Of a stretch of 63,674 nt of DNA, positions 1 through 63,674 are shown one piece after another. A program made the position numbers and the translations under genes. The notes under the pieces are model-generated. The model was not told the origin of the DNA and did no database searches. It saw only the letters and a list, made by a program, of their open reading frames with translations. Every line of letters begins with the position of its first letter. The stretch's first letter is position 1. The stretch comes from Chloroflexi bacterium OHK40 (lineage in GTDB: Bacteria; Chloroflexota; Chloroflexia; Chloroflexales; Chloroflexaceae), in the NCBI GenBank assembly GCA_004367505.1, contig SFCB01000166.1, positions 1 through 63,674 on the forward strand, written 5' to 3'.

Positions 1-47
1 CATCAGGAGGGCGCAGCCGTGCACAGGCGTGACCCACGCGCGCCCGG

Positions 48-107
48 GTGGCGTTCCCGCGAAAGCGGGAACCCAGCGCACGCGGGAACCCAGCCCCCCC
101 GCTGGCG
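48..107. repeat. GC-palindrome intergenic repeat (family R1 fragment)
   Basis: A short inverted repeat, TTCCCGCGAAAGCGGGAA, is followed by a degenerate second half (gcacgcgggaacccagc). Nearly the same string recurs at 55381-55450, and a half copy lies at 6866-6915. It sits in the non-coding stretch before pheT. No coding signal was seen. Confidence 0.6.
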
Positions 108-118
108 CAGGTTCAGGG

Positions 119-290
119 GGGGACAGAACTGACGGATTGAAACGGGATGCTCCGCGTTGGGACGCGCTGCAGGCCCTCACCCCCTGCCCCCCTCTCCCGC
201 GCGCGGGAGAGGGGGAACGCAGCCCGTCAGGATGCGGCACATCGCCGATCAAACACCGGTTCTGTCCGCTCCCAAACTGGCGCAGGGGCG
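119..290 (+). repeat. Dispersed intergenic repeat, family R2, copy 1
   Basis: This 170-base non-coding element recurs inverted near 33355-33500 and 51886-51985, and partly in direct orientation at 55124-55240. The 17-mer at 225-241 is present exactly, inverted, at 33380-33396. The word CGTTGGGACGCGCTGC is shared with the 55.1 kb copy. It contains the palindrome CCCTCTCCCGCGCGCGGGAGAGGG. The frame runs open into pheT here, but composition and repetition argue that it is not coding. Confidence 0.6.
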
Positions 291-335
291 GGCTAGCGTG
301 CAGAACGTTACGCCACAACCATGTGCCGAGGGCGC

Positions 336-364
336 TTGACGGGGGCCTCAGGGCGGGCTACAAT
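336..364 (+). promoter_or_regulatory. sigma70-type promoter of pheT
   Basis: TTGACG at 336-341 and TACAAT at 359-364 are separated by 17 bases, close to consensus. The predicted transcript begins near 371, about 24 bases before the pheT start codon at 395. This supports choosing that start and shows pheT can be transcribed separately from pheS. Confidence 0.7.
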
Positions 365-394
365 CCTGCGGGTTTCTGCGCTGCGAGGCCACCG

Positions 395-2998
395 ATGAAA
401 GTACCGTTGAGCTGGCTGCGAGAGTTCGTCGCGATCGATATGCCGCCCGAGGCGCTTGCCCGCACCCTCACCTTCGGCGGGCTTGAAGTCGCCGGCATTC
501 ACTACCTGGGCCTGGAGGGCGCCGAGCTGCCCTGGGACCCCGAGAAGATCGTCATTTGCCAGATCCTCGAGGTTCTGCCCCACCCCAACGCCGACCGGCT
601 GGTACTGGCGACGGTGGACTATGGTGGCCCGCAGCCCCATACGGTGGTGACCGGCGCGCCGAACCTCTTCCCGTATCGCGGGGCGGGCCCCCTGGCCCAA
701 CCGCTCAAGGCCGTCTTCGCTAAAGAGGGTTCACGGCTCTACGACGGCCACGCGGAGGGGAAGGTGATCACCACGCTGAAGGCACGCCCCGTGCGCGGTG
801 TGCTGAGCGACGCCATGCTCTGCTCCGAGAAGGAGCTCGGGATCAGCGAAGAGCACGAGGGCATCCTGATCCTTGAGGATGAGGCCCCGGTTGGAGTGCC
901 GCTGCGGGACTTTATGGGCGAGGTGGTGATCGAGATCGACATCACCCCCAACTATGCCCGGGCACTCTCGATCGTCGGTGTGGCCCGCGAACTGGCCGCC
1001 CTGACCGGCGCCACCCTCACGCTGCCCGACCCGCAGGTGCAGGCCGATGGCCCGCCGATCACGGGGCGCGCCGCTGTAACGATCGAGACCCCCGAGCTCT
1101 GCCCCCGCTTTACGCTCGGCCTGGCCGAGGACGTGCGGATCGGGCCCTCGCCCCACTGGATGCAGCGCCGCTTGATCAATGCCGGCATGCGCCCGATCAA
1201 CAATGTGGTGGACATCTCCAACTACGTGATGCTCGAGTGGGGCCAGCCTACCCACACCTTCGATGCCGACCGGGTGGCCGACCAGCACCTGATCGTGCGC
1301 CTGGCCCGCCCCGGCGAGCGCCTGAAAACCCTCGATGGTAAAGACCGTGATCTGACACCCGGCGCCGAGAGTGGCCTTGAACGCACGCCGCTGATGGTCT
1401 GCGACCGCACGGGCCCACTGGCGGTTGCTGGCGTGATGGGCGGGGAGTCGAGCGAGGTGAGCGAACGCACCACCCGCGTGTTGCTCGAGGCGGCGATCTG
1501 GGAGTCCACCCAGATCCGCAAGACGGCCCGCGGCCTCAAACTCCCGAGTGAGGCCTCGCGCCGCTTCGAGCGAGGGGTGGACTACGCGCTGCCGCCGATC
1601 GCCCAGCGCCGCTGCCTGGAACTGATGCGCCTCCACTGCGGCGCCACGATCGCCCAGGGCCTGGTGGACGCCTACCCGCGCCCCTGGCAGCCGATAACGC
1701 TGGAGCTGTCGCCCCGCGAGGTGGCCCGTATTATCGGGGTGCGCCTGAGCGCCCACGAGATCGCTTCGCTGCTGAGCCGGCTCGGCTTCGGGTGCAGCGT
1801 GCGGGGCGGCCTTGGTGCCGGCGACTTCGCCGCCTACGCCGATGAGCCTGTGGTGCAGGTCGAGGTACCCTCCTTCCGCCAGGATGTGACTATCCTCGCC
1901 GACCTCTGTGAGGAGGTGGCCCGCGTCTATGGCTACGAGCGTATCCCGGCCACGCTGCTGGCCGACGAGCTGCCACCGCCCGATCCTCACCCGGAGCTGG
2001 CGCTGGAGCAGCGCGTACGCGAGGTGCTCGTGGGTTGTGGCCTCACCGAGCTGATCACGCATTCGCTCGTGGACATGGAGCTTGTGGCCGCCATGGCGCC
2101 CTCCGAGGCCCACGCCGATCACTATGTCAAGCTGAGCAACCCCAACACGCCCGAGAAGACCTATATGCGCCGCTCGCTGCTTCCCTCGCTGGGCGCGGCA
2201 CTGGCCCTCAACCTGCGCGAGCAGGAGCGCGTGGCGATCTTCGAGATCGGGCGGGTGTACCTCAAGCCCGAACGCCTCGGCGAGGGTGGCCGCTGGCTGC
2301 CCGACGAGCCCCGGCGCCTGGCGATTATGCTCGCTGGCCCGCGCAACGGCGAGTACTGGGCCAGCGTTGATCGCGAGCCGCTTGACTTCTTCGATCTCAA
2401 GGGTGTGGTGGAGACGCTGGTGGCGCGCCTCGGCCTTGCCGGGCGGGTGAGCTATACCCCGCTGACCGACGATGAGCGCTTTCACCCGGGCCGCGCCGCC
2501 GCGCTCCTGCTGGAGTCCGAAGAGCCTGAACCCCGGCTGGATGGGCGCAAGGGCCGCACACGCCAACTCAGCGCCCGTGTGGGTGTGCTCGGCGAGCTGC
2601 ACCCGAACGCCAGGGCCGGGCTTGATGTCGGCGCGCAGCGCGTTGCCGCCGCCGAGCTCGATCTTCAGGCGTTGATCGACGCCGCAGCCCCCCCCGGCTT
2701 CAAGAGTATCTCGCGCTTTCCGGCCACCGTGCAGGATCTCTCGATCGTGGCGCCGGTCGAGGTGCCCGAGGCCGAGATCGCGGCGCTGGTGCGCCGGGGC
2801 GCCGGTGAGCTGCTTGAGGATCTCACGCTCTTCGACGTGTATACCGGCCCCCAGGTGGGCGAGGGGAAGCGGAGCCTCACCTACCACCTGACCTTCCGCG
2901 CCCCCGATCGCACGCTGAACGACGAGACGCTTGCAAAGCTCCGCAAGAAGATCATCGGCGGACTGGAGCGAGAGATCGGCGCAACGATCCGGGGTTAG
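395..2998 (+). CDS. pheT: Phenylalanine--tRNA ligase beta subunit
   Basis: The product (867 aa) is the beta subunit of the cytoplasmic alpha2beta2 phenylalanyl-tRNA synthetase, which charges tRNA-Phe and edits mis-charged tyrosine. It starts MKVPLSWLREFV, as the family does. A tRNA-binding (EMAP-like) domain covers about residues 40-150, followed by the B3/B4 editing domain, B5, the core with SNPNTPEKTYMRRSLLPSL, and a C-terminal anticodon-binding FDX-ACB domain beginning near FPATVQDLSIV. The frame is open for another 122 codons upstream, but that stretch is repeat DNA and lies before a good promoter, so the ATG at 395 is preferred. pheS is not in the window; it may be elsewhere, because nothing of it is visible in the first 394 bases. 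Confidence 0.97.
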   Translation: MKVPLSWLREFVAIDMPPEALARTLTFGGLEVAGIHYLGLEGAELPWDPEKIVICQILEVLPHPNADRLVLATVDYGGPQPHTVVTGAPNLFPYRGAGPLAQPLKAVFAKEGSRLYDGHAEGKVITTLKARPVRGVLSDAMLCSEKELGISEEHEGILILEDEAPVGVPLRDFMGEVVIEIDITPNYARALSIVGVARELAALTGATLTLPDPQVQADGPPITGRAAVTIETPELCPRFTLGLAEDVRIGPSPHWMQRRLINAGMRPINNVVDISNYVMLEWGQPTHTFDADRVADQHLIVRLARPGERLKTLDGKDRDLTPGAESGLERTPLMVCDRTGPLAVAGVMGGESSEVSERTTRVLLEAAIWESTQIRKTARGLKLPSEASRRFERGVDYALPPIAQRRCLELMRLHCGATIAQGLVDAYPRPWQPITLELSPREVARIIGVRLSAHEIASLLSRLGFGCSVRGGLGAGDFAAYADEPVVQVEVPSFRQDVTILADLCEEVARVYGYERIPATLLADELPPPDPHPELALEQRVREVLVGCGLTELITHSLVDMELVAAMAPSEAHADHYVKLSNPNTPEKTYMRRSLLPSLGAALALNLREQERVAIFEIGRVYLKPERLGEGGRWLPDEPRRLAIMLAGPRNGEYWASVDREPLDFFDLKGVVETLVARLGLAGRVSYTPLTDDERFHPGRAAALLLESEEPEPRLDGRKGRTRQLSARVGVLGELHPNARAGLDVGAQRVAAAELDLQALIDAAAPPGFKSISRFPATVQDLSIVAPVEVPEAEIAALVRRGAGELLEDLTLFDVYTGPQVGEGKRSLTYHLTFRAPDRTLNDETLAKLRKKIIGGLEREIGATIRG

Positions 2999-3221
2999 TC
3001 GCGGCGAACCCGAAGGGCGCGATCAGCGCTCCATCAGGCGCCAGGGGCACCCGATCGATCAGGCCGGCATCCAAAAGTCACTGCGGCGCTCTGCGTGAGG
3101 CGGTAGAGGGATCACCCGCCGCTGGTCTTCACCGCCAACACCGGGCGATCGGCGCTCAGCACGGGCGAAGCCGTGCCCTGGTGGGTCGCCACAGTGATTT
3201 CGCTGGATCGCGATCGTGCTG

Positions 3222-3242
3222 AGCCGCCCCACTGGGGCGGCT
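3222..3242 (-). terminator. Hairpin downstream of the penicillin-binding protein gene
   Basis: A 9-bp perfect stem (AGCCGCCCC / GGGGCGGCT) with loop ACT lies 14 bases past the stop of the minus-strand PBP gene, between convergent genes. There is no clear U-tract on the minus strand. Confidence 0.5.
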
Positions 3243-3255
3243 TGACTCCGCACGG

Positions 3256-5898
3256 TCAGGGTGATGAGCCACTCCCCCCTGGTCGCTCGAGACGCACGGT
3301 CTGCTGCGTCGTCACAGCGAAGCCTTCGGGGGTTACCACACTGAGCCGGATGGTGTAGTCGCCGGGCGCAAGCCCCGCTGTGCTCCAGACGCCGAGCAGG
3401 CCGGCGGGAACGGCGATGGGGCTCTGGGCCACTGGCTGCCACTCCGTCGGGGCGGCGCCAACACCAACCTCCAGGCTGTAGGGTCCACGAGCGACCCCGC
3501 TGAGGAACACCTGCGTGGTCGAGATCGTGCCGCTGGCGCCGATCGTATCGAGCACAGCCACCGCGTCGGCGGGAGCCTGGGGCGGGGGACAGAGCTCGGT
3601 GGGCGGCTGGGGCGCATTGCGGGCGGCCCACTCGCGGAACTCTAGCGGGTAGAGCGGATACTGCACCTCACGCACCTCGGTAGCCGGCGTATACGATGCC
3701 GCCAGGCAGCTTCCATCCCCACCGACCCGCACCGTCTGGTAGACCACCTCAACCTCGGCGGGGCCTGTGCCGGCGGCGAAGAGCTCGCTGATCGGGCGCG
3801 GGCAGGCCGCCCCGGGCCTGCCGCCGGTATCCGCGCAGATGGGGAGCTCCTCCACGCCGGGAGGGCGCGGGAAGGGAGTAGGCGGGCGCCCGAGGTGGTA
3901 GCGGATCATCAACTCGCGCCAGATCTGGCCAGCACCGTTGGCTCCGGCCACCTCCTGCATGGGTGTGGAGTCGTTGTTGCCCACCCAGACCCCGATCGTC
4001 ACGTCGGTGGAGTAGCCGAGGGCCCAGGAGTCGCGGAAGTCGTTGGATGTACCGGTCTTCGCGGCGGCGATGATCTCGGGGAGCTCCATCACATTTCCAC
4101 GGCCAAACATGTAGTGGCGGGCCTCGTTGTCACTGAGGATACTGGTGATCAGGTAGGCGATCTGATCACTCTGGGGGCCAAAGGCCGGACGACCGCGCTC
4201 GGGCTGCCAGCGCTCCAGCACCTCGCCACGGCTGTTCGTTACTTTGATCACCGCCACGGGCGCCACGTAGCGCCCCTGGTTGCGCAGCGCGCTGTAGGCG
4301 CCGGTGAGCTCCAGCAGGCGCACCTCGTTGCTACCGAGAGCTATGGCGAGCCCGAAGCGGCTCGGGTCATCAAAGGTCGTCACGCCGAGGCGGCTCATCT
4401 GCTCCACGAAATTCTCGACGCCCACGTACTCCAGGGTCTTGACGGCGGGAATATTGAGCGAGTTGGCCAGTGCCATACGCAGGCGCTGGGGGCCGTGGAA
4501 GGCGTTGTCATAGTTGCGCGGCTCATAGACCACCCCGTCGGCGTTGGTCCACTTGCTCGGCGTGTCCCAGATCACGGTGGCGGGCGTCCAGCCCCGTTGC
4601 AGGGCGGCGGCGTAGATGAAAGGTTTGAGCGCTGAGCCGGGCTGGCGCGGGGCGAGAGCCACATTCACCTGGCCATCGGGGCGATTGTAGTCCACACTGC
4701 CGACCATCGCGAGGATCTGGCCATCGGGGGCGAGCATCACCACGGCCGCGTTGGAGGCATTGCGCGCCTGGAGCTGGGCGATCTGCTCCTGGGCCACCCG
4801 CTGGGCCTCGGCCTGCCAGGCCAGATCGATGCTGGTGACCACCCGGAGCCCGGCGCGGTAGAGCAGATCGGGGCCATAACGCCGCTCCAGCAGGTCGCGC
4901 ACATAGAAGACGAAGTGGGGCGCGACCAGATCGGTGCGGGGGGGCGAGAGCGTGATCGGCTCGGCGTAGATCTGGTTGGCCTCGGCCTGGGAGAGATAGC
5001 CGTGCTCGGCCATCAGGTCGAGCGTGACGCGCTGGCGGGCTTTCGCGGCGGCGAAGTCGGTGAAGGGGTTGTAGGTGGTAGGCGCCTGGGGGAGGCCGGC
5101 GATGAGGGTCGCCTCGGCGGGGCTCAGCTCCCAGACGTGCTTGGAGAAATAGGCCTGGGCGGCGGCCTCCACGCCGTAGGCCTGAGCGCCGTAGTAGTTC
5201 TCATTCAGGTAGATGTTGAGGATCTGGTCCTTGCCATACTCACGGCTCACGCGGTAGGCGAGGATGGCCTCGCGCAGCTTGCGCTCGTAGCTACGCTCGC
5301 CGCGATCCGCCGGATCGAGCAAGATGTTGCGCACCAGCTGCATGGTGATCGTACTGGCGCCGCTGACAATCTCGCCACTACGGTAGTTCTGGAGGGCAGC
5401 GCGAATGATGCCGCGCACATCGACGCCGGGGTTCTCGTAAAACCCGGCGTCCTCCACTGCGACCGTCGCGTCCTTGAGGATCTGGGGGATCTGCTCGAAG
5501 GGCACGGGCGTACGGCGCCCGGCCTCGGGGCCGACGAGCTCGTACAGCAGCGTGGTACCGTCCCGGGCGTAGATTCGGGTCGTCTCAAAACTGCGATGCT
5601 CGCTGATCCGCTGGGGATCGGGCAGGTCGCTCCCATAGCGCTGGTAGAGCCAGAGCGCGCCGGCACCGCCGATCAAGACCGTCAGAAGGGTGGCCAGCAG
5701 CGTGAGCTTGACGAAGGCGAGCACGAGGCGACCGATGAAGGCGAGCACGGGGTGGCGGCGCCGGAACAGGGAGCGGCGCCGCTGGCGGGGCCGGCGGGTG
5801 AAGCGCGGGGGTGGCGGGCGCCGGCGCGGTAGAGCTGTGAGCTCAGGAGCGGCCATCAGGTGGTGCTGGCGCCAGTGGCGTCGCAGCGGTGCGCTCAT
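3256..5898 (-). CDS. Class A penicillin-binding protein (PBP1A-like)
   Basis: An 880-residue bifunctional peptidoglycan synthase. A basic cytoplasmic N-terminus (about residues 22-50, Arg/Pro-rich) precedes one membrane anchor (about 51-86). The glycosyltransferase 51 domain follows, with the catalytic VEDAGFYENPG motif (E149) and GASTITMQLVRN. The penicillin-binding transpeptidase domain has S422-xx-K425 (GSALKPF), SLN at 480-482 and KTGTS at 614-618, all intact. The C-terminal about 200 residues contain a Cys-bearing, Pro-rich tail. An alternative start is the internal Met at residue 15, but a TATAAT box 15 bases upstream of the first ATG favours the longer form. It converges on pheT. Confidence 0.95.
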   Translation of the reverse strand: MSAPLRRHWRQHHLMAAPELTALPRRRPPPPRFTRRPRQRRRSLFRRRHPVLAFIGRLVLAFVKLTLLATLLTVLIGGAGALWLYQRYGSDLPDPQRISEHRSFETTRIYARDGTTLLYELVGPEAGRRTPVPFEQIPQILKDATVAVEDAGFYENPGVDVRGIIRAALQNYRSGEIVSGASTITMQLVRNILLDPADRGERSYERKLREAILAYRVSREYGKDQILNIYLNENYYGAQAYGVEAAAQAYFSKHVWELSPAEATLIAGLPQAPTTYNPFTDFAAAKARQRVTLDLMAEHGYLSQAEANQIYAEPITLSPPRTDLVAPHFVFYVRDLLERRYGPDLLYRAGLRVVTSIDLAWQAEAQRVAQEQIAQLQARNASNAAVVMLAPDGQILAMVGSVDYNRPDGQVNVALAPRQPGSALKPFIYAAALQRGWTPATVIWDTPSKWTNADGVVYEPRNYDNAFHGPQRLRMALANSLNIPAVKTLEYVGVENFVEQMSRLGVTTFDDPSRFGLAIALGSNEVRLLELTGAYSALRNQGRYVAPVAVIKVTNSRGEVLERWQPERGRPAFGPQSDQIAYLITSILSDNEARHYMFGRGNVMELPEIIAAAKTGTSNDFRDSWALGYSTDVTIGVWVGNNDSTPMQEVAGANGAGQIWRELMIRYHLGRPPTPFPRPPGVEELPICADTGGRPGAACPRPISELFAAGTGPAEVEVVYQTVRVGGDGSCLAASYTPATEVREVQYPLYPLEFREWAARNAPQPPTELCPPPQAPADAVAVLDTIGASGTISTTQVFLSGVARGPYSLEVGVGAAPTEWQPVAQSPIAVPAGLLGVWSTAGLAPGDYTIRLSVVTPEGFAVTTQQTVRLERPGGSGSSP

Positions 5899-5913
5899 GT
5901 TTGCTACTCAATG

Positions 5914-5919
5914 ATTATA
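5914..5919 (-). promoter_or_regulatory. -10 box for the penicillin-binding protein gene
   Basis: TATAAT read on the minus strand, 15 bases before the ATG at 5898. No convincing -35 hexamer is visible at the usual distance. Confidence 0.5.
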
Positions 5920-5997
5920 GCACGCTGCCCGCGCCGATGCCTGGCGTGCCCACCCCGCTCGCCGGGGGCGCCGCGCACGAGCGCCGGGAAACCAGAA

Positions 5998-6016
5998 GCC
6001 GCGCCAGAGGCGCGGC
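5998..6016 (-). terminator. Intrinsic terminator after the small membrane protein gene
   Basis: A perfect 8-bp stem GCCGCGCC/GGCGCGGC with a 3-base loop. On the minus strand it is followed by TTCTGGTTTCCC, a weak T-rich tract. It separates the 6040-6474 gene from the PBP gene, so the two are probably separate units. Confidence 0.6.
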
Positions 6017-6039
6017 CTCGTGTCGATATAGCCCTAGCC

Positions 6040-6474
6040 CTAGCGCAACCGGACCGTCTCGCTGGCGCCCGGATCGGTGCTGACTACGGTGGCGGGGGGC
6101 TGGGGCTGGGCCACGGGAGCCTGCGAGGCTGGCATGGCCGGCGTGCGGCGGCGGCCGAAGCGCGCCACGGCGGCCTGTACCCGGTCGTCGGCCTGGCCCT
6201 CGCGGCCGCGCAGGAGCAGGCTAGCGCCACCGAGCAGCAGCACGCCGGGGAACACGAAGTCGAGCAGCAGCAGCACGGCCAGGCCAATGCCCCAGAGGAG
6301 CGCCTGCACGGCCTCCCCACGGCGGCCAAGCGCCCGCTGGCGCTGATAGATCGCCACACCACCACCGGCGAGCAGGGCCGCCGGGATGAGCCACCACAGG
6401 TTGAAGATGGCGATCACGCCAAGGACAATGAGGCCGATCCCGGCGTAGCGGGCCTGTTTCTGGTTGAGGTTCAT
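6040..6474 (-). CDS. Small membrane protein with DUF5668/LiaI-LiaF-like segments
   Basis: A 144-residue membrane protein starting MNLNQKQARYAGIG, with a good GAGGGAG ribosome-binding site a few bases upstream. Two pairs of hydrophobic segments (about residues 10-43 and 57-85) carry the pattern R..G..LIVLGV....LWWLIP..L..GG seen in DUF5668 and the LiaI/LiaF-type envelope-stress membrane regions. A basic, Pro/Ala-rich cytoplasmic tail follows. The family link rests on pattern only. It lies directly upstream of the PBP gene on the same strand, but a terminator hairpin separates them. The function is unknown; a cell-envelope role is plausible. Confidence 0.7.
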   Translation of the reverse strand: MNLNQKQARYAGIGLIVLGVIAIFNLWWLIPAALLAGGGVAIYQRQRALGRRGEAVQALLWGIGLAVLLLLDFVFPGVLLLGGASLLLRGREGQADDRVQAAVARFGRRRTPAMPASQAPVAQPQPPATVVSTDPGASETVRLR

Positions 6475-6671
6475 GATTTGCTCCCTCTCGGTATCGCCAT
6501 GGCCAGCGCACATCGCGCGGGCTGTGCGGCACTCTGGTGGTTGTACGCCGGGGCGGCCACCAGTGTTGCAGAGGGCGCCGGGTTGCCGGATGGGCGGGAA
6601 CACGACGGGCGCGCAGACGCTCCACGCTCCAACAGACGGCCCCCGGCAGGGGTGTGCAGGATGTTTCTGCC

Positions 6672-6990
6672 CCCTGCGTGCCTTGGCGCTGAAGCGCGCG
6701 GCGATAGGGAGGCGACGCCCGCCTGCGCGGGCTCCCGAGCGTCGCCGGTGGCGGCCTGCCCCCCGCGTTCCCGGGGGAACGCGCGCGGTGGTAGCACCCA
6801 CCCTCGCCCAAGCGTGGGCGGGCGGGCCTGCACGATGAGACGCCACCCCCAGACCTGGTCCAGTGGTTGCCGCGAAAGCGGGAACCCAGCCCCCCGCGTT
6901 CCCGGGGGCACGCGGGCGCGGTGGTAGCACCCACCCCCGCCCAAGCAGGGGCAGGCTGGCGTGCAGAACGTCACGCCACATCCCCGGGCA
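6672..6990 (+). repeat. Family R1 composite intergenic repeat, copies 1 and 1'
   Basis: This fills most of the 591-base gap between the 6474 and 7066 genes. The left half (about 6680-6735) contains TGGCGCTGAAGCGCGCGG followed by a GCCCGCCTGCGCGG segment. The right half (6781-6835) contains GTAGCACCCACCCTCGCCCAAGCGTGGGCGGG, and a second right half lies at 6915-6967. Related composites occur at 13371-13450, 44968-45085 (inverted) and 48048-48157. No gene was seen in the rest of the gap. Confidence 0.6.
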
Positions 6991-7016
6991 GAATGCCCTG
7001 GACGCGAGGGGGGTGC

Positions 7017-7022
7017 TATAAT
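7017..7022 (+). promoter_or_regulatory. -10 box for the two-component operon
   Basis: TATAAT lies 43 bases before the kinase ATG, just beyond the repeat cluster. The -35 region is poor, which may mean activator dependence. Confidence 0.45.
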
Positions 7023-7065
7023 AGCCTGGCGGCAGCCCGGCCGCACGACAGCGCGGAGAAGCGCT

Positions 7066-8316
7066 ATGCCCGAGCCTACAGGCGCTAGCGGTCCGGCTGG
7101 CCGGCTCCTCTCCACGGCATGGCTGCGGGAACGCCTGCTACCTACCGGCGCCGGCAGCCTGATGATCGCCAGCTACGCGATCATTATGACCGCCCTGGTC
7201 AACTTCATCCTCAGCCGGCGCGAGCTACCGCCGCTGATCTACACGGCTGTCATCCTGCTGATCAGCGCCATGTTCGTATTGCACGTCGTCGGGGTCGATC
7301 TCCAGGCCCGGCTCGGCCCAGCGCGTGGGACGTGGCTGCACCTGGGCCTGAACGGGGCCTTCTTCCTCGCGGCCAGCTACCTGAGCGGCCCCGGGCTCAC
7401 CTTCCTGCCCTTCGTCCTCTTCATGCTCAGCGCCGAGGCGATTGTCGACCTGCCGGACCGGCCGGCGCTCGCCTATGTGGCCGCCTTGAGCGGCGGCTAC
7501 CTGCTCACACTCGTGTTGCTGGGCTTCGGCGCTGATCAGCTGCTGGTGAACATGGTCTCGATCGGTCTGGGCCTGATCTTCACCGCGCTGTTCGCCCGCG
7601 TGCTGAAGATCATCCAGCAACAGAACGAGCGGGCTGAGGGGCTGCTGGCCGAACTGCGGGCCGCCAACGCGGCCCTCGCCGCCGCCAGCGCCCGCGAGAA
7701 AGAGCTCGCCGCCGCCGAGGAGCGCGTGCGGCTGGCCCGCGAAATCCACGACGGTCTCGGCCATCACCTGACCGTGCTCAACGTGCAGTTACAGGCTGCC
7801 GCCCAGCTGATCGAGCTCGACCCGGAGCGGGCCGCCGAGACGGTGGCGCTCTGCCGCCAGGAGGCCCGCGCTGCGCTGGAGGAGGTGCGCCAGAGCGTGG
7901 CCACACTGCGCCGCAGCCCGCTGGACGGCCGCGAGCTTCCCGAGGCCCTGGCCGCCCTGGTGGCCGACTTCGACCGCGCCTCGCCGCTTGAGGCCCGCTT
8001 CGAGGTGCTGGGCACGCCCTTCGCACTGGCCCCCGCCGTTGCCATGACGCTCTACCGCGCGGCTCAGGAGGGCCTGACGAACGCACAGAAACACGCCGGC
8101 ACTGGCGAGGTGCACGTTGAGCTCGCCTTCGGTGAGGCTACGGCGACCGTGCGGGTAAGAGACAGTGGGAGCGCGCAAGCCGGCACACCCACGACACCCG
8201 GCGGCGGCTTCGGGATCGCCGGGCTGCGCGAGCGGGCCGCACAGCTCGGCGGTCGCCTTGGAGCCGGCCCCGCTAGCGGCGGCGGTTTTCTGCTGGAGCT
8301 CGAGGTGCCGCGATGA
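7066..8316 (+). CDS. NarL-family sensor histidine kinase
   Basis: A 416-residue membrane kinase. Six hydrophobic segments span about residues 30-178, so sensing is probably within the membrane because no large extracytoplasmic loop is present. A short coiled region (185-220) leads to a HisKA_3 dimerisation domain with the phosphoacceptor H228 in REIHDGLGHHLT. The C-terminal HATPase domain has the N-box TLYRAAQEGLTNAQKHAG and a GFGIAGLRERA glycine box. Such kinases phosphorylate a NarL/LuxR-type regulator, and the next gene is one, overlapping by 4 bases. The start was chosen at the ATG after the -10 box; the open frame upstream lies in repeat DNA. Confidence 0.92.
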   Translation: MPEPTGASGPAGRLLSTAWLRERLLPTGAGSLMIASYAIIMTALVNFILSRRELPPLIYTAVILLISAMFVLHVVGVDLQARLGPARGTWLHLGLNGAFFLAASYLSGPGLTFLPFVLFMLSAEAIVDLPDRPALAYVAALSGGYLLTLVLLGFGADQLLVNMVSIGLGLIFTALFARVLKIIQQQNERAEGLLAELRAANAALAAASAREKELAAAEERVRLAREIHDGLGHHLTVLNVQLQAAAQLIELDPERAAETVALCRQEARAALEEVRQSVATLRRSPLDGRELPEALAALVADFDRASPLEARFEVLGTPFALAPAVAMTLYRAAQEGLTNAQKHAGTGEVHVELAFGEATATVRVRDSGSAQAGTPTTPGGGFGIAGLRERAAQLGGRLGAGPASGGGFLLELEVPR

Positions 8317-8969
8317 TCCGCATCGTGCTTGTGGACGACCAGACGCTGATCCGCCAGGGCCTCCAGACGCTGCTTGAGCTCGAGCCCGACCTGCGGGTGG
8401 TGGGCGCCGCTGCCAACGGCGAGGAGGCTCTGGCGCTGGTGGAGCGCGAGCGGCCCGACGTAGTGTTGATGGACATCCGTATGCCGCTGCTGGATGGCGT
8501 GGCTACCACCCGCGAGCTCCTGCGGCGCGATCCGCAGCTGGGCGTGATCATCCTCACCACCTTCGACGATGACGAGTACGTCTTCGAGGGCCTGAAGGCA
8601 GGCGCACGAGGCTACATGCTCAAAGATGCCGACAGCAGTGAGATCATCGCCGCTGTGCGCACGGTGGCCAGCGGGCAGGCCCTGATCCAGCCGAGCATCA
8701 CACGCAAGGTGGTGGCCGAGTTCACCCGGCTGGCCGCCAGGGCGCCAGCCGCCGCCGCGAAGCCCCAGGACCTGGCAGAGCCGCTCACCGAGCGCGAGCT
8801 GGATGTGTTACGGCTCATCGCCGCCGGGCACTCGAACCGTGAGATCGCCGAGGTGCTCGTGATCACCGAGGGCACGGTGAAGAACCACGTCTCGAATCTG
8901 CTGGCAAAGCTGGCGGTGCGTGACCGCACCCAGGCGCTGATCCGCGCGCGCGAGCTGGGGCTGATTTGA
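8313..8969 (+). CDS. NarL/LuxR-family response regulator
   Basis: A 218-residue regulator whose ATG overlaps the stop of the kinase gene (ATGA), implying coupled translation. The receiver domain has acidic DD at 8-9, phosphoacceptor D54 (VVLMDIRMP), a switch Thr and the conserved Lys in GYMLKDA. A linker leads to a LuxR-type helix-turn-helix (LTERELDVLRLIAAGHSNRE...TVKNHVSNLLAKL). It is the cognate partner of the upstream kinase. Target genes cannot be read from the sequence. Confidence 0.95.
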   Translation: MIRIVLVDDQTLIRQGLQTLLELEPDLRVVGAAANGEEALALVERERPDVVLMDIRMPLLDGVATTRELLRRDPQLGVIILTTFDDDEYVFEGLKAGARGYMLKDADSSEIIAAVRTVASGQALIQPSITRKVVAEFTRLAARAPAAAAKPQDLAEPLTERELDVLRLIAAGHSNREIAEVLVITEGTVKNHVSNLLAKLAVRDRTQALIRARELGLI

Positions 8970-9023
8970 GCCGCCCGGCGGCGTGAGCCCCGCCGCACCT
9001 ACCCGCACCACGCCACGGGGCCG

Positions 9024-10058
9024 TCAGCGGGCCGTCTGCGGACCCATGGCGCTCAGCTCGGCAAGCTGCCGGGCCTGCCCCGCGAAGGCCGCCTGAGCCC
9101 GCTCGATGTAGGCCCGAGCCTCCTGGAAGCGCTGAGCGGCCCGGTTGGCGTTGGCCACCTCGTAACTCCCGTAAAACTCGAGCAGTGCGTCCAACCCTTC
9201 CCGCTCTAGCTCCAGGCCCCGCCGATAATCATTGTGAGCCTGCTGCAGCGTGCGCGGGGGACGCAGCTCGCCAAGCGTGCTGATGGCGCTCTCGACGGTT
9301 GACCGCAGGCGCTGCGTTGCGGCCACGTGGCCTACCGACGCGCCACCGGGCTGGCTGGTCACCTGCCGGTAGGCAGCAGTGGCCTCGCGCAGTTCCACAC
9401 GCACGGGCTCCAGAGCGCTCAGGTAGCCAACCGTGAGGCTCTCCACCACTGCCAACGGCTCGGCCTCCAGGATGGGCTCGAAGGCCGGTCGTGTGGGCAC
9501 GGGCGGGGGCGGGGCACTGTAGGCCACCTCGGGCGGCGCCGCCACTGGCGCCTGCACGCGGCCCACGGCCAGCGCAAAACTCTCGTAGAGCACCAGGGCC
9601 AGGCACACCAGCACCAGCGGAAAGGCCCACAGCAGCAAACGCGCCCGGCTCATCTCACGCCGCGAGCGGCGCCAGCCTACCCACCACGGCTCCTGGCGAG
9701 TCTCTTCGGCGGGTACGGCCGCCACCTCTGGCAGCGCGTGGCCCGAGGCCGATCGTGCCGCGCCGTTGAGCCGCCTGCGCTCCTCCAGCAGCTGGAGCCC
9801 CCGCTGGGCCGGCTGGCTCTGCGGGTTCAGCTTGAGCACCGCGTTGAGGCAGAACGCCTGCTGCTCCGGATCGTCGAGCACGCCGGAGAGCCAGAGCCAG
9901 GCCTGCTCCTGCCGTGGGTCAAGCTGCACCGACCGGGTGAGCAGCCCAGCCGCCAGGCGCTTCTGCCCGGCCCGCGCCGCCGCCACACCGCGCAGGCAGA
10001 GCCGCTGGGCCTCGCTACTGTTGGCCTTGACAGCCGCCTCGCTGGTCGGAGAGCTCAT
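9024..10058 (-). CDS. Membrane-anchored TPR-like protein
   Basis: A 344-residue protein with an N-terminal tandem TPR-like region (about residues 10-85: LCLRGVAAARAGQKRLAAGLL, then EQAWLWLSGVLDDPEQQAFC). A single membrane span follows near residues 135-157 (LLLWAFPLVLVCLALVLYES), then a Pro-rich stretch and a helical extracytoplasmic domain (about 195-344). No catalytic motif is visible. The ATG at 10058 was chosen; an in-frame GTG at 10133 would add 25 residues of low-complexity acidic sequence. It follows the GH18 gene on the same strand, with 112 bases between. Confidence 0.65.
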   Translation of the reverse strand: MSSPTSEAAVKANSSEAQRLCLRGVAAARAGQKRLAAGLLTRSVQLDPRQEQAWLWLSGVLDDPEQQAFCLNAVLKLNPQSQPAQRGLQLLEERRRLNGAARSASGHALPEVAAVPAEETRQEPWWVGWRRSRREMSRARLLLWAFPLVLVCLALVLYESFALAVGRVQAPVAAPPEVAYSAPPPPVPTRPAFEPILEAEPLAVVESLTVGYLSALEPVRVELREATAAYRQVTSQPGGASVGHVAATQRLRSTVESAISTLGELRPPRTLQQAHNDYRRGLELEREGLDALLEFYGSYEVANANRAAQRFQEARAYIERAQAAFAGQARQLAELSAMGPQTAR

Positions 10059-10170
10059 GGCGCCGTGCTCTTCAGGCTCATCGTCACACAAAGGATCCTG
10101 TTCATTTGCATCGGGTGGGCCGCTGCACGCCACGTCCAGACGCGATGCCGAAGGCGTCTTGTGGTTCTCA

Positions 10171-11445
10171 TTAATGATCCGGCAGCAGGGGGCTGATCGC
10201 TCGCTGAATCAGGCTCGGGTCCTCAACCATATGGGTGCGCACCGTACGCCAGTACTCCGGCTTTTCATAGCCGAGCTGCCAGATCGCAATGCCCGCAAGG
10301 TCCAGTTCTTGCACTGTCTGCACCTTGTCGGCTAGCCCCGTCTCCGTCATAAACCAGACTTCGCGCCATCCCTGGGCCGTGCGGTAGCTGAAGGTACTCT
10401 CCCCCACGCGCCCGTTCGCATTGCGCTCGATGAAGCTGACCGTGGCGCCCCGCTCGTTGATAATCTCCTCGATCACACTCCAGGGGCGAGCCGTGGCCGG
10501 GCCACCGGGCGGCCAATCGTAGCCGTAGAAGTGCACCCCGATGAACACCTTCGATGGATCAACGACGCTCCGGGCATACTCGGCCACCGACTCGATCCAG
10601 TAGGCCGGTGCGACGGGGCCAGGGGTAGAGCCGCGCCAGTGGTAGTCGTAGGTCATGATCCGCAACTGGTCGACATGCTCACCGATCGCCGCCCAGTCCT
10701 GGTAGCCGCCCAGGCCGCCCCAATCGCTGTCTTTGGCATGGACCGCCACGGTCAGCAGCTTGCCGTGGGCGTGGAGGGCCGCCGCGAGGTCGCGGATAAA
10801 GGCGGTAAACTCCTCCCGCAGCGACGAGTCGAGCGATTCGTAGTCGATATCGATGCCGTCATAGTTGCGGGCCAGCACCTCATCGACGATGTGCTGGATG
10901 TGCCGTGCGCGCCGGTTTGGGTCGGTGAGCACCGGCACAACCGCGCCGGGATTGCCCACATTGTGGATGGAGGGAATGATCCGCACATTGTGCTCGTGGG
11001 CAATCCGCACCAGTTCATCGTTGCGGGTGCCATAAAGCCGGCCACTCGCATCGGTGGAATACCAGAAGGGGCTGATATCGTCGATGATGTCGGCGTTGGC
11101 AAAGAACGACTCCCGCGCGCCGCCCTCGAAGGCCGGCGGGAGCCAGACCACGATATAGCGGCCGCTCTTGGGGTGGTAGCTCACCGGCTCTGTCTGCAGA
11201 TCCCCAGCGGTGGGTACCGGCGTGGGCGGCACCGGGGTCGGCAGGACGATCAATGGCACAGCGGTGGGCGTGCTGGCCGGCGGCGCGGCCAGCGCTGTGG
11301 TGGCGCGTTGCTCGGCAACTGCCCGTAATTCCGGGAGCGCGCGAGCCAACTGTAACGTCTGGAAGATCAGGGCCCCGGCCACGCCCAGGGCGGCCAGGTA
11401 GAGGATGGCGAGGGTGATCGCACCAAGCGGGAGGCTGCGTCTCAT
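10171..11445 (-). CDS. Membrane-anchored GH18 family glycosidase-like protein
   Basis: A 424-residue protein with an N-terminal signal anchor (about residues 7-35), a Thr/Pro linker (55-80) and a GH18 TIM-barrel domain. The GH18 signature DGIDIDYE (196-203) is complete, including the catalytic acid E203 and the preceding aspartates. This organisation resembles YaaH/SleL-type cell-wall hydrolases more than secreted chitinases; the assignment to peptidoglycan is inference. It lies in a minus-strand series, zincin, GH18, TPR protein. Confidence 0.88.
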   Translation of the reverse strand: MRRSLPLGAITLAILYLAALGVAGALIFQTLQLARALPELRAVAEQRATTALAAPPASTPTAVPLIVLPTPVPPTPVPTAGDLQTEPVSYHPKSGRYIVVWLPPAFEGGARESFFANADIIDDISPFWYSTDASGRLYGTRNDELVRIAHEHNVRIIPSIHNVGNPGAVVPVLTDPNRRARHIQHIVDEVLARNYDGIDIDYESLDSSLREEFTAFIRDLAAALHAHGKLLTVAVHAKDSDWGGLGGYQDWAAIGEHVDQLRIMTYDYHWRGSTPGPVAPAYWIESVAEYARSVVDPSKVFIGVHFYGYDWPPGGPATARPWSVIEEIINERGATVSFIERNANGRVGESTFSYRTAQGWREVWFMTETGLADKVQTVQELDLAGIAIWQLGYEKPEYWRTVRTHMVEDPSLIQRAISPLLPDH

Positions 11446-11537
11446 CTACATCTGACCAGGGACGTTGGTGGGAGGTATCAGCGTGGGCGCAGCATGCTGC
11501 GTTGAGGGAGAACGGTCCGTGAGCATGGTGGCCCCCA

Positions 11538-11906
11538 TTAGTAGGCCCCGAGGTCCCGCAGGCGCGCATCGCTGATGCCGAAGGCGTGGGCGATCTCGTG
11601 GAGGACGGTACGCCGCACCTGCGCGCGCAGTTCGGCGGTGGTGCGAAAATCGCGCTCGAGTGGCTCCTGGAAGATCACGATCGTGTCGGGCGGGGCCAGG
11701 GTGCTGCTCGTGCGCTCCGTGAGTGGGACACCGTCGTACATGCCGTAGGCTGTCTGCCACGGGCGCAGACCAAGGGCGCGCCGCTGCTCGCGGGTGGGAC
11801 GCCTGGCCACGATCACCTCGACATTGTCCAGGTGGGCCGCGAAGGCCGGGGGCAGGCTCTCCAGCGCCTCTACTACCAGTTGCTCGAAGCTCTCGCTGTC
11901 CATCAC
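11538..11906 (-). CDS. Zincin-like metallopeptidase (PF06262 type)
   Basis: A 122-residue single-domain protein with an intact HEIAH zinc motif (H103, E104, H107) followed by AFGISD, the arrangement of the small zincin-like family PF06262/DUF1025. Substrates are unknown in the family. A consensus promoter ends exactly 6 bases before the GTG at 11906, so the transcript probably begins at that GTG (leaderless). The next codon is ATG at 11903, the alternative start. No Shine-Dalgarno site is possible in either case. Confidence 0.85.
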   Translation of the reverse strand: MMDSESFEQLVVEALESLPPAFAAHLDNVEVIVARRPTREQRRALGLRPWQTAYGMYDGVPLTERTSSTLAPPDTIVIFQEPLERDFRTTAELRAQVRRTVLHEIAHAFGISDARLRDLGAY

Positions 11907-11912
11907 GGGGTT

Positions 11913-11942
11913 ATTATACGGGCCACAACTTCAGGGTGTCAA
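11913..11942 (-). promoter_or_regulatory. Consensus promoter, leaderless, for the zincin gene
   Basis: On the minus strand, TTGACA (11942-11937), an 18-base spacer and TATAAT (11918-11913), then 6 bases (aacccc) to GTG. Both hexamers are perfect consensus. The expected transcription start coincides with the start codon. Confidence 0.75.
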
Positions 11943-12175
11943 GGATTTTTTTCCTATTTGCGCATCTCTGCGGCACAGAGCCGCCGTTTCCTGGCTGAAA
12001 TGTCCAACAAACAAGTGTGGGGAGAGCGGGCATGGTGAGGGGAGATCCACCTCGGCGCCGATGTGTGGGGCGGGCCAACGTGGTAGACTGCCGGCCGATG
12101 AGACCCTATGCGGAGGGTGTGGCGTGCAACGGCGCACCGACGACGGGCCGAGGCCCCCTATTGCTCCAGCGCCCT

Positions 12176-13177
12176 ATGCGTGCACAGTCATTCCTGGCCC
12201 GAGCATGGTTGCCAGTTCTCCTTCTAGCCTTGATCGCCCCGTACCGGATGGCCCAGCCGTCTCTGGCGTCCCATTCGCGAACACTATGGGCCAGCTCCCA
12301 ATCGTCCGGGGTCCAGCCCACACTGGTTCAGGCGCCGCAGTGGAGCCCTGCAGAGGGTGAGCCCGCCGTACGATTGTCCAGCCAGCATGGCGCCACTGGC
12401 AGCCCGGACGCGCGGGGGCACGAGCGGAACGCTCCTCCTATCAGCGCGGTGCACGGAGCCCGGCGGAATAGCGCCCGGCCGCCGGAACCCACGATCGAGC
12501 CCTTCGTACGGCCCGACCTTGCACGCCGCATGGAGCGTCTGCGGCCACTCATTCTGGCCGCCGCCCGCCGCCACAACCGGCCCGAGCTCTCCGGCATGGA
12601 CGATGAGGCCTTCGCGGCGGTGATCGCGCTAGTGCTCTACAACGAAAACTTCGGCTGGCTCGAAGATGATCTGGCGCCGCTGCGGGTCTTCACGCCGCTC
12701 TACCAGGATCTCCAGCGGCAGGCCAACGCCCACATGCCTGGCAGCAATTTTAGCGTCTGGCCCGCCAACCTGCGCCCCTCCGTCGCGCTCGAGATCCTTG
12801 GCCAGCAGCTCCCGCTCGCCAATAGCACGGTGATCACCGTGCCGGTACAGGTGGCAGGCAGCACGATCGACCCCACCGCCTACACGAGCCGCGAGGAGCT
12901 CTTCGCGGCGATCAATGCCGAGATCAGCCGCGACGACATGGCCGTTGCCTACCTGGCCGCCAATCTCGAGCGGGGCCTCTACCGGGCCCACTACGAGGGC
13001 GTGCCCGTCAGCTGGCGCACCCTCGCCGCCTGGCACAACCAGGGTCTGGTTGACCCGAGGGCCATCCGCGCAAACCCCACGGCCCGCGACTACGTGCGCC
13101 GCGCCTCGGCGTTTGTGCCGCTGGCCACCAGGCTCGTGGCCCCGCGCAGCAGCCCGATCGGTCCGCGCATGGTCTGA
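12176..13177 (+). CDS. Exported protein of unknown function
   Basis: A 333-residue product with a clear signal sequence (MRAQSFLARAWLPVLLLALI) and a low-complexity region to about residue 115. The conserved-looking domain (about 120-320) begins RPLILAAARRHNRPELSGMDDEAF and contains VLYNENFGW and SVWPANLRPSVALEI. The order of an acidic residue after a helix followed by a Pro/Ala loop is loosely reminiscent of lysozyme-like (SLT) folds, but no diagnostic motif is present and I do not assign a function. In-frame ATGs at 12098 and 12032 would give longer, poorer N-termini. Confidence 0.6.
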   Translation: MRAQSFLARAWLPVLLLALIAPYRMAQPSLASHSRTLWASSQSSGVQPTLVQAPQWSPAEGEPAVRLSSQHGATGSPDARGHERNAPPISAVHGARRNSARPPEPTIEPFVRPDLARRMERLRPLILAAARRHNRPELSGMDDEAFAAVIALVLYNENFGWLEDDLAPLRVFTPLYQDLQRQANAHMPGSNFSVWPANLRPSVALEILGQQLPLANSTVITVPVQVAGSTIDPTAYTSREELFAAINAEISRDDMAVAYLAANLERGLYRAHYEGVPVSWRTLAAWHNQGLVDPRAIRANPTARDYVRRASAFVPLATRLVAPRSSPIGPRMV

Positions 13178-13370
13178 CACGAGCGTCGCGACCGCCGGCC
13201 CCCTGGCGTGAGCCAGGGACACGCCGCGTGTTCCATCGCGCTGCGCCAATCCGGGTGAGTGCGCTGGCTCGCGAGCCGACTGCGATGTCCCGGTGGGGCT
13301 GAGGCGCCCCGCTCGGAGCGTCTTTACGCGGCAGGATCAGGGTGTGCCGGCTGGTCCAATCCCCTGTCCC

Positions 13371-13450
13371 CCCGCGGGCCGTGGCGCTGAAGCGCGCGGC
13401 TACGGGGAAGCGAAGCCCGCCTGCGCGGACTCTTGTAGCCGCTGGTGGTA
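13371..13450 (+). repeat. Family R1 composite repeat, copy 2 (left half)
   Basis: Contains GTGGCGCTGAAGCGCGCGG then AAGCCCGCCTGCGCGGACTC, closely matching 6680-6735 and the inverted copy at 45 kb. It lies between convergent genes in the 301-base gap 13178-13478; nothing else was recognised there. Confidence 0.6.
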
Positions 13451-13478
13451 ACGAGCTGGCATGCGGAGTGGCAGGCCA

Positions 13479-13709
13479 CTACGCGGGTATCAGGCGCTCG
13501 CGGACGGCCCGCTCCAGACCGGGAGGGGTTACCTGGGGGAAGTAGTCGGTCTCGATCATCACGGCTGGCACGTCGTCGCACGCAGCCATACACTCCAGCT
13601 CAACGACGATCAGCTTCTCGGGGAAGGCTGCGGCTAGCTGGGCAACCATGCGAAGAACATCGGGCCTGCTGCGGATGCACAGCCGGCAGATCGTGATCTG
13701 GAGGGGCAT
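13479..13709 (-). CDS. Small [2Fe-2S] ferredoxin-like protein
   Basis: A 76-residue protein with four cysteines in the order C8-x2-C11 and ECMAAC near residues 39-44, in a thioredoxin-like [2Fe-2S] fold such as DUF1636 or the NuoE C-terminal type. The pattern suggests an iron-sulfur electron carrier or metal-binding protein; no partner oxidoreductase is adjacent. It starts MPLQITICRLC, after a promoter at 13810-13838 with a leader of about 95 bases. Confidence 0.7.
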   Translation of the reverse strand: MPLQITICRLCIRSRPDVLRMVAQLAAAFPEKLIVVELECMAACDDVPAVMIETDYFPQVTPPGLERAVRERLIPA

Positions 13710-13809
13710 AGGGCCAGCCTTTCCAGGCGCCAGAGGGCCTGCCCTCGCCACTCCGCGCATCGGCCCGCAACTGGCGCCAGGGTGGCACCGGTTGCCCGGG
13801 TTCGAGGCA

Positions 13810-13838
13810 AGTGTACACCCTACGTCGGGTCTTTGCAA
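13810..13838 (-). promoter_or_regulatory. Promoter for the [2Fe-2S] protein, with adjacent inverted repeat
   Basis: On the minus strand, TTGCAA (13838-13833), 17 bases, TACACT (13815-13810). Just upstream lies an 8-bp inverted repeat CCTGTGCA (13841-13848) / TGCACAGG (13875-13882), a candidate operator. The rest of the 340-base divergent gap (13710-14049) holds a CCCCGATCGGGG palindrome and no gene. Confidence 0.5.
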
Positions 13839-14037
13839 CCCCTGTGCACACAATCGGTCGATCATCCGTAAGCTTGCACAGGCCACCGGCACAAGGTGAG
13901 CCTCCAGGGTGCGGCGCCGGGAGCCCCGATCGGGGAGCGGGTTTCCACCGGCGCGGAGGTGTCTTCCCCATTGAGGGGTGGGCGCCGGGGCTGGCGAGAA
14001 CGGAACGGCACGCACAGCAGCGCCAGAGCGGCTCGTG

Positions 14038-14049
14038 TATAATGGAGCC
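14038..14049 (+). promoter_or_regulatory. -10 box placed for a leaderless start
   Basis: TATAAT at 14038-14043, then exactly 6 bases (GGAGCC) to the ATG at 14050. The predicted transcription start is the A of the ATG. No -35 match was found. Confidence 0.55.
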
Positions 14050-14937
14050 ATGCCTCGGCCAGCAGAGCAGCAACAACGCCCCCCCGCAGGCGCGCCCATT
14101 CGGGTCCACACCCACGCCGAGCGCGGGATCAGCTACCTGCAGGCCGGCGCCAGTGGCCCCCCGATTGTGATGCTCCACGGCTGGGGCGCCTTCAAAGAGT
14201 TGTGGTGGAGCACCCTGCGCCGCCTCGGGCGGCAGTTTCGCTGCTTCGCCCTGGACATCCCCGGCCATGGCGAGTCGCCGATCGGCCGCGCCACCACCAT
14301 GACTGCCCTTGCAGAGACGGTGGCGGCCTTCTGCGATGACCTGAACCTCTCGCGGATCGTACTGATGGGCCACTCGATGGGTGGCAGCGTGGCCTGCGAG
14401 CTCACCCTGCGCCGTACCGACCTGGTTGAGCGGCTCATCCTCGTGGATGCCGCAGTCGATCCGCACTTGATGCCGAGCTTCGCCCGCACCTACCTGCTGC
14501 CGCTCAACGGGTGGACGCTCTTTCGCCTGATGCTGCTCGGCGCCCGGATCGCCAGCCCTATCGGCGCGCTGGTGCCCCACGATCACGGCGGCGGCTGGCT
14601 GCGCCCATGGCTGCGCCGGGGCTCCTACCTGGCCTACTTTGACCCGGAGCCACTCTACCTGCTGTATCGCTCGCTCTTCGCGACCCGCGCCGGCGAGACG
14701 CTCCGACAGATCGCCGTGCCAACCCTGGTGATCTCCGGCCAGTTCGACTCGGTGGTCCCGCCCCGTCACTCGCGCCGGATCGCCCGCACCATCCCCGGCG
14801 CCCGCTATGTCGAGATCCAGGGCGCCCTCCACAACCCCATGGACGAACGTCCACGGGCCTTTGAGGAAGCCGTGCTGGCCTTTCTGGCTGAAGCCCATGC
14901 CCCGCACCATCCGGAACGGGTAGCACATAGCCAGTAG
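14050..14937 (+). CDS. Alpha/beta hydrolase
   Basis: A 295-residue soluble hydrolase. The oxyanion segment MLHGWG is near residue 40, the nucleophile elbow is GHSMGGS, the catalytic acid is in SGQFDSVVPP, and the His is in GALHNPMDERP near the C-terminus, so the triad is complete. Esterase or lipase-type activity is likely; the substrate is unknown. It is the first gene of a plus-strand series with a second hydrolase (30-base gap) and an acyl-CoA ligase, which suggests acyl-ester or fatty-acid turnover. The start is fixed by the promoter spacing rather than by a ribosome-binding site. Confidence 0.88.
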   Translation: MPRPAEQQQRPPAGAPIRVHTHAERGISYLQAGASGPPIVMLHGWGAFKELWWSTLRRLGRQFRCFALDIPGHGESPIGRATTMTALAETVAAFCDDLNLSRIVLMGHSMGGSVACELTLRRTDLVERLILVDAAVDPHLMPSFARTYLLPLNGWTLFRLMLLGARIASPIGALVPHDHGGGWLRPWLRRGSYLAYFDPEPLYLLYRSLFATRAGETLRQIAVPTLVISGQFDSVVPPRHSRRIARTIPGARYVEIQGALHNPMDERPRAFEEAVLAFLAEAHAPHHPERVAHSQ

Positions 14938-14967
14938 CGCTTCGCGCTCACCCAAGCGTCAAAGCCT

Positions 14968-15810
14968 ATGGACCTCACTCCCTACCGCAAGGAGCTTCTG
15001 CTGGCTGGCACCGCGCCCGTCCGCCTGAGCGTGGTCGATGTTGGCCCCCTGGAGCCGCCTGGCCGCGGCACCGTGGTATGCATCCACGGCTGCGCCGGCC
15101 ACCTCGAGCAGTGGGCGCCGCAGATCGCCCATCTCGCCGAGCACTATCGTGTGATTGCGCCGGACCTGCGGGGCCACGGCCACTCGGAGGTGGTGGCCTC
15201 GGCCTACTCGCTGGAGGAGTTCCTCTGGGACCTTACCCAGCTGCTCACCCGGCTCCAGGTGGCCGACCCCTTCATCCTCATGGCCCACTCCTTCGGCGGC
15301 CCGATCGCGATCACCTTCGCCGCGACCCAGCCCCAGCGGGTGAGCCGGCTGGTGCTGATCGCCACCGGCCCCGAGATGCACCTGAACCCGCTCCACGAGT
15401 TTGTGGTCAAACTGCCGCTCCCGCTGCGCTACCTGGAGGGCCTGCGCCCCGCGCTTATGCCGAAGACGTATGCGCCCGTCGCGGTGATCCAGCAGGTGCT
15501 GGCTGGTACGCTCTTTCGCTGGGACGGGCGCAAGGTGCTGCCCCAGGTGACGACCCCGACCCTGATCATCGCCGGCCAGTGGGATTTTATCGCCCCGGTG
15601 AGCCAGGCCGAGGAGAGCCAGCGCCTGATGCCCAACGCCCGCCTCGAAGTCGTTAAGTATACCCGGCACCTGCCCCACCTCGAGCGGCCTGATGCCGTCA
15701 ACCGCCTGCTGGACCGCTTCCTGGAGGGTCCGCGCTTATGGAGGGAACAGGGAGCCGGAGACAGGGGACAGGGCAGCGCGAGCGCTGAGTCGGCGCAACC
15801 CGGGTCTTGA
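14968..15810 (+). CDS. Alpha/beta hydrolase
   Basis: A 280-residue hydrolase with HGCAGH oxyanion loop, nucleophile elbow AHSFGG, acid in AGQWDFIAP and His in RHLPHLERP. It is distinct in sequence from the preceding hydrolase, so it is not a recent tandem copy. The last about 25 residues are low complexity (REQGAGDRGQGSASAE) and may be non-homologous tail. It probably shares a transcript with the preceding gene. Confidence 0.87.
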   Translation: MDLTPYRKELLLAGTAPVRLSVVDVGPLEPPGRGTVVCIHGCAGHLEQWAPQIAHLAEHYRVIAPDLRGHGHSEVVASAYSLEEFLWDLTQLLTRLQVADPFILMAHSFGGPIAITFAATQPQRVSRLVLIATGPEMHLNPLHEFVVKLPLPLRYLEGLRPALMPKTYAPVAVIQQVLAGTLFRWDGRKVLPQVTTPTLIIAGQWDFIAPVSQAEESQRLMPNARLEVVKYTRHLPHLERPDAVNRLLDRFLEGPRLWREQGAGDRGQGSASAESAQPGS

Positions 15811-15881
15811 CTGCGGACTCTCCAGACTAATTGCTGTCCTCCTGTGAGAACCGGTCCTCTGTTCATTCTACCCGGTGCTTT

Positions 15882-17540
15882 ATGGAAAAGCCCTGGCTCC
15901 AGCACTACGACTCGGGTGTCCCCCACACGCTTGGGATGGTGCCCGGAACGCTCCCATCCCTGCTCGACGAGGCTTCCGCCGCCTTCCCCGATGCGCCGGC
16001 GGTGAGCTTCTACGGACGCACGCTCACCTACCACGAGCTGCGCGAAGAGGCCCGCCGCTGTGCCCGAGGCCTGCTGGCCGCTGGCCTGGCCCCTGGTGAA
16101 CGCGTGCTGCTGCTGCTACCCAACGTCCCCCAGGCGGTGATCGGCTACTACGGCGCGCTCATGGCCGGAGCCGTGGTGGTGCTCACCAACCCGCTCTTCG
16201 ACGCCGAGGCCCTGGCCTACGAACTGGCCGACTCGGGCGCCACTGCTATCCTGGCGCTCAGTATGTTCTACGAACTGGTGGAGCAGGCCCGCGCCGCCGC
16301 CGGGGTCGGCAGGGTGATCTACACCAACCTCAAGGAGTACTTGCCACCGGCCCAGCGCACTCTCTTCACGCTGCTACGCCAGGAGCGCGAGGGGCACCGT
16401 GTGCCGGAAGAGGTAGCGGCCCGGGCGCTGTGGCTTCAGCGCCTGCTCGCCGAGGCGCGCGCTGGCGATCTACCGCCCGTCCGCCCCGAAGACGACGCGG
16501 TGATCCTCTACACCTCTGGCACCACTGGCCAGGCCAAGGGCGTGCTCCACAGCCACGCATCGCTCCATGCCAACGCCCTGCAGACGAGCGCGTGGTTCGC
16601 CGGGGCCGAGCGGGGGCGCGAGCGTGTGCTCTGCGCCATCCCCTTCTCGCACTCCTACGGCATGACGGCCTGCATGAACTTCAGCGTGACCCTCGCCGCC
16701 GCCATGGTGCTCCTCCCCACCTTCGAGACCCGGCACGTGCTCAATACGATCCGGCGCGAGCGACCGACGATCTTCCCCGGCGTGCCGCCGATGTACGCCG
16801 CCCTGAACGAAGTGCCCGGCGTCCGCCACTACGGCCTCGGCTCGCTCAAGGGCTGCCTTTGTGGCGCCGCGCCCCTGCCGGTCGAGGTGCAGGAGGGCTT
16901 CGAGCGCATCACCCGCGCGCGCCTGGTGGAGGGCTACGGGCTCACCGAGGCTGGCCCCGCGACCCACGCCAACCCCCTGTGGGGTAAGCGCCGCGCCGGC
17001 ACGATCGGTCTGCCCCTCCCCGACACTGAGGCGAAGATCGTGGATATGGCGACCGGCGCCGAGTTGCCCCCCGGCGCGGTGGGCGAACTCCTGGTGCGCG
17101 GCCCCCAGCTGATGCGCGGCTACTGGCGTCGCCCCCACGAGACGGCCGAGGCCCTCACTCCCGATGGCTGGCTGCGCACCGGCGATGTGGCCCGGATGAC
17201 GCACGACGGCTACTTCCAGGTGATCGAACGCAAGAAGGAGATGATCGTCGCCGGCCCCTACAACATCTACCCCCGCGATGTCGAGGAGTTGCTCTACGAG
17301 CATCCCAAGGTGATCGACGCCGCCGTGGTGGGGACGCCCACCCCCGACGGCGGCACCGAGATCCGCGCCTTCGTGGTGCTGCGCCCTGGCGAGCGCGTCA
17401 GCGAGGCCGAGGTACTCGCCTTCCTGCGCGACCGCCTGCACGTGCCCGTGGCGCCCAGCAGCGTCGAGTTTCGCCAGGCACTGCCCCGCAGCCCGATCGG
17501 CAAGCTCTTGCGCCGCAAGCTCGTCGAACCGCAGGACTAA
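15882..17540 (+). CDS. Acyl-CoA synthetase (AMP-forming), FadD-like
   Basis: A 552-residue adenylate-forming ligase that would activate a fatty or aromatic acid to its CoA thioester. The P-loop-like motif is YTSGTTGQAKGV, the A5 motif is EGYGLTEAGP, A7 is LRTGDVA, A8 is ERKKEMIVAGPYNIYP and the catalytic Lys is in RSPIGKLLRRKL. All core motifs are present. The sequence is closest in feel to long-chain fatty-acid ligases. The ATG at 15882 (MEKPWLQHYDSG) was chosen because upstream codons are not family-like. The neighbouring hydrolases could supply its acid substrate. Confidence 0.92.
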   Translation: MEKPWLQHYDSGVPHTLGMVPGTLPSLLDEASAAFPDAPAVSFYGRTLTYHELREEARRCARGLLAAGLAPGERVLLLLPNVPQAVIGYYGALMAGAVVVLTNPLFDAEALAYELADSGATAILALSMFYELVEQARAAAGVGRVIYTNLKEYLPPAQRTLFTLLRQEREGHRVPEEVAARALWLQRLLAEARAGDLPPVRPEDDAVILYTSGTTGQAKGVLHSHASLHANALQTSAWFAGAERGRERVLCAIPFSHSYGMTACMNFSVTLAAAMVLLPTFETRHVLNTIRRERPTIFPGVPPMYAALNEVPGVRHYGLGSLKGCLCGAAPLPVEVQEGFERITRARLVEGYGLTEAGPATHANPLWGKRRAGTIGLPLPDTEAKIVDMATGAELPPGAVGELLVRGPQLMRGYWRRPHETAEALTPDGWLRTGDVARMTHDGYFQVIERKKEMIVAGPYNIYPRDVEELLYEHPKVIDAAVVGTPTPDGGTEIRAFVVLRPGERVSEAEVLAFLRDRLHVPVAPSSVEFRQALPRSPIGKLLRRKLVEPQD

Positions 17541-17854
17541 ATGCGGCCACGAGCATCCTGCGGCCGCCCGGGTGGGGACGCAGCACGCGGCGGGTATACC
17601 AGGCATCGAACAGGACGAAACCGCGTCATCGTTCAGGCGCGTGCGCAGCGACACAGCGCGCTGCATTCAAGCAGAGTATCGACAAGGATCGTGACACACG
17701 TTCGTTCACCACAGCGGCAGGAAGCCCGCAGGGCCGGGCGAATCGCAGGGCGTGGCAGTCCTTCCCGTGCCGAAACGGCCTCCCCCTTGTGGCCACGCCG
17801 GCCCGCAGCCCCTCGGGCCCACCGTGCCTGCCACCCCGCTGTGCTGCAGCTATC

Positions 17855-18940
17855 ATGAGCATACTACGACGGATCGTGACACATGCCGGCACCGACGTAG
17901 AAGCCCTGATCGAGCGCCTGCGCCGCCGCAGGCGCCACCCCGGCCCGGTTCAACTCGTGGCCTACCGAGGCCTTGGCACCCCAGGCGAGCTGCGCCTCAG
18001 CGGGCGGGTGATTGAGGATCGCGGCATCAGCCCCGCCGATGTGGCGCGCTCGCGCTGGCAGAACCTGCGCGATAACTGGCGCCGCTTCGGGAGCCGTGAG
18101 CTCCCCGGCGTGACGGTGCATGCCAGCTACGAGGGCCTCCATGCCGAGGCCCGGACCGACGAGGAGGGCTACTTCCAAACGAGCCTCCCCCTCCCCGCAT
18201 CCCTCCCTCCCACCGCCGCGCCCTGGCAGATCGTGCGCCTCGAACTGCCCGAGCACGGGGTACGCAGCGCCGGCGAAGTGCTGGTGCCCCCGCCGAGCGC
18301 CCGCCTCGCCGTGATCAGCGACGTGGACGATACCGTTCTGCAAACGTACGCCACCGACCTGCTGAAGATGCTACGCCTGACGATGCTGCGCAATGCCCGC
18401 ACCCGGCTGCCCTTCGAGGGCGTAGCCGAGCTCTACCGCGCCCTGGAAGCTGGCGCAAGTGGCGCCGAGCACAATCCGATCTTCTATGTCTCCAGCAGTC
18501 CCTGGAATCTCTACGATTTCCTGGTGGAGTTCATGGCTCACAACGGCCTCCCCGCCGGCCCGCTCTTCCTCACCGACTACGGCCTCGACCGGGAGAAGCT
18601 GATCAAGCAGCACCACACCGCCCATAAGCTCGCGGCGATCACGACAATCGCCAGGACCTACCCGCAGCTCCCGCTGGTGCTGATCGGCGACAGCGGCCAA
18701 TACGACCCCGAGATCTACCTCGCCGCCACCCGCGCCCTCCCTGGCCGCGTGGCGGCGATCTACATCCGCCACGTGAGCCACGAGCGCCGTGCGAGCGCGG
18801 TTGCCGCCATGGTGGCCGATGCCGCCGCGCTGGACGTGCCTATGCTACTCGCCCCCGACTCCGCCACCGTCGCCGAGGATGCTGCCCGTCGCCGTTTGAT
18901 CAGCACAGCTGCGCTCAATGCGCAGAACCTGATTCCCTAA
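17855..18940 (+). CDS. App1-like phosphatidate phosphatase (DUF2183)
   Basis: A 361-residue protein with the DUF2183/App1 catalytic domain. The HAD-like DxDxT motif is SDVDDTVLQT (D156, D158, T160), followed by YVSSSPWNLYDFL and the IGDSGQYDPEIY motif. Fungal App1 dephosphorylates phosphatidic acid; the bacterial role is inferred. The N-terminal 150 residues form a separate beta-rich domain. It is followed after 12 bases by an SPFH gene, a likely operon. A 13-base string from its 5-prime end (GGATCGTGACACA) also occurs at 17687-17699 in the 314-base upstream gap, which holds no recognisable gene. Confidence 0.85.
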   Translation: MSILRRIVTHAGTDVEALIERLRRRRRHPGPVQLVAYRGLGTPGELRLSGRVIEDRGISPADVARSRWQNLRDNWRRFGSRELPGVTVHASYEGLHAEARTDEEGYFQTSLPLPASLPPTAAPWQIVRLELPEHGVRSAGEVLVPPPSARLAVISDVDDTVLQTYATDLLKMLRLTMLRNARTRLPFEGVAELYRALEAGASGAEHNPIFYVSSSPWNLYDFLVEFMAHNGLPAGPLFLTDYGLDREKLIKQHHTAHKLAAITTIARTYPQLPLVLIGDSGQYDPEIYLAATRALPGRVAAIYIRHVSHERRASAVAAMVADAAALDVPMLLAPDSATVAEDAARRRLISTAALNAQNLIP

Positions 18941-18952
18941 GGAAGGACGCTT

Positions 18953-20464
18953 ATGACAACCCGAGGCGTGCGCCAGGCCGCCCAGCTGGCCGAGGAGCTG
19001 CTCGGCACCGAGACACTGGAGCAATTCAAGCTCAACGTGGCCGACTTCCTCTCACCGCGCGGCCCCGACGAGTCGGCGGGCACCCGCATTGAGCAGATGA
19101 CCACCCTGCTCGACGAGGCCGCCGAAGTAGTGAACCGGAGCTTCCCTCAGCGCAGCCAGAGCGGCCAGTACACCAACGTGATCTCGCCGGTGGTGATCCC
19201 CCGCGACCCCCGCTCGCTCGGCTGGGTGATCGTGGCCGGCGCCCTCGCGCTGCTGGGGATCATCGGCCTGGTGGCCACCGGTCTGGTCGACGCGGCCACG
19301 GACGCTCTCTTCGGCGTGGGCAACCTCGCCACGGCCCTCTTCGGCCCCCACTACTGGCTGCTTCTGCTCGGCTACGTAGCCTACAACCTCTGGCGCAACA
19401 GCTACGTGATGGTGCCCGACGGCTGCCAGGCCCTCATCACGCGCTTCGGTCGCCTGGAGCGCGTGGCGCCCGCCGGACGGACGATGATCCTCGACCCCTT
19501 CGCCCGGGTGAGCTACATCGTCAACACCACCCGCGAGTACCCTTACAACGCTCCTATCCGCGAGGCACCCACGGCGGGCCGCGTGAACGCCTCGGTGGAC
19601 CTCTTCCTCCAGTTCAAGATCGAGGATCCGGCCGCCTTTATCTTTACCCTCGGCGGCGCCCGTGGCTTTCAGGAGAAGCTCCAGAACGCGGTGAGCGAGG
19701 TCACCCGGGCGCTGATCTATGAGCAGCGGGCCGAAGCGATCTACGACCTGGTGGGCGAGAGCACCCAGAACCTGCTCGACACCCTCAACCAGCAGTTCCT
19801 GCCGGCTGTGCGCTTCGTCAATGCCAACATCACCCATGCCGAGCCCGCCAGCCAGGAGTACCGCATGGACCTGGCCGCCCCCGAGATGATCCGCGTGGCG
19901 AAGGAGGCCTACACCTACCAGTACGAGCTCCAGCTGCGCAAAGAGCAGGATGAAGGCGACCTCCAGCGCGACCTGGCGGGCCTCCAGGAGCAACTCTCGG
20001 CCATTCGCGCCGAGATCGCCACCTACCAGGCCCAGATCGACACCGCCCGCGAGAAGGAGGCCAACCGCGCCAGCGCTTATGCCAGCCAGCTGCTTGCCGA
20101 GGCTGAGAGTACGGCCAGGGCCAACGCCGCCCTGCTTGAGGCCCAGGCCCTCGACATCCGCGCCGTGAGCGCCGCCGCCTACCCCGAGATCCTCCAGTAT
20201 CGCTACCAACTCGACGTGCTCGACCGGCTTGAGGCCGTGGCCGACCACCTCCCCCAGATCGTGCAGGCTGGCGGCGTCGCGCAGCCGATCGATTTCCTCG
20301 AAACGGCCCGGGCCATGCTCGGGATCGCCGACGCCCCGCTCTATAGTGCCGACGAAGTGCGAGCCATCCGCGAGCGCCAGCAGCAGATTACGGCCCGCAT
20401 CGCCGAACGCGGCGCCCAGATCCGCCAACTGATCGCCGACGAGCAGGCCGACCCGGCCCGATAG
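18953..20464 (+). CDS. SPFH/Band 7 domain protein
   Basis: A 503-residue membrane protein. Two hydrophobic stretches lie near residues 83-105 and 120-145, then an SPFH domain (about 150-320, with MVPDGCQALITRFGRLERVAPAG) and a long charged coiled coil (about 320-430, AEIATYQAQIDTAREKEANR). SPFH proteins assemble large ring- or cage-like membrane scaffolds. It has an AAGGAAGG ribosome-binding site and lies 12 bases after the App1-like gene. A second SPFH gene follows after 157 bases. Confidence 0.88.
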   Translation: MTTRGVRQAAQLAEELLGTETLEQFKLNVADFLSPRGPDESAGTRIEQMTTLLDEAAEVVNRSFPQRSQSGQYTNVISPVVIPRDPRSLGWVIVAGALALLGIIGLVATGLVDAATDALFGVGNLATALFGPHYWLLLLGYVAYNLWRNSYVMVPDGCQALITRFGRLERVAPAGRTMILDPFARVSYIVNTTREYPYNAPIREAPTAGRVNASVDLFLQFKIEDPAAFIFTLGGARGFQEKLQNAVSEVTRALIYEQRAEAIYDLVGESTQNLLDTLNQQFLPAVRFVNANITHAEPASQEYRMDLAAPEMIRVAKEAYTYQYELQLRKEQDEGDLQRDLAGLQEQLSAIRAEIATYQAQIDTAREKEANRASAYASQLLAEAESTARANAALLEAQALDIRAVSAAAYPEILQYRYQLDVLDRLEAVADHLPQIVQAGGVAQPIDFLETARAMLGIADAPLYSADEVRAIRERQQQITARIAERGAQIRQLIADEQADPAR

Positions 20465-20621
20465 GACGCACGGGCCCACCGGTGGCCCTCGGCAGCCGCG
20501 TCTATCCGCAGAACTGGTTGCCGTTTGGCATGGGAGCGTTCGCAAGGTCCGGAACGGCCCACCCATGGATCTGGAGCGTGTTGGAGCTATAGCGGTCCCA
20601 TCCAGGTTGTAGGAGCATTCC

Positions 20622-21869
20622 ATGACCCAGCCACGACGCGAGTTTTCAAAGGTGAAAGAGGCAGTAGCTGCCTGGGGCCGCGTGCGCCAGCTACTACGCT
20701 CGGGCGAGGAAGGCCAGGTGGTGCCGGTGGTCATCCCCCGGGATCGCCGGCGCGCCGGGTGGCTCATTCCCCTTGCCGTGGCCCTCTACTGCCTCGGTGT
20801 GGCCACCTTCGCTGGCGGCTTCCTGCGCCTGCTGGCGATTCCCCTCGCCCTGCTCTTCCTGCTGGTCGCCGCCGTCTCACTCTGGCGCGGCGCCATGGTC
20901 GAGATCGAGCAGGGCACCACCGCCGTCTACTCGCGCTGGGGCCAGATCGTTGGCACGCTAGCGCCCGGCCTGCACTACCTCTGGTGGCCCTGGGAGAAGG
21001 TGGAGGCGGTTGTTGACACTAGCACCGAGATCCCCTACACCGCGCCGGTGCTCTCCAGCCCTACCCGCGAGAATGTGCCGCTCAAGTCGATCGAGTTCTT
21101 CCTGAAGTTCCGTATCGAGGACCCGGTGGCCTTCGTGCGCAATATCGGCGCGAGCAACTTCGATATGGTGCTCTCCAGCGCAGTGCAGGACGCCATCCGC
21201 CAGCGCTCGCGCATGGTGCAGACCGAGCGCGCCTACGACCTGCGGGGCTCCGACGTGGGCGATATGCAGGCCAGCCTCAACCGGCTCCTCGCCCGCTACG
21301 GCGTGCGCATCACCGGCGCCAATATTCCCGACGTGCAGCTGCCCGACCAGTACCAGCAGCACCTGGCCACGCGGGAGCGGGTGGCCAAGGAGCTGGAGGC
21401 CTACGCCCGGGAATGGGAGCTGACGCGCAAGCAGCGTACCGACAGCCTGCTCCTGGAGATCGAGCGGGCCAAGAAGGTGCGCGATGCCCGCCTGGTGGAG
21501 GTGAAGGCCGCCGAGAATAAGGCCCGCGAGGACGTGGCCCGCACCCTCCAGCAGAAGGAGACCGAAGCCCAGCGGGTACGCTGGGAGATCGAGGCCCGTG
21601 GCCGCTCGACGCTCAAAGAGGCCGAGAACGAGGCCCGTGGCCTCCAGCACCTCGGCCAGGCCTACCAGGACAACCGGGCCGTGCTCCAGTACGAACTAGC
21701 CCGGCGCCGCCTGGCCGTCGCCGAGAAGCTCGTGCGCCACGCCCCCCGGCCCGTGGTGCTGCAGGGTGACAGCGGCGATCAATCGGCCCTGGGGACTCTG
21801 CTGATCGCCCAGCTACTGCCCCAGCTGCTCACGCCCGCCCGGAACAGCGAAGCGGCCAGCAACGGATAG
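20622..21869 (+). CDS. SPFH/Band 7 domain protein
   Basis: A 415-residue SPFH protein. Two adjacent membrane segments lie near residues 45-90 (PLAVALYCLGVATFAGGFL and following). The SPFH domain (about 95-270) has VEIEQGTTAVYSRWGQIVG and EIPYTAPVLSSPTRENVPL, and is followed by an alanine/glutamate-rich coiled coil. It shares layout but limited sequence with the preceding SPFH protein, so the two may form a hetero-oligomer. Good ribosome-binding site (AGGAGC) before ATG. Confidence 0.88.
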   Translation: MTQPRREFSKVKEAVAAWGRVRQLLRSGEEGQVVPVVIPRDRRRAGWLIPLAVALYCLGVATFAGGFLRLLAIPLALLFLLVAAVSLWRGAMVEIEQGTTAVYSRWGQIVGTLAPGLHYLWWPWEKVEAVVDTSTEIPYTAPVLSSPTRENVPLKSIEFFLKFRIEDPVAFVRNIGASNFDMVLSSAVQDAIRQRSRMVQTERAYDLRGSDVGDMQASLNRLLARYGVRITGANIPDVQLPDQYQQHLATRERVAKELEAYAREWELTRKQRTDSLLLEIERAKKVRDARLVEVKAAENKAREDVARTLQQKETEAQRVRWEIEARGRSTLKEAENEARGLQHLGQAYQDNRAVLQYELARRRLAVAEKLVRHAPRPVVLQGDSGDQSALGTLLIAQLLPQLLTPARNSEAASNG

Positions 21870-21904
21870 GCGCGTCGCCCGCCCCCGGCATCAGGGGCCG
21901 CGCC
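21869..21904 (+). terminator. Hairpin after the SPFH pair
   Basis: Nested stems GGCGCG/CGCGCC and GCCCC/GGGGC start at the last base of the stop codon, between convergent genes. No U-tract. Confidence 0.45.
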
Positions 21905-21996
21905 CTTACCCCCCTGGTCCATGGGTGTAGTGGAGGCCACCACGCTCCCAGCCTACGGTGGGATCGCGCTAGCGAAGGTGGATATAGGGCCAGGTG

Positions 21997-22947
21997 TCAA
22001 CCAGGCACAGAATGGCCAGGCGCCTGGCGATCGAGCGGCTCCTCCTCCCAGATCGGGGCTCGCAGGAGCGCGTTGATCAGCGCCGTGGCCGCCGGCGTGG
22101 CCCGCTCGAAGCGCCGGTACACAATGCCGAAGGCGAATGAGGCCAGCAGGTCGTGCACTGGCCGCACCGCCAGGCCCGCTCCAAGCGCCGGGGATCGCAG
22201 CAGCTTTGGTGGCAGGAATGTTACCCCCACCCCCTGGCGCACACATGTCAGGAGTCCCGCCAGCGTATCGGCCTCGACGACGGGCACCAGCGTGTGCCCC
22301 TGCCGGGCGAAGGCTTCCTCGATTGCCCGCCGCACGCTGAAGCCCTTTCGCAGCATCACGTAGGGCTGAGCAACGAGGTGCTCAACCAGGAGCGGCTCCC
22401 GCCCGGCGGCCAGGGGGTGCGCTTGTGGGATCACCAGCTGCACCTGGTCGCGGAACAGCTCGTGCAGCCCCAGTAGTCCCATCACCTGCGCCCGGTCGAG
22501 GGGCAGGCCGAAGAGGCCGAAGTCCAGCGCTCGCTGCTCCACCAGCTCGATGAGGTCATCGGCGCCGCTCACCCGTAGCTGCAGACGCACGTTGGGGAAC
22601 TGCCGGTGGAATGGCGTAAACGCATGGACGAGGAAGGGGTCCAGCAGCGGCTCCACGCAGCCCACCGCAACGTCCCCGCGCACACCGCTGCCTAGCTCGA
22701 TCAGCACCTGCCGGCCCTGCTGGATCTGGTCGAGCGCGCTTCGCGCATAGCCGATGAAGGAGTGCCCGGCTGCGGTGAGCCGCACTCCACGCCGGCTCCG
22801 CTCGAAGAGCCGCGCTCCGAGCTCCTCCTCCAGAGCCGCAATCTGCCGGCTGAGCACCGGTTGGGCCACCGAGCAGACCACAGCGGCCTTGCGGAAGCTC
22901 TGCGTCTGCGCTGCCGCCACAAAGTAGTGCAGCTTCTGAAGCTCCAT
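21997..22947 (-). CDS. LysR-family transcriptional regulator
   Basis: A 316-residue LysR regulator beginning MELQKLHYFVAAAQ. The winged HTH (residues 1-60) contains SFRKAAVVCSVAQPVLSRQIAALEEEL split across the two helices. The effector-binding domain (about 90-300) follows. The ATG at 22947 has a strong GGATGGAGG site; the frame extends further but without family-like sequence. It is divergent from the reductase/hydrolase pair at 23132-24770, which it most likely regulates. The effector is unknown. Confidence 0.92.
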   Translation of the reverse strand: MELQKLHYFVAAAQTQSFRKAAVVCSVAQPVLSRQIAALEEELGARLFERSRRGVRLTAAGHSFIGYARSALDQIQQGRQVLIELGSGVRGDVAVGCVEPLLDPFLVHAFTPFHRQFPNVRLQLRVSGADDLIELVEQRALDFGLFGLPLDRAQVMGLLGLHELFRDQVQLVIPQAHPLAAGREPLLVEHLVAQPYVMLRKGFSVRRAIEEAFARQGHTLVPVVEADTLAGLLTCVRQGVGVTFLPPKLLRSPALGAGLAVRPVHDLLASFAFGIVYRRFERATPAATALINALLRAPIWEEEPLDRQAPGHSVPG

Positions 22948-23131
22948 CGCGCCTCCATCCGTGTGGGTGATACCTAAACTGTACCACATGGTGGATGCAA
23001 AGGTGCTAGACATACTCAGCAGCAGCGCGTATACTCAGCCTATCCTCGCCCGAACGTAGCCGCTGGAAGCCGACGCAACGCAGCCGGCCTCCCAGAGACC
23101 AGCGCCACAACGATGGGAGCGTGTCGTAGCC
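22948..23131. promoter_or_regulatory. Divergent control region between LysR gene and reductase gene
   Basis: This 184-base gap holds a CCAC-ATG-GTGG dyad near 22984-22994 and a 9-base direct repeat ATACTCAGC at 23012-23020 and 23031-23039 (19-base period). LysR proteins bind about such sites in divergent gaps. The exact operator is not resolved. Confidence 0.35.
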
Positions 23132-23875
23132 ATGTTTACCCTGCACGATCGCTACGCCGTTGTGACTGGCGCCGGCCAGGGCATCGGCCTTGCAATCGCC
23201 CGAGTGTTCGCCGCCCGGGGCGCGGCTGTGGCGGCGCTCGACCGCGACCCCGAGCTGGCGGCCGCCACCGCCAACGAGCTAGGCGACGGTGCCGTCGGCC
23301 TGGCGGTCGATGTAGCCGATGTGGCGGCGACCCGCGCCGCCATGAGCGGCCTGCTTGCGCGCTGGGGGCGCATCGACATCCTCGTCAACAACGCGGCGGT
23401 GCTCAGCACGACGCCATTTTTGGAGCTTGGCGAGGCGGAGTGGGAGCGCGTGATGGCCGTGAACCTCAAGGGGGTCTACAGCGCCTGCCACGCGGTTGCC
23501 GGCGCGATGCTGGCTCAGGGCGGCGGGCGGATCATCAACATCGCCTCTGTCGCAGGGAAGCGGGGCGGCGGGCTCCTCGGTACGGTGGCCTACGCGAGCG
23601 CCAAGGCGGGGGTGATCGGTTTCACCAAGGCCCTGGCACGCGAGCTGGCCCCCGCCGGTGTCACGGTCAACGCGATCTGCCCTGGCCCCGTGCATAGCGC
23701 CATGACCGACGGGATGGCCGCTGAGCTGCGGGCGCGGGTGCTGGGCCTGGTGCCCCTCGGACGCTTTGGGCGCCCAGAGGAGATCGCTGCCGCGACTGTG
23801 TTCCTCGCCTCCGATGAGGCCGCCTTTGTCACCGGCGAGATCCTCGACGTGGATGGCGGCCTGACGATGGATTGA
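23132..23875 (+). CDS. Short-chain dehydrogenase/reductase (SDR), FabG-like
   Basis: A 247-residue classical SDR. The nucleotide motif TGAGQGIG lies at 12-19, NNAA at 86-89, and the catalytic S139, Y154 and K158 (YASAK) are intact. An acidic Asp (LDRD, about 37-39) after the second strand suggests NAD(H) preference. It would oxidise or reduce an alcohol/ketone; the substrate is unknown. It forms an apparent operon with the downstream hydrolase, under the divergent LysR regulator. Confidence 0.92.
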   Translation: MFTLHDRYAVVTGAGQGIGLAIARVFAARGAAVAALDRDPELAAATANELGDGAVGLAVDVADVAATRAAMSGLLARWGRIDILVNNAAVLSTTPFLELGEAEWERVMAVNLKGVYSACHAVAGAMLAQGGGRIINIASVAGKRGGGLLGTVAYASAKAGVIGFTKALARELAPAGVTVNAICPGPVHSAMTDGMAAELRARVLGLVPLGRFGRPEEIAAATVFLASDEAAFVTGEILDVDGGLTMD

Positions 23876-23945
23876 ACGCCCTCGCACGGGCAGCAACACG
23901 AGCACCCCCTGAGCCATTGGCAAGCTACGTCAAGGAGGACACCCC

Positions 23946-24770
23946 ATGCCTCATGTCACGACCAACGACGGGTACAGGCTCCACTACGAGGAGCGCGGGC
24001 AGGGCGAGCCCCTCGTGCTCGTGCACGGCTGGTCGCAGAGCGCGGCCATGTTTATGCACCAACTCAACGGGCTAAGCGACCGCTACCATGTGATCGCGCT
24101 CGACCTGCGCGGCCACGGCGAGTCCGACAAGCCCGCGCACGGCTACCGCATCTCGCGGCTCGCCAAAGACCTGTACGACGCGCTCGACGAGCTGCAGCTC
24201 AGCGACGTTAACCTGCTGGGCTGGTCGATGGGCTGTTCAGTGGCCTGGTGTTACCTCGACCTCTTTGGGCCCGCCCGACTCGCCCGGCTCATCCTGGTGG
24301 ATGAGCCCGCCTGGGTGATGCATACGCCCGACCAGTCGGCCGACGAGATAGCGAACACCGGCGCCATCCTCGATGCAGCCGGACTGGTAGGACTCTACAA
24401 CGCGCTTCGCAGCGATACCGTCGCGACGGTCAGCGGCTTTGTGGGTGGGATGGTGACGCCGGACATGCCTGCCGACCTCCGTGAGTGGGTGATCGCGGAG
24501 AACCTGAAGCTCCCGGCCGAGTACGCCGCACGGCTCCTCCTGAATCACGGCTCGCTCGACTGGCGCGACGTGATTCCCCGCATCTCCCTCCCAACCCTCG
24601 TCATCGGCGGCAAGCACAGCCACGTCAATCCCCAGTCCCAGATCTGGATCCACGAGCAGATCCCCGACTCGCGCCTGGAGATTTTCGAGGAGGGCGGCTC
24701 GCACTTTATGTTCCTCGAAGCGCCCGACCGGTTCAACGCAGTGGTGGATGCCTTCCTGCAGGGGCGCTAG
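23946..24770 (+). CDS. Alpha/beta hydrolase
   Basis: A 274-residue hydrolase with a very strong AAGGAGG ribosome-binding site. It has the oxyanion segment HGWSQ, nucleophile elbow GWSMGCS and C-terminal His in GGSHFMFLEAPDRF. At the usual catalytic-acid position the sequence reads GGKHSHVNP, with no Asp; the acid may instead be in VDEPAW after strand 6, as in some chloroperoxidase-like relatives. It pairs with the SDR, suggesting a small catabolic module. Confidence 0.85.
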   Translation: MPHVTTNDGYRLHYEERGQGEPLVLVHGWSQSAAMFMHQLNGLSDRYHVIALDLRGHGESDKPAHGYRISRLAKDLYDALDELQLSDVNLLGWSMGCSVAWCYLDLFGPARLARLILVDEPAWVMHTPDQSADEIANTGAILDAAGLVGLYNALRSDTVATVSGFVGGMVTPDMPADLREWVIAENLKLPAEYAARLLLNHGSLDWRDVIPRISLPTLVIGGKHSHVNPQSQIWIHEQIPDSRLEIFEEGGSHFMFLEAPDRFNAVVDAFLQGR

Positions 24771-24795
24771 CACCGTGGGAGAAGGGCGGTTGGGT

Positions 24796-25815
24796 CTACC
24801 GCCGCACCTCGAAGCGCCGCACGCGCACCTGCGTGCTGCTAATGCCCTGGGCCACCATGGCGTAGACCCCATCGGGCAGGCCGGTGCCGGCGGTCACACT
24901 CCACGTCGCGATGCCCTGGCCATCGGCCTGCACGGCCTTTCCATCGGCGGTCACGGTGGAGATCGAACCATCGGGCCGGTGGATCCAGATCCCGACGCCC
25001 TCGTTCGGGAAGAAGCCCGTGGCGGTGAAGTGAAAGCTTGTACCAGGCGGGCCGCTTTCGGGAGTGACGAAGGCATTGTCGGTGGGCGCCGGTGCAACCT
25101 GGCCTACACCCACCCGCACCGTAAAGTCCACGACCTGGGTTTGCCCGCTGGTCACGCCTACGGCCACCGCAACATAGCGCCCGTCCGGCGTGGTCGGCGG
25201 CGTAGCAACGACCCACTGGAGCTCGCCGCTGCGGCTGGCGAAGAAGGCTGTCTGCCCGCTCAGGTCAACCGGAAGATCGGATACGCTCCCATCAGGAGCG
25301 TGGACCCAGATCGCCACCCGCTCGGCGGGGAGAAAGCCGCTGGTGCGGAAGCTGAAGAGCGTACCCGGCGGGCCGATCTCAGGCCGCCTGAGCACATCGC
25401 CGCTCGGCTGCGGGGCTGGAATGTCCGCCGGGGCGACGCCAGCCTGCACCAGAAAGCCGATCCGCCGCCGCACCTGCTGGCTCAAGTTCTGGGCCACGGC
25501 GATGTACGTGCCCGAGGGAAAATCGCCCGGCACGGTGTAGGTCCAGCTCGCCTTCCCGTTGGCATCGGCAAAGATCGGGATATCGAACCCCGCCGCGTCG
25601 GCAAACCGCACGGTACCGCGCCCAGGTACCTCGAAGACCACCCGGACAATCTCGTTGGGGGCGAAGCCCTCGGCAGTGAAGGCGAAGCTCGTGCCCGGGG
25701 GCCCGATGTCCGGCGTCACCGTTGATCCGAGGGCGCGGGCAGGCGCGACGCTGAGCAGGATGGTGGCAAGCAGTGCCAGAGCCACGGCGGCGTGGAGCCA
25801 GGTTCGGTTGCGCAT
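24796..25815 (-). CDS. Exported three-repeat beta-domain protein
   Basis: A 339-residue secreted protein with a signal peptide (residues 1-28, ending PARA). Three repeats of about 105 residues follow. Each begins with a GPPGTSF-x-F-x3-GF-x-P-x-E core (GPPGTSFAFTAEGFAPNE; GPPGTLFSFRTSGFLPAE; GPPGTSFHFTATGFFPNE) and ends with a G.Y.AVAQ strand. This looks like Ig/IPT-like beta sandwiches used in cell-surface display; no enzyme motif was seen. A TATAGT box lies at 25858-25853 on the minus strand. It is divergent from the kinase at 26036. Confidence 0.75.
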   Translation of the reverse strand: MRNRTWLHAAVALALLATILLSVAPARALGSTVTPDIGPPGTSFAFTAEGFAPNEIVRVVFEVPGRGTVRFADAAGFDIPIFADANGKASWTYTVPGDFPSGTYIAVAQNLSQQVRRRIGFLVQAGVAPADIPAPQPSGDVLRRPEIGPPGTLFSFRTSGFLPAERVAIWVHAPDGSVSDLPVDLSGQTAFFASRSGELQWVVATPPTTPDGRYVAVAVGVTSGQTQVVDFTVRVGVGQVAPAPTDNAFVTPESGPPGTSFHFTATGFFPNEGVGIWIHRPDGSISTVTADGKAVQADGQGIATWSVTAGTGLPDGVYAMVAQGISSTQVRVRRFEVRR

Positions 25816-26035
25816 CGGTGCACCTCTCCAGCGATCTCGGAAGGGCTACACGACTATAGCACAGTGACGCCACGACTGCCCGCCCCAAAAGGCCAGGCTC
25901 GTCTTTGATGCCGCCTTGATCTGACCCGTGCTAGGATGGTCGGGGACCCTTTCGCCTGCGGGCGCCAATGTCCCTCCGTGATTGTCGCGCGCGCGGCTTC
26001 AGATGGAAGCGAAGCGCTCCGGCAGACGGTAAGCC

Positions 26036-27265
26036 ATGCGATGGAAACCTATGCGCCTCCTCCTGACCGCTCGCATGCGGCTGGCGCTGCTCCTCAGCGC
26101 CCTGTTTATCGGCGCCGGGGGCATTCTGCTCGGCCTGAACTACACCCTGGTGCGCTACCGGCTCCAGGTCGTGCCGGTGCCCTTTGCTGGCACCACCGGC
26201 ACGGACGACACGCTCGTTGTCTTGGAACTTCCGCTCACCCAGAGCCCGCAGCAACCCGTGCAGATCACCGTCCCATCACCGGACGAACTGGCGACCCTAC
26301 GCGCCCTCGAGCAGCAGATCATCGAGGCATCGCTACGCGAGCTACTGTTGCAGTCCAGCATCGCCCTGGCACTGATGGCGGTGATCGTCAGCTGGCTGAG
26401 CTGGATCGTCGCCGGGCGGGTGCTGCGGCCCGTTCGAGCGATCACGGCGGTCGCGCGGAGGCTCTCCGAGGAGCGGCTGCACGAGCGCATCGCCCTCGCC
26501 GGGCCACACGATGAGCTCAAAGAACTGGCCGACACCTTCGATGGGATGCTCAGCCGGCTGGAACAGGCGTTCGGGAGCCAGCGCCGCTTTGCGGCCAGCG
26601 CCTCGCACGAACTCCGCACGCCGCTGACGATCATGCGCACCGAGGTTGAGGTCACCCTCGCCGATCCGCAGGCCTCGGTGGACGAACTGCGGGCCATGGG
26701 CGAGACGGTGCGCGATGCGGTGTTGCGGTGCGAGCGCCTGATCGATGGCCTGCTCACCCTGGCCCGGAGCGAACAGGCGGTCACCCGACGCGACGTGGTA
26801 GACCTGGCGGTGTGCGCGCAGATTGCCCTGGCACAGCTTGGGGGCGAAGCGCGGCTACTTGAGGTGAGACCCACGGTCCGACTCGCGGCGGCCAGCGTGA
26901 TGGGCGATCCCGCGCTTCTCGAACGGCTCATCTCAAACCTGGTGGCAAACGCCGTGCGCCATAACCAGCGTGGCGGGTGGCTTTCCATCAACTCCTGCGT
27001 GGAGGGTGAGCAGGCCATCCTGCGCGTCGAAAATAGTGGCCCGGCGGTGCCACCCGAGCAGGTTGAGGAGCTCTTTCTGCCCTTCCGGCGGCTGGCCGGG
27101 GAGCGCCTCGGCTCGGCACAGGGCACGGGGCTCGGTCTCACCATCGCCCGGGCGATCGCCGAGGCCCATGGCGGCCACTTGCTGGCCCGGGCGCGCAGCG
27201 AGGGGGGCCTCCAGGTCGAACTGCGGCTGCCGCGTGTGCCTGGCGTTATGGCCAGCACCGCTTGA
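26036..27265 (+). CDS. Sensor histidine kinase (HisKA type)
   Basis: A 409-residue membrane kinase. TM1 lies at about residues 15-36, a short periplasmic loop at 37-105 and TM2 at 106-128. HAMP (about 129-180) precedes HisKA with phosphoacceptor H191 (SASHELRTPLTI). HATPase has N-box LISNLVANAVRHN and G-box GTGLGLTIARAIAEAHGG. No regulator is adjacent; the OmpR-type regulator at 32390-33055 on the far side of the export operon is the likely partner. It converges on the DUF5666 lipoprotein gene with a shared hairpin between. Confidence 0.9.
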   Translation: MRWKPMRLLLTARMRLALLLSALFIGAGGILLGLNYTLVRYRLQVVPVPFAGTTGTDDTLVVLELPLTQSPQQPVQITVPSPDELATLRALEQQIIEASLRELLLQSSIALALMAVIVSWLSWIVAGRVLRPVRAITAVARRLSEERLHERIALAGPHDELKELADTFDGMLSRLEQAFGSQRRFAASASHELRTPLTIMRTEVEVTLADPQASVDELRAMGETVRDAVLRCERLIDGLLTLARSEQAVTRRDVVDLAVCAQIALAQLGGEARLLEVRPTVRLAAASVMGDPALLERLISNLVANAVRHNQRGGWLSINSCVEGEQAILRVENSGPAVPPEQVEELFLPFRRLAGERLGSAQGTGLGLTIARAIAEAHGGHLLARARSEGGLQVELRLPRVPGVMASTA

Positions 27266-27307
27266 GGCAGCGGCATGTGGAGCCTCATGCGGCATCCGAT
27301 CGGGGCA

Positions 27308-27352
27308 GCGCCCCACCCTTCTCCGCAGGATCCGTCCGGAGCGGTGGGGCGC
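27308..27352. terminator. Bidirectional terminator-like hairpin
   Basis: A 10-bp perfect stem GCGCCCCACC (27308-27317) / GGTGGGGCGC (27343-27352) has an inner 5-bp stem CTCCG/CGGAG. It lies in the 95-base gap between the convergent kinase and lipoprotein genes. Confidence 0.55.
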
Positions 27353-27360
27353 CGCCTTCG

Positions 27361-28062
27361 CTACCCTCCGCTGGCCAGGCGAATCGTCATCGCGTGGAAC
27401 GTCGTGCCATCACGGCTGCCCTCGACGAACGCCAGCACTCCCTCCTGGAGCGCGGCCCGATCCGCGCTCACCTCATGCTGGTAGCGCGTCTGCGGGTGGA
27501 GGCCGATCTCGATGAGCTCGCCCGTGCTTTGCTGAAGGGTCACACTGCCCTCTCCCACTGCCTGCACCGTGCCCATATAGAGCTGAGGTCGTGAGTCGCC
27601 GGCCGCTGGCCCATCCGAGCCAAGCGGTAGTGTCGCGGGGGCGCCCCCTGGCCCACCGGCCTCCCCGGAGAGTGCCACAAGCGGTCCGGCTGCCCCTCCA
27701 ATCTGTACCAGCGTCGCCCCTGGCTTCCCCTCGCGATCCTCCGCCAGCACCACAACCTGCGCGCCTACCACAAGGTCGGCCGCGCTGGCCATGGCCTGCT
27801 GTCGGATGGCCGTCTCCGCACTGAGCGTGATGGTCACCGAGGTGCCGTCCATCCGTTCCAACACGAGCCTGTCGTCATGGAGCTCCCGCACCACACCATT
27901 GAGAGTCGTGGCGAGATCAGCCAGCCCACCGGGGCCGGTCTGTTGCAGGGCATCCTGGCCGGAAGACCGCGAAGCCGCAGGAGCAGGATCGGCACTGCAG
28001 GCAGCGAGCGCGATCAGCAGGGCGAGCAGTGGGAAGCTTAACGAGAAGGGGTTGATACGCAT
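27361..28062 (-). CDS. DUF5666-like lipoprotein
   Basis: A 233-residue lipoprotein with lipobox LAAC near residue 22 (ALLIALAACSADP). Two OB-like beta repeats occupy about residues 48-105 (NGVVRELHDDRLVLERMDGT) and 158-225 (GTVQAVGEGSVTLQQSTGE). These V.G.V..V....+.L....G..V.V.L strands are typical of DUF5666. It has a GGAGGATC ribosome-binding site. It lies downstream of an ABC export operon on the same strand and is a plausible accessory or substrate sensor of that exporter. Confidence 0.75.
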   Translation of the reverse strand: MRINPFSLSFPLLALLIALAACSADPAPAASRSSGQDALQQTGPGGLADLATTLNGVVRELHDDRLVLERMDGTSVTITLSAETAIRQQAMASAADLVVGAQVVVLAEDREGKPGATLVQIGGAAGPLVALSGEAGGPGGAPATLPLGSDGPAAGDSRPQLYMGTVQAVGEGSVTLQQSTGELIEIGLHPQTRYQHEVSADRAALQEGVLAFVEGSRDGTTFHAMTIRLASGG

Positions 28063-28292
28063 TGTGATCCTCCAGTACTCAATAGAGCCACAACAATCCT
28101 TCACTCGCCTGCGCAGGGGCGCAGCGTGCGGCATCGATGCGGCACCGCACGTGCAACGGGTTCCGTGGGGAGCAACCCTGGCAGGAGCGCGAACAGGGAC
28201 CGCCGTACGGCCACGCAGCGCCGACGTCACAACACAGAGAGGGCTGCTCTATCAGGATGGGCCACCCGCGTGGAGGCCCCACCCGGCAAAGC

Positions 28293-29585
28293 CTACTCGG
28301 CCCGCAGCGCGACGATCGGGTCCAGGCGGGCGGCGCTCCGCGCGGGAGCGATCCCGAAGATCAGGCCGATCAGCACCGCGACCCCTACCGCCAGCACGAC
28401 GGCATCCAGGCCGATAATGACACGGCTCTGGCCACTCGCCTCGACGCCCCGGGCAACCAGCACGCCGAGGGCAAGGCCGGCCAGCCCACCGCCCAGGCTC
28501 AGCAGCAGCGCCTCGATCAGAAACTGGGCGAGGATGTCGGCCTCGCGGGCTCCCAGGGCCTTGCGTAAGCCGATCTCGCGCGTGCGCTCGCGCACCGAGA
28601 CGAGCATGATGTTCATGATCCCGATCCCACCCACGATCAGTGAGATCGAGGCGATGGCTGCGAGATAGATCGTGAGTGAGCGGCGCGACTCGACCAGCGT
28701 GGCGATCAGATCCTGCTGGCTGTAGATGGTAAAGCTCTGCTCGCCGCGCCGCCGTTCCGCCAGCGTCGCGCGCACCTCGGCCCGCGCCCGCTCCAGGCGC
28801 TCCTGGTCGTGGGCTTGTACGGCGATCGCGTCGATCACCGTTTCGCCGCCGGGGGTGCGCTCGGCACCGAAGAGAATCCGTTGCGCCGTGCTCAGCGGAA
28901 CGAGCAGACTGTCATCGATCGAGGCGAAGGTGCCACCGCTGGCCGCCAGCACCCCGATCACGGTGAGCCGCTCGCCCGCAACCCGGACGGTCTGGCCCAC
29001 TGCATCCTCCGCCCCGAAGAGTGTGCGCGCGAGCTCGGCTCCGAGCACGGCCACCCGCGCCCCCCTGCGCTGCTGCTGAGCGCTGATGAACTGTCCCGCC
29101 ACCAGCACGCTGTCGTGGGCCTCGGCATAAGCTGGGGTGACGCCGTAGACGCGAACCGAGGTACTGACGCGGCCCCGGGACACATCGGCAAAGCTGCTGT
29201 ACTCCGGCGAAACGTGGGCCACCGATGGGGCGCGGCGCTGATCGGCGAGGGCCTCGGCGTCTTCCTCCGTCAGCTTGCCACCGGCCCCATCGGCGCTGAA
29301 GCCGCCCTCGCCGATGGCGCCCGGCACCACGGTGAGAAGGTTGGCGCCGTTGGCGCTGAGCCGCTCGGTGATCTCGGCCTGCGCGCCCCGGCCCAGCGCG
29401 ATGAGCGCCACCACTGCGGCCACGCCGATGATCACGCCCAGGGCGGTAAGCCCGCTGCGGAGCCGGTTGGTCGCCAGGGCGACCAGAGCGATGCGCAGGG
29501 TTTCCTCTGGCCGGATCGTGTCACGAGCCCGTGGGCGACGCCTCCCGGGCGGCACGGGACGGGCGGCGGCGTCAAGCTCCAGCAC
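28293..29585 (-). CDS. MacB/FtsX-family ABC transporter permease
   Basis: A 430-residue permease. TM1 (about residues 38-60, RSGLTALGVIIGVAAVV) is followed by a MacB periplasmic core domain (about 65-270), then three C-terminal membrane segments with the FtsX motif GIMNIMLVSVRERTREIGLRKALGA. It works with the ABC ATPase whose gene overlaps by 14 bases and the membrane-fusion protein upstream, forming a tripartite-like export or mechanotransmission complex. The first about 25 residues, Arg/Pro-rich, may not be translated. Confidence 0.93.
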   Translation of the reverse strand: MLELDAAARPVPPGRRRPRARDTIRPEETLRIALVALATNRLRSGLTALGVIIGVAAVVALIALGRGAQAEITERLSANGANLLTVVPGAIGEGGFSADGAGGKLTEEDAEALADQRRAPSVAHVSPEYSSFADVSRGRVSTSVRVYGVTPAYAEAHDSVLVAGQFISAQQQRRGARVAVLGAELARTLFGAEDAVGQTVRVAGERLTVIGVLAASGGTFASIDDSLLVPLSTAQRILFGAERTPGGETVIDAIAVQAHDQERLERARAEVRATLAERRRGEQSFTIYSQQDLIATLVESRRSLTIYLAAIASISLIVGGIGIMNIMLVSVRERTREIGLRKALGAREADILAQFLIEALLLSLGGGLAGLALGVLVARGVEASGQSRVIIGLDAVVLAVGVAVLIGLIFGIAPARSAARLDPIVALRAE

Positions 29586-30285
29586 GGCTGGCCTCCCGAC
29601 TCACTGGCCGATCCTCCACTAGCAGCCCGTCGCGGATCGTCAGCATACGCTCGGCCCGCAGCGCCACCTCGAGCTCGTGGGTTACCACCACCAGGGTGTG
29701 GCCCGCTGCGTGGAGCCGCTCGAAGAGCGCCAGCAACTCCCCGGTCGCCTGCGAGTCGAGGTTACCGGTTGGCTCGTCGGCCAGGAGCAGCGCCGGACTG
29801 CGAACGAGCGCGCGGGCGATGGCCACCCGCTGCTGCTGGCCCCCGGAGAGGGCGTTGGGGCGATGACGAAGGCGATCGCCGAGCCCCACCATCTCCAGAG
29901 CGGCGATGGCGCGCTCACGCCGCTCGGCTCCCGCCGGCCAGCCCTGGTACACCAGCGCCAGCTCAACATTCTCAAGCGCGCTCAAGCGGGGCAGCAGATG
30001 AAACTGCTGGAAGATGAAGCCGATCTTGTGGCGACGCACGGCAGCCAGCCCGTCGGCGTTGAGGTGCTCGATCGCGACGCCGTCCAGTTGGTAGCTGCCG
30101 GCGCTAGGCGTATCGAGGCAGCCGAGCATCGTCATCAGGGTACTCTTGCCGGAGCCCGAAGGCCCGGTGATCGCCACAAAGCTGCCGCGTGGGATCGTCA
30201 GGGTTATGCCACGCAAAGCCAGTACCACACCACCACCCATCGGGTAGGCGCGCGTGAGGTTCTGCACCTCGATGATGGGATTCAT
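29572..30285 (-). CDS. ABC transporter ATPase (LolD/MacB type)
   Basis: A 237-residue ATPase with Walker A GPSGSGKST, Q-loop FIFQQFHLLPRL, signature LSGGQQQRVAIARAL, Walker B LLLADEPTGNLD and switch VVVTHE. The start at 30285 (MNPIIEVQNLTRAYP) has GAGGA seven bases upstream. Alternatives are the ATG at 30291 and a GTG at 30306 that overlaps the fusion-protein stop. The downstream permease overlaps its 3-prime end, indicating translational coupling. Confidence 0.93.
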   Translation of the reverse strand: MNPIIEVQNLTRAYPMGGGVVLALRGITLTIPRGSFVAITGPSGSGKSTLMTMLGCLDTPSAGSYQLDGVAIEHLNADGLAAVRRHKIGFIFQQFHLLPRLSALENVELALVYQGWPAGAERRERAIAALEMVGLGDRLRHRPNALSGGQQQRVAIARALVRSPALLLADEPTGNLDSQATGELLALFERLHAAGHTLVVVTHELEVALRAERMLTIRDGLLVEDRPVSREASRAGA

Positions 30286-30302
30286 GCGCATTCCTCGTCT
30301 GC

Positions 30303-32171
30303 TCACGGGACCCGGATAGGCCGGATAACCGGCGCGCCGGACGGGGGAGCGGCCCCCTCCGGGGCGACGATCAGCACGCTCTCGCTGCTGCCAGCGCTAC
30401 CCGGGTCAACAGATAGCGCTAACTCCACCTCATCGCCCTCGGTGAGGCATTGCTCGCCAGCGGGCAGGCAGCCAAGCACTTCGGTCATCACGCCATCGCT
30501 CAGCCCTGTACGCACCAGCACCTGCTCGGCCTCCTGGGCACCCTGGCGACGCACCCGCAGGCGGTGGATCTCGCCCTCACCCTGGAGCGCGCGGTTTGGT
30601 ACCTGGATGGCGTTCTCGCGGGTGGCCACGGTGATCGCGACATCGCCGGTCATGCCGATCTTGAGCGCGGCATCCTCCGGATCGAAGCGCACCGTCACGG
30701 CGTAGGTCGTCAGGTTGCCGTTCTGCTCACCTACCTGCGCGACCGTGGCAACCTCACCGGCGAACACGCGGCCCGGCAGCGCCTCGAAGCTCACCTCGGC
30801 GGGCTGGCCCACAGCTACCTGTTGCACGTCGTACTCGCTGAGCTCGATGGTCACCTCGAGCGCGCGCCCATCGATCACGGTCAGAATCGGGGCTCCGGCG
30901 TTCACCTGGTCGCCCTCATCGACCGTCACCTCGGCGATGATCCCGGCAAAGGGGGCCCGCAACACGGCGCCATCAAGGTCAGCGCGGGCCGCCTCCAGGT
31001 TCAGGCGAGCCTGGGCGAGCTCGGCCTCGGCGGCGGCCACGGTTGAGGGCGCGGCAGGGGCACGGAGGCTGTCGCGTCGGGCTTGCGCCTGGGCGAGGGC
31101 GGCCTCTGCGGCTGCGATCTCTGCGGGTGTTCCGCCCTGGCGCAAGCGGGCGAGATCGGCGTTGGCCCGGTCCACCCTGGCGCGAGCCTCGGCCACCTCC
31201 CGGGTATCGGGCGTGCGTAGAGCGGCGAGCCGCGCCTCAGCCTCGGCCAGATCGGCCTCAGCGCGCCGGAGATCGGCGATCTCCCGGGCGACGGCGCTCT
31301 CATAAGCGGCACGGGCCTGCTGGAGCCGGCTCTGGGCGTCCTGCTCCTCGCGCACGGCCTGGTCATAGTCACGTTTCAGCTCATCGAAGCGCGGCGAGTA
31401 AGCCCCGGCCTGTTGCCACCGCCAGTACTGGTCGCTCACCGCTTGCTGAGCGGCCCGCACCGCGTTGGCAGCCTGCGCCACATCGGCCTCGGCGGCAAGC
31501 TTCGCCGCCGAGCGCTCGGCACGAGTCGCCTCCAGTTGCTCGCGCGCGCGCGTCACATCGGCCTCCGCCGCAGCAAGATCGCCCACCGGCGGGCTCAGCA
31601 GCGCATCAAGGCGTGCCCGGGCCGCCTGGAGATCCGCCTCGGCGCCCAGGATCTCGGCTGGTTTCGCCGTACCCGCCCTGGCCTGCTGGAGCTGGGCCTG
31701 AGCCGCGGCAACGGCAGCCTCGGCCTCGGCGAGCTCGGCAGGACGCGACTCGCCATCACGGACAGCCGCAAGCGCCGCCTCGGCCCGAGCCAGATCCACC
31801 TCGGCCCGGGCCACCGCCCGGCGGAGAACGGTGGTATCGAGGCGCGCAAGCGGCGCGCCTGCCTCCACACGCTCTCCGGGGCCAACGAGGAGCTCGGCCA
31901 CGCTGCCCCCACTCCCGAAGGCCAGATCACGACGACGGGCCGGCTGCACGCTGCCGCTGCTGGTAACGGTGACCGTAAGATTACCCCAGCGCACCGGCTC
32001 AGTGGCAGGCGCGGGAGCAATCGCCGCGCGGCTGCTGAACTGCACATAGGCCAGAGCACCAGCCCCCAGCGCCAGCGCCAGCACGACTGAGAGGGCAACC
32101 TGAGGCCCCCGGCGGTACGTGGCACGATGGTCGCGTTGCCCGAGCGCGTCGGGGAGCACTGACTCACGCAT
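30303..32171 (-). CDS. Membrane-fusion (HlyD/MacA-like) protein with very long coiled coil
   Basis: A 622-residue periplasmic adaptor. One N-terminal membrane anchor (about residues 26-48) and a biotinyl-lipoyl half-motif (SGSVQPARRRDLAFG) precede an unusually long alanine/glutamate-rich helical hairpin (about 100-400, many LAxAEAAL repeats). The second lipoyl half (APFAGIIAEVTVDEGDQV), beta barrel and membrane-proximal domains follow. Typical MacA hairpins are shorter, so this should reach further or form a longer tube. Start at 32171 has an AGGAGAA ribosome-binding site; it is the first gene of the export operon. Confidence 0.9.
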   Translation of the reverse strand: MRESVLPDALGQRDHRATYRRGPQVALSVVLALALGAGALAYVQFSSRAAIAPAPATEPVRWGNLTVTVTSSGSVQPARRRDLAFGSGGSVAELLVGPGERVEAGAPLARLDTTVLRRAVARAEVDLARAEAALAAVRDGESRPAELAEAEAAVAAAQAQLQQARAGTAKPAEILGAEADLQAARARLDALLSPPVGDLAAAEADVTRAREQLEATRAERSAAKLAAEADVAQAANAVRAAQQAVSDQYWRWQQAGAYSPRFDELKRDYDQAVREEQDAQSRLQQARAAYESAVAREIADLRRAEADLAEAEARLAALRTPDTREVAEARARVDRANADLARLRQGGTPAEIAAAEAALAQAQARRDSLRAPAAPSTVAAAEAELAQARLNLEAARADLDGAVLRAPFAGIIAEVTVDEGDQVNAGAPILTVIDGRALEVTIELSEYDVQQVAVGQPAEVSFEALPGRVFAGEVATVAQVGEQNGNLTTYAVTVRFDPEDAALKIGMTGDVAITVATRENAIQVPNRALQGEGEIHRLRVRRQGAQEAEQVLVRTGLSDGVMTEVLGCLPAGEQCLTEGDEVELALSVDPGSAGSSESVLIVAPEGAAPPSGAPVIRPIRVP

Positions 32172-32222
32172 AGGTTCTCCTGCTAACGTCCCGGTAGCGT
32201 ATCTTCGCGGCCCGCCGTCACA

Positions 32223-32257
32223 CACCCTGGGGAGGCCGAAGGCCGTCGCCAGGGGTG
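32223..32257 (-). terminator. Attenuator-like hairpin between response regulator and export operon
   Basis: CACCCTGG pairs with CCAGGGGTG (one bulge) around an inner GGCC-gaa-GGCC stem, about 50 bases before the fusion-protein start on the minus strand, within the 218-base gap after the regulator gene. It may limit read-through from the regulator. Confidence 0.4.
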
Positions 32258-32389
32258 CTGAACGCCACGACAGGGGTGAGACGCCACCGGCGCTCCATCA
32301 CATCTGCTCGCCCTGCCCGGTGGCAGGACAACCCGATGCTAGCAGGAGACCGATCAAATCAGCATCAAGGGAATCCAGGGCGCGGAGGC

Positions 32390-33055
32390 TCAAGCACTGC
32401 CGATCATGCGGTACCCCGCGCCAACCACCGTCTCGATCAAGGGGGGCTCGCCGAGCTTGCGGCGCAGCGTGTAGAGCGTCGTCCGCACCGTATTGGTGAA
32501 CGGATCGGCGTGCTCGTCCCACACCTGCTCCAGCAACGCCTCCGCGCTCACGATGGCCCCGCCGGCGAGGATCAGCCGTTCCAGCACCGCAAACTCCTTG
32601 CCGCTCAGGGGGAGGAGCTGGCCGCCGCGGGCCGCCTCGCGACGGGCCGGGTCAAGGATGAGATCGCTCCAGGTCAGCATGGTTCGCGCGGGGAAGCCGG
32701 CGCGACGGCCAAGGGCGCGCACCCGCGCAACGAGCTCGCGAAAGGCGAACGGCTTTGCCAGATAGTCGTCGGCGCCGAGAGTCAGCCCCTCGACCCGCTG
32801 GTCCAGCGTCCCGGCTGCTGTCAGCATCAGAACCCGCGCAGCGGCACCCTGGGATACAAGCGCCCGGCAGACCGCATCGCCGTGCAGAATGGGGAGATCG
32901 CGGTCGAGCACCACCACATCGTAGTTCGTGAGCGCCACCTTTTCGAGGGCGGCCTCACCGTCGCCGGCAATATCAACGGCCATACCCTCACGGCGCAGCC
33001 CACGGGCAATGCTCCTCGCCAGACTTTCCTCATCTTCCACAAGCAGGATGCGCAC
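32390..33055 (-). CDS. OmpR-family response regulator
   Basis: A 221-residue regulator: receiver domain with phosphoacceptor D51 (VVVLDRDLP) and KPF switch Lys (LAKPFAFRELVARV), then a winged-helix OmpR/PhoB domain (about 125-220, ending YTLRRKLGEPPLIETVVGAGYRM, read in two parts). I chose the GTG at 33055 because GGAGGG lies six bases upstream and the receiver strand starts RILLVEDEE. An in-frame ATG at 33076 is the alternative. Its likely targets are the export operon just downstream, and its kinase is probably the one at 26036. Confidence 0.92.
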   Translation of the reverse strand: MRILLVEDEESLARSIARGLRREGMAVDIAGDGEAALEKVALTNYDVVVLDRDLPILHGDAVCRALVSQGAAARVLMLTAAGTLDQRVEGLTLGADDYLAKPFAFRELVARVRALGRRAGFPARTMLTWSDLILDPARREAARGGQLLPLSGKEFAVLERLILAGGAIVSAEALLEQVWDEHADPFTNTVRTTLYTLRRKLGEPPLIETVVGAGYRMIGSA

Positions 33056-33354
33056 AGAAGAGCCCTCCAGTCGTATCATCGCGGGCAAGCGTGCTTCACG
33101 GCGCACAGAGCACCAGAGTTGCCGCGCAGCTACACCGTGCCGGTCTCCCCACTCAGATAGGCCTGCCCTGATATGGATAGTAGCCCGAGCCAGATCAAAA
33201 GCACATCAAACCCCGGGAGGGATCTGAGCACAGGAGATCCGGACTGCCACCTCCCCCTGGCCCCCCCGGTCGCGCCTGCGCCAGGGGCGGCACACCGCCC
33301 GATCAGGGATCGTTCGCGCGCGTCCGAGAACCCATCCCCGCTCCTTCAAGGGCG

Positions 33355-33500
33355 AACCGTTCCGGCGTGTGATTGGCGGTGTGCCGCATCCTGACGAACG
33401 CCGTTCCCCCGCTCCCAGAACGGAAGAGAGGGGACGGAAGGCTTCCCGATGCGGATTCTCCCTCCTCCCCTTGTGGGAGAGGGCCAGGGGGGAAGGGCGA
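33355..33500 (-). repeat. Dispersed repeat family R2, copy 2 (inverted)
   Basis: The 17-mer TGTGCCGCATCCTGACG (33380-33396) is the exact inverse of 225-241, and flanking sequence follows the same order (GGCGTGTGATTGGCGG, CCGTTCCCCCGCTCCC). A CCTCCCCTTGTGGGAGAGGG hairpin lies at the far end. The 33056-33532 gap holds no other recognised feature. Confidence 0.6.
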
Positions 33501-33532
33501 CGGCGCAACAGCCCTGCCCAATCCACGAGCCC

Positions 33533-33561
33533 TTGCACACCACGTACAAATGTGCTATACT
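33533..33561 (+). promoter_or_regulatory. Promoter for the structured-leader gene
   Basis: TTGCAC (33533-33538), 17 bases, TATACT (33556-33561). The predicted start near 33568 gives a leader of about 135 bases before the ATG at 33703. Confidence 0.6.
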
Positions 33562-33563
33562 AC

Positions 33564-33676
33564 AGGTGCTCCTGCGACGCAGGCCGGGCGACAGAGAGGG
33601 GCCTTCGCGGCCCCAGCAACGATCGGGACGAGCACCTACGGACAGTCGGAGTAGACCGGCAGCGGCGCCGCCGGTC
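33564..33676 (+). promoter_or_regulatory. Structured 5-prime leader, possible riboswitch-like element
   Basis: Closing inverted repeat AGGTGCTC (33564-33571)/GAGCACCT (33630-33637) encloses CCTGC-gac-GCAGG (33571-33583) and GGGGCC-ttcgc-GGCCCC (33598-33614). A separate GACCGGC/GCCGGTC stem (33654-33660/33670-33676) lies 12 bases before the AAGGAG ribosome-binding site. The layout is a three-way-junction-like fold. It matches no riboswitch class I know, and the first bases of the closing arm may lie upstream of the transcript start. Confidence 0.4.
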
Positions 33677-33702
33677 GGCGCCACCGGCAAGGAGATCCCC
33701 CC

Positions 33703-34380
33703 ATGGCCACCAGCAGCGAGGCCCGCAGCGTCACGCGCACCTACCGGGCCGCCGTCCGTCTCGGCGAGGACTTCATCACGCTCGAGGAGACGATCACCCT
33801 CCCCCTCGAGGCCACCGACGAGGACGTGCAGCGCGCCGTCGAGCTCGGGTGGCGCATCTACCGCGCCCAGCGTGAGGCTGTCGAGCAGCAGGTTGGCAGC
33901 GTGCGCGAGGCCCAGAGCGCCACGACCATCACCGTGCGCGACCCGGATGCCCCCGCCAGCGACAAGCAGCGCAACTACATCGCCACCTTGCAGGATCAGC
34001 TGAGCTGGACGAATGAGCAGCTGGCGAGCTACGCCGGCGAGCACAGCGTCGACCTCGTGACGATGACGAAGGGCCAGGCCTCCACCTTCATCGATGGGCT
34101 CAAGAAGCTGGCCGAGGAGCGGGCCCGCTACGGCGGCGAGGCCCGCCCCCGCTCCGGAGGCGATCCGCTCGGAGACGGCAGCGGCTCACAGCCGGCCAGC
34201 GAGCGGCAGCTTCAGGCCCTCGCCCGCCTCGCCCAGAGCCGCGCCCTCGACCTGGACGAGGAGGCCGAGCGCCGCTTCGGCGTCGCCAGCGGCGACCTGA
34301 GCGATGAGCAGGCGCGCATGCTCCTCGGCGAATGGCAGCCCCGCCCCGCCCGCGCCACTTCCCGCCGCGGTACACCGTAA
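33703..34380 (+). CDS. Unknown protein with two DUF3072-like modules
   Basis: A 225-residue soluble acidic protein with a good AAGGAG ribosome-binding site. The N-terminal part (1-70) is a beta/alpha unit (RTYRAAVRLGEDFITLEETI ... ATDEDVQRAVELGWRIY). Two related helical modules follow. The first (about 85-140) reads ASDKQRNYIATLQDQLSW ... MTKGQASTFIDGLKKL, and the second (about 166-215) reads ASERQLQALARLAQ ... LSDEQARMLLGEW. The T/S-x-KQ ... L-T-x-x-x-A-S-x-x-I-x-x-L pattern is that of DUF3072 and of many short phage and plasmid proteins. The function is unknown. It is preceded by a long structured leader. Confidence 0.7.
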   Translation: MATSSEARSVTRTYRAAVRLGEDFITLEETITLPLEATDEDVQRAVELGWRIYRAQREAVEQQVGSVREAQSATTITVRDPDAPASDKQRNYIATLQDQLSWTNEQLASYAGEHSVDLVTMTKGQASTFIDGLKKLAEERARYGGEARPRSGGDPLGDGSGSQPASERQLQALARLAQSRALDLDEEAERRFGVASGDLSDEQARMLLGEWQPRPARATSRRGTP

Positions 34381-34394
34381 ACGACAACACCCCA

Positions 34395-34422
34395 CCCCGG
34401 CGGGCCTCGCCACCCGCCGGGG
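34395..34422 (+). terminator. Terminator-like hairpin
   Basis: A perfect 10-bp stem CCCCGGCGGG/CCCGCCGGGG with an 8-base loop, 14 bases after the stop of the preceding gene. No strong U-tract. Confidence 0.6.
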
Positions 34423-34583
34423 TCGCCACAGCTCCCCCCTTCCTCGTAACACCGCCCCGCCCCGGGTGCGGCTTCTTCCCCGGTGCACTGGAGAGAGATA
34501 GCCCTGCCCATGAGCTCATAAAGTGGGGTATCATACCAACAGGGTCCGCCGTGTGGCGAGCCAGTAGCAAACTGTGCCGAGTG

Positions 34584-35243
34584 ATGAGCGACTCGATCAC
34601 CATTCTGGTTGCCGACGACCACACGATGTTCCGCCAGGGCCTGCGCGAGATCCTCGAGCGCAAGGGCGGCTTCCAGGTGGTCGCCGAGGTCAGCGATGGC
34701 CACGCCGCCGTCGAACAGGCCCGCGAGCACCACCCGGCCATCGCCCTCCTCGACATCTCCATGCCGGGCATCACCGGGATCGAGGCAGCTCGCCAGATCG
34801 CCCGTGTGAGCCCCGAGACCCGCACGGTTGTCCTGACCATGCACCGCGACGAGCGCACCGTGCTGGAGGCTCTGCGCGCAGGCGCAAACGCCTACCTGCT
34901 CAAGGACGCCGACGCCAGCGAGCTGATCGAGGCCATCCGCGTGGTTCATCGGGGTGAGGCCGCCCTCGCCGGGAGCGCCGCCGCCCGTGTGCTCGACCTG
35001 CTGCGGCGCGGTGATAGTGCCCCCACCGCCAACGATCTGCTCACGCCCCGCGAGCGCGACATCCTGGCCCTCGTCGCCCAGGGCGACGATAACCGCGCCA
35101 TTGCCCTCAAGCTCAGCCTCTCCGAGAAGACCGTTGGCAACCGTCTCAGCGAGATCTTCCAGAAGCTCGGCGTTAGCAACCGCACCCAGGCCGCCATCGT
35201 GGCCGTGCAGCGTGGCCTCGTTCCCCCGCCCGAGATGTCCTGA
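34584..35243 (+). CDS. Orphan NarL/LuxR-family response regulator
   Basis: A 219-residue regulator starting MSDSITILVADDHTMFRQGL. Receiver with DD at 11-12, phosphoacceptor D57 (IALLDISMP), Thr in VVLTMH and Lys in AYLLKDAD. The C-terminal LuxR HTH reads LTPRERDILALVAQGDDNRAI ... TVGNRLSEIFQKLGV. The HTH recognition segment has VGNRLS in place of the common VKNHVS, which may reflect altered DNA specificity. No kinase is adjacent. The frame extends upstream, but through the terminator hairpin. Confidence 0.93.
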   Translation: MSDSITILVADDHTMFRQGLREILERKGGFQVVAEVSDGHAAVEQAREHHPAIALLDISMPGITGIEAARQIARVSPETRTVVLTMHRDERTVLEALRAGANAYLLKDADASELIEAIRVVHRGEAALAGSAAARVLDLLRRGDSAPTANDLLTPRERDILALVAQGDDNRAIALKLSLSEKTVGNRLSEIFQKLGVSNRTQAAIVAVQRGLVPPPEMS

Positions 35244-35522
35244 CGCTCACGCTTCGGCCGGGGCAGCATACGGGATTCTTTCCCGACGAGCGCGGGAAAC
35301 CGCGCTCTTCTGCTGCGGCACGCCATGCCCTATACTCAAAGCAACAGATGGTGGCCCGGCGCGGGCTCTGGCGTGACAGAAGCCCCCTCGCGCCGGGGCC
35401 ACGGCTGAAGTCTGTTGACGTAGTTGCACGGGGCCATGGCCCCGCCTTGTCCGATCTGCTCTCCGCCTCCAGCAGCGCGCGATACGACCCGAGCGCTCAA
35501 AAAGGTGGTGAGCCGTTATCCA

Positions 35523-36413
35523 ATGGAGCAACCTGTGCAGATCTGGAACTCAGTCAAGACAACCGCCCTCCTGGCGGGTCTCACCGCCCTCTTCGTCTTC
35601 ATCGGTGGCGCCCTCGGCGGCCAGGTCGGCATGATCCTGGCCTTCGTCTTCGCCCTCGTGATGAATATGGGCGCCTGGTGGTTCTCCGATAAGCTCGCCC
35701 TGCGCATGAGCGGTGCTCGCGAGGTGAGCCCTGTCGAGGCCCCCGAGCTCCACCAGATGGTGGAGGTGCTCTCGGTGCGGGCCGGGATTCCAAAGCCCCG
35801 CGTCTACCTGATCGACAGTGAGACGCCCAATGCCTTCGCCACTGGCCGTAGCCCGGCCCACGGCGCTGTGGCCGTCACCACGGGCATCGCTCGCCTCCTC
35901 AACCGCGACGAGCTCGCCGGCGTGGTGGCCCACGAACTGGCCCATATCAAGCACCGCGATACGCTGATCTCAAGCGTGGCCGCCTCGATCGCCGGCGCGA
36001 TCACGATGATCGCCGACATGGCTATGTGGGGGATGCTCTTCTCCGGCCTCACCGGCCAGGACGAGGAGGAGGATGGTGGGATCGCCGGGATGGTTGGTGG
36101 CGTGCTGATGATCTTCCTGGCGCCGATCGCTGCGATGATCATTCAGATGGCTATCTCCCGCTCCCGCGAGTTCAGCGCCGATGCCGGCGGTGCCCGCATC
36201 CTCGGCGACCCGCTGCCCCTCGCCAGCGCCCTCGAGAAGCTTGAGTGGGCCGCAGGCCGTGTGCCGATGCAGGTGAGCCCCGCCACCTCGCACCTCTACA
36301 TCGTGAACCCGATGATGGGTGGCCTCGCCGGCCTCTTCCGCACCCACCCGGCTACCGCCGAGCGCATCGCCCGCCTCCGCACGATGGCCTCCCAGACGCC
36401 GCTCGCCGTGTAG
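35523..36413 (+). CDS. htpX: Zinc metalloprotease HtpX (M48)
   Basis: A 296-residue inner-membrane protease of the M48B family that degrades damaged membrane proteins. Two N-terminal membrane segments (about 12-32, 35-53) precede the catalytic HELAH motif (137-141) in GVVAHELAHIKHRDTL; two further segments (about 150-175, 190-212) follow. The third zinc ligand is in SREFSADAGGAR. All catalytic residues are intact. A TATACT box at 35333-35338 could be its -10. The frame is open for 33 more codons, but the ATG at 35523 gives the family N-terminus. Confidence 0.94.
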   Translation: MEQPVQIWNSVKTTALLAGLTALFVFIGGALGGQVGMILAFVFALVMNMGAWWFSDKLALRMSGAREVSPVEAPELHQMVEVLSVRAGIPKPRVYLIDSETPNAFATGRSPAHGAVAVTTGIARLLNRDELAGVVAHELAHIKHRDTLISSVAASIAGAITMIADMAMWGMLFSGLTGQDEEEDGGIAGMVGGVLMIFLAPIAAMIIQMAISRSREFSADAGGARILGDPLPLASALEKLEWAAGRVPMQVSPATSHLYIVNPMMGGLAGLFRTHPATAERIARLRTMASQTPLAV

Positions 36414-36470
36414 CGCCATCCGCACGCTCCTCGCTCGCAACAAACTGGCGAGCGTACTTGTCCGGGGAAC

Positions 36471-36500
36471 GCGAGGGACGCAGCCTGCTGCGTCCCTCGC
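36471..36500 (+). terminator. Strong hairpin after htpX
   Basis: A perfect 13-bp stem (GCGAGGGACGCAG / CTGCGTCCCTCGC) with loop CCTG, 57 bases after the htpX stop. It lacks a U-run, common for terminators in GC-rich genomes. Confidence 0.65.
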
Positions 36501-36592
36501 TACGTCTCCCCGGCCCGTTCCGCCGCTGGCATCACCCGTAGGGCATTGGCGCTCCCGAGCCGTATCGCAGGCTCGTCCACGCTCGCCGCCCG

Positions 36593-36622
36593 TTGCCCCG
36601 CCAGCCGCTCACGCGGTACAAT
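36593..36622 (+). promoter_or_regulatory. Leaderless-type promoter for the secreted metallopeptidase
   Basis: TTGCCC (36593-36598), 18 bases, TACAAT (36617-36622), then exactly 6 bases (GAAGCC) to ATG at 36629. This is the same spacing as before 14050 and 11906. Confidence 0.6.
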
Positions 36623-36628
36623 GAAGCC

Positions 36629-38683
36629 ATGAGCACACGCATCACCCGCGCAGCCCTGCTGGCGTTCCTTCTCACTGCCTGCACGCCCTTCCGCGCCGAT
36701 CCGCCCCAACCCACGCCTCCACCGGTGATCCCCACCATGGCCGCCCAACCTGCCGGGGATCCGACGCCAATCCCTATCGGCGCCCCAACCGCAACCCCGG
36801 CTACGGTGAGCACGGCCCCCTCACCAACGCCGCCAGTTCTTCCCACCGCCGCGCCCGTCGCCGACGACCCTGAGCTCGCGGCTCTCGATGCCGCCCAGCG
36901 CCCCCTGCGCGACCAGGTGGCCCTCGCCCGCGCCCTCGGTTCGTGCCGCGCCGCTCCCGCCAGCTGCCCTACCGTCGCTCGCACGACACCCCTTGAGGTA
37001 CAGGTGGGCGAGGTGCGCCCCTTCTGGGTGACCGACCTCAGTAACAATACCCAGTTCGAGATCCAGGCCGAGCTGCGCTACGCTGGCCCCGTGGTGCTCA
37101 TGTACGTCCAGCAGGGGATGTCCTACGACCAGCAGGCCCTCGAGCGCGCGGCCCGGACCTTCGAGCAGGAGATCTACCCCCGCACCCGGGAGATCTTCGG
37201 CTCCGAGACGCAGCCCGGCGTGGACGGTGACACCCGCATCACCATCCTCAACGCCGACGACCCGAGTGGCCAGGTGCTTGGCTACTTCTCCTCCCAGGAC
37301 TCGCTCCCTCGCCAGGTCAACCGCTTCAGCAACGAGCGCGAGATGTTCTTTATGAATATCTCCCTGCTCGACTTCGCCTCGCCCGATTACCTCGACGTGC
37401 TGGCCCACGAGTTCCAGCACATGATCCACCAGAACGAACAACCGGGCAGCGCCACCTGGGTGAATGAGGGCGCCTCGCAGCTCTCCGAGGACCTTAACGG
37501 CTACCTCGATAACGGCTTCGTCTTCTTCTACCTCACCGACCCCGACGTGCAACTCAACACCTGGGGCAATGGCCCCGGCGAGTCGGCGGCCCACTACGGC
37601 GCGGCCCACCTCTTTATGCGCTATATCTACGCCCAGTATGCCGGTGAGGAGCAACTCCGCCCGCTCATCCGCGCCGATGCCGGCGATAACCTCCAGGCGT
37701 TCGTCGAGCTCGCCGCCCGCACCCGGCCCGATCTCACCTCCTTCGGCCAGCTCGTCGCCGACTGGGCCGTGGCCAACCTGATCGACGACCCCGCCATCGG
37801 CGATGGCCGCTATACCTACGCCACCGGTCACGATCTGCCCAACCTGCTGCCGGTGCGTATCCAGCCGCTCGAGATTGCGCCGGAAACCCGGAACGAGCGC
37901 GTGGCCCAGTTCGGCGCCGATTACTATCGCCTCCCGGCTGGCGCTACCGTGAGCTTCCGGGGCACTACCAGCGTGCCGATCGCCGCCGAGCCCACCCGTG
38001 GGCGCTTCAGCTGGTGGAGTGGCCGTAGCGACGATACCTATGCCACCCTCACCCGCCCCGTCAATCTCCGTGGCCTCAGCACCGCCACACTCCAGTTCGC
38101 TACCTGGTACGAGATCGAGGACGACTATGACTACGCCTTTGTGAGCGTCTCCACGGACGGCGGCACAACCTGGCAGACTCTCCCCGGCTCGCGCACCACC
38201 GACTTCGACCCCCAGGGGGTGAACTATGGCAATGGCATCACCGGCGCCAGTGGCGCCCCCGGCACCCGCCTCGACGCCGGTGCCCGTGGTGTGTGGATCG
38301 AGGAGGCGATGGATCTCACCCCCTTCGCCGGCCAGGAGATCCTGCTGCGCTTCTGGCAGATCAACGACCAGGGCTTCAACGCGCCTGGCATGCTGATCGA
38401 CGATATCCGCATCCCCGAGCTCGGCTTCAGCGATGATGTGGAGGGCGACGCCCACGGCTGGCAGGCCGATGGTTTCGTCCGGGTCGATGGCGATCTCCCC
38501 CAGCGCTGGGAGCTACGCCTGGTACGCGGCTCCGGCAACAACGTGACGGTGGAGCCGCTCTCTGTGGCCCCCGACGGGAGCGCGATGGCCAGCCTTGCAC
38601 CCGGCGAGGAGGGCACCCTGGTGGTAGTGGCGGCCACGCCACACACCACCGAGCGGGCCCGCTACGAGCTGATCGTCGAGTGA
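36629..38683 (+). CDS. Secreted metallopeptidase lipoprotein, M6/immune inhibitor A-like
   Basis: A 684-residue lipoprotein. Signal with lipobox LTAC near residue 15, then a Thr/Pro-rich linker (20-80). The peptidase domain carries the zinc motif HEFQH (260-264) followed by WVNEGASQL, which supplies the downstream Glu ligand. The C-terminal part (about 450-600) has LRGLSTATLQFATWYEIEDDYDYAFV-type sequence (here described across two strands) typical of the MAM-like/VEG domain of immune inhibitor A peptidases. Substrate unknown; extracellular protein degradation is likely. Its stop overlaps the ATG of the next gene. Confidence 0.85.
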   Translation: MSTRITRAALLAFLLTACTPFRADPPQPTPPPVIPTMAAQPAGDPTPIPIGAPTATPATVSTAPSPTPPVLPTAAPVADDPELAALDAAQRPLRDQVALARALGSCRAAPASCPTVARTTPLEVQVGEVRPFWVTDLSNNTQFEIQAELRYAGPVVLMYVQQGMSYDQQALERAARTFEQEIYPRTREIFGSETQPGVDGDTRITILNADDPSGQVLGYFSSQDSLPRQVNRFSNEREMFFMNISLLDFASPDYLDVLAHEFQHMIHQNEQPGSATWVNEGASQLSEDLNGYLDNGFVFFYLTDPDVQLNTWGNGPGESAAHYGAAHLFMRYIYAQYAGEEQLRPLIRADAGDNLQAFVELAARTRPDLTSFGQLVADWAVANLIDDPAIGDGRYTYATGHDLPNLLPVRIQPLEIAPETRNERVAQFGADYYRLPAGATVSFRGTTSVPIAAEPTRGRFSWWSGRSDDTYATLTRPVNLRGLSTATLQFATWYEIEDDYDYAFVSVSTDGGTTWQTLPGSRTTDFDPQGVNYGNGITGASGAPGTRLDAGARGVWIEEAMDLTPFAGQEILLRFWQINDQGFNAPGMLIDDIRIPELGFSDDVEGDAHGWQADGFVRVDGDLPQRWELRLVRGSGNNVTVEPLSVAPDGSAMASLAPGEEGTLVVVAATPHTTERARYELIVE

Positions 38684-39543
38684 TGCCACGGCTGCCCCAC
38701 ATCCCCCGGGCGGCGCTTGGCCCAATCTTGCTCGCCTCGACGATTGTGCTGCTGGCCTTCTGGCGCACCCCACCCCCACGACCGGTTATCGCGCCGCCGT
38801 CGGCCATCCAGCTGCCGCCGCCGCCCGAGCGCCCCGTGACGCCCGGCGAGCCGACCCCCACGCCCGCACCGCTCACCGGCAGCTACGCCGAAACCGGCGG
38901 CCTTGATATCGTGAGCGCCGAAGGCCTCTTCAGCCCCGAGGAGCAGGCCCGCCTGGCTGCCGAGCTCGACAGGGCGCTCGCCTATGTCGTCGAGCGCTTC
39001 GGCACATCGCCGGCTGGCCGCATCAGCACCTACATCGGCCTGGAACCCGGCTGCGGCATCCACGGCATCGCCTACACCGATGTGCGCACCGTCCAGGTTT
39101 TTACCTGCCGCGACCTGCCCACCAGCCGCGCCGTGAACATCCTGGCCCACGAGTTTGTGCACCAGCTCTGCCACGATCGCTACGGCGACCGCCACCTCAG
39201 CGCCGATCTGGTGCTCATCGAAGGGACGGCCACCTGGGGGGCGGGCGCCTACTGGCTCGGCGGCGCGCCCAACTTCCGCGCCTTCGTCCGGCCCTGGGTC
39301 GAGTCGGGCGCCGCGCTCCCACTCGCCGAGAGCTATATTGGCCGCCCGATCGCCGACATGAACAAGCTCTACTACCAGTGGGCCAGCTTCGTCGAGTTCC
39401 TGATCGAGACCTACGGCCGCGAGCGCTTCGATGCGCTCTACCTCACGGGCCAGAACTACCCCGCCTCGGCCGACTACCTCGGTATTTACCAGAAGAACTT
39501 CTGGGAGCTGGAGGAGGAGTGGCGCGCCTGGGTGCTTAGCTGA
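38683..39543 (+). CDS. Membrane-anchored metallopeptidase (MA-like gluzincin)
   Basis: A 286-residue protein with an N-terminal signal anchor (about residues 8-25), a Pro-rich linker (30-65) and a peptidase-MA-like domain. The zinc motif is HEFVH (156-160) and the gluzincin Glu is in LIEGTATWGAG about 25 residues later. ATG overlaps the previous stop (TGATG), so the two secreted peptidases are translationally coupled. The 3-prime end overlaps the convergent lycopene cyclase gene by 8 bases. Confidence 0.82.
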   Translation: MPRLPHIPRAALGPILLASTIVLLAFWRTPPPRPVIAPPSAIQLPPPPERPVTPGEPTPTPAPLTGSYAETGGLDIVSAEGLFSPEEQARLAAELDRALAYVVERFGTSPAGRISTYIGLEPGCGIHGIAYTDVRTVQVFTCRDLPTSRAVNILAHEFVHQLCHDRYGDRHLSADLVLIEGTATWGAGAYWLGGAPNFRAFVRPWVESGAALPLAESYIGRPIADMNKLYYQWASFVEFLIETYGRERFDALYLTGQNYPASADYLGIYQKNFWELEEEWRAWVLS

Positions 39544-41788
39544 GCCAGCCCATCGCCCGCCACTCTGCGTAGCTGGCTCGCACCCGCAGGCCCAGCGCAG
39601 CCGAGCGCGCGTCTGCCAGATCAACGAGCAAGCGCTCCGCCATCGGACCACCAAGGCGCGCGATGGCCGCCAGTGCCGCCGACCAGCTGAAGCGCAGATA
39701 GTCGCCCGCCCACTGCGCTATTCCCCGCGGCCCCAGCACGCCCCACGCGGCCAGCAGGATCTGCGGCCAGCGCCGCAGCACGCCGAAGAGCATGGGGTGA
39801 TAGTCCCCCCAGCGCATCCGGTCGCGGAAGTAGCGCGTCGCCCGGTCCACGCCGAGATCGTCGTTGAGCACCGCGTAGAACAGGTTCTGCAGCCGGTTCA
39901 CGTTATCCGGCGCGTCCCAGGGGTGCATAAAGCGACTGAAGACCCAGTTGAGCGAGACGTTGACTTGAAACGGGTTGATCAGCGCCAGCTGGTCTGGCTC
40001 GAGCAGTTCGTGGCGCAGCGCGTGATCGAGCAGGCCGGTGGTGCGCCGCAGGTTGCGCACGTGGGAGCCGAAGCCGCAGAAGGTGAGTGGGCTCTGCTGG
40101 GCCGCCGAGTCGCCGACGGGCAGCACGCCCCGGGGTAATGGCGCCTCCTGCCGGCGCAGGCTGTGGCGCGCGGGGATGTAGCCGTACACCGGCTTGACAT
40201 GGTGGAACCCGGGCCCGGGCCGCTTATAGGTGGGCAGCAGCGTGAAGTACTGCTCAAAGAGATCGAGCAGCGAGTAGCGCGGCGAACCGGCCCGCAGGCC
40301 GCCCACAGGCGAGCCCCCACCAGCCGTTTCCACCGTTGAGTAGTAGAAGAGGTAGACCGTCAACTCATCACCGCGACCGGGAAAGCCCTCCCACATGAGC
40401 TGCTCGCCGCGCTGAGCATCGGCGACACTCATTAGAATATCGCCGAGGGTGGGGTCGTACTCGCCCGGCCCGTTGCCCCTGGCAAAGCCCGACGCAACCG
40501 TGCCTACCGTCGGGCAGACCCCGGCGAAGGGGCGGCCGGCGTGGCGGTAGAGCGCCAGGGGCGAGGTGCTGCCCATGCCATCGAGCAGGAGCCGGCCCGT
40601 GTAGCACTCCAGCGCCCCGGTCGTCAGGTCCTGTAGCTCAACCTCTACCCGCAGTGGCCCGGCGGCGGCCACTCGTAGCCTGCGAAAGGCGCGCCCACTG
40701 AGCACCGTGCCGCCAGCCTCCTCCAGCTTACGGCGCATCAGGCGCAACAGGGCGCCCGCATCCAGCGCCACATTAAGTACCTCCGGCATCCAGAGATCCA
40801 CCGCGCGCACATCGCTCCCGGGGCGGTTGTAGAAGCGCACAAGGCCATTGCGGTACTCGCGCATGATCACGGGCTCAAGCTCGGCCCAGCTCACCACGCC
40901 GCTCGCTACCAGCGCCGCGAGCTCTTCACGGCTGATATTCCACTCGCGGTGCGCACAGCCCACTTCACTGCGGTCGAAGATCAGCACCCGCCACCCGAGC
41001 CGGGCGGCCATCACGGCGGCATGGAGCAGTCCCAGCCCACCACCGGCGTAGATCAGATCGTAGGCCGGGGCCTCAGGCAGCACCGGCACGAGCTCATATA
41101 CATCCCGGTCATACTCGCCGCGCATGATCCGCTCCCAGCCCCGCTCCAGGCGCGCTACCCGCTCAAGGTGATCGAGGGCGCCCATAGCCGCAAAGTGTGC
41201 AACGGTCAGCGGGTAGCGGAGCCTCAGCCGCTCGGCGAGTGCGGCCTGGGTCGGGGTGGCCGTATGGAGCTCCTGAGGAAGCGGCGTTTCCACCTCCTCT
41301 CCACGACCGGCCTCTACCACCACCGACGCGCGCACGCGCGCCGGGGCGGTAGCCGGCGCCTCCAACTCGGCGGCGCGCAGCAGCGCGCCGAGCCGTGCCA
41401 CAACGGCGCGCAGCGCGCGGCTCACACGCCGGCGCAGCGCCGCTACACGCCAAAGCCCGGCCCGGCCCGGCGCTTCGACCACCAGTCGCAGCTCGGCATG
41501 CGACGAAATGACCGCGTCGCGCAGGGTCAACTCAAGCGTGAGGCAGGGGCCGTGGCCGGTCGCCGGAGCAACACGCCACCCGATGACAGCCATGTGGGCA
41601 TCGCCAGCACGGTGCTGATCCACGAGCGTGTAGAGCTCGCCGCCGTAGCGCCAGAACGTGCCGAGGCGCTCAGCACCGATCGCGCCTGCCCAGGCAGCCG
41701 GATCGCGGAGCACGGCGGTGGCTGCGGACAGAGGTGCCGGCAGCTCCAGATAGTCGCGGTAGGTCAAACGCAGCATGCGCTCGCTCAC
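39536..41788 (-). CDS. CruA/CruP-family lycopene cyclase with N-terminal extension
   Basis: A 750-residue FAD-dependent protein. From about residue 190 it matches the CruA/CruP cyclases: LDHLERVARLERGWERI, a dinucleotide site YAGGGLGLLHA (247-257), the DRSEVGCAHREWNISREEL segment, MPEVLNVALDAGALL, LLDGMGSTSPL, the LPVGDSAAQQSPLTFCGFG motif and NPFQVNVSLNWVF. Such enzymes cyclise the psi ends of lycopene to beta rings, giving gamma- or beta-carotene. Residues 1-about 190 are extra. Part of it (LTYRDYLELPAPLSAATAVL ... WRYGGELYTLVDQHRAGDAHMAVI) resembles a START/SRPBCC-like ligand domain, by pattern only. Start GTG overlaps the preceding stop by 4 bases; ATG at 41776 is the alternative. Confidence 0.82.
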   Translation of the reverse strand: MSERMLRLTYRDYLELPAPLSAATAVLRDPAAWAGAIGAERLGTFWRYGGELYTLVDQHRAGDAHMAVIGWRVAPATGHGPCLTLELTLRDAVISSHAELRLVVEAPGRAGLWRVAALRRRVSRALRAVVARLGALLRAAELEAPATAPARVRASVVVEAGRGEEVETPLPQELHTATPTQAALAERLRLRYPLTVAHFAAMGALDHLERVARLERGWERIMRGEYDRDVYELVPVLPEAPAYDLIYAGGGLGLLHAAVMAARLGWRVLIFDRSEVGCAHREWNISREELAALVASGVVSWAELEPVIMREYRNGLVRFYNRPGSDVRAVDLWMPEVLNVALDAGALLRLMRRKLEEAGGTVLSGRAFRRLRVAAAGPLRVEVELQDLTTGALECYTGRLLLDGMGSTSPLALYRHAGRPFAGVCPTVGTVASGFARGNGPGEYDPTLGDILMSVADAQRGEQLMWEGFPGRGDELTVYLFYYSTVETAGGGSPVGGLRAGSPRYSLLDLFEQYFTLLPTYKRPGPGFHHVKPVYGYIPARHSLRRQEAPLPRGVLPVGDSAAQQSPLTFCGFGSHVRNLRRTTGLLDHALRHELLEPDQLALINPFQVNVSLNWVFSRFMHPWDAPDNVNRLQNLFYAVLNDDLGVDRATRYFRDRMRWGDYHPMLFGVLRRWPQILLAAWGVLGPRGIAQWAGDYLRFSWSAALAAIARLGGPMAERLLVDLADARSAALGLRVRASYAEWRAMGWLS

Positions 41789-42048
41789 TGGCCAACTACC
41801 CCCGAGCCCCCACGGCCCGCTCGCCGTAACCGTTCGACCCGATCCCAGCGCGGGGCGATCGGCAAGCGTGCTGTCGGCAGCCCCAGCACAGCCAGCCGGG
41901 CTGCGTCGTGCCAGCCACTGCCCGGGGGCGCCGGCACGGTGGCGCCGAGGGATGCCTCTTCTTCCAGCACGCACGTGATAGCCGCTAGAGCGGCGACGGC
42001 CTCGACTTCGTCGGTGTCGCCACCGCAAACGGAGATATCTGCTGCCAC
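41785..42048 (-). CDS. Small ORF coupled to the lycopene cyclase gene
   Basis: An 87-residue product read from a GTG at 42048. A GTGA overlap with the cyclase start supports it being real. The sequence pattern (SVCGGDTDEVEAVAALAAITCVLEE, then W-x3-ARL and a PRW-x-R tail) is reminiscent of acyl-CoA carboxylase epsilon-type small subunits, which is a pattern guess only. No carboxylase subunits are nearby. The start is uncertain; the frame is open further to 42171. Confidence 0.45.
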   Translation of the reverse strand: MAADISVCGGDTDEVEAVAALAAITCVLEEEASLGATVPAPPGSGWHDAARLAVLGLPTARLPIAPRWDRVERLRRAGRGGSGVVGQ

Positions 42049-42180
42049 GAGATCTCGTCTTTCTATCTCAGGTCTACCGGACTCCACGAGCGACACACGC
42101 TTCGCCGTGGCAGCTCCCCGCAGACAGCGCCTTCGTCCGGCTCGACGGGGTAGTACACCGGGGGGCCACACGGGGGCGGA

Positions 42181-42915
42181 TCAGAGCAGACGGCCGAGCA
42201 TCGTTTGCTGGGCCTGAAGCTCCAGGGTGGCATCGAGGGGCGCAAGGACCGTCGCGGAACCGTAGCGCCGCGCAAGTGCCAGGCTGATCAGGTGATCCGT
42301 AAACTGGGGGTTCTTCGGCAGCAGCGCGCCGTGCAGGTAACAGCCGAAGGTATGGCGGTACACCGCGCCGCCAACCCCGTCCTCGCCGTTATCGCCGTGG
42401 CCGACGAGCACCCGCCCCAGCGGGCGCACCCCTGGCCCGTGGTAGGTACGCCCGCTGTGATTCTCAAAGCCGACCAGCCGCACCACCGCGCCGCCGAGCT
42501 CTGCCTCCACCACACTATTGCCGATCAGGCGCTGCTTCCCGCCGAGCGTATGCACATCGAGGGCACCGAGGCCGGGCAGCCGCTCGCCGGTGTGGGTGAG
42601 GAAGTAGTGTCCGAGCAGCTGATAGCCTCCGCAGATGGCGAGCAGCACCAGGCCATCGTCGATCGCCGCGCGCAGCCCCGGCCCCTGGCGCTCCAGCAAG
42701 TCGTTGGCGATCAGGGCCTGGCCGCTATCCTGGCCACCCCCAAAGAAAGCCAGGTCGAAGTTGGACCACTCTACCGCGCTCCCTGGCTCGACGGCCGTCA
42801 CCGAGAGCTCAATGCCCCGCCACGCGCAGCGACGCTGCAGCGCGATCACGTTGCCGCGATCGCCGTAGATCGACATCTCGGCAGGGTAGAGGTGAGCAAG
42901 CGCAAGCGTCAGCAT
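42181..42915 (-). CDS. Type 1 glutamine amidotransferase, GatD-like
   Basis: A 244-residue CobB/CobQ-type class I amidotransferase resembling GatD, the glutaminase of lipid II isoglutaminyl synthase (with MurT). The nucleophile is C95 in [12 protein letters not shown], with the His in [14 protein letters not shown] (about 191). It begins [19 protein letters not shown], as GatD proteins do. MurT, the usual partner, is not adjacent; the neighbour is proA, whose stop overlaps this start by 7 bases. The role is probably amidation of peptidoglycan D-Glu. Confidence 0.8.
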
Positions 42916-44183
42916 CGGCTCAGATACGCTCCCTCCCCGATCCAGCGGAATGTCGTCAGCGCGACCAGGCCCATTGGCCCGCGCCAGTGGAGCTTCTGGG
43001 TGCTCACCGCCACCTCGGCCCCCAGCCCGAACTGGCCACCATCGTTGAACCGTGTGCTCGCGTTCACAAACACGGCAGATGCGTCCACTTCCCGGGTGAA
43101 GCGCTCGGCAGCGGCGCGGTCGTTGGTCAGAATGGCCTCCGTATGGCCGGAGCCGTGCTCGGCGATAAAGTCAATCGCCTCGTCCAGCCCACGCACAACC
43201 TTGACGGAGAGCACCAGGCCGAGAAACTCGGTTCCAAAGTCGCCCGGAGCAGCAGGCACCACGCGCCAGGAAGCGACATCAGGCTGGTCGGCCAGCACCG
43301 CCAGACTCTCCTCATCGCAGCGCAACTCAACGCCGGCAGCGCAGAGGCTCCTGGCCACGGCAGGAAGCAGCACCGGTGCTACCTCACGTTGCACCAGCAG
43401 CGTATCAAGCGCATTGCACACACTCGGACGCTGAACCTTCGCGTTATGGATGAGTGGCACCGCCCGCCCGAGGTCAGCCGTGGCATCTACAAACAGATGC
43501 ACCACCCCAATACCGCCGGTAATCACGGGGATGGTCGCGTTCTCGAGGCAAAAACGGTGCAACCCCGCGCCGCCACGGGGGATGATCATATCCACGTAGC
43601 GATCAAGTCGCAGCAGCGCACGCACAACCGCCCGGTCGGGGTCGGTGATACTCTGCACCGCCTCAGCGGGGAGCCCGGCCCGCTGGAGGCCCGCCGCGAT
43701 CGCCGTGGTGATCGCCGCCACACTCCGGGCAATATCGGAGCCACCGCGCAGAATCGCGGCATTGCCCGTCTTGAGACAGAGCGCGGCGATATCCACCGTC
43801 ACATTCGGGCGAGCCTCATAGATCACGCCGACCACGCCAAGGGGTGTGCGCCGTTTATGGAGCCGCAGACCGTTCGGCAACGTAACGGCATCGAACGTCT
43901 CGCCGACCGGGTCGGGCAGCGCGGCCACACTCCGCGTATCGGCGGCGATCGCCGCCAGGCGCTCAGGCGTGAGCAGCATCCGATCGAGGAGCGCCGCGCT
44001 GGTCCCGGCGGCCCGGGCCGCCTCCATATCTGCGGCGTTCGCCGCAAGGATGGCGCCCTGGTGCTCAAGCAGCGCGTCGGCGACCGCGTTCAGCGCCCCG
44101 TTTTTCACTTCCGTGCTCAAGCCCGCCAGGCGCCGCGCCGCCGCCTTCGCCCCCCGGCCGATTGTCTCAAGATCCATCCTCAT
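42909..44183 (-). CDS. proA: Gamma-glutamyl phosphate reductase
   Basis: A 424-residue aldehyde-dehydrogenase-fold enzyme reducing gamma-glutamyl phosphate to glutamate semialdehyde in proline synthesis. Motifs include [26 protein letters not shown], the catalytic Cys in [13 protein letters not shown] and [19 protein letters not shown]. The length is normal. ATGA overlap with the upstream membrane-protein gene supports ATG 44183 (MRMDLE); ATG 44177 is the alternative. proB is not in the window. Confidence 0.96.
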
Positions 44184-44593
44184 GGCCCACGCCCCTTGCC
44201 TACCTCCTCGTCGCGTTCGCGCCCGTCGCCCTCTGCGCGTTCGCCTCCTTCGCGTGCGTCGCGCTCGCCCCCTGCGCGGTCCCTCGCGGCCGCCACATAG
44301 TCGCTGGCGCGGCGAAACTGCTCCCGCAACTCACCCGCACGGTAGGCGAGGACGAGCGCCGTCAGGCTGCCCAGGAGCAGCGCGAGCCCCACGCCCACGA
44401 GCACCGTCAGCAACGCCGGACTCGCCAGGCCGAAGGTCACGCCCCCATTCGCCAGCGTGATCACGCCGAAGCCAGCCGCCCCGAGCAGAAAGGCCTGGCG
44501 CCGCCGCGATCCCCGTGCCGCCCGGCGTGCCTCCCGCCCGAGCAGCAGCGTCGCCAGCAGCGCGATGATCAGCCGCAGCAACTCCTGTGACAT
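44180..44593 (-). CDS. Small membrane protein
   Basis: A 137-residue protein with three hydrophobic segments (about 3-18, 33-55, 58-85) and a highly charged Arg/Glu/Gly-rich tail (about 95-137). No family recognised. It is first in the minus-strand run ending in proA and gatD, joined to proA by an ATGA overlap. Strand-specific upstream region 44594-44680 shows no clear promoter. Confidence 0.6.
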
Positions 44594-44967
44594 AAAGGGT
44601 CCACCCGCTAGCGGAGCTCACCGCCAGCGAGACGGTGCAGCACCTGTAGGCATTCAGCAGCCCGGGATGTGCGCCACGCGCCATCACGACGCCCCTGCCA
44701 GATGTGCGCTGCAGTTCCCAGGCTTCGCCCCGTTGCCGTACCGGTAGCCTTGAAGCTCCACGCCCGGCGCCCACCGGACACACACGGGCGCTAGCGCCAC
44801 ACGCCTGTTGTTGCCCGCTGCTGGCGAACCCCGTACGATGCAAAGCGTCCCTCGGACGCGGATCACCTTGCGATGCAATAACCCGTCCTAGCAGCCGGGA
44901 CACATCCCTGTTCAATTGTACCATCAGATAGCAGGGCTGCTACCGGGGCGGTGTCCCATCCGGCTCA

Positions 44968-45085
44968 CCAGCCCGCCCCCGCTTGCGTGGGGGTGGGCGT
45001 CATCACCGTGAGAGTCCGCGCAGGCGGGCCTCGCCTCCCTCTAGCCACGGGCTTCCACGCCACGGCCCGCGTCACCACCACGGCC
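44968..45085 (-). repeat. Family R1 composite repeat, copy 3 (inverted)
   Basis: Read on the minus strand it runs GGCCGTGGCGTGGAAGCC ... GGAGGCGAGGCCCGCCTGCG ... GACGCCCACCCCCACGCAAGCGGGGGCGGG, matching both halves of the 48 kb copy. It lies in the 582-base divergent gap 44594-45175, which also holds a GCGTCC-CTC-GGACGC hairpin (44847-44861) and no gene. Confidence 0.6.
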
Positions 45086-45111
45086 CGCCATACCCCGGCC
45101 CGGCTTCACGC

Positions 45112-45140
45112 TTGCTCCGAACGGCCAGTTGCTCTACAAT
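45112..45140 (+). promoter_or_regulatory. Promoter for the deaminase gene
   Basis: TTGCTC (45112-45117), 17 bases, TACAAT (45135-45140). Predicted leader is about 30 bases, without a strong ribosome-binding site. Confidence 0.55.
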
Positions 45141-45175
45141 ATGCCCGCCGAAAGAAGCAGCCCCCACGCCTCCCA

Positions 45176-46507
45176 ATGTACGATCTACTCATCCACGGCG
45201 CCGATATCCTCCAGATCAGCGGCGCCGATGTCGCCATCCTGCCCGAACACTGCCTCGCTATCGCCAACGGGCGCATCGCGGCGATCGCCCCTGCGATCAG
45301 CCCCGGCCTGGCCCGCGAACAGATCGAGGCCCGGGGCATGCTCGCCATCCCGGGCCTGATCAACAGCCATGCCCACATCGCCATGGCGCTCTTCCGCGGC
45401 GTCGCGGAGGACGTGCCGATCGAAGCGTGGTTTAACGACTTCGTCTGGCCGATGGAGACTAACCTCACCGAGGAGGATATCTACTGGGGCGCGCTGCTCG
45501 GGCTCGCCGAACTGATCGAGTCCGGCGTCACTACCGTGGCCGACCACTACTTCGGGATGGACGCCGTGGCCCGTGCCGTCGCCGAGGCGGGCCTGCGCGC
45601 CAACCTGGCCTGGACGCTCTTCAGCGGCCCCGATGAGGCCGCCCAACTCGCTCGCGGCACACAGTTCGTCGAGCAGTGGGGGGGCGCCGCTGGCGGGCGC
45701 ATTCGGGCCTGGCTCGGGCCCCACGCCCCCTATACCTGCACCCCCTCCTTCCTGGCGTCGGTGGCCGCTGAGGCCCGCCGCCTCGGTGTGGGCATCCACA
45801 TCCACCTCTCCGAGACGGCCGATCAGGTGGCCCAGAGCCGCGCTGCCCACGGCAAGACCCCCGTCGCCGTGGCCCGTGAAGCTGGCCTCTTCTCCGTCCC
45901 GGCTCTCGCTGCTCACCTCGCCCATCCCGATGAGGACGATATCGCTGTGCTCGCCGCCGATGGGGTGGCCGTAGCATCGACGCCGAAAACCGAGATGAAG
46001 CTCGGAATCGGGGTTGCCCCGGTTACCACCCTGCGCGCGCATGGGGTCACGGTGGGGCTGGGGAGCGACGGGGCGGCGAGCAACAACAGCTACGATATGC
46101 TCGAGGCCGCCCGGCTGATCGCGCTGCTCGAGAAGCACCGCTGCGGTGATGCGCGCGTCCTGCCGATTGGCGAAGCGCTGGCCCTCGCCACCAGTGAGGG
46201 CGCTCGCGCCCTCAGGCTCGCCGGCGTGACCGGGGCGCTCCAGGAGGGCCTCGCGGCCGACGTTGTGCTGCTGCGCCGCAATAGCACCCACGCCCAGCCG
46301 CTCCACAACCCTGCCGCCACCCTGCTCTACAGCGCTCGCGCCACCGACGTAGACACCGTGCTCGTGGCCGGGCAGGTGCTGATGCGCGGGCGCAAGTTGC
46401 TCACGATCGACCGACGCCGCGTGCTCCGTGAGGCCGCTCGCCGCGCCACACGCCTGACCCGTCGCCGCGCCGGCACGCAGATCGCTAGCTACCCGGAAGC
46501 GGAGTAG
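45176..46507 (+). CDS. Amidohydrolase, MTA/SAH deaminase-like
   Basis: A 443-residue metal-dependent amidohydrolase resembling 5-methylthioadenosine/S-adenosylhomocysteine deaminases (MtaD) and the related chlorohydrolases. Metal ligands: HAH at 65-67 (INSHAHIAMALF), the His in IHIHLSET, a later His in AAHLAHP and Asp in GLGSDGAASNNSYDM. It would deaminate an adenosine-type thioether or related amine in the cytoplasm. ATG 45176 (MYDLLIHGADI) is the family start. Single-gene unit with its own promoter. Confidence 0.9.
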   Translation: MYDLLIHGADILQISGADVAILPEHCLAIANGRIAAIAPAISPGLAREQIEARGMLAIPGLINSHAHIAMALFRGVAEDVPIEAWFNDFVWPMETNLTEEDIYWGALLGLAELIESGVTTVADHYFGMDAVARAVAEAGLRANLAWTLFSGPDEAAQLARGTQFVEQWGGAAGGRIRAWLGPHAPYTCTPSFLASVAAEARRLGVGIHIHLSETADQVAQSRAAHGKTPVAVAREAGLFSVPALAAHLAHPDEDDIAVLAADGVAVASTPKTEMKLGIGVAPVTTLRAHGVTVGLGSDGAASNNSYDMLEAARLIALLEKHRCGDARVLPIGEALALATSEGARALRLAGVTGALQEGLAADVVLLRRNSTHAQPLHNPAATLLYSARATDVDTVLVAGQVLMRGRKLLTIDRRRVLREAARRATRLTRRRAGTQIASYPEAE

Positions 46508-46607
46508 GCCCGAACGGCCGTCCGCGTGGGGCTTCCATCATAGCTTCCGCCTGTGGCAGTGGCCAGGTGGCATGCGCAGGTCGCGCCACGTCAGCTACCC
46601 ACCGCCC

Positions 46608-46784
46608 CTATCGCCTGCGAAACCGGGCTACGTAGTACTGGAGCACACAGAGCGCGCCGCCGGTCACAAGGAGAACGATCAGCCGCACGCGCCAGCTCTC
46701 GTAGCCCACCCAGTTCTCCAGCAGCATGGCCGCAATGCCAATGCAGAGCCCGATCACCAGCCCCTCGAGGTAGATCCGCTCCAC
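46608..46784 (-). CDS. Very small membrane protein (58 aa)
   Basis: GTG start with GAGGAG six bases upstream. The product reads MERIYLEGLVIGLCIGIAAM, then LLENWVGYESWRVRLI, then a second hydrophobic stretch VLLVTGGALCVLQYYVARF and an RRR end. Two membrane spans, no known family. It begins 12 bases after the stop of the next small gene on the minus strand, so it is third in a methyltransferase-led operon. Confidence 0.65.
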   Translation of the reverse strand: MERIYLEGLVIGLCIGIAAMLLENWVGYESWRVRLIVLLVTGGALCVLQYYVARFRRR

Positions 46785-46796
46785 GGCCGCTCCTCG

Positions 46797-46985
46797 TTAC
46801 TTGTCTTCGGTCTTGACTTCGCGCCCCTGGCTAAGGGTGTAGCTGCCATCGTCCATCGCGGGTGGCTCGAGCGCCTTCTGAACGATCACCCCGGCCTGGA
46901 CAAGGAACCAGAAGATCCCCCAGGCGATCATCCAGAGAAACAGCAGCCCCGCGACGATCACAAGAACGAGCAGAATCCCGCTCAT
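46797..46985 (-). CDS. Very small membrane protein (62 aa)
   Basis: One long hydrophobic helix (about residues 2-36, MSGILLVLVIVAGLLFLWMI ...) and a short charged cytoplasmic tail ending EVKTEDK. The ATG overlaps the stop of the methyltransferase gene (ATGA). No family recognised; the aromatic-rich helix and conserved operon position suggest a real gene. Confidence 0.65.
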   Translation of the reverse strand: MSGILLVLVIVAGLLFLWMIAWGIFWFLVQAGVIVQKALEPPAMDDGSYTLSQGREVKTEDK

Positions 46986-47890
46986 CGCACGCCTCCTTCA
47001 CGCCCCCCGTCCGCCCCCGACCACCGCTGACGCGCGGGCAGCCACCAGATGACTGCCGCGTAACGCTGCTGCCGCCGTGGCGTTAGCATACCGTCCCCGG
47101 TTGGAATGAGCAAGTCATCAATCGCCGCGCGAATCCGCGCATCCCGGTCGGGGTCCGGGGTCACCTGGAGCCGGAGCCGCAGCTCCTCCAGGGCGTCGTC
47201 GGCGCTCGGGAAGCGAAAGGCAACCGGCGCCGGTACCAGGTTGAGATGGGCCGGGATGCCCAGCTGGTGACAGGCTGCGAGCGCCTCCAGCGCTGCCGGC
47301 AGCGGCAGGCGTGCTTCGCCGTGAACCCGCTCCCAGAAGGGCGCGAGCGCCCAGGTCGGGTGACGGAGCCCCAGGTAGAGCGCGCAGAGTCGGCTTGCCG
47401 CCTCGTCCAGCGCGCTGAGGAAGGGGCCAATCTCACGCACGGCGTACACGACGTGCGCCGAGATCACGACATCGGCTGGCGGGGGTGTGGCAAGCGGCCA
47501 GGGCTCAGCGATCACCCGCACGTTCGGCGCAGGCTCGGCCCCCAGGGTCGCATCGATCTCGGCGCGCATGGCCACCGATGGCTCGACGGCGACCACCTCG
47601 GCCACGTGCTGCGCCAGGTACGGGAGGTAGCGCCCACTGCCCGCCCCCACGTCCAGCACCGTGTCGCCCGCTCGCAAGTGTGGCGTCAGCCAGTCCATAA
47701 ACGTGTCGGGTTGGGGCTGGCGCCGGCTTGCCGCAGCAAAGCGGCCGGCCCGACCTGCCCAGGCATCACCACTTTGCCCGAACCCGGGGTCGCGCGCGGC
47801 CTCTCCCTGTGCGCGCTCGGCATCGTACATCTCGCGCCAGCGCTGTAGCCAGTCCAATCCGCCGGCGCCTGAGGGCTCCCCATCGGTCAT
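46982..47890 (-). CDS. Class I SAM-dependent methyltransferase
   Basis: A 302-residue methyltransferase with SAM motif I VLDVGAGSGRYLPYLA (about 80-95), acidic loop VVAVEPS and motif post-I VISAHVVYAV. A GGAGG ribosome-binding site precedes ATG 47890. The substrate is unknown. It leads a three-gene minus-strand operon with two tiny membrane proteins, so the target may be membrane-related. Confidence 0.85.
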   Translation of the reverse strand: MTDGEPSGAGGLDWLQRWREMYDAERAQGEAARDPGFGQSGDAWAGRAGRFAAASRRQPQPDTFMDWLTPHLRAGDTVLDVGAGSGRYLPYLAQHVAEVVAVEPSVAMRAEIDATLGAEPAPNVRVIAEPWPLATPPPADVVISAHVVYAVREIGPFLSALDEAASRLCALYLGLRHPTWALAPFWERVHGEARLPLPAALEALAACHQLGIPAHLNLVPAPVAFRFPSADDALEELRLRLQVTPDPDRDARIRAAIDDLLIPTGDGMLTPRRQQRYAAVIWWLPARQRWSGADGGREGGVR

Positions 47891-48047
47891 GCTGCTACCT
47901 CCAGACCACTGCCAGGCTCCCTCCGGGCTGCGCAAGCCTGCCTCGCCCGTAGCCCCGGCGGGCTGCGTGAACCGCTCCATTCCGCCTACCAATGCAGGCC
48001 AGTTGGTCATGCCCGCCGGGGTGTGGCGGATGGGCCTGCCCTCCCTG

Positions 48048-48157
48048 TGTTCCGTGGCACGGACGCGCGCGGCTCCGGGTCCGCGACGCCCGGGTGCGCG
48101 GGCTCTCGCGGCCGTGACGCCCACCCCCGCGCAAGCGGGGGCGTGCTGGCGTGCCCT
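48048..48157 (+). repeat. Family R1 composite repeat, copy 4
   Basis: Contains both halves: GGCACGGACGCGCGCGGCTC ... GCGACGCCCGGGTGCGCGGG, then GACGCCCACCCCCGCGCAAGCGGGGGCG and GCTGGCGTGC. It lies in the 436-base divergent gap 47891-48326, directly upstream of the RodZ-like gene promoter. No gene was seen in the rest of the gap. Confidence 0.6.
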
Positions 48158-48191
48158 CCGAGCCACGGGGCAACACCCGCCGACGGTGTGG

Positions 48192-48197
48192 TATAAT
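48192..48197 (+). promoter_or_regulatory. -10 box for the RodZ-like gene
   Basis: TATAAT, with no good -35. Gives a leader of about 120 bases. Confidence 0.5.
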
Positions 48198-48286
48198 AGC
48201 TGCTGCGTTGAGATGCGGCAATAGCCACTGGCATAGCTCGGTTTGTGAAGCTGCGGCGTGGTTTGCCAGGCAACGACGAGTAATGG

Positions 48287-48305
48287 CGCCCTCCAATAGA
48301 GGGCG
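48287..48305 (+). promoter_or_regulatory. Leader hairpin before the RodZ-like gene
   Basis: A perfect 7-bp stem CGCCCTC/GAGGGCG with loop CAATA, ending 21 bases before the ATG and just upstream of the ribosome-binding site. It could affect translation or mRNA stability. Confidence 0.4.
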
Positions 48306-48326
48306 TGCACGTAAGGTACGAGTGGC

Positions 48327-49157
48327 ATGAGCGAGCTAGGAGCGCGGCTGCGGCAGGCGCGCGAGGGTCAGGGCATCTCGCTTGCCCAGGCCTCCGTAGA
48401 TACTCGCATTCTTCAGCAGTCGCTCGTCGCCCTGGAGGAGGGCGCCTTCCAGCGTCTCCCCGGCGACGTGGTAACGCGCGGCTTTATCCGAAACTATGCT
48501 CAGTACCTGGGGCTGCCTGCCGACGAGCTGATCGAGCTCTACCGCCGCGAGCGGGGAGCCACCGATCAGATCCGGATCGTCCCCGCTACAACTGCTCCCC
48601 GTACCCGCTCCTACGTGCTCCCGAGCTTCTTCGGGGTCTTCTTCGTGACGGTAGCGCTGATCGGCCTCGCCTACGTGGCCCTCAACGCTGTCGGGCGTAT
48701 CGGCGATCGGTCCGCCGGTTCTGCGGCAGGGCTCGCCCCCACCGCCACCGTCCCTCCGCCATCGCCGCTTCCCACGGCAACCACCGGGCCTGCACCAACG
48801 CTTACGCTACCCACCCGCGCTCCTACCGCCCTCGCCGTAACACCTTCCACCGGTGTTGCTGGCGGTGCCCCCACCGCCGGCCCGAGCGCGACGCCTGCCG
48901 CGCCGATCGTGCTTGAGGTTACCATCCCCAATAGTCGGGGCAACGAGAACTCCTGGGTGCGTGTGCAGACCGACGGTATCGTGGCGTTTGAGGGTATTAT
49001 GCGCGCTGGCGAGAAGCTCGTCTTCGAAGCTCAGCGCCGGGTCCTCATTCGCGCCGGTAACCCCCCCGACGTTTTTGTGACGGTGAACGGCCTCCAGCAG
49101 GGTGCCCTGGGCCAGAACCCCGGTCAGCCCGTGAACTGGCCCTGGCCGCCGAACTGA
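48327..49157 (+). CDS. RodZ-like HTH/DUF4115 membrane protein
   Basis: A 276-residue bitopic protein. The N-terminal HTH_25 domain (about 1-70) starts LGARLRQAREGQGISLAQAS and includes YAQYLGLPADELIELYRRE. A membrane span (about 95-118) and a Thr/Pro-rich linker (130-195) lead to a C-terminal DUF4115 domain (about 197-270, WVRVQTDGIVAFEGIMRAGE). This is the RodZ plan: cytoplasmic MreB-binding HTH and an outer beta domain controlling cell shape. Whether it acts with MreB here is inferred. yajQ follows after 48 bases. Confidence 0.85.
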   Translation: MSELGARLRQAREGQGISLAQASVDTRILQQSLVALEEGAFQRLPGDVVTRGFIRNYAQYLGLPADELIELYRRERGATDQIRIVPATTAPRTRSYVLPSFFGVFFVTVALIGLAYVALNAVGRIGDRSAGSAAGLAPTATVPPPSPLPTATTGPAPTLTLPTRAPTALAVTPSTGVAGGAPTAGPSATPAAPIVLEVTIPNSRGNENSWVRVQTDGIVAFEGIMRAGEKLVFEAQRRVLIRAGNPPDVFVTVNGLQQGALGQNPGQPVNWPWPPN

Positions 49158-49205
49158 TGCTTCGCCCGCTCGCCGGGTGCACCCGCCACGAGACCGAAGA
49201 GTGCT

Positions 49206-49703
49206 ATGCCAGCAGAAAATAGCTTCGATATCGTCTCCGAGTTCGACCACCAGGAGCTCGTCAACGCGGTCGATCAGGCCACTCGCGAGATTCAGACGCG
49301 CTTCGACCTGAAAGATACCAGAACGACCCTGGAGCTGAGCAAGTCCGAACTCGTGATCACAACCGACAGCGAGCTCAGCCTGCGCAGTGTCCGTGATATC
49401 CTCGAGACGAAGGCCCTGCGCCGCCAGCTCTCGCTCAAGATCTTCGCCTATGGCCCCCCTGAGGATACCAGCGGGGGCCGCGTGCGCCAGGTAGTGACCC
49501 TTCGACGTGGGATCGACTCCGAGCTCGCCAAGAAGATCGCTCGCATGGTGCGCGAGCGCTTCCCCAGGCTCCAGCCCCGCATCCAGGGCGATACCCTGCG
49601 CGTGGCCTCCAAAAGCCGCGATGAGCTTCAGGCCGTGATCGCGTACCTGCGAGAGCAGGAGGCGACCATCGAGGTGCCGCTGCAGTTTACGAACTACCGG
49701 TAG
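49206..49703 (+). CDS. yajQ: YajQ-family nucleotide-binding protein
   Basis: A 165-residue protein with the family hallmarks: N-terminal SFDIVSEFDHQELVNAVDQA, RFDLKDTRTTLEL, GRVRQVVTLRRGIDSELAKKI and C-terminal LREQEATIEVPLQFTNYR. Two swapped ferredoxin-like domains. Family members bind cyclic di-GMP or other ligands and sometimes act as transcription cofactors. It terminates in TAG, and the next gene continues in the same frame directly after it. Confidence 0.95.
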   Translation: MPAENSFDIVSEFDHQELVNAVDQATREIQTRFDLKDTRTTLELSKSELVITTDSELSLRSVRDILETKALRRQLSLKIFAYGPPEDTSGGRVRQVVTLRRGIDSELAKKIARMVRERFPRLQPRIQGDTLRVASKSRDELQAVIAYLREQEATIEVPLQFTNYR

Positions 49704-49793
49704 GGGGCCAGGCTGGAGACAGGAGCGCTGTTTTCTCATCGGGCCGTACAGGTCCTTGCTGGTGCGCTGCTGCTCCTGGTTGCTCTCGGCGGG

Positions 49794-50297
49794 GTGCTCG
49801 CCTGGCAGCCTGGCTCGGGCCAGCGCGCCCTCGATGCCGCCCGCGCTCGCTGGCTCGCCAACCCCGCCGACCATTACCGCATGGTCGTTCGCATGAAGGG
49901 TTGGGGCGGCTGCACGCAGGACGCCGTGGTGCGCCACGAGTGGGTGACGGATGTGGCCGAGAACACGTGCCGCTACTTCAGCCCCCGCACCGTTACCGGC
50001 CTCTTCCGCGAGATCGAGCGTTTCCTGAGCGCGCCTGAGATCGGCGCCAGCTGCCGCCGAGGGATTGCAGGCCGCGATTGCGCCTGCTTCGCACCCTACC
50101 GCGTGAACGTCCGCTATCATCCGCAGCTCGGCTACCCCGAAGAGGTCATCGTGACGCTCGATGGCTACGCGCCAAACCGGGCCCACCTGCACTACTGGCG
50201 CTACTTGCTGCGCCACGGCCGTGAGCCCGCCTGTGGCGGCCCCGTCGAGCCCGGTGGTCGCCACCTTGTCGTTGAGCGTTTTGAGGCCCTGCCCTGA
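49794..50297 (+). CDS. Membrane-anchored DUF6174-like protein, start unresolved
   Basis: The conserved part (from about 49850) reads ANPADHYRMVVRMKGWGGC, then CRYFSPRTVTGLFREIERF, CACFAPYRVNVRYHPQLGYP and IVTLDGYAPNRAHLH, the DUF6174 pattern with paired cysteines. The only conventional start is GTG at 49794, but coding character extends upstream: the same frame from 49704 reads FSHRAVQVLAGALLLLVALG, a membrane anchor, back to the yajQ TAG. No ATG, GTG or TTG exists in 49704-49793; CTG codons at 49713 and 49728 do, the latter after GGAGACAGGAG. The true start is probably non-canonical or by read-through. Confidence 0.65.
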   Translation: MLAWQPGSGQRALDAARARWLANPADHYRMVVRMKGWGGCTQDAVVRHEWVTDVAENTCRYFSPRTVTGLFREIERFLSAPEIGASCRRGIAGRDCACFAPYRVNVRYHPQLGYPEEVIVTLDGYAPNRAHLHYWRYLLRHGREPACGGPVEPGGRHLVVERFEALP

Positions 50298-50373
50298 GTG
50301 TCTCCCGCCCGATGATGCAAGCGTCTCTGGTTTCAAAGCGCCGTGTGTTTCCAATGCGTATCGCTAAAGGCCC

Positions 50374-51828
50374 ATGAAATATCACATTGTCACCCTTGGT
50401 TGCCCGAAGAACGCCGTCGACAGCGAGGGCATGGACGGAATTCTTGCCAGCGCCGGCCATACGCCCGCCTCCAGCGCCGACGACGCCGATGTGATTATCG
50501 TCAATACCTGTAGCTTCATCGCCTCGGCCCGCGATGAGACCCTCGCCGTCCTCCGCAGCCTCGGCGCTGAGAAGCGCGCCGACCAGCAACTGATCGCCGC
50601 CGGTTGCATGGCCCAGTCTCACGGCGAGCTCGTCGCTGCGGTCCCCGGAGTCGATACGATCCTCTCCACTCAGCAGTGGATGCGCATCGGTGAACTCGTT
50701 GGCTCGCGCACTACTGCCGACGGCAAGGCGTTGCCCGTCATCGGCCTGGCCCCTGCTGGCAAGGCGGCGCCAGCTGCGCGGAAGGATCGTCCGCTCATCG
50801 ATCTGGCCCCGGTGGCAACGCCGGCGCCGTCCGCTTCCGGGCTTCAGTCCTCAGCCCACGGCCCGCAGTCCGCCAACACAGGCTACGCCGACTGGCGCAC
50901 CGCCCAGATCCGCCGCACGAGCAACACGCCATCGGCTTACCTCAAGATCTCCGATGGCTGCAACCTGCATTGCGCCTTCTGTACCATCCCTGGCTTTAAG
51001 GGCGCGATGGCCTCCAAGCCCGTCGGCGCCGTGCTCGCCGAGGCCCGCGAGCTCGTCGCCCGGGGTGTGCGCGAGATCGTGCTCGTCGCCCAGCATCTCA
51101 CCGATTATGGCCGCGACCTCGGTCTTCGCGATGGACTCGCCACGCTGCTCGACGAGCTCTGCCAGTTGCTCCCTGCCGATGTCTGGGTGCGCCTGATGTA
51201 CGCCTACCCCCACGGTATCTCCGAGCGCCTGATCAGCGTGATGGCCTCCCGCCCGCAGATCGTCAAGTACCTCGATATGCCGCTGCAGCACGCCCATCCG
51301 GCAACACTGCGCCGGATGCGCCGCCCCCCCGATACCGACCGCACCCGCGCTCTCCTGCACGATCTACGTGCCGCGATGCCCGAGATCGCCCTTCGATCCA
51401 CGTTTATTGTCGGCTTTCCGGGTGAGACCACTGAGGAGTTCCGGGCGCTGCTCGCCTTCCTCGAGGAGGTTCAGCTTGATCGCGTGGGTGCCTTCCGCTA
51501 CTCTCAGGAGCCCGGCACCCACGCTGCCACCCTGCCCGACCAGGTGCGCCCTCAGGTAATTGAGCGTCGCTGGCACGAGCTCATGCAGCTGCAGCAACGC
51601 GTGAGCCGCGCCCGCAACCGCCGCTGGCTCGGTCGCGAGCTCGCTGTGCTCATCGAGTGCCGGGGCCAATCCTCCGATGGCCGGCCGCTCGCTGTGGGCC
51701 GATCCTTCCGTGATGCGCCGGAGATCGATGGGCAGGTCTTCGTCTGGGGCGATCCACCCGTAGGCACGATCGTTCCCGTGCGGATCAGCGAAGCCACCGA
51801 CTATGACCTCTGGGGAACGTTAGGGTGA
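50374..51828 (+). CDS. rimO: Ribosomal protein S12 methylthiotransferase RimO
   Basis: A 484-residue radical-SAM enzyme that adds a methylthio group to an Asp of ribosomal protein S12. The UPF0004 domain has TLGCPKNAVDSEGM (C10), C46 in NTC and C78 in GCM for the second cluster. The SAM cluster is C196-x3-C200-x2-C203 (DGCNLHCAFCTIP). TRAM domain at the C-terminus. A Pro/Ala-rich insert (about 112-170, APAGKAAPAARKDRP...) separates the two cluster domains and makes it longer than the usual about 440 residues. Confidence 0.95.
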   Translation: MKYHIVTLGCPKNAVDSEGMDGILASAGHTPASSADDADVIIVNTCSFIASARDETLAVLRSLGAEKRADQQLIAAGCMAQSHGELVAAVPGVDTILSTQQWMRIGELVGSRTTADGKALPVIGLAPAGKAAPAARKDRPLIDLAPVATPAPSASGLQSSAHGPQSANTGYADWRTAQIRRTSNTPSAYLKISDGCNLHCAFCTIPGFKGAMASKPVGAVLAEARELVARGVREIVLVAQHLTDYGRDLGLRDGLATLLDELCQLLPADVWVRLMYAYPHGISERLISVMASRPQIVKYLDMPLQHAHPATLRRMRRPPDTDRTRALLHDLRAAMPEIALRSTFIVGFPGETTEEFRALLAFLEEVQLDRVGAFRYSQEPGTHAATLPDQVRPQVIERRWHELMQLQQRVSRARNRRWLGRELAVLIECRGQSSDGRPLAVGRSFRDAPEIDGQVFVWGDPPVGTIVPVRISEATDYDLWGTLG

Positions 51829-51885
51829 TGCCAGGACCGTTCGCAGCTACCAGCTCGTGCCGGTCTTACTACTCCGGCCTCTTCT

Positions 51886-51985
51886 CCCGTGTGCGTTCAG
51901 GGGCAGACAGAACCCATGTTCGATCAGTGTTTTGCCGCATCCCGATAGGCTGCGTCTCCCTCTCCCGCTCTGGGAACGGAGATTT
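51886..51985 (-). repeat. Dispersed repeat family R2, copy 3 (inverted)
   Basis: GACAGAACCCATGTTCGATC, then TTGCCGCATCCCGATAGGCTGCGT and CCCTCTCCCGC follow the inverse of 180-275 in order. It lies in the 329-base convergent gap 51829-52157 with the hairpin element at 52005-52071; no gene was seen. Confidence 0.6.
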
Positions 51986-52004
51986 GTCTTCGAACAGTAC
52001 CGGA

Positions 52005-52071
52005 CCCCTATGCACCACGCCACGCAGGCGCAGGCCCACCAGCGAGTAAGCTGGGGCATGGTGCATAGGGG
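52005..52071. repeat. 67-base element with perfect 13-bp terminal inverted repeats
   Basis: CCCCTATGCACCA (52005-52017) and TGGTGCATAGGGG (52059-52071) are exact inverses. An inner CCAGC-gagtaa-GCTGG stem continues the fold. It may be a bidirectional terminator or structured RNA between convergent rimO and the BlaI-like gene, or a tiny mobile-element relic. Only one copy was seen. Confidence 0.5.
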
Positions 52072-52157
52072 CAAACGAGCGCAGGGGGGTGGAAAGGGGG
52101 TAACGACCGTCGTACCGGCCAGCGCCGATCATCGCAACGGCGGGCCGCAGGCAGGGG

Positions 52158-52580
52158 CTAGGCGTTGCCAGTACGCGCCTGGATCACCTTCTGCAGACGC
52201 TGCAACTCGGCAGGATTGTTGCGGGCCAGGTAATCCACCATATACTCGATGGCCGTGTCGCTGTAGTCGTCCAGCAGACCATCGAGTACCTGGCGCACCA
52301 CCATCTGCACGAAGTCGCCCTCCGAGATCGCCGGCGTGTAGACGTACGCCAGACCCTCGCGGTGGCGGTTGAGAACGCCCTTCTCGGCCAGACGGCTCAT
52401 CGTGGTCATCACCGTCGTGTAGGCGATCTCGCGCTCCTGGGAGAGACGACGATGCACTTTCTTGACGGTGCTTCGCTCTTCCTGCCAGAGGATCTGCATG
52501 ATCTCTGTCTCAAGCGGGCCAAGCACCTTGACCAGGCCATCCTTCGTCGGGCTGAAACGGAAGCGCATGTTGAGCGGCAT
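52158..52580 (-). CDS. BlaI/MecI/CopY-family transcriptional repressor
   Basis: A 140-residue winged-helix repressor: FRFSPTKDGLVKVLGPLETEIM, ILWQEERSTVKKVHRRL, the recognition region IAYTTVMTTMSRLAEKGVL and wing HREGLAYVYTPAIS, then a helical dimerisation tail. AAGGAG precedes the ATG at 52580. No BlaR-type sensor protease is adjacent. It is divergent from the polyprenyl synthase gene. In this family repressors bind TACA...TGTA dyads, and two candidates lie in the gap. Confidence 0.9.
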   Translation of the reverse strand: MPLNMRFRFSPTKDGLVKVLGPLETEIMQILWQEERSTVKKVHRRLSQEREIAYTTVMTTMSRLAEKGVLNRHREGLAYVYTPAISEGDFVQMVVRQVLDGLLDDYSDTAIEYMVDYLARNNPAELQRLQKVIQARTGNA

Positions 52581-52681
52581 GACGGCACTCCTTACGTCTG
52601 GACGTCGCGGGCTGCGTCTGAAGGCGGGTGAAGCGGGGGTGGCGCCGCGTCGGGATAACGCCCTCCTCGCTCCTACCGCCT

Positions 52682-52699
52682 TACATATGGGGGAGTGTA
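52682..52699. promoter_or_regulatory. Candidate BlaI-type operator 1
   Basis: TACA-N10-TGTA, about 100 bases upstream of the repressor gene on its strand. Confidence 0.3.
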
Positions 52700-52806
52700 C
52701 TAGCCGCACCCCGCAGCCACAATCCATGCAGGTTACGCAAGCATTACAACCAGCATGGCTTCGATTTAGCGCTTCCAGAAGCGATAATTACTATGGCTGT
52801 TCGTAC

Positions 52807-52826
52807 TACATACAACGCGAACTGTA
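52807..52826. promoter_or_regulatory. Candidate BlaI-type operator 2
   Basis: TACA-N12-TGTA, ending 21 bases before the polyprenyl synthase ATG, next to AT-rich likely promoter DNA (GATAAT, TACTAT near 52783-52795). Confidence 0.3.
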
Positions 52827-52847
52827 AGCCCTTTCTCTGATAAACCA

Positions 52848-53876
52848 ATGACAAAACCTGAAAGCCACCTGGCGATCCAGCAGGCCATGCGCGCCGCCTT
52901 CCCCCAGGCCGAGGAGCGGGTCGCCCGCTTCTACCAGATGCAGGAGTACCACCTCGGCTGGCGCAACGAGGACCTTACGCCGGGCGAGGCCGACCCGGGC
53001 AAGCTCATCCGCCCCCAACTCGTGCTGCTCGCCACCCAGGCCGCCGGTGGCGATCCGGCTCAGGCCCTGCCGCTGGCCGCTGGCGTGCAACTCCTCCACG
53101 ATTTCACCCTTATCCACGACGATATCGAGGACCAGAGCGATACCCGTCGTGGCCGCCGAACGCTGTGGTCGCTCTGGGGCCTCGCGCAGGGAATTAACGC
53201 TGGCGATGGCATGTTCGTGATCGCCCATCTGGCGATTCACCGGCTCAGCGCCACGGGCCTCCCTCCCGAGCGAGTGTTGACGGTGCTCCGCCGCTTCGAC
53301 GAGGTGATCCTGCACGTCTGCGAGGGCCAGTTCCTCGACCTGAGCTTCGAGGGCGATCTTTCGATCGCGCCCACGGATTACCTGGCGATGATCGGCCGAA
53401 AGACGGCCGCCCTCGTCGCTGGCGCGTGCGAGCTTGGCGCCCTGGCCGCTGGCGCCCCCCCCACGACGGCCACAGCCCTTGCCGACTTCGGCCGCAGTGT
53501 GGGCCTGGCATTCCAGATCGAGGACGATATCCTCGGCATCTGGGGCGATCCTGAGGTAACGGGCAAGCCCCGCGCTGCCGACCTCTACCGCCGCAAGGTG
53601 AGCCTGCCGGTGGTTCATGCCCTCGCCAGTAGCCCCGAACGCGAGGAACTGGCCCGCCTCTATACCGGCGCCCCCATGGACGACGAGATGGTAGCGCGCG
53701 CCCTCGCTATCCTCGATGCCTGCGACTCACGCGCCTACTGCGCCACGGTGGCCGCTGAGCACCATGCGGCCGCCTTCGCCGCCCTCGACCGGGTTCCCAC
53801 ACCGAGCCCCACTGCGGCCCGGGCCCGCGACCAGCTACGCGCCCTCGCCGAGGCGCTCATCGGCCGCCAGGCGTGA
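52848..53876 (+). CDS. Polyprenyl diphosphate synthase, GGPP-type
   Basis: A 342-residue trans-prenyltransferase. First Asp-rich motif DDIED at 91-95 (LLHDFTLIHDDIEDQSDTRR), second motif EDDILGIWGD at 225-234. GKLIRPQL supplies the diphosphate-binding Lys/Arg. An aromatic residue (F86) five positions before the first motif is the hallmark of type I geranylgeranyl diphosphate synthases, so a C20 product is likely (inference). It could feed carotenoid synthesis, in keeping with the lycopene cyclase 11 kb away. Its stop overlaps the next start (GTGA). Confidence 0.9.
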   Translation: MTKPESHLAIQQAMRAAFPQAEERVARFYQMQEYHLGWRNEDLTPGEADPGKLIRPQLVLLATQAAGGDPAQALPLAAGVQLLHDFTLIHDDIEDQSDTRRGRRTLWSLWGLAQGINAGDGMFVIAHLAIHRLSATGLPPERVLTVLRRFDEVILHVCEGQFLDLSFEGDLSIAPTDYLAMIGRKTAALVAGACELGALAAGAPPTTATALADFGRSVGLAFQIEDDILGIWGDPEVTGKPRAADLYRRKVSLPVVHALASSPEREELARLYTGAPMDDEMVARALAILDACDSRAYCATVAAEHHAAAFAALDRVPTPSPTAARARDQLRALAEALIGRQA

Positions 53877-55087
53877 GCACTCGCCAGCGGCTGTGCCTCC
53901 TGAGCGGTGAGTACCCGCCCCGGCCGGGCGGTGTGGGCGATTATACCCACCAGCTTGCCCTTGCATTACGCGGCCGTGGTCACGAGGTGGCCGTTCTAAC
54001 AATTCAGGATGGCCACCTCGTGAGCTGCGCCCCCCCTCCGGGCGCGCCCTCAGAGGCCGAATTCGCCCACCCTGTACCCGGTGCCCGCCCCGGCCTCGAC
54101 TGGTCGCCCCGCTGCTGGCCTGCGGTGATTGCCGCCATCGACGGGTTGCGCCCCACCTGGCTCCATATTCAATACCAGACCGGCGCGTACGCCATGCGCC
54201 CTGGGGTCAATCTTCTGCCCTGGCGCCTGCGCTCCCTGCCTGCCCGCCCACGGATCGCCGTCACCTTCCACGATCTGCTGCGACCCTACCTCTTCCCAAA
54301 GGCAGGCCCGGTGCGCGGCTGGGTGAACCGCCGTCTCGCTGTTGATGCCGATACCGTCGTGGCCACCAACGACGCCGACGCCGCAGAGCTGCGCCGAACC
54401 CTCCCTGCCGCACGCCCGCCCGTCGTCATCCCCATCGGCTCAAACATTGTGGTCAGCCCACCGCACCCGTACAGCCGCGCCGCGTGGCGCGAGCGCGCGG
54501 GAGCCTCCCCGGGCGAACTCCTTGTCGCCTATTTCGGCCTGCTCTCGCCCTCCAAAGGCGCCGACCTGCTTGTGGAGGCCCTCGCGTTGCTAAAGCGCCC
54601 CTGGCGCCTGCTGATCATCGGCGGCGCTGCGACCGCCCCCCAGGACCAGGCCTACGCAGCCGCGCTGCGCGCTCGAATCGACGCCCTGGGCCTCGCCTCC
54701 CGCACCTCCACCACGGGCCACGTGGCCGCAGCTGAGGTCTCGGCATGGCTCCTCGCCGCTGACTGTGTGGCCCTCCCATTCACCGACGGCGCCTCGTTTC
54801 GCCGGGGGAGCTTGCTCGCCGCCCTCGCCCACGGCTGCCCGGTGATCACGACTGAGCCCCCCGACTCAGTGACCCGTGGGATGCTCACCGACACGGCGGT
54901 GCTCGTACCGCCCGGCGATCGCGCCGCGCTTCTGGCTGCCCTGGAGCGCCTCGCCACCGATGGGGCGCTGCGCGCCACCCTGGCCGCTGCCGGGCCAACC
55001 CTCACAGCCCGATTCTCCTGGGAGATGATCGCTGCACAGCACGAGGCACTCTACAACACACCCGCGCCCATCCGGGGCCATCCGTGA
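53873..55087 (+). CDS. GT4-family glycosyltransferase
   Basis: A 404-residue GT-B fold glycosyltransferase. The N-terminal glycine loop reads GEYPPRPGGVGDYTHQLALAL, and the C-terminal nucleotide-sugar domain has YFGLLSPSKGADLLVEAL and LPFTDGASFRRGSLLAALAHGCPVI (in two parts). Translationally coupled to the polyprenyl synthase by a GTGA overlap. The acceptor may be a polyprenol- or isoprenoid-derived lipid (inference from coupling). Confidence 0.88.
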   Translation: MSTRQRLCLLSGEYPPRPGGVGDYTHQLALALRGRGHEVAVLTIQDGHLVSCAPPPGAPSEAEFAHPVPGARPGLDWSPRCWPAVIAAIDGLRPTWLHIQYQTGAYAMRPGVNLLPWRLRSLPARPRIAVTFHDLLRPYLFPKAGPVRGWVNRRLAVDADTVVATNDADAAELRRTLPAARPPVVIPIGSNIVVSPPHPYSRAAWRERAGASPGELLVAYFGLLSPSKGADLLVEALALLKRPWRLLIIGGAATAPQDQAYAAALRARIDALGLASRTSTTGHVAAAEVSAWLLAADCVALPFTDGASFRRGSLLAALAHGCPVITTEPPDSVTRGMLTDTAVLVPPGDRAALLAALERLATDGALRATLAAAGPTLTARFSWEMIAAQHEALYNTPAPIRGHP

Positions 55088-55123
55088 CAGGCGCTCCCTT
55101 TGGCCCCCTCCCCCATGCTGGGT

Positions 55124-55450
55124 TTAAGGGCGAACAGAACTGGCCGACTGACAAGGGATGCTCCCCGTTGGGACGCGCTGCTGGCCCTCACCCCCGCCCG
55201 GGCGGGGCCAGGCTCCCTCTTTCACGGAGCAGGGCCGAGCGTGATGGGCATCCCGAAGAGTGTGACGCACGCCCCCGCGAAAGCGGGGGTATACGCGGGG
55301 GTAGACTCGCCGGCGTCACTTTCTGGACGCCCGCATGCGCGGGCGTGACACAAGCGGGCGTGACACAAGCATGCCGGGGTGTCGTTCCCGCGCAAGCGGG
55401 AACCCAGCGCACGCGAGAACCCAGCCCCCCGCGAAAGCGGGAGTAAGGGC
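55124..55450 (+). repeat. Cluster of R2 (partial) and R1-type repeats
   Basis: This fills most of the 537-base gap 55088-55624. 55124-55240 matches 110-200 (GAACAGAACTGGCCGACTGA, then GGGATGCTCC and CGTTGGGACGCGCTGC). 55268-55290 is CCCCCGCGAAAGCGGGGG, and 55381-55450 closely repeats 50-110. The order R2 then R1 palindromes is reversed relative to the start of the window. Confidence 0.6.
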
Positions 55451-55491
55451 CAGAGCGTTGCAACAGCTCTGTCTGCTACCCGGCCACCCAT

Positions 55492-55520
55492 TTGCCCCCC
55501 GCGCCGCTGCAGGCTATAAT
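55492..55520 (+). promoter_or_regulatory. Promoter for the GAF/cyclase-like gene
   Basis: TTGCCC (55492-55497), 17 bases, TATAAT (55515-55520). Leader of about 100 bases to the TTG start at 55625. Confidence 0.65.
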
Positions 55521-55624
55521 GGCCGCCGAGCGCCCAGGAAGGCGCCTGTTGGCGTTTGCCTGCGAACACCTGCCGGCGATTACGTTTATCCCGGTACAAC
55601 GATCTCCCACCAGGAAGGAAAGGT

Positions 55625-57619
55625 TTGCGACTGCCGAGCAGCGATATACGGCGCATCCTTGCCCTCGCTCTCCTCGCCGGGCTGGGGCTTGGCACGCTCA
55701 TCTACGGCTTCGTGCGCCTCGTCGAGGGTGCTCCACCTGTCTCGCTTGCTCGCGGTCTCCCCGTAGCATTGCTGATCGGCCTGCTGGTGGGCCTGGCCTT
55801 CTGTGTGGCCGTGAAGCTCGCGCTCCGCCAGGCCGCCTACGATCTCCACAACCACGCAGTTGCCCTGACTGAAACTCAGCTTCCGCTGCCCGTCCCGATC
55901 GGTGGCGATGAAGTCGTCTACATGCGCGAGACGCTCAGCCAGGCCCTGGCCTACGTCCCGCGCCCCGAGGATCTGCCGTTCCTCGCGCGGGAGCTTGGCG
56001 CCGCGTCCGGGGCTCAGGGCGCGCTCGTCGCGGCAGCCGAGTGCATCGCGCGGCACCTCCCGATCGATGGGGCGACGCTCCTGGTTCTCGATGGCGAGCT
56101 ATCGGCGCTCACCCCTGTGGCAGCCTGGGGTACGGCCCACCTCCCACCTGCGCTCACACTGGATCTGGAGACAACGTCGCTCGGCCGGGCACTCATCGAG
56201 CGCCGGCTAACGACGTACAGCGGCCACCAGGTGCGTACCATCCTGCCCCTCCAGCCCGGGCCTGCGACGATCACGCTGTTCTGCCTACCGCAGATCGTCA
56301 ATGGGCAGCCCTTTGGCACCCTCTGCCTGCTCGCTCCCGGCGAGGATGTGCGTCTGAGCGAGGAACAGCGGGAGTTTGCCCAGGCTGCCGCCGACCTGTT
56401 GATTCTGGGTGTGCAGAGTAGCATCCACCGGCGCTTGCTCGAGCGGGAGACTCAGCGCCTGATCGCCTTTGAGCAACTCGGAAGCCTGCTGGCTGGCAGC
56501 GCCAGGCTCGACCGGGCGCTCGAACAGGTCCTCCGCGTCGCCGCCCGTGTCACCAGTTCGGAGCACGGCTCACTGCTCCTGCTTGAGCCCGATGAGCGGA
56601 GCGTGCGCTACCGCGTAACACTCAAGCAGGGTGATGTGCTCCCACTCAATGTGACGGTCGGGCCGATCCTGCGGCACGGCCTCGCAGGGTGGGCCCTCCG
56701 CGAGCGCCGCGCCGACATCATCGAGGATACCGAGCGCGACTCGCGCTGGCTTCCCGTGCCCGGCCTCGGCGACATGCGCTCTGTGCTGGTTGTCCCACTG
56801 CTCTACGGCGAGCGTGCGCTCGGGGTGCTCACCCTTGCCGACCCGACACCTCGCCATTACAGCCGCCGCAGCCTGGCGATTACCACCGCGCTTGCGGCCT
56901 ACGCCGTGACGATCCTCGCCCGCGACCAGTACGAGGAGGTGGTGGCCCCCGGCAGCGTGGCCCTCGCCCGCCGGCTCTTCGAGGATCACGTGGCGCCCGC
57001 CGGGCTGAGCGAGCTCATCGCCGACTCAGCCGCGCTTGATCGTACGCTGAGCCCCCGCTCGCGCGAGGTGGTCGCGCTCTTCGTGGGGGTGCGTGGGCTT
57101 GACCGCCACGCCGAGCACCTTCCGGCCGAGCAGCTGATTGCTGAGGTGCTCACCCCGTTCAGTAACGAACTGGCCGCGGTGGTCTACGAACAGCAGGGCT
57201 ATCTCGCCCAGCGCGATGATGGCGGCGCCCTGGTGCTGTTCGGCTACCCGTTGGGTCAAGCCGACGTGCGGGCAGCAGCCTTGCGCGCCGGCCAGGGTGT
57301 GCTCGGCCTGGCGCGCAGGCTCCGTGGGCGCTGGCGCGCCAGGTTCGGGCTGGATCTCGGGCTCAGTGCCGGGATGGCTGCCGGCCAGCTCGTTGCCGGT
57401 GTCGTTGGCGGAGAGAACTACCACGATCTCGCCCTGCTGGGGCCGGTGATCCGCGAGGCCACGCGCCTCCAACGGCTCGCCCGCACCGACGAGATCTTGA
57501 TCACCGATGCGCTCGCCGCGAGCCCTGGCGCCGAGAGCGTGCAGCCGCTCGCGCCGCTCGCCAACGACGATCCCGAAACGACCCGGTCGATCTACCGCCT
57601 TCTGGCGGGTCGAGGATAA
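55625..57619 (+). CDS. Membrane GAF-GAF protein with degenerate class III cyclase domain
   Basis: A 664-residue protein from a TTG start (AGGAAGG six bases upstream). Two membrane spans (about 8-33, 44-66), a GAF-like domain (about 125-270), a second GAF domain (about 295-440) and a class III nucleotidyl cyclase-like domain (about 475-640). In the cyclase region, LFVGVRGLDRH carries Gly488 where the first metal-binding Asp normally sits, and GPVIREATRL carries Arg610 where the catalytic Asn normally sits; Arg614 and the RDDGGALVLFG segment remain. Catalysis is therefore doubtful. It may bind a nucleotide or dimerise as a sensor. Two kinases follow at once. Confidence 0.8.
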   Translation: MRLPSSDIRRILALALLAGLGLGTLIYGFVRLVEGAPPVSLARGLPVALLIGLLVGLAFCVAVKLALRQAAYDLHNHAVALTETQLPLPVPIGGDEVVYMRETLSQALAYVPRPEDLPFLARELGAASGAQGALVAAAECIARHLPIDGATLLVLDGELSALTPVAAWGTAHLPPALTLDLETTSLGRALIERRLTTYSGHQVRTILPLQPGPATITLFCLPQIVNGQPFGTLCLLAPGEDVRLSEEQREFAQAAADLLILGVQSSIHRRLLERETQRLIAFEQLGSLLAGSARLDRALEQVLRVAARVTSSEHGSLLLLEPDERSVRYRVTLKQGDVLPLNVTVGPILRHGLAGWALRERRADIIEDTERDSRWLPVPGLGDMRSVLVVPLLYGERALGVLTLADPTPRHYSRRSLAITTALAAYAVTILARDQYEEVVAPGSVALARRLFEDHVAPAGLSELIADSAALDRTLSPRSREVVALFVGVRGLDRHAEHLPAEQLIAEVLTPFSNELAAVVYEQQGYLAQRDDGGALVLFGYPLGQADVRAAALRAGQGVLGLARRLRGRWRARFGLDLGLSAGMAAGQLVAGVVGGENYHDLALLGPVIREATRLQRLARTDEILITDALAASPGAESVQPLAPLANDDPETTRSIYRLLAGRG

Positions 57620-57623
57620 CACG

Positions 57624-59819
57624 ATGGCTAATCACCAGACGATCGAGCACTCGCTTGTTGAGATGCGCACTGCCCCGCTGCTGCGCATCGCCTCCGCAAT
57701 CGAGACGGCCGCCACGCTCGATGAACTGCTCATGCTCGGCCTGAATGAGTTCGTCCAGTTGCTCGATCAGGTCAACGCGGGGGTTGTGCTCCTGGGCGAT
57801 GATGAAGCGACCGCCCACCTGGTGAGCACGGCGCCCCCACGGGTGAACCTCCCGCCACCTTTCCCGCTCGCCGAAACAACGGTGCTGAAGCAGGTGGTGG
57901 CGGAGCGGACTGTCGCCCAGGTGGCCGATGTAGCTACGCTGCTCGGGCCTCAGGCCCGCGAGGTGACCCGCAGCTTCGCCGAGGCCTTGAGCGCCGAGCA
58001 GATCCGCTCGCTCCTGCTGCTTCCGCTCGTCGCGCAGGATCGCTGTATCGGCGTGCTGATCTTCGGGGCCACCGGGGCACCACGTCACTTCAGTGACAGT
58101 GAGGTAGCCCAGGCACGGCTTATGGCAAGCCAGCTTGCGGCGGCGATCACCTCGTTTCGCATCACCGAGAAGGCCCAGCGCCGCAATGCCGAGCTCGCCA
58201 CTCTGAACGATATCGCCGCCGCCGTCGCGTCCTCCCTCGATACTCGCGAGGTCTACCATCTGGTGATGGAAAAGATCAACGAGTACTTTCGGGTCGATGC
58301 CGGCTCACTGCTGATGCTCGATGAGGACGCCGACGAGCTCGTCTTCGTGATGACCCTGGAGGCCGGCGAGGAAAAGCTCTTTGGTGTACGTATCCCGCGC
58401 GGCCAGGGGATCGTCTGGAGTGTCGCCGAGTCGCAGCGCTACGATATCGTGAACGATGTCCACAGCGACCCGCGCTTCCTCCGCGATGTGAGCGACTCGG
58501 TTGGCTACGAGGTGAAGACGATCCTCTGCGTACCGATCCTCGTCAAGGGCCGCACCATCGGGGTGATCGAACTTCTGAACAAACGCGATGGGCTCTTCAC
58601 CGAGGAGGAGGCCCAGCGCTTGATGCGTATGGCCGCCACCATCGGCGTTGCGATCGAGAACGCCCGGCTCTTCCAGACCGTCACTACCGTGCGCGATCGC
58701 TTTGAGGCTATCCTGAATTCTACCAACGACGGCATTCTGATGGCCGATATGCGCGGCGTGGTAGTCACCGCGAACCCCGAGGCCAGCAGTCTGTTGCAGG
58801 CCAGCCGCGAGGCGCTGATCGGCCGGCGCCTCGAGACGCTGCTCAGCGAGTTGAAGGCCCGTGCGAGCGCGATTAGCGCGCCCTCCTGGCTCAACGATGG
58901 GAGCAACGACGAAGCCGTGGTGGAACTGGAGTTCGGCGGCGCCCAGCGGCGCTTCATCCGCCACTATATGCTCCCCGTCCGCGAGACGAGCGGCGCCGAG
59001 ATCGGCCGCCTCGCCCTTTTCCAGGATATCTCCAAGGAGCGCGAGCTCGCCCAGCTCCGCGAGGACTATACCGGCATGCTCGTACACGATCTGCGGGCCC
59101 CGCTCACCGCGATCATGAACGGGATCATGATGGTCAAGCGGGGGCTCGGCGGCCCGATCTCTGAGCAGCAGCAGGAGTTGCTCGGGATTGCCCACCAGGG
59201 CAGCCAGACGATGCTGGAGATGGTCAATACGCTGCTCGATATCTCCAAGATGGAGGAGGGCCGCCTGACCCTCGACACCGAGCCGCTCTCGCCCTACGCC
59301 CTGGTGGACCAGACCCTCGACCGCCTGCGGGTCTCCGCGCAGGACCAGCGCGTGAAGCTCGTCCAGGAACTGGCCGTGGGCTTGCCGCTGATCGAGGCCG
59401 ATCGCGAGAAGCTGGTGCGCGTGCTCCAGAACCTCCTCGACAATGCGATCAAGTTCTCGCCCCAGGGTGGCGTGGTCACGCTTGGCGCGGCGGCTGTGCG
59501 ACGAGCTCCTTCTGGAAAAGTGGACCAATTGCGGGTGCCGTTGCGGTTGCCGGAGCTGCGCCCCGGTGATTGGTTGCTCTTCTGGGTGCGCGACCAGGGC
59601 CCGGGCATCCCCCAGCAATTCCACGAGCGGATTTTTGAGAAGTTCGGCCAGGTGCGCAGCGGGCGCAAAGTCCGTGGGACGGGCCTTGGATTAACATTTT
59701 GTAAACTAGCGGTCGAAGCCCACGGTGGTACCATCTGGCTGCAGAGCGCCGAGGGGGCCGGTAGCACCTTTGCTTTAGCGCTTCCCCTTGCCCCGGAGCC
59801 GCAACAGCGCCGGCGGTAA
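57624..59819 (+). CDS. Soluble GAF-GAF-PAS histidine kinase
   Basis: A 731-residue kinase without membrane segments. GAF 1 (about 20-175), GAF 2 (about 200-350, ending IGVIELLNKRDG ... ENARLF), PAS (about 360-475, ILNSTNDGILMADMRGVVV), HisKA with phosphoacceptor H488 (MLVHDLRAPLTAIMNG), then HATPase (N-box LQNLLDNAIKFSP, GTGLGLTFCKLAVEAHGG). The gene begins 4 bases after the stop of the GAF/cyclase-like gene, so they are co-expressed. No response regulator is encoded nearby, and there is no receiver domain. Confidence 0.92.
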   Translation: MANHQTIEHSLVEMRTAPLLRIASAIETAATLDELLMLGLNEFVQLLDQVNAGVVLLGDDEATAHLVSTAPPRVNLPPPFPLAETTVLKQVVAERTVAQVADVATLLGPQAREVTRSFAEALSAEQIRSLLLLPLVAQDRCIGVLIFGATGAPRHFSDSEVAQARLMASQLAAAITSFRITEKAQRRNAELATLNDIAAAVASSLDTREVYHLVMEKINEYFRVDAGSLLMLDEDADELVFVMTLEAGEEKLFGVRIPRGQGIVWSVAESQRYDIVNDVHSDPRFLRDVSDSVGYEVKTILCVPILVKGRTIGVIELLNKRDGLFTEEEAQRLMRMAATIGVAIENARLFQTVTTVRDRFEAILNSTNDGILMADMRGVVVTANPEASSLLQASREALIGRRLETLLSELKARASAISAPSWLNDGSNDEAVVELEFGGAQRRFIRHYMLPVRETSGAEIGRLALFQDISKERELAQLREDYTGMLVHDLRAPLTAIMNGIMMVKRGLGGPISEQQQELLGIAHQGSQTMLEMVNTLLDISKMEEGRLTLDTEPLSPYALVDQTLDRLRVSAQDQRVKLVQELAVGLPLIEADREKLVRVLQNLLDNAIKFSPQGGVVTLGAAAVRRAPSGKVDQLRVPLRLPELRPGDWLLFWVRDQGPGIPQQFHERIFEKFGQVRSGRKVRGTGLGLTFCKLAVEAHGGTIWLQSAEGAGSTFALALPLAPEPQQRRR

Positions 59820-59900
59820 GCCCGCCGCCAGGGGCAGGCTGCGAAAGGAGACACAAAACACTTTACACTATTCTTATCACAATATTGTTAGACAAGACGT

Positions 59901-59930
59901 TTGTGTTAGCGCAGGCAAATGACCTATAAT
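59901..59930 (+). promoter_or_regulatory. Promoter for the large sensor kinase
   Basis: TTGTGT (59901-59906), 18 bases, TATAAT (59925-59930), within the most AT-rich patch of the window (about 59855-59930). It gives a leader of about 180 bases. The 59820-60115 gap holds no other clear feature. Confidence 0.65.
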
Positions 59931-60115
59931 GGGCCAGACACAGCTCATGATTCCTACGATGTGTAAGCTTGCGCGCGCCGCTCCCCTACGCCGGTGGGCT
60001 CGCTGCGCCAGCCCGTTGCACGACGTAGTTGGCGCGGGGCGGCACGGCCTCGATGCCGCCGGTCGGCGTGGTCGCTTCCATCGGTAGCTCAGGCGCCCCA
60101 GGCGGATAGGTATCG

Positions 60116-62956
60116 ATGCGCCAGCTCGTCACGACATATCGCTCCCAGCTCAAGTATACCGTCATCGGCCCGTATTTGGGCCTGATGATCCTGGTGATGC
60201 TGGTGGGCTCTTTCATCGCGATCACGCTGGTGGCCGATAGCTGGCAGGAGCGCTTCAATAACCAGTTGGGCCAGGTGGCACGGAACTTTACGGAGTCCTT
60301 TGCCCAGCGCGAGATCGGCAATATCAACTACCTCGGTCAGATCACCTTTACGGCCCCCAACGCCGAGACGGGCGCTCCCGCTGTGCCACAGGCTATGCGG
60401 GAGCGCGATGTGGAGGGCCTTGAACTGGCACTCCGTGGCCTCTGGCAGCTCGGCCTGGCGAACGAGAACGTGAAACCCGACCGGTTGATCGTTTTTGATC
60501 CGCAAGGCCAGGCCCTCGCCGATTGGGCACGTACCCCCGATAACCCGAGCGAACCCACGCGCTACATCGGCACCTCCCTCGCCGGTATCCCGCTAGTGGA
60601 GAATGTGCTGCGGGGCGAGAGCACGCCGATCGGCGCGAGCGAGGAGCTCGGCGATAAGTTCAGCGGCTTGATCGCCTTCCGCAACGCTGAGGGGCAGGAC
60701 GTCATCCATTTCTTCACGGTTGCACCGGTCTATGTGACCGACGCCGAGACCGAGGAAGAGATCCTTGTCGGCGGGTTGCTCGTGGCCCAGCGCCTCGACG
60801 CACTACTCGCCGATCTGCAGAGCCGTAGCCAGTCGGCGATCAGCACGCTCTATGATGTGAGCGGGATCGCGCTCGCCTCGAGCGCCCCGGGCGTCGAGCT
60901 GACGACTCTCGACTTGAGCGACGAGCTCCTGGCGCAGATCGCGGCCCTCAACTCGCCTGGCGCGCGGGCCACCGCGAACCCTGCCAGCGCCAATCGCCGC
61001 CTCACCGAAGGTGATGACCCCTGCATTGATATTGGGAACCTTTCGGGGCGGCTGGTCTCGCCGGTGCAAAACGTCGGCCTCCCCTCCTGCTCGGTCAATA
61101 CCGTCGAAGAGCTCGCCGGCCGGCAGTACCAACTCGTCTATGCGCCTCTGCTCATCCGCGGGGTGCAGTCGGGCTATTTTCACATTGGTCTCCCCACCGA
61201 TTTCGTTGTCAGCGCATGGTCCTCCAGCCGCAACGCGGTGCTCGGCGTGACGGCTGCCCTCGCACTGGCGGCCGTGCTCGTGGGTCTCGGGGTCGCCCGG
61301 AGGATCGGCAAGCCTCTCCAGAACCTGGTCGAGACGGCCGAGGCCGTCACTGCGGGTGATCTGGAGCGCCGAAGCGAGGTGACGGAGCAGAACGAACTGG
61401 GCCGGCTCTCGGTGGCCTTCAACCAGATGACGGAGCACCTGCTGCGGCTCTACACCACGAGCCGTGAGCTGAACCGCACTATCGATGTGGACGAGGTGCT
61501 CGAGGTGGCTACGAAGGCCGCCGGCGCCTTCGTGCCTGGCAGCGAAGCGATCGCCTTGCTGGAGGGCGCCGAGGGCTTCAGCTACCGTGCTCGCCGTACC
61601 GCGAGCGACGTGCAGCTTCCCGATGTGCGCATCCCCCACGACGACTCGCTCCTCGCCGGCTTCGCCAACCGCGATCCGCAGCAGGCACAGTTGCAGCCAA
61701 TCGCCACCACGCTGCGCCAGGCGGGCCTGCAAACGGCCTACGCCGCGCCGATTTTTCGCCAGCATCAACTCGCCGGGGTGCTGATCTTCGCCCACCCTGA
61801 GCCTGAGGCCTTTAGTGAGGCCAATGTGCAGAGCCTTGAGGCGATCGCCAACATGGCGGTGACGGTGCTCTCTAACGCGGTGCTCTACAGCCAGGTGCAG
61901 CGCGACGCCAAACAGCGCCAGGCAATCCTTTCCTCCATCGGCGATGGGGTGGTCGTCTGCGACGATAAGGGCCGGATTGTGCAGCTAAACCACGCCGCCG
62001 AACAGATTCTCGATCTGCCCAGGTGGCAGCAGGATCGGCCCCGCTTCGACGATCTGCCGCTGGAGGCCGTGGCCCAGGTGCGCGAGATCTTCGGGCGCAG
62101 CGGCACTCAGTACCGCCTCGGCGACCGCTTCATCACGCTTACGCGGGCACCGATCATCTCCGAGGATGGCACGGCCGCCGGTGAGGTGATTGTGCTCCAC
62201 GATATCACCGAGGCCGTGGCCGTGGATCGCGCGAAGACCGACTTTATCGCCACGATCTCCCACGAATTGCGCACACCGCTCACGGTGATCCGTGGCTTCA
62301 CCGAACTGCTTCTGCGCGGCACCGGTGGCGAGAAGCTCTCGAACGATCAGGCCGAACTGCTCGATCAGGTGCGTGCCCGCGCCGTCGATATGACTGATAT
62401 GGTCAACAACGCGATCCTGATCGCCGATATTGAGTCGGGCCAGCTGAAGACGGAGATGCAGCCCCAGGATCTGGAGATGATCCTGAATATGGCCCTGGCC
62501 AATCTGCGGCCCAGCTTTGAGCAAAAGCGCCTGAGCGTCACGATCGATATTCCAGCCGATCTGCCACCCGTCGCCGGTGACCGCGAGCAACTCAAGCGCG
62601 CCCTCTACCAACTGCTCGACAACGCCCGTCGCTATACCGAGGAGGGTGGCGTGACGGTACGCGCCAGGGCCGAGAGTGGCCAGGTGCAGGTCGATATTGT
62701 CGATACCGGGCCGGGGATTGCCCCTGAGGTGTTGCCCCGGCTCTTCCAGCGTTTCCAGCGTATCGAGGGCAACAACTCGGCCCAGCGTGGCGGCGGCCTC
62801 GGCCTCGCCATTACGCGCCAGCTGATCGAACGCCAGGGTGGGAGCGTTCGCGTTAGCAGTACCCCGGGCCACGGCAGTACGTTTAGCATCATCCTCCAGC
62901 AGGCCAATGAGCACACCCTCGCCGTCGCCCAATCGAACCACTCAGCGACGCCGTGA
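60116..62956 (+). CDS. Membrane sensor kinase: Cache-like, HAMP, GAF, PAS, HisKA, HATPase
   Basis: A 946-residue kinase. TM1 (about 19-43), a large extracytoplasmic region (44-375) of double-Cache type with two cysteines near 305 and 326, TM2 (about 378-402), HAMP (403-455), GAF (about 460-600), PAS (about 605-700, ILSSIGDGVVVCDDKGRIVQ), HisKA with H716 (ATISHELRTPLTVI), and HATPase (GGGLGLAITRQLIERQGG). It should sense an external ligand. It has its own promoter but follows the other two sensors. The 3-prime 50 bases overlap the next gene. Confidence 0.93.
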   Translation: MRQLVTTYRSQLKYTVIGPYLGLMILVMLVGSFIAITLVADSWQERFNNQLGQVARNFTESFAQREIGNINYLGQITFTAPNAETGAPAVPQAMRERDVEGLELALRGLWQLGLANENVKPDRLIVFDPQGQALADWARTPDNPSEPTRYIGTSLAGIPLVENVLRGESTPIGASEELGDKFSGLIAFRNAEGQDVIHFFTVAPVYVTDAETEEEILVGGLLVAQRLDALLADLQSRSQSAISTLYDVSGIALASSAPGVELTTLDLSDELLAQIAALNSPGARATANPASANRRLTEGDDPCIDIGNLSGRLVSPVQNVGLPSCSVNTVEELAGRQYQLVYAPLLIRGVQSGYFHIGLPTDFVVSAWSSSRNAVLGVTAALALAAVLVGLGVARRIGKPLQNLVETAEAVTAGDLERRSEVTEQNELGRLSVAFNQMTEHLLRLYTTSRELNRTIDVDEVLEVATKAAGAFVPGSEAIALLEGAEGFSYRARRTASDVQLPDVRIPHDDSLLAGFANRDPQQAQLQPIATTLRQAGLQTAYAAPIFRQHQLAGVLIFAHPEPEAFSEANVQSLEAIANMAVTVLSNAVLYSQVQRDAKQRQAILSSIGDGVVVCDDKGRIVQLNHAAEQILDLPRWQQDRPRFDDLPLEAVAQVREIFGRSGTQYRLGDRFITLTRAPIISEDGTAAGEVIVLHDITEAVAVDRAKTDFIATISHELRTPLTVIRGFTELLLRGTGGEKLSNDQAELLDQVRARAVDMTDMVNNAILIADIESGQLKTEMQPQDLEMILNMALANLRPSFEQKRLSVTIDIPADLPPVAGDREQLKRALYQLLDNARRYTEEGGVTVRARAESGQVQVDIVDTGPGIAPEVLPRLFQRFQRIEGNNSAQRGGGLGLAITRQLIERQGGSVRVSSTPGHGSTFSIILQQANEHTLAVAQSNHSATP

Positions 62957-63674
62957 CGGGCTCGTCCCGCTCGTGCTGCTCGCCCTGCTGCTCGCGCTGT
63001 GCCCGATCGGCTGCGTCGCCGAGGTCGCGCTGCGCCTGGTGATGCCCGAGAATGACCCGTTTAAGGATGTGAGTTCCTCCTCCGGGCTCGGCGCTTACCG
63101 CCCCTTCCCGCCCGGGATTAGCTTCGCTGCCGTAGACCCGGAACTCGGCAACCTGCAGCAGACGGAGGCGGCCCGCCGCACGCAGGCCCCCGCCGGAATT
63201 GCCGGCGCCGTCACGGTTGCACCCGTCGCCCAGGTAGCGCCCCCCGTCGCCGTAACCGTCCCACCCACACCAACCAGCACTGTGCCGCCCACGCCACGGC
63301 CTACGGTTACCCCGGCGCCAATCTCTAGCCCGGTGGCTGGCGGGCAACGTGCCTCCCCTACGCCTACCAGCGTGGTGATCGTGCCCGGGACCACGGCAAC
63401 CCCTGCCCCCACCCAGACGCCCACCCGCACGCCGACTCTCACCGCGACACCGTCCCGCGAGAGCGGGACGGCCACGCCCAGCGCGACGATCCCACCAGCA
63501 CCCGTTCCGCCCACCGCACCAGCAAGCCCCGCGCCCACCACAACTAACCTGCCCACGGCGACGACGCTCCCTACCGCGACCGAACTGCCCACTCGCACGC
63601 CCACTCTGCGCCCGAGCGCTACGCCGACCGACGTGCCGATCGTGCCGACACCCACCGCGACCCTGCTGCCCGCC
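62907..63674 (+). CDS. Thr/Pro-rich exported protein, truncated by the window edge
   Basis: An open frame of 256 codons runs to the last base with no stop. It starts MSTPSPSPNRTTQRRRDG and has a hydrophobic signal (LVPLVLLALLLALCPIGCV) with a weak lipobox-like GC. A short domain (about 45-90, ENDPFKDVSSSSGLGAYRPF) precedes a long disordered Thr/Pro/Ala region (PTPTSTVPPTPRPTVTPAP and similar). The C-terminal functional domain lies outside the window. The start overlaps the kinase gene by 50 bases; a later in-frame ATG at 63042 is possible but would lose the signal. Confidence 0.6.
   Translation, partial: MSTPSPSPNRTTQRRRDGLVPLVLLALLLALCPIGCVAEVALRLVMPENDPFKDVSSSSGLGAYRPFPPGISFAAVDPELGNLQQTEAARRTQAPAGIAGAVTVAPVAQVAPPVAVTVPPTPTSTVPPTPRPTVTPAPISSPVAGGQRASPTPTSVVIVPGTTATPAPTQTPTRTPTLTATPSRESGTATPSATIPPAPVPPTAPASPAPTTTNLPTATTLPTATELPTRTPTLRPSATPTDVPIVPTPTATLLPA

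Follow-up and report, generated by a model that had tools for sequence, protein, structure and literature searches.

The DinR/LexA box of the SOS regulon has the form GAAC-N4-GTTC, and LexA boxes overlap promoters in the DNA. In CsrA/RsmA-type regulons, several mRNAs share a short motif in the vicinity of the Shine-Dalgarno site, and GGA is invariant in the CsrA sites; the TRAP site consists of 9 to 11 GAG/UAG triplets that are spaced by 2-3 nt. T4 gp32 is a ssDNA-binding protein that autoregulates its translation through its own leader. For Chloroflexus aggregans, the Chloroflexi-1 RNA motif (RF01698) is presented in PMC2864571 as a structured-RNA candidate. The current study deals with the leader of a 225-aa gene of Chloroflexi bacterium OHK40, which is located in a window of 63,674 nucleotides (contig SFCB01000166.1; "the window" denotes this whole stretch). 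Our analysis points to an undescribed mRNA-level control signal in this leader that is shared by repair genes in Chloroflexales. No description of such a motif was found in the literature searched on LexA, SOS response, riboswitches, RNA motifs and start sites of Chloroflexi, on SSB autoregulation, on ssb, recA and mutS leaders and on DUF3072, as far as titles and the openings of abstracts tell and with most subscription papers lying outside this coverage. The proposal of the initial annotation that the leader matches no known riboswitch is in agreement with the absence of Rfam 15 matches at the gathering threshold in the window. A scan of 13 loci (E<=5 or E<=3) retrieved seven sub-threshold matches, none of them in leaders, and neither the window nor these 13 loci match the Rfam family RF01698.

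The signal is a conserved core of 29 nt, GGGACGAGCACCTACGGACAGTCGGAGTA (33625..33653, forward strand), which was recognized in alignments and by model and matrix searches and is common to leaders of ssb, mutS and recA. In the window it is organized as GGGACGAG-N4-TAC-N5-AGTCGGAGTA, and the consensus of 20 leaders of this gene, picked among those that possess the core, reads GGGACGAR-N4-TAC-N5-AGTCnGAGTA. The matrix score of the core amounts to 30.0, compared with 16.2 for the next best site of the window. Of the 38 loci of the family (L031-L068), 24 carry the core as judged by eye (L036 its second half only) and 14 lack it. A sequence model of the core yielded 47 hits at E<=1, distributed over 43 of the 82 genomes of the order; 25 of these hits represent this gene and four the recA leaders of a single genus (E 0.82-0.93). 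All remaining 18 hits were read individually; they comprise one mutS leader, one ssb leader and 16 hits that look like chance by eye, and the SSB and MutS designations were confirmed by Pfam. The strict core pattern has six hits in five of the 82 genomes, a total that is no evidence because it is lower than that of the reversed control (eight hits); its two hits in the own genome are located at this gene and at mutS.

The occurrence of a short motif close to the Shine-Dalgarno site in several mRNAs is reminiscent of CsrA/RsmA-type regulons, but the core alignments do not retain the GGA that is invariant in CsrA sites, with L047 reading ACAGTAAGTCTGAG. Triplets of the TRAP type are limited to two or three GAG per core, and the conserved two are ~15-20 nt apart as judged by eye. 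The resemblance to T4 gp32 would lie in a ssDNA-binding protein that acts on its own leader, a principle that could link genes for the handling of ssDNA; the difference is that one gene is concerned there and several here.

The distribution of the core among repair genes was investigated with a gapped matrix built from the leaders of this gene only, which was scored on 90 leaders from ssb, mutS and recA (30 per gene). These loci are the best-scoring search returns rather than a sample drawn from all 82 genomes, and the three families, the only repair families compared, had been chosen on account of the model hits and, in the case of recA, additionally of the promoter. The model itself had already detected a single leader each of ssb and mutS, and the promoter had led to the mutS leader in the own genome; the other leaders were obtained independently of these finds. 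A score of at least 18 was reached by 5/30 ssb, 6/30 mutS and 6/30 recA leaders versus 4/18,796 control windows and 0/235 control ORF leaders. The corresponding counts for a score of at least 12 are 12/30, 8/30 and 13/30 versus 82/18,796 and 2/235. The control windows were taken from the retrieved loci, some of which had been obtained via model hits, so that their rate is if anything too high. At a score of 14 the 235 control ORF leaders are already devoid of hits, and all scores on the antisense strand of these 90 leaders remain below 10. The high-scoring ssb and mutS leaders belong to several genera; the six high-scoring recA leaders all stem from Herpetosiphon and are thus to be counted as one event. 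Scores below 18 were obtained for 25/30 ssb and 24/30 mutS leaders, and the evidence from shuffling individual leaders is weaker, with p<=0.05 in 15/30 ssb, 9/30 mutS and 16/30 recA leaders. The eight mutS leaders from Chloroflexus lack the core (scores up to 0.8). The recA leaders of the families f1 and f4 score 1.9-15.6, and their ACGAG is ambiguous as a possible core copy because it is located between a Shine-Dalgarno site and a GTG, which is possibly the true start codon. The leader of the SSB paralogue at L075 also carries the core (22.5), but only one of 24 distinct paralogue leaders reaches 16. The element is accordingly not private to the gene for which it was proposed: its core is also found in ssb and mutS leaders and, within a single genus, in those of recA. 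The leader of the 225-aa gene is a real conserved cis element; its conservation, the sharing of the core with other genes, the strand of the core and, in the measured ssb and mutS copies, a fixed distance to the start codon are documented, whereas we infer an action in the RNA, a regulatory role, and the existence and identity of a bound factor.

The position of the core was determined for 36 leaders selected for a clear copy, namely, 20 of this gene, 8/30 of ssb, 6/30 of mutS and 2/30 of recA. The distance between the end of the core and the ATG is 9-12 nt in the eight ssb and 7-11 nt in the six mutS copies, and 2 nt in the two recA leaders. Among the copies of this gene, a distance of 7-10 nt was measured in four from Chloroflexus and one from Herpetosiphon; the 15 others comprise 11 copies with 46-61 nt, two with 19 nt (L066, L081) and two without a value, and the distance in the window is about 50 nt (51). 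The spacing between the core and the -10 box, which was found in 33 of the 36 leaders, ranges from 6 to 152 nt over all genes, and the core of the mutS leaders L352 and L357 follows just 8 nt past the -10 box. In the copies measured, the core of ssb and mutS is therefore anchored to the translation start and not to the promoter, since it keeps 7-12 nt to the ATG despite a variable spacing to the -10 box. Counter-evidence to the mRNA-level reading preferred below is provided by the window and ten further copies of this gene, as well as by the two with 19 nt, in which the core is located away from the Shine-Dalgarno site. The extra distance in the window is occupied by a hairpin, and the core would still come to lie near the Shine-Dalgarno site if this hairpin folds.

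The close contact with the ribosome-binding site would also be expected if the core were a constitutive translation enhancer, or an extended ribosome-binding site, of a few highly expressed repair genes that functions without any regulator: in ssb, in mutS and in the Chloroflexus copies of this gene it directly adjoins the Shine-Dalgarno site or includes it. A general enhancer should nevertheless be more widespread than the empty set of control ORF leaders at a score of 14 suggests, and the 46-61 nt that separate the core from the ATG in the window and ten other copies of this gene are difficult to reconcile with such a function, which makes this explanation rather unlikely. The core might alternatively represent the end of a leader peptide encoded by an upstream ORF, given that some copies read GTSxYxKSE-stop and that, as judged by eye, L031, L032 and L047 keep this frame open along the leader. 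This candidate was rejected: it is contradicted by one-base insertions within the core in L056, L058, L066, L070 and L076 and by in-frame stops in L035, L053 and L066 (by eye), and inspection of the window leader located no ATG, GTG or TTG in frame, so that a coding function is extremely improbable.

The preferred reading is that the core represents a Chloroflexales mRNA motif through which a putative factor coordinates the translation of repair genes, an assumption based on sequence comparisons to which we assign about even credence. In this scenario the leader would be the 5' UTR of a SOS-type transcription unit, and the plain form of the core would run into the Shine-Dalgarno site 7-12 nt ahead of the start codon. 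A trans-acting regulator would bind the core in the mRNA and tune the translation of proteins for ssDNA handling and repair, thereby establishing a second layer on top of a LexA-type promoter control. The lineage of the window would have placed a hairpin and a second Shine-Dalgarno site between the core and the start, and would have added a family-specific 5' domain that consists of a hairpin and a short GAC/GUC helix. A more specific and rather speculative version, which we consider improbable, is that a ssDNA-binding protein occupies the motif at the ribosome-binding sites of four genes (ssb, mutS, recA and the order-specific one) and that free ssDNA titrates this repressor, thus switching translation on directly. 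Candidates for the binding protein would be SSB or the 225-aa protein itself, and the system could provide a translational layer beside LexA for proteins that handle ssDNA. If the coordinating role of the core is correct, an undescribed mRNA-level control would be common to core DNA-repair genes of one bacterial order, and an order-specific gene would gain a ssDNA-handling context from the motif, the SOS-type promoter and the SSB neighbor in related families. It also raises the testable question of whether bacteria couple the translation of ssDNA-binding proteins to free ssDNA via a common leader motif.

The promoter was analyzed as the second conserved component of the locus. It comprises a predicted -35 box TTGCAC (33533..33538, forward strand), which was read from the sequence 17 nt ahead of the -10 box, and a SOS-type signal GTAC-N4-GTGC-TATACT (33544..33561, forward strand) that was retrieved by pattern searches and includes the extended -10 TGC-TATACT. 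Taken together, TTGCAC-17-TATACT, an extended -10 and GTAC-N4-GTGC precede the leader, and TTGC or TTGAC boxes similar to the -35 box of the window were seen by eye in many orthologue leaders. The promoter pattern GWACRNNYGTGCTATAMT is present in 62 of the 82 genomes of the order compared with a single hit for the reversed-pattern control; a looser pattern occurs 17 times in the own genome versus no control hits, and recA and mutS are among these occurrences. Promoters with GWAC-N4-GTGC or near forms are found at this gene and recA, and several ssb leaders carry GAAC-N4-GTTC past their -10 box. The promoter signal resembles the DinR/LexA box, and SOS control of the transcription unit is likely because of the SOS-type promoter pattern in the order and the presence of GAAC-N4-GTTC in several ssb leaders. 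The gene set with recA and ssb is also like that of the LexA/DinR regulon, from which the core differs by its location in the transcribed leader and its constant distance from the start codon in ssb and mutS. According to the initial annotation, a transcription start downstream of the stems would refute a regulatory RNA; on prediction this is not the case, as the predicted promoter is located directly upstream of the leader.

The succession of promoter and core raises the alternative that a transcription factor recognizes the core in the DNA, as an operator that lies past the promoter. SOS-type promoters precede the core at this gene, recA and mutS, and the two ACGAG-like parts within it resemble a direct repeat. 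An operator would be hard to understand given the variation of 6-152 nt to the -10 box versus 7-12 nt to the ATG in the measured ssb and mutS copies, and given that the core is confined to the sense strand. Moreover, only 5/30 SOS-type promoter loci (L149-L178) reach a score of 18, namely, this gene (L156, L158, L159, L170) and mutS (L176). An operator is hence clearly unlikely, and the assumption that every SOS-type promoter carries the core was rejected on the basis of the same five loci. The promoter searches also uncovered a conserved small ORF of ~54-62 aa (like MYEKAIIYDPETRDFAMYLDGELVGFARTFQEAETTLDELIYELL) behind the SOS-type promoter in several genomes (L110, L164, L165, L168, L169 and L171), a putative SOS-type gene. 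The promoter pattern is furthermore present upstream of two additional genes of the own genome (L109, L115), which we take to encode a radical-SAM-like protein and a RecA/Sak4-like ATPase and whose leaders have core-matrix scores of 7.7 and 7.2. In the recA leaders L100 and L132-L137 the promoter is embedded in a long palindrome (GTACATATGTGCTATAATAGCACATATGTAC in L135) that is followed by a second promoter-like TTGACA; this palindrome has the appearance of a pair of operator boxes that face each other across the -10 box.

The 225-aa gene itself (33703..34380, forward strand), an ORF with weak family matches, starts with an ATG at 33703 and is preceded by the Shine-Dalgarno site AAGGAG (33689..33694, forward strand), which was also seen by eye in orthologue leaders. 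It had been described as DUF3072-like, and a weak match to PF11272 (15.3 bits, E 0.017) does exist, but it falls below the curated cut-off of 27.5 bits. The protein is also weakly similar to the RecT-like ssDNA-annealing family phrog_561 (E 0.001, 19.5 bits), with a match that covers only positions 467-612 of the 633 profile positions. A NCBIfam search with the protein obtained no significant match, and the best hit among solved structures has an E-value of 0.33. Matches of the gene are present in 67 of the 82 genomes of the order, and 38 of the 39 matching genomes in a draw of 400 genomes from the phylum belong to the order, to which the gene is thus nearly confined. The 58 loci in the named collection stem chiefly from Chloroflexus, Oscillochloris, Chloroploca, Viridilinea, Roseiflexus, Kouleothrix, Herpetosiphon and other Chloroflexales, and from a few MAGs that are filed under other names, e.g., Singulisphaera and Gracilibacteria. 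A match to a SSB paralogue, identified as SSB by Pfam, is located beside the gene in 20 of the 31 loci L069-L099 of the families f2-f4 (L069, L071-L076, L079, L082-L089, L091-L093, L095), and none was detected in the window's own family, whose 38 loci extend over ~1.5 kb or slightly more on each side. In the window, no SSB gene was seen among the ORFs scanned beside the gene, which is flanked by response regulators at 32390-33106 (reverse strand) and 34332-35243 (forward strand), one with a Trans_reg_C and the other with a GerE domain. A relative of the protein with 63% identity over ~150 residues is encoded on the viral-filed contig IMGVR_UViG_3300012921_000046 (L302), in whose leader no core was seen by eye.

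The structural composition of the leader was the starting point of the initial annotation, and all stems named there were retrieved at their positions in the window sequence. They comprise a closing helix of 8 bp (AGGTGCTC / GAGCACCT; 33564-33571 with 33630-33637, read from the sequence), a 5' hairpin CCTGC-GAC-GCAGG (33571..33583, forward strand) with the arms CCTGC (33571-33575) and GCAGG (33579-33583), an internal hairpin GGGGCC/GGCCCC (33598..33614, forward strand; arms 33598-33603 and 33609-33614) and a 7-bp hairpin GACCGGC/GCCGGTC (33654-33660 with 33670-33676, read from the sequence). The latter belongs to the region between the core and the Shine-Dalgarno site (33654..33688, forward strand), which has two alternative foldings in the window (z -0.98). 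The supposedly unusual density of hairpins was not corroborated, because the region folds with -49 kcal/mol compared with a shuffle mean of -46.9 (MFE z = -0.67) and 54/200 dinucleotide shuffles fold equally well or better. The folding z of the whole leader is +0.30, and an excess of folding is absent among orthologue leaders, with a mean z of +0.08 and 2/46 leaders below -2 (69 loci minus 23 without a promoter by the pattern used). The closing helix was abandoned as a conserved element: all eight pairs are formed in the window copy only, at least six of eight are present in 4/13 leaders (L031, L032, L033, L049; four pairs by eye in L052), and the estimated start site at ~33568, predicted 7 nt past the -10 box (33556-33561), cuts into its 5' arm. 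Long-range pairings GGCCGG/CCGGCC and CTCC/GGAG were likewise rejected by eye as inconsistent across leaders. Some folding support exists for the hairpin adjoining the Shine-Dalgarno site, which has a mean z of -1.53 in 27 leaders.

A riboswitch-like RNA that senses a metabolite or a similar signal, with the core as its binding pocket, would require a conserved fold in addition to a conserved sequence. The latter is conspicuous: outside Chloroflexus, the core is preceded in the window's family by a 5' domain ranging from CCTGC to GCAGGCCGGRCGACAG, and the alignment of 13 leaders, which excludes the degraded or insertion-bearing L036, L039 and L040, contains 21 invariant columns. It comprises the near-invariant GGCCGGGCGACAG (33582..33594, forward strand) and the 5' hairpin, 93.8% of whose cells are paired in the 13 leaders with one compensatory change. 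The CGAC at 33589-33592 may pair with GTCG at 33645-33648; in L062, a Chloroflexus copy, GAC/GTC are jointly changed to AAT/ATT, a compensatory change of two pairs, and the pairings GCGCC/GGCGC and GAC/GUC of Chloroflexus would give an H-type pseudoknot beside the Shine-Dalgarno site. Covariation among orthologous leaders is nevertheless weak, as pair counts yielded few compensatory changes and none clearly above the shuffle control. The hairpin ahead of the Shine-Dalgarno site has three compensatory pairs in f1 (88/500 shuffles as high) and two in f4 (167/500), the 5' hairpin together with the GAC/GUC helix one in f1 (150/500) and the Chloroflexus pseudoknot two (58/500). A secondary structure of the leader is plausible but not established. 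The missing excess of folding, the weak covariation and the position of the core in L352 and L357, which leaves no room for a 5' domain, make a riboswitch-like function very unlikely. Of the proposed new cis-regulatory RNA, the conserved cis element in the leader has thus been substantiated, but hairpins are not its mark, covariation is weak and the core is present in leaders of other genes. The internal hairpin is optional and located in a variable region; it has a z of -2.18 in the window and a mean z of -0.86 in 14 leaders, being strong in some only and absent in five. In relatives this region takes up insertions (L039, L040, L042), one of which comprises ~300 nt. Two of these variable-loop insertions contain short repeats like GCAATC, and the core is kept in these leaders, in an altered form in L039.
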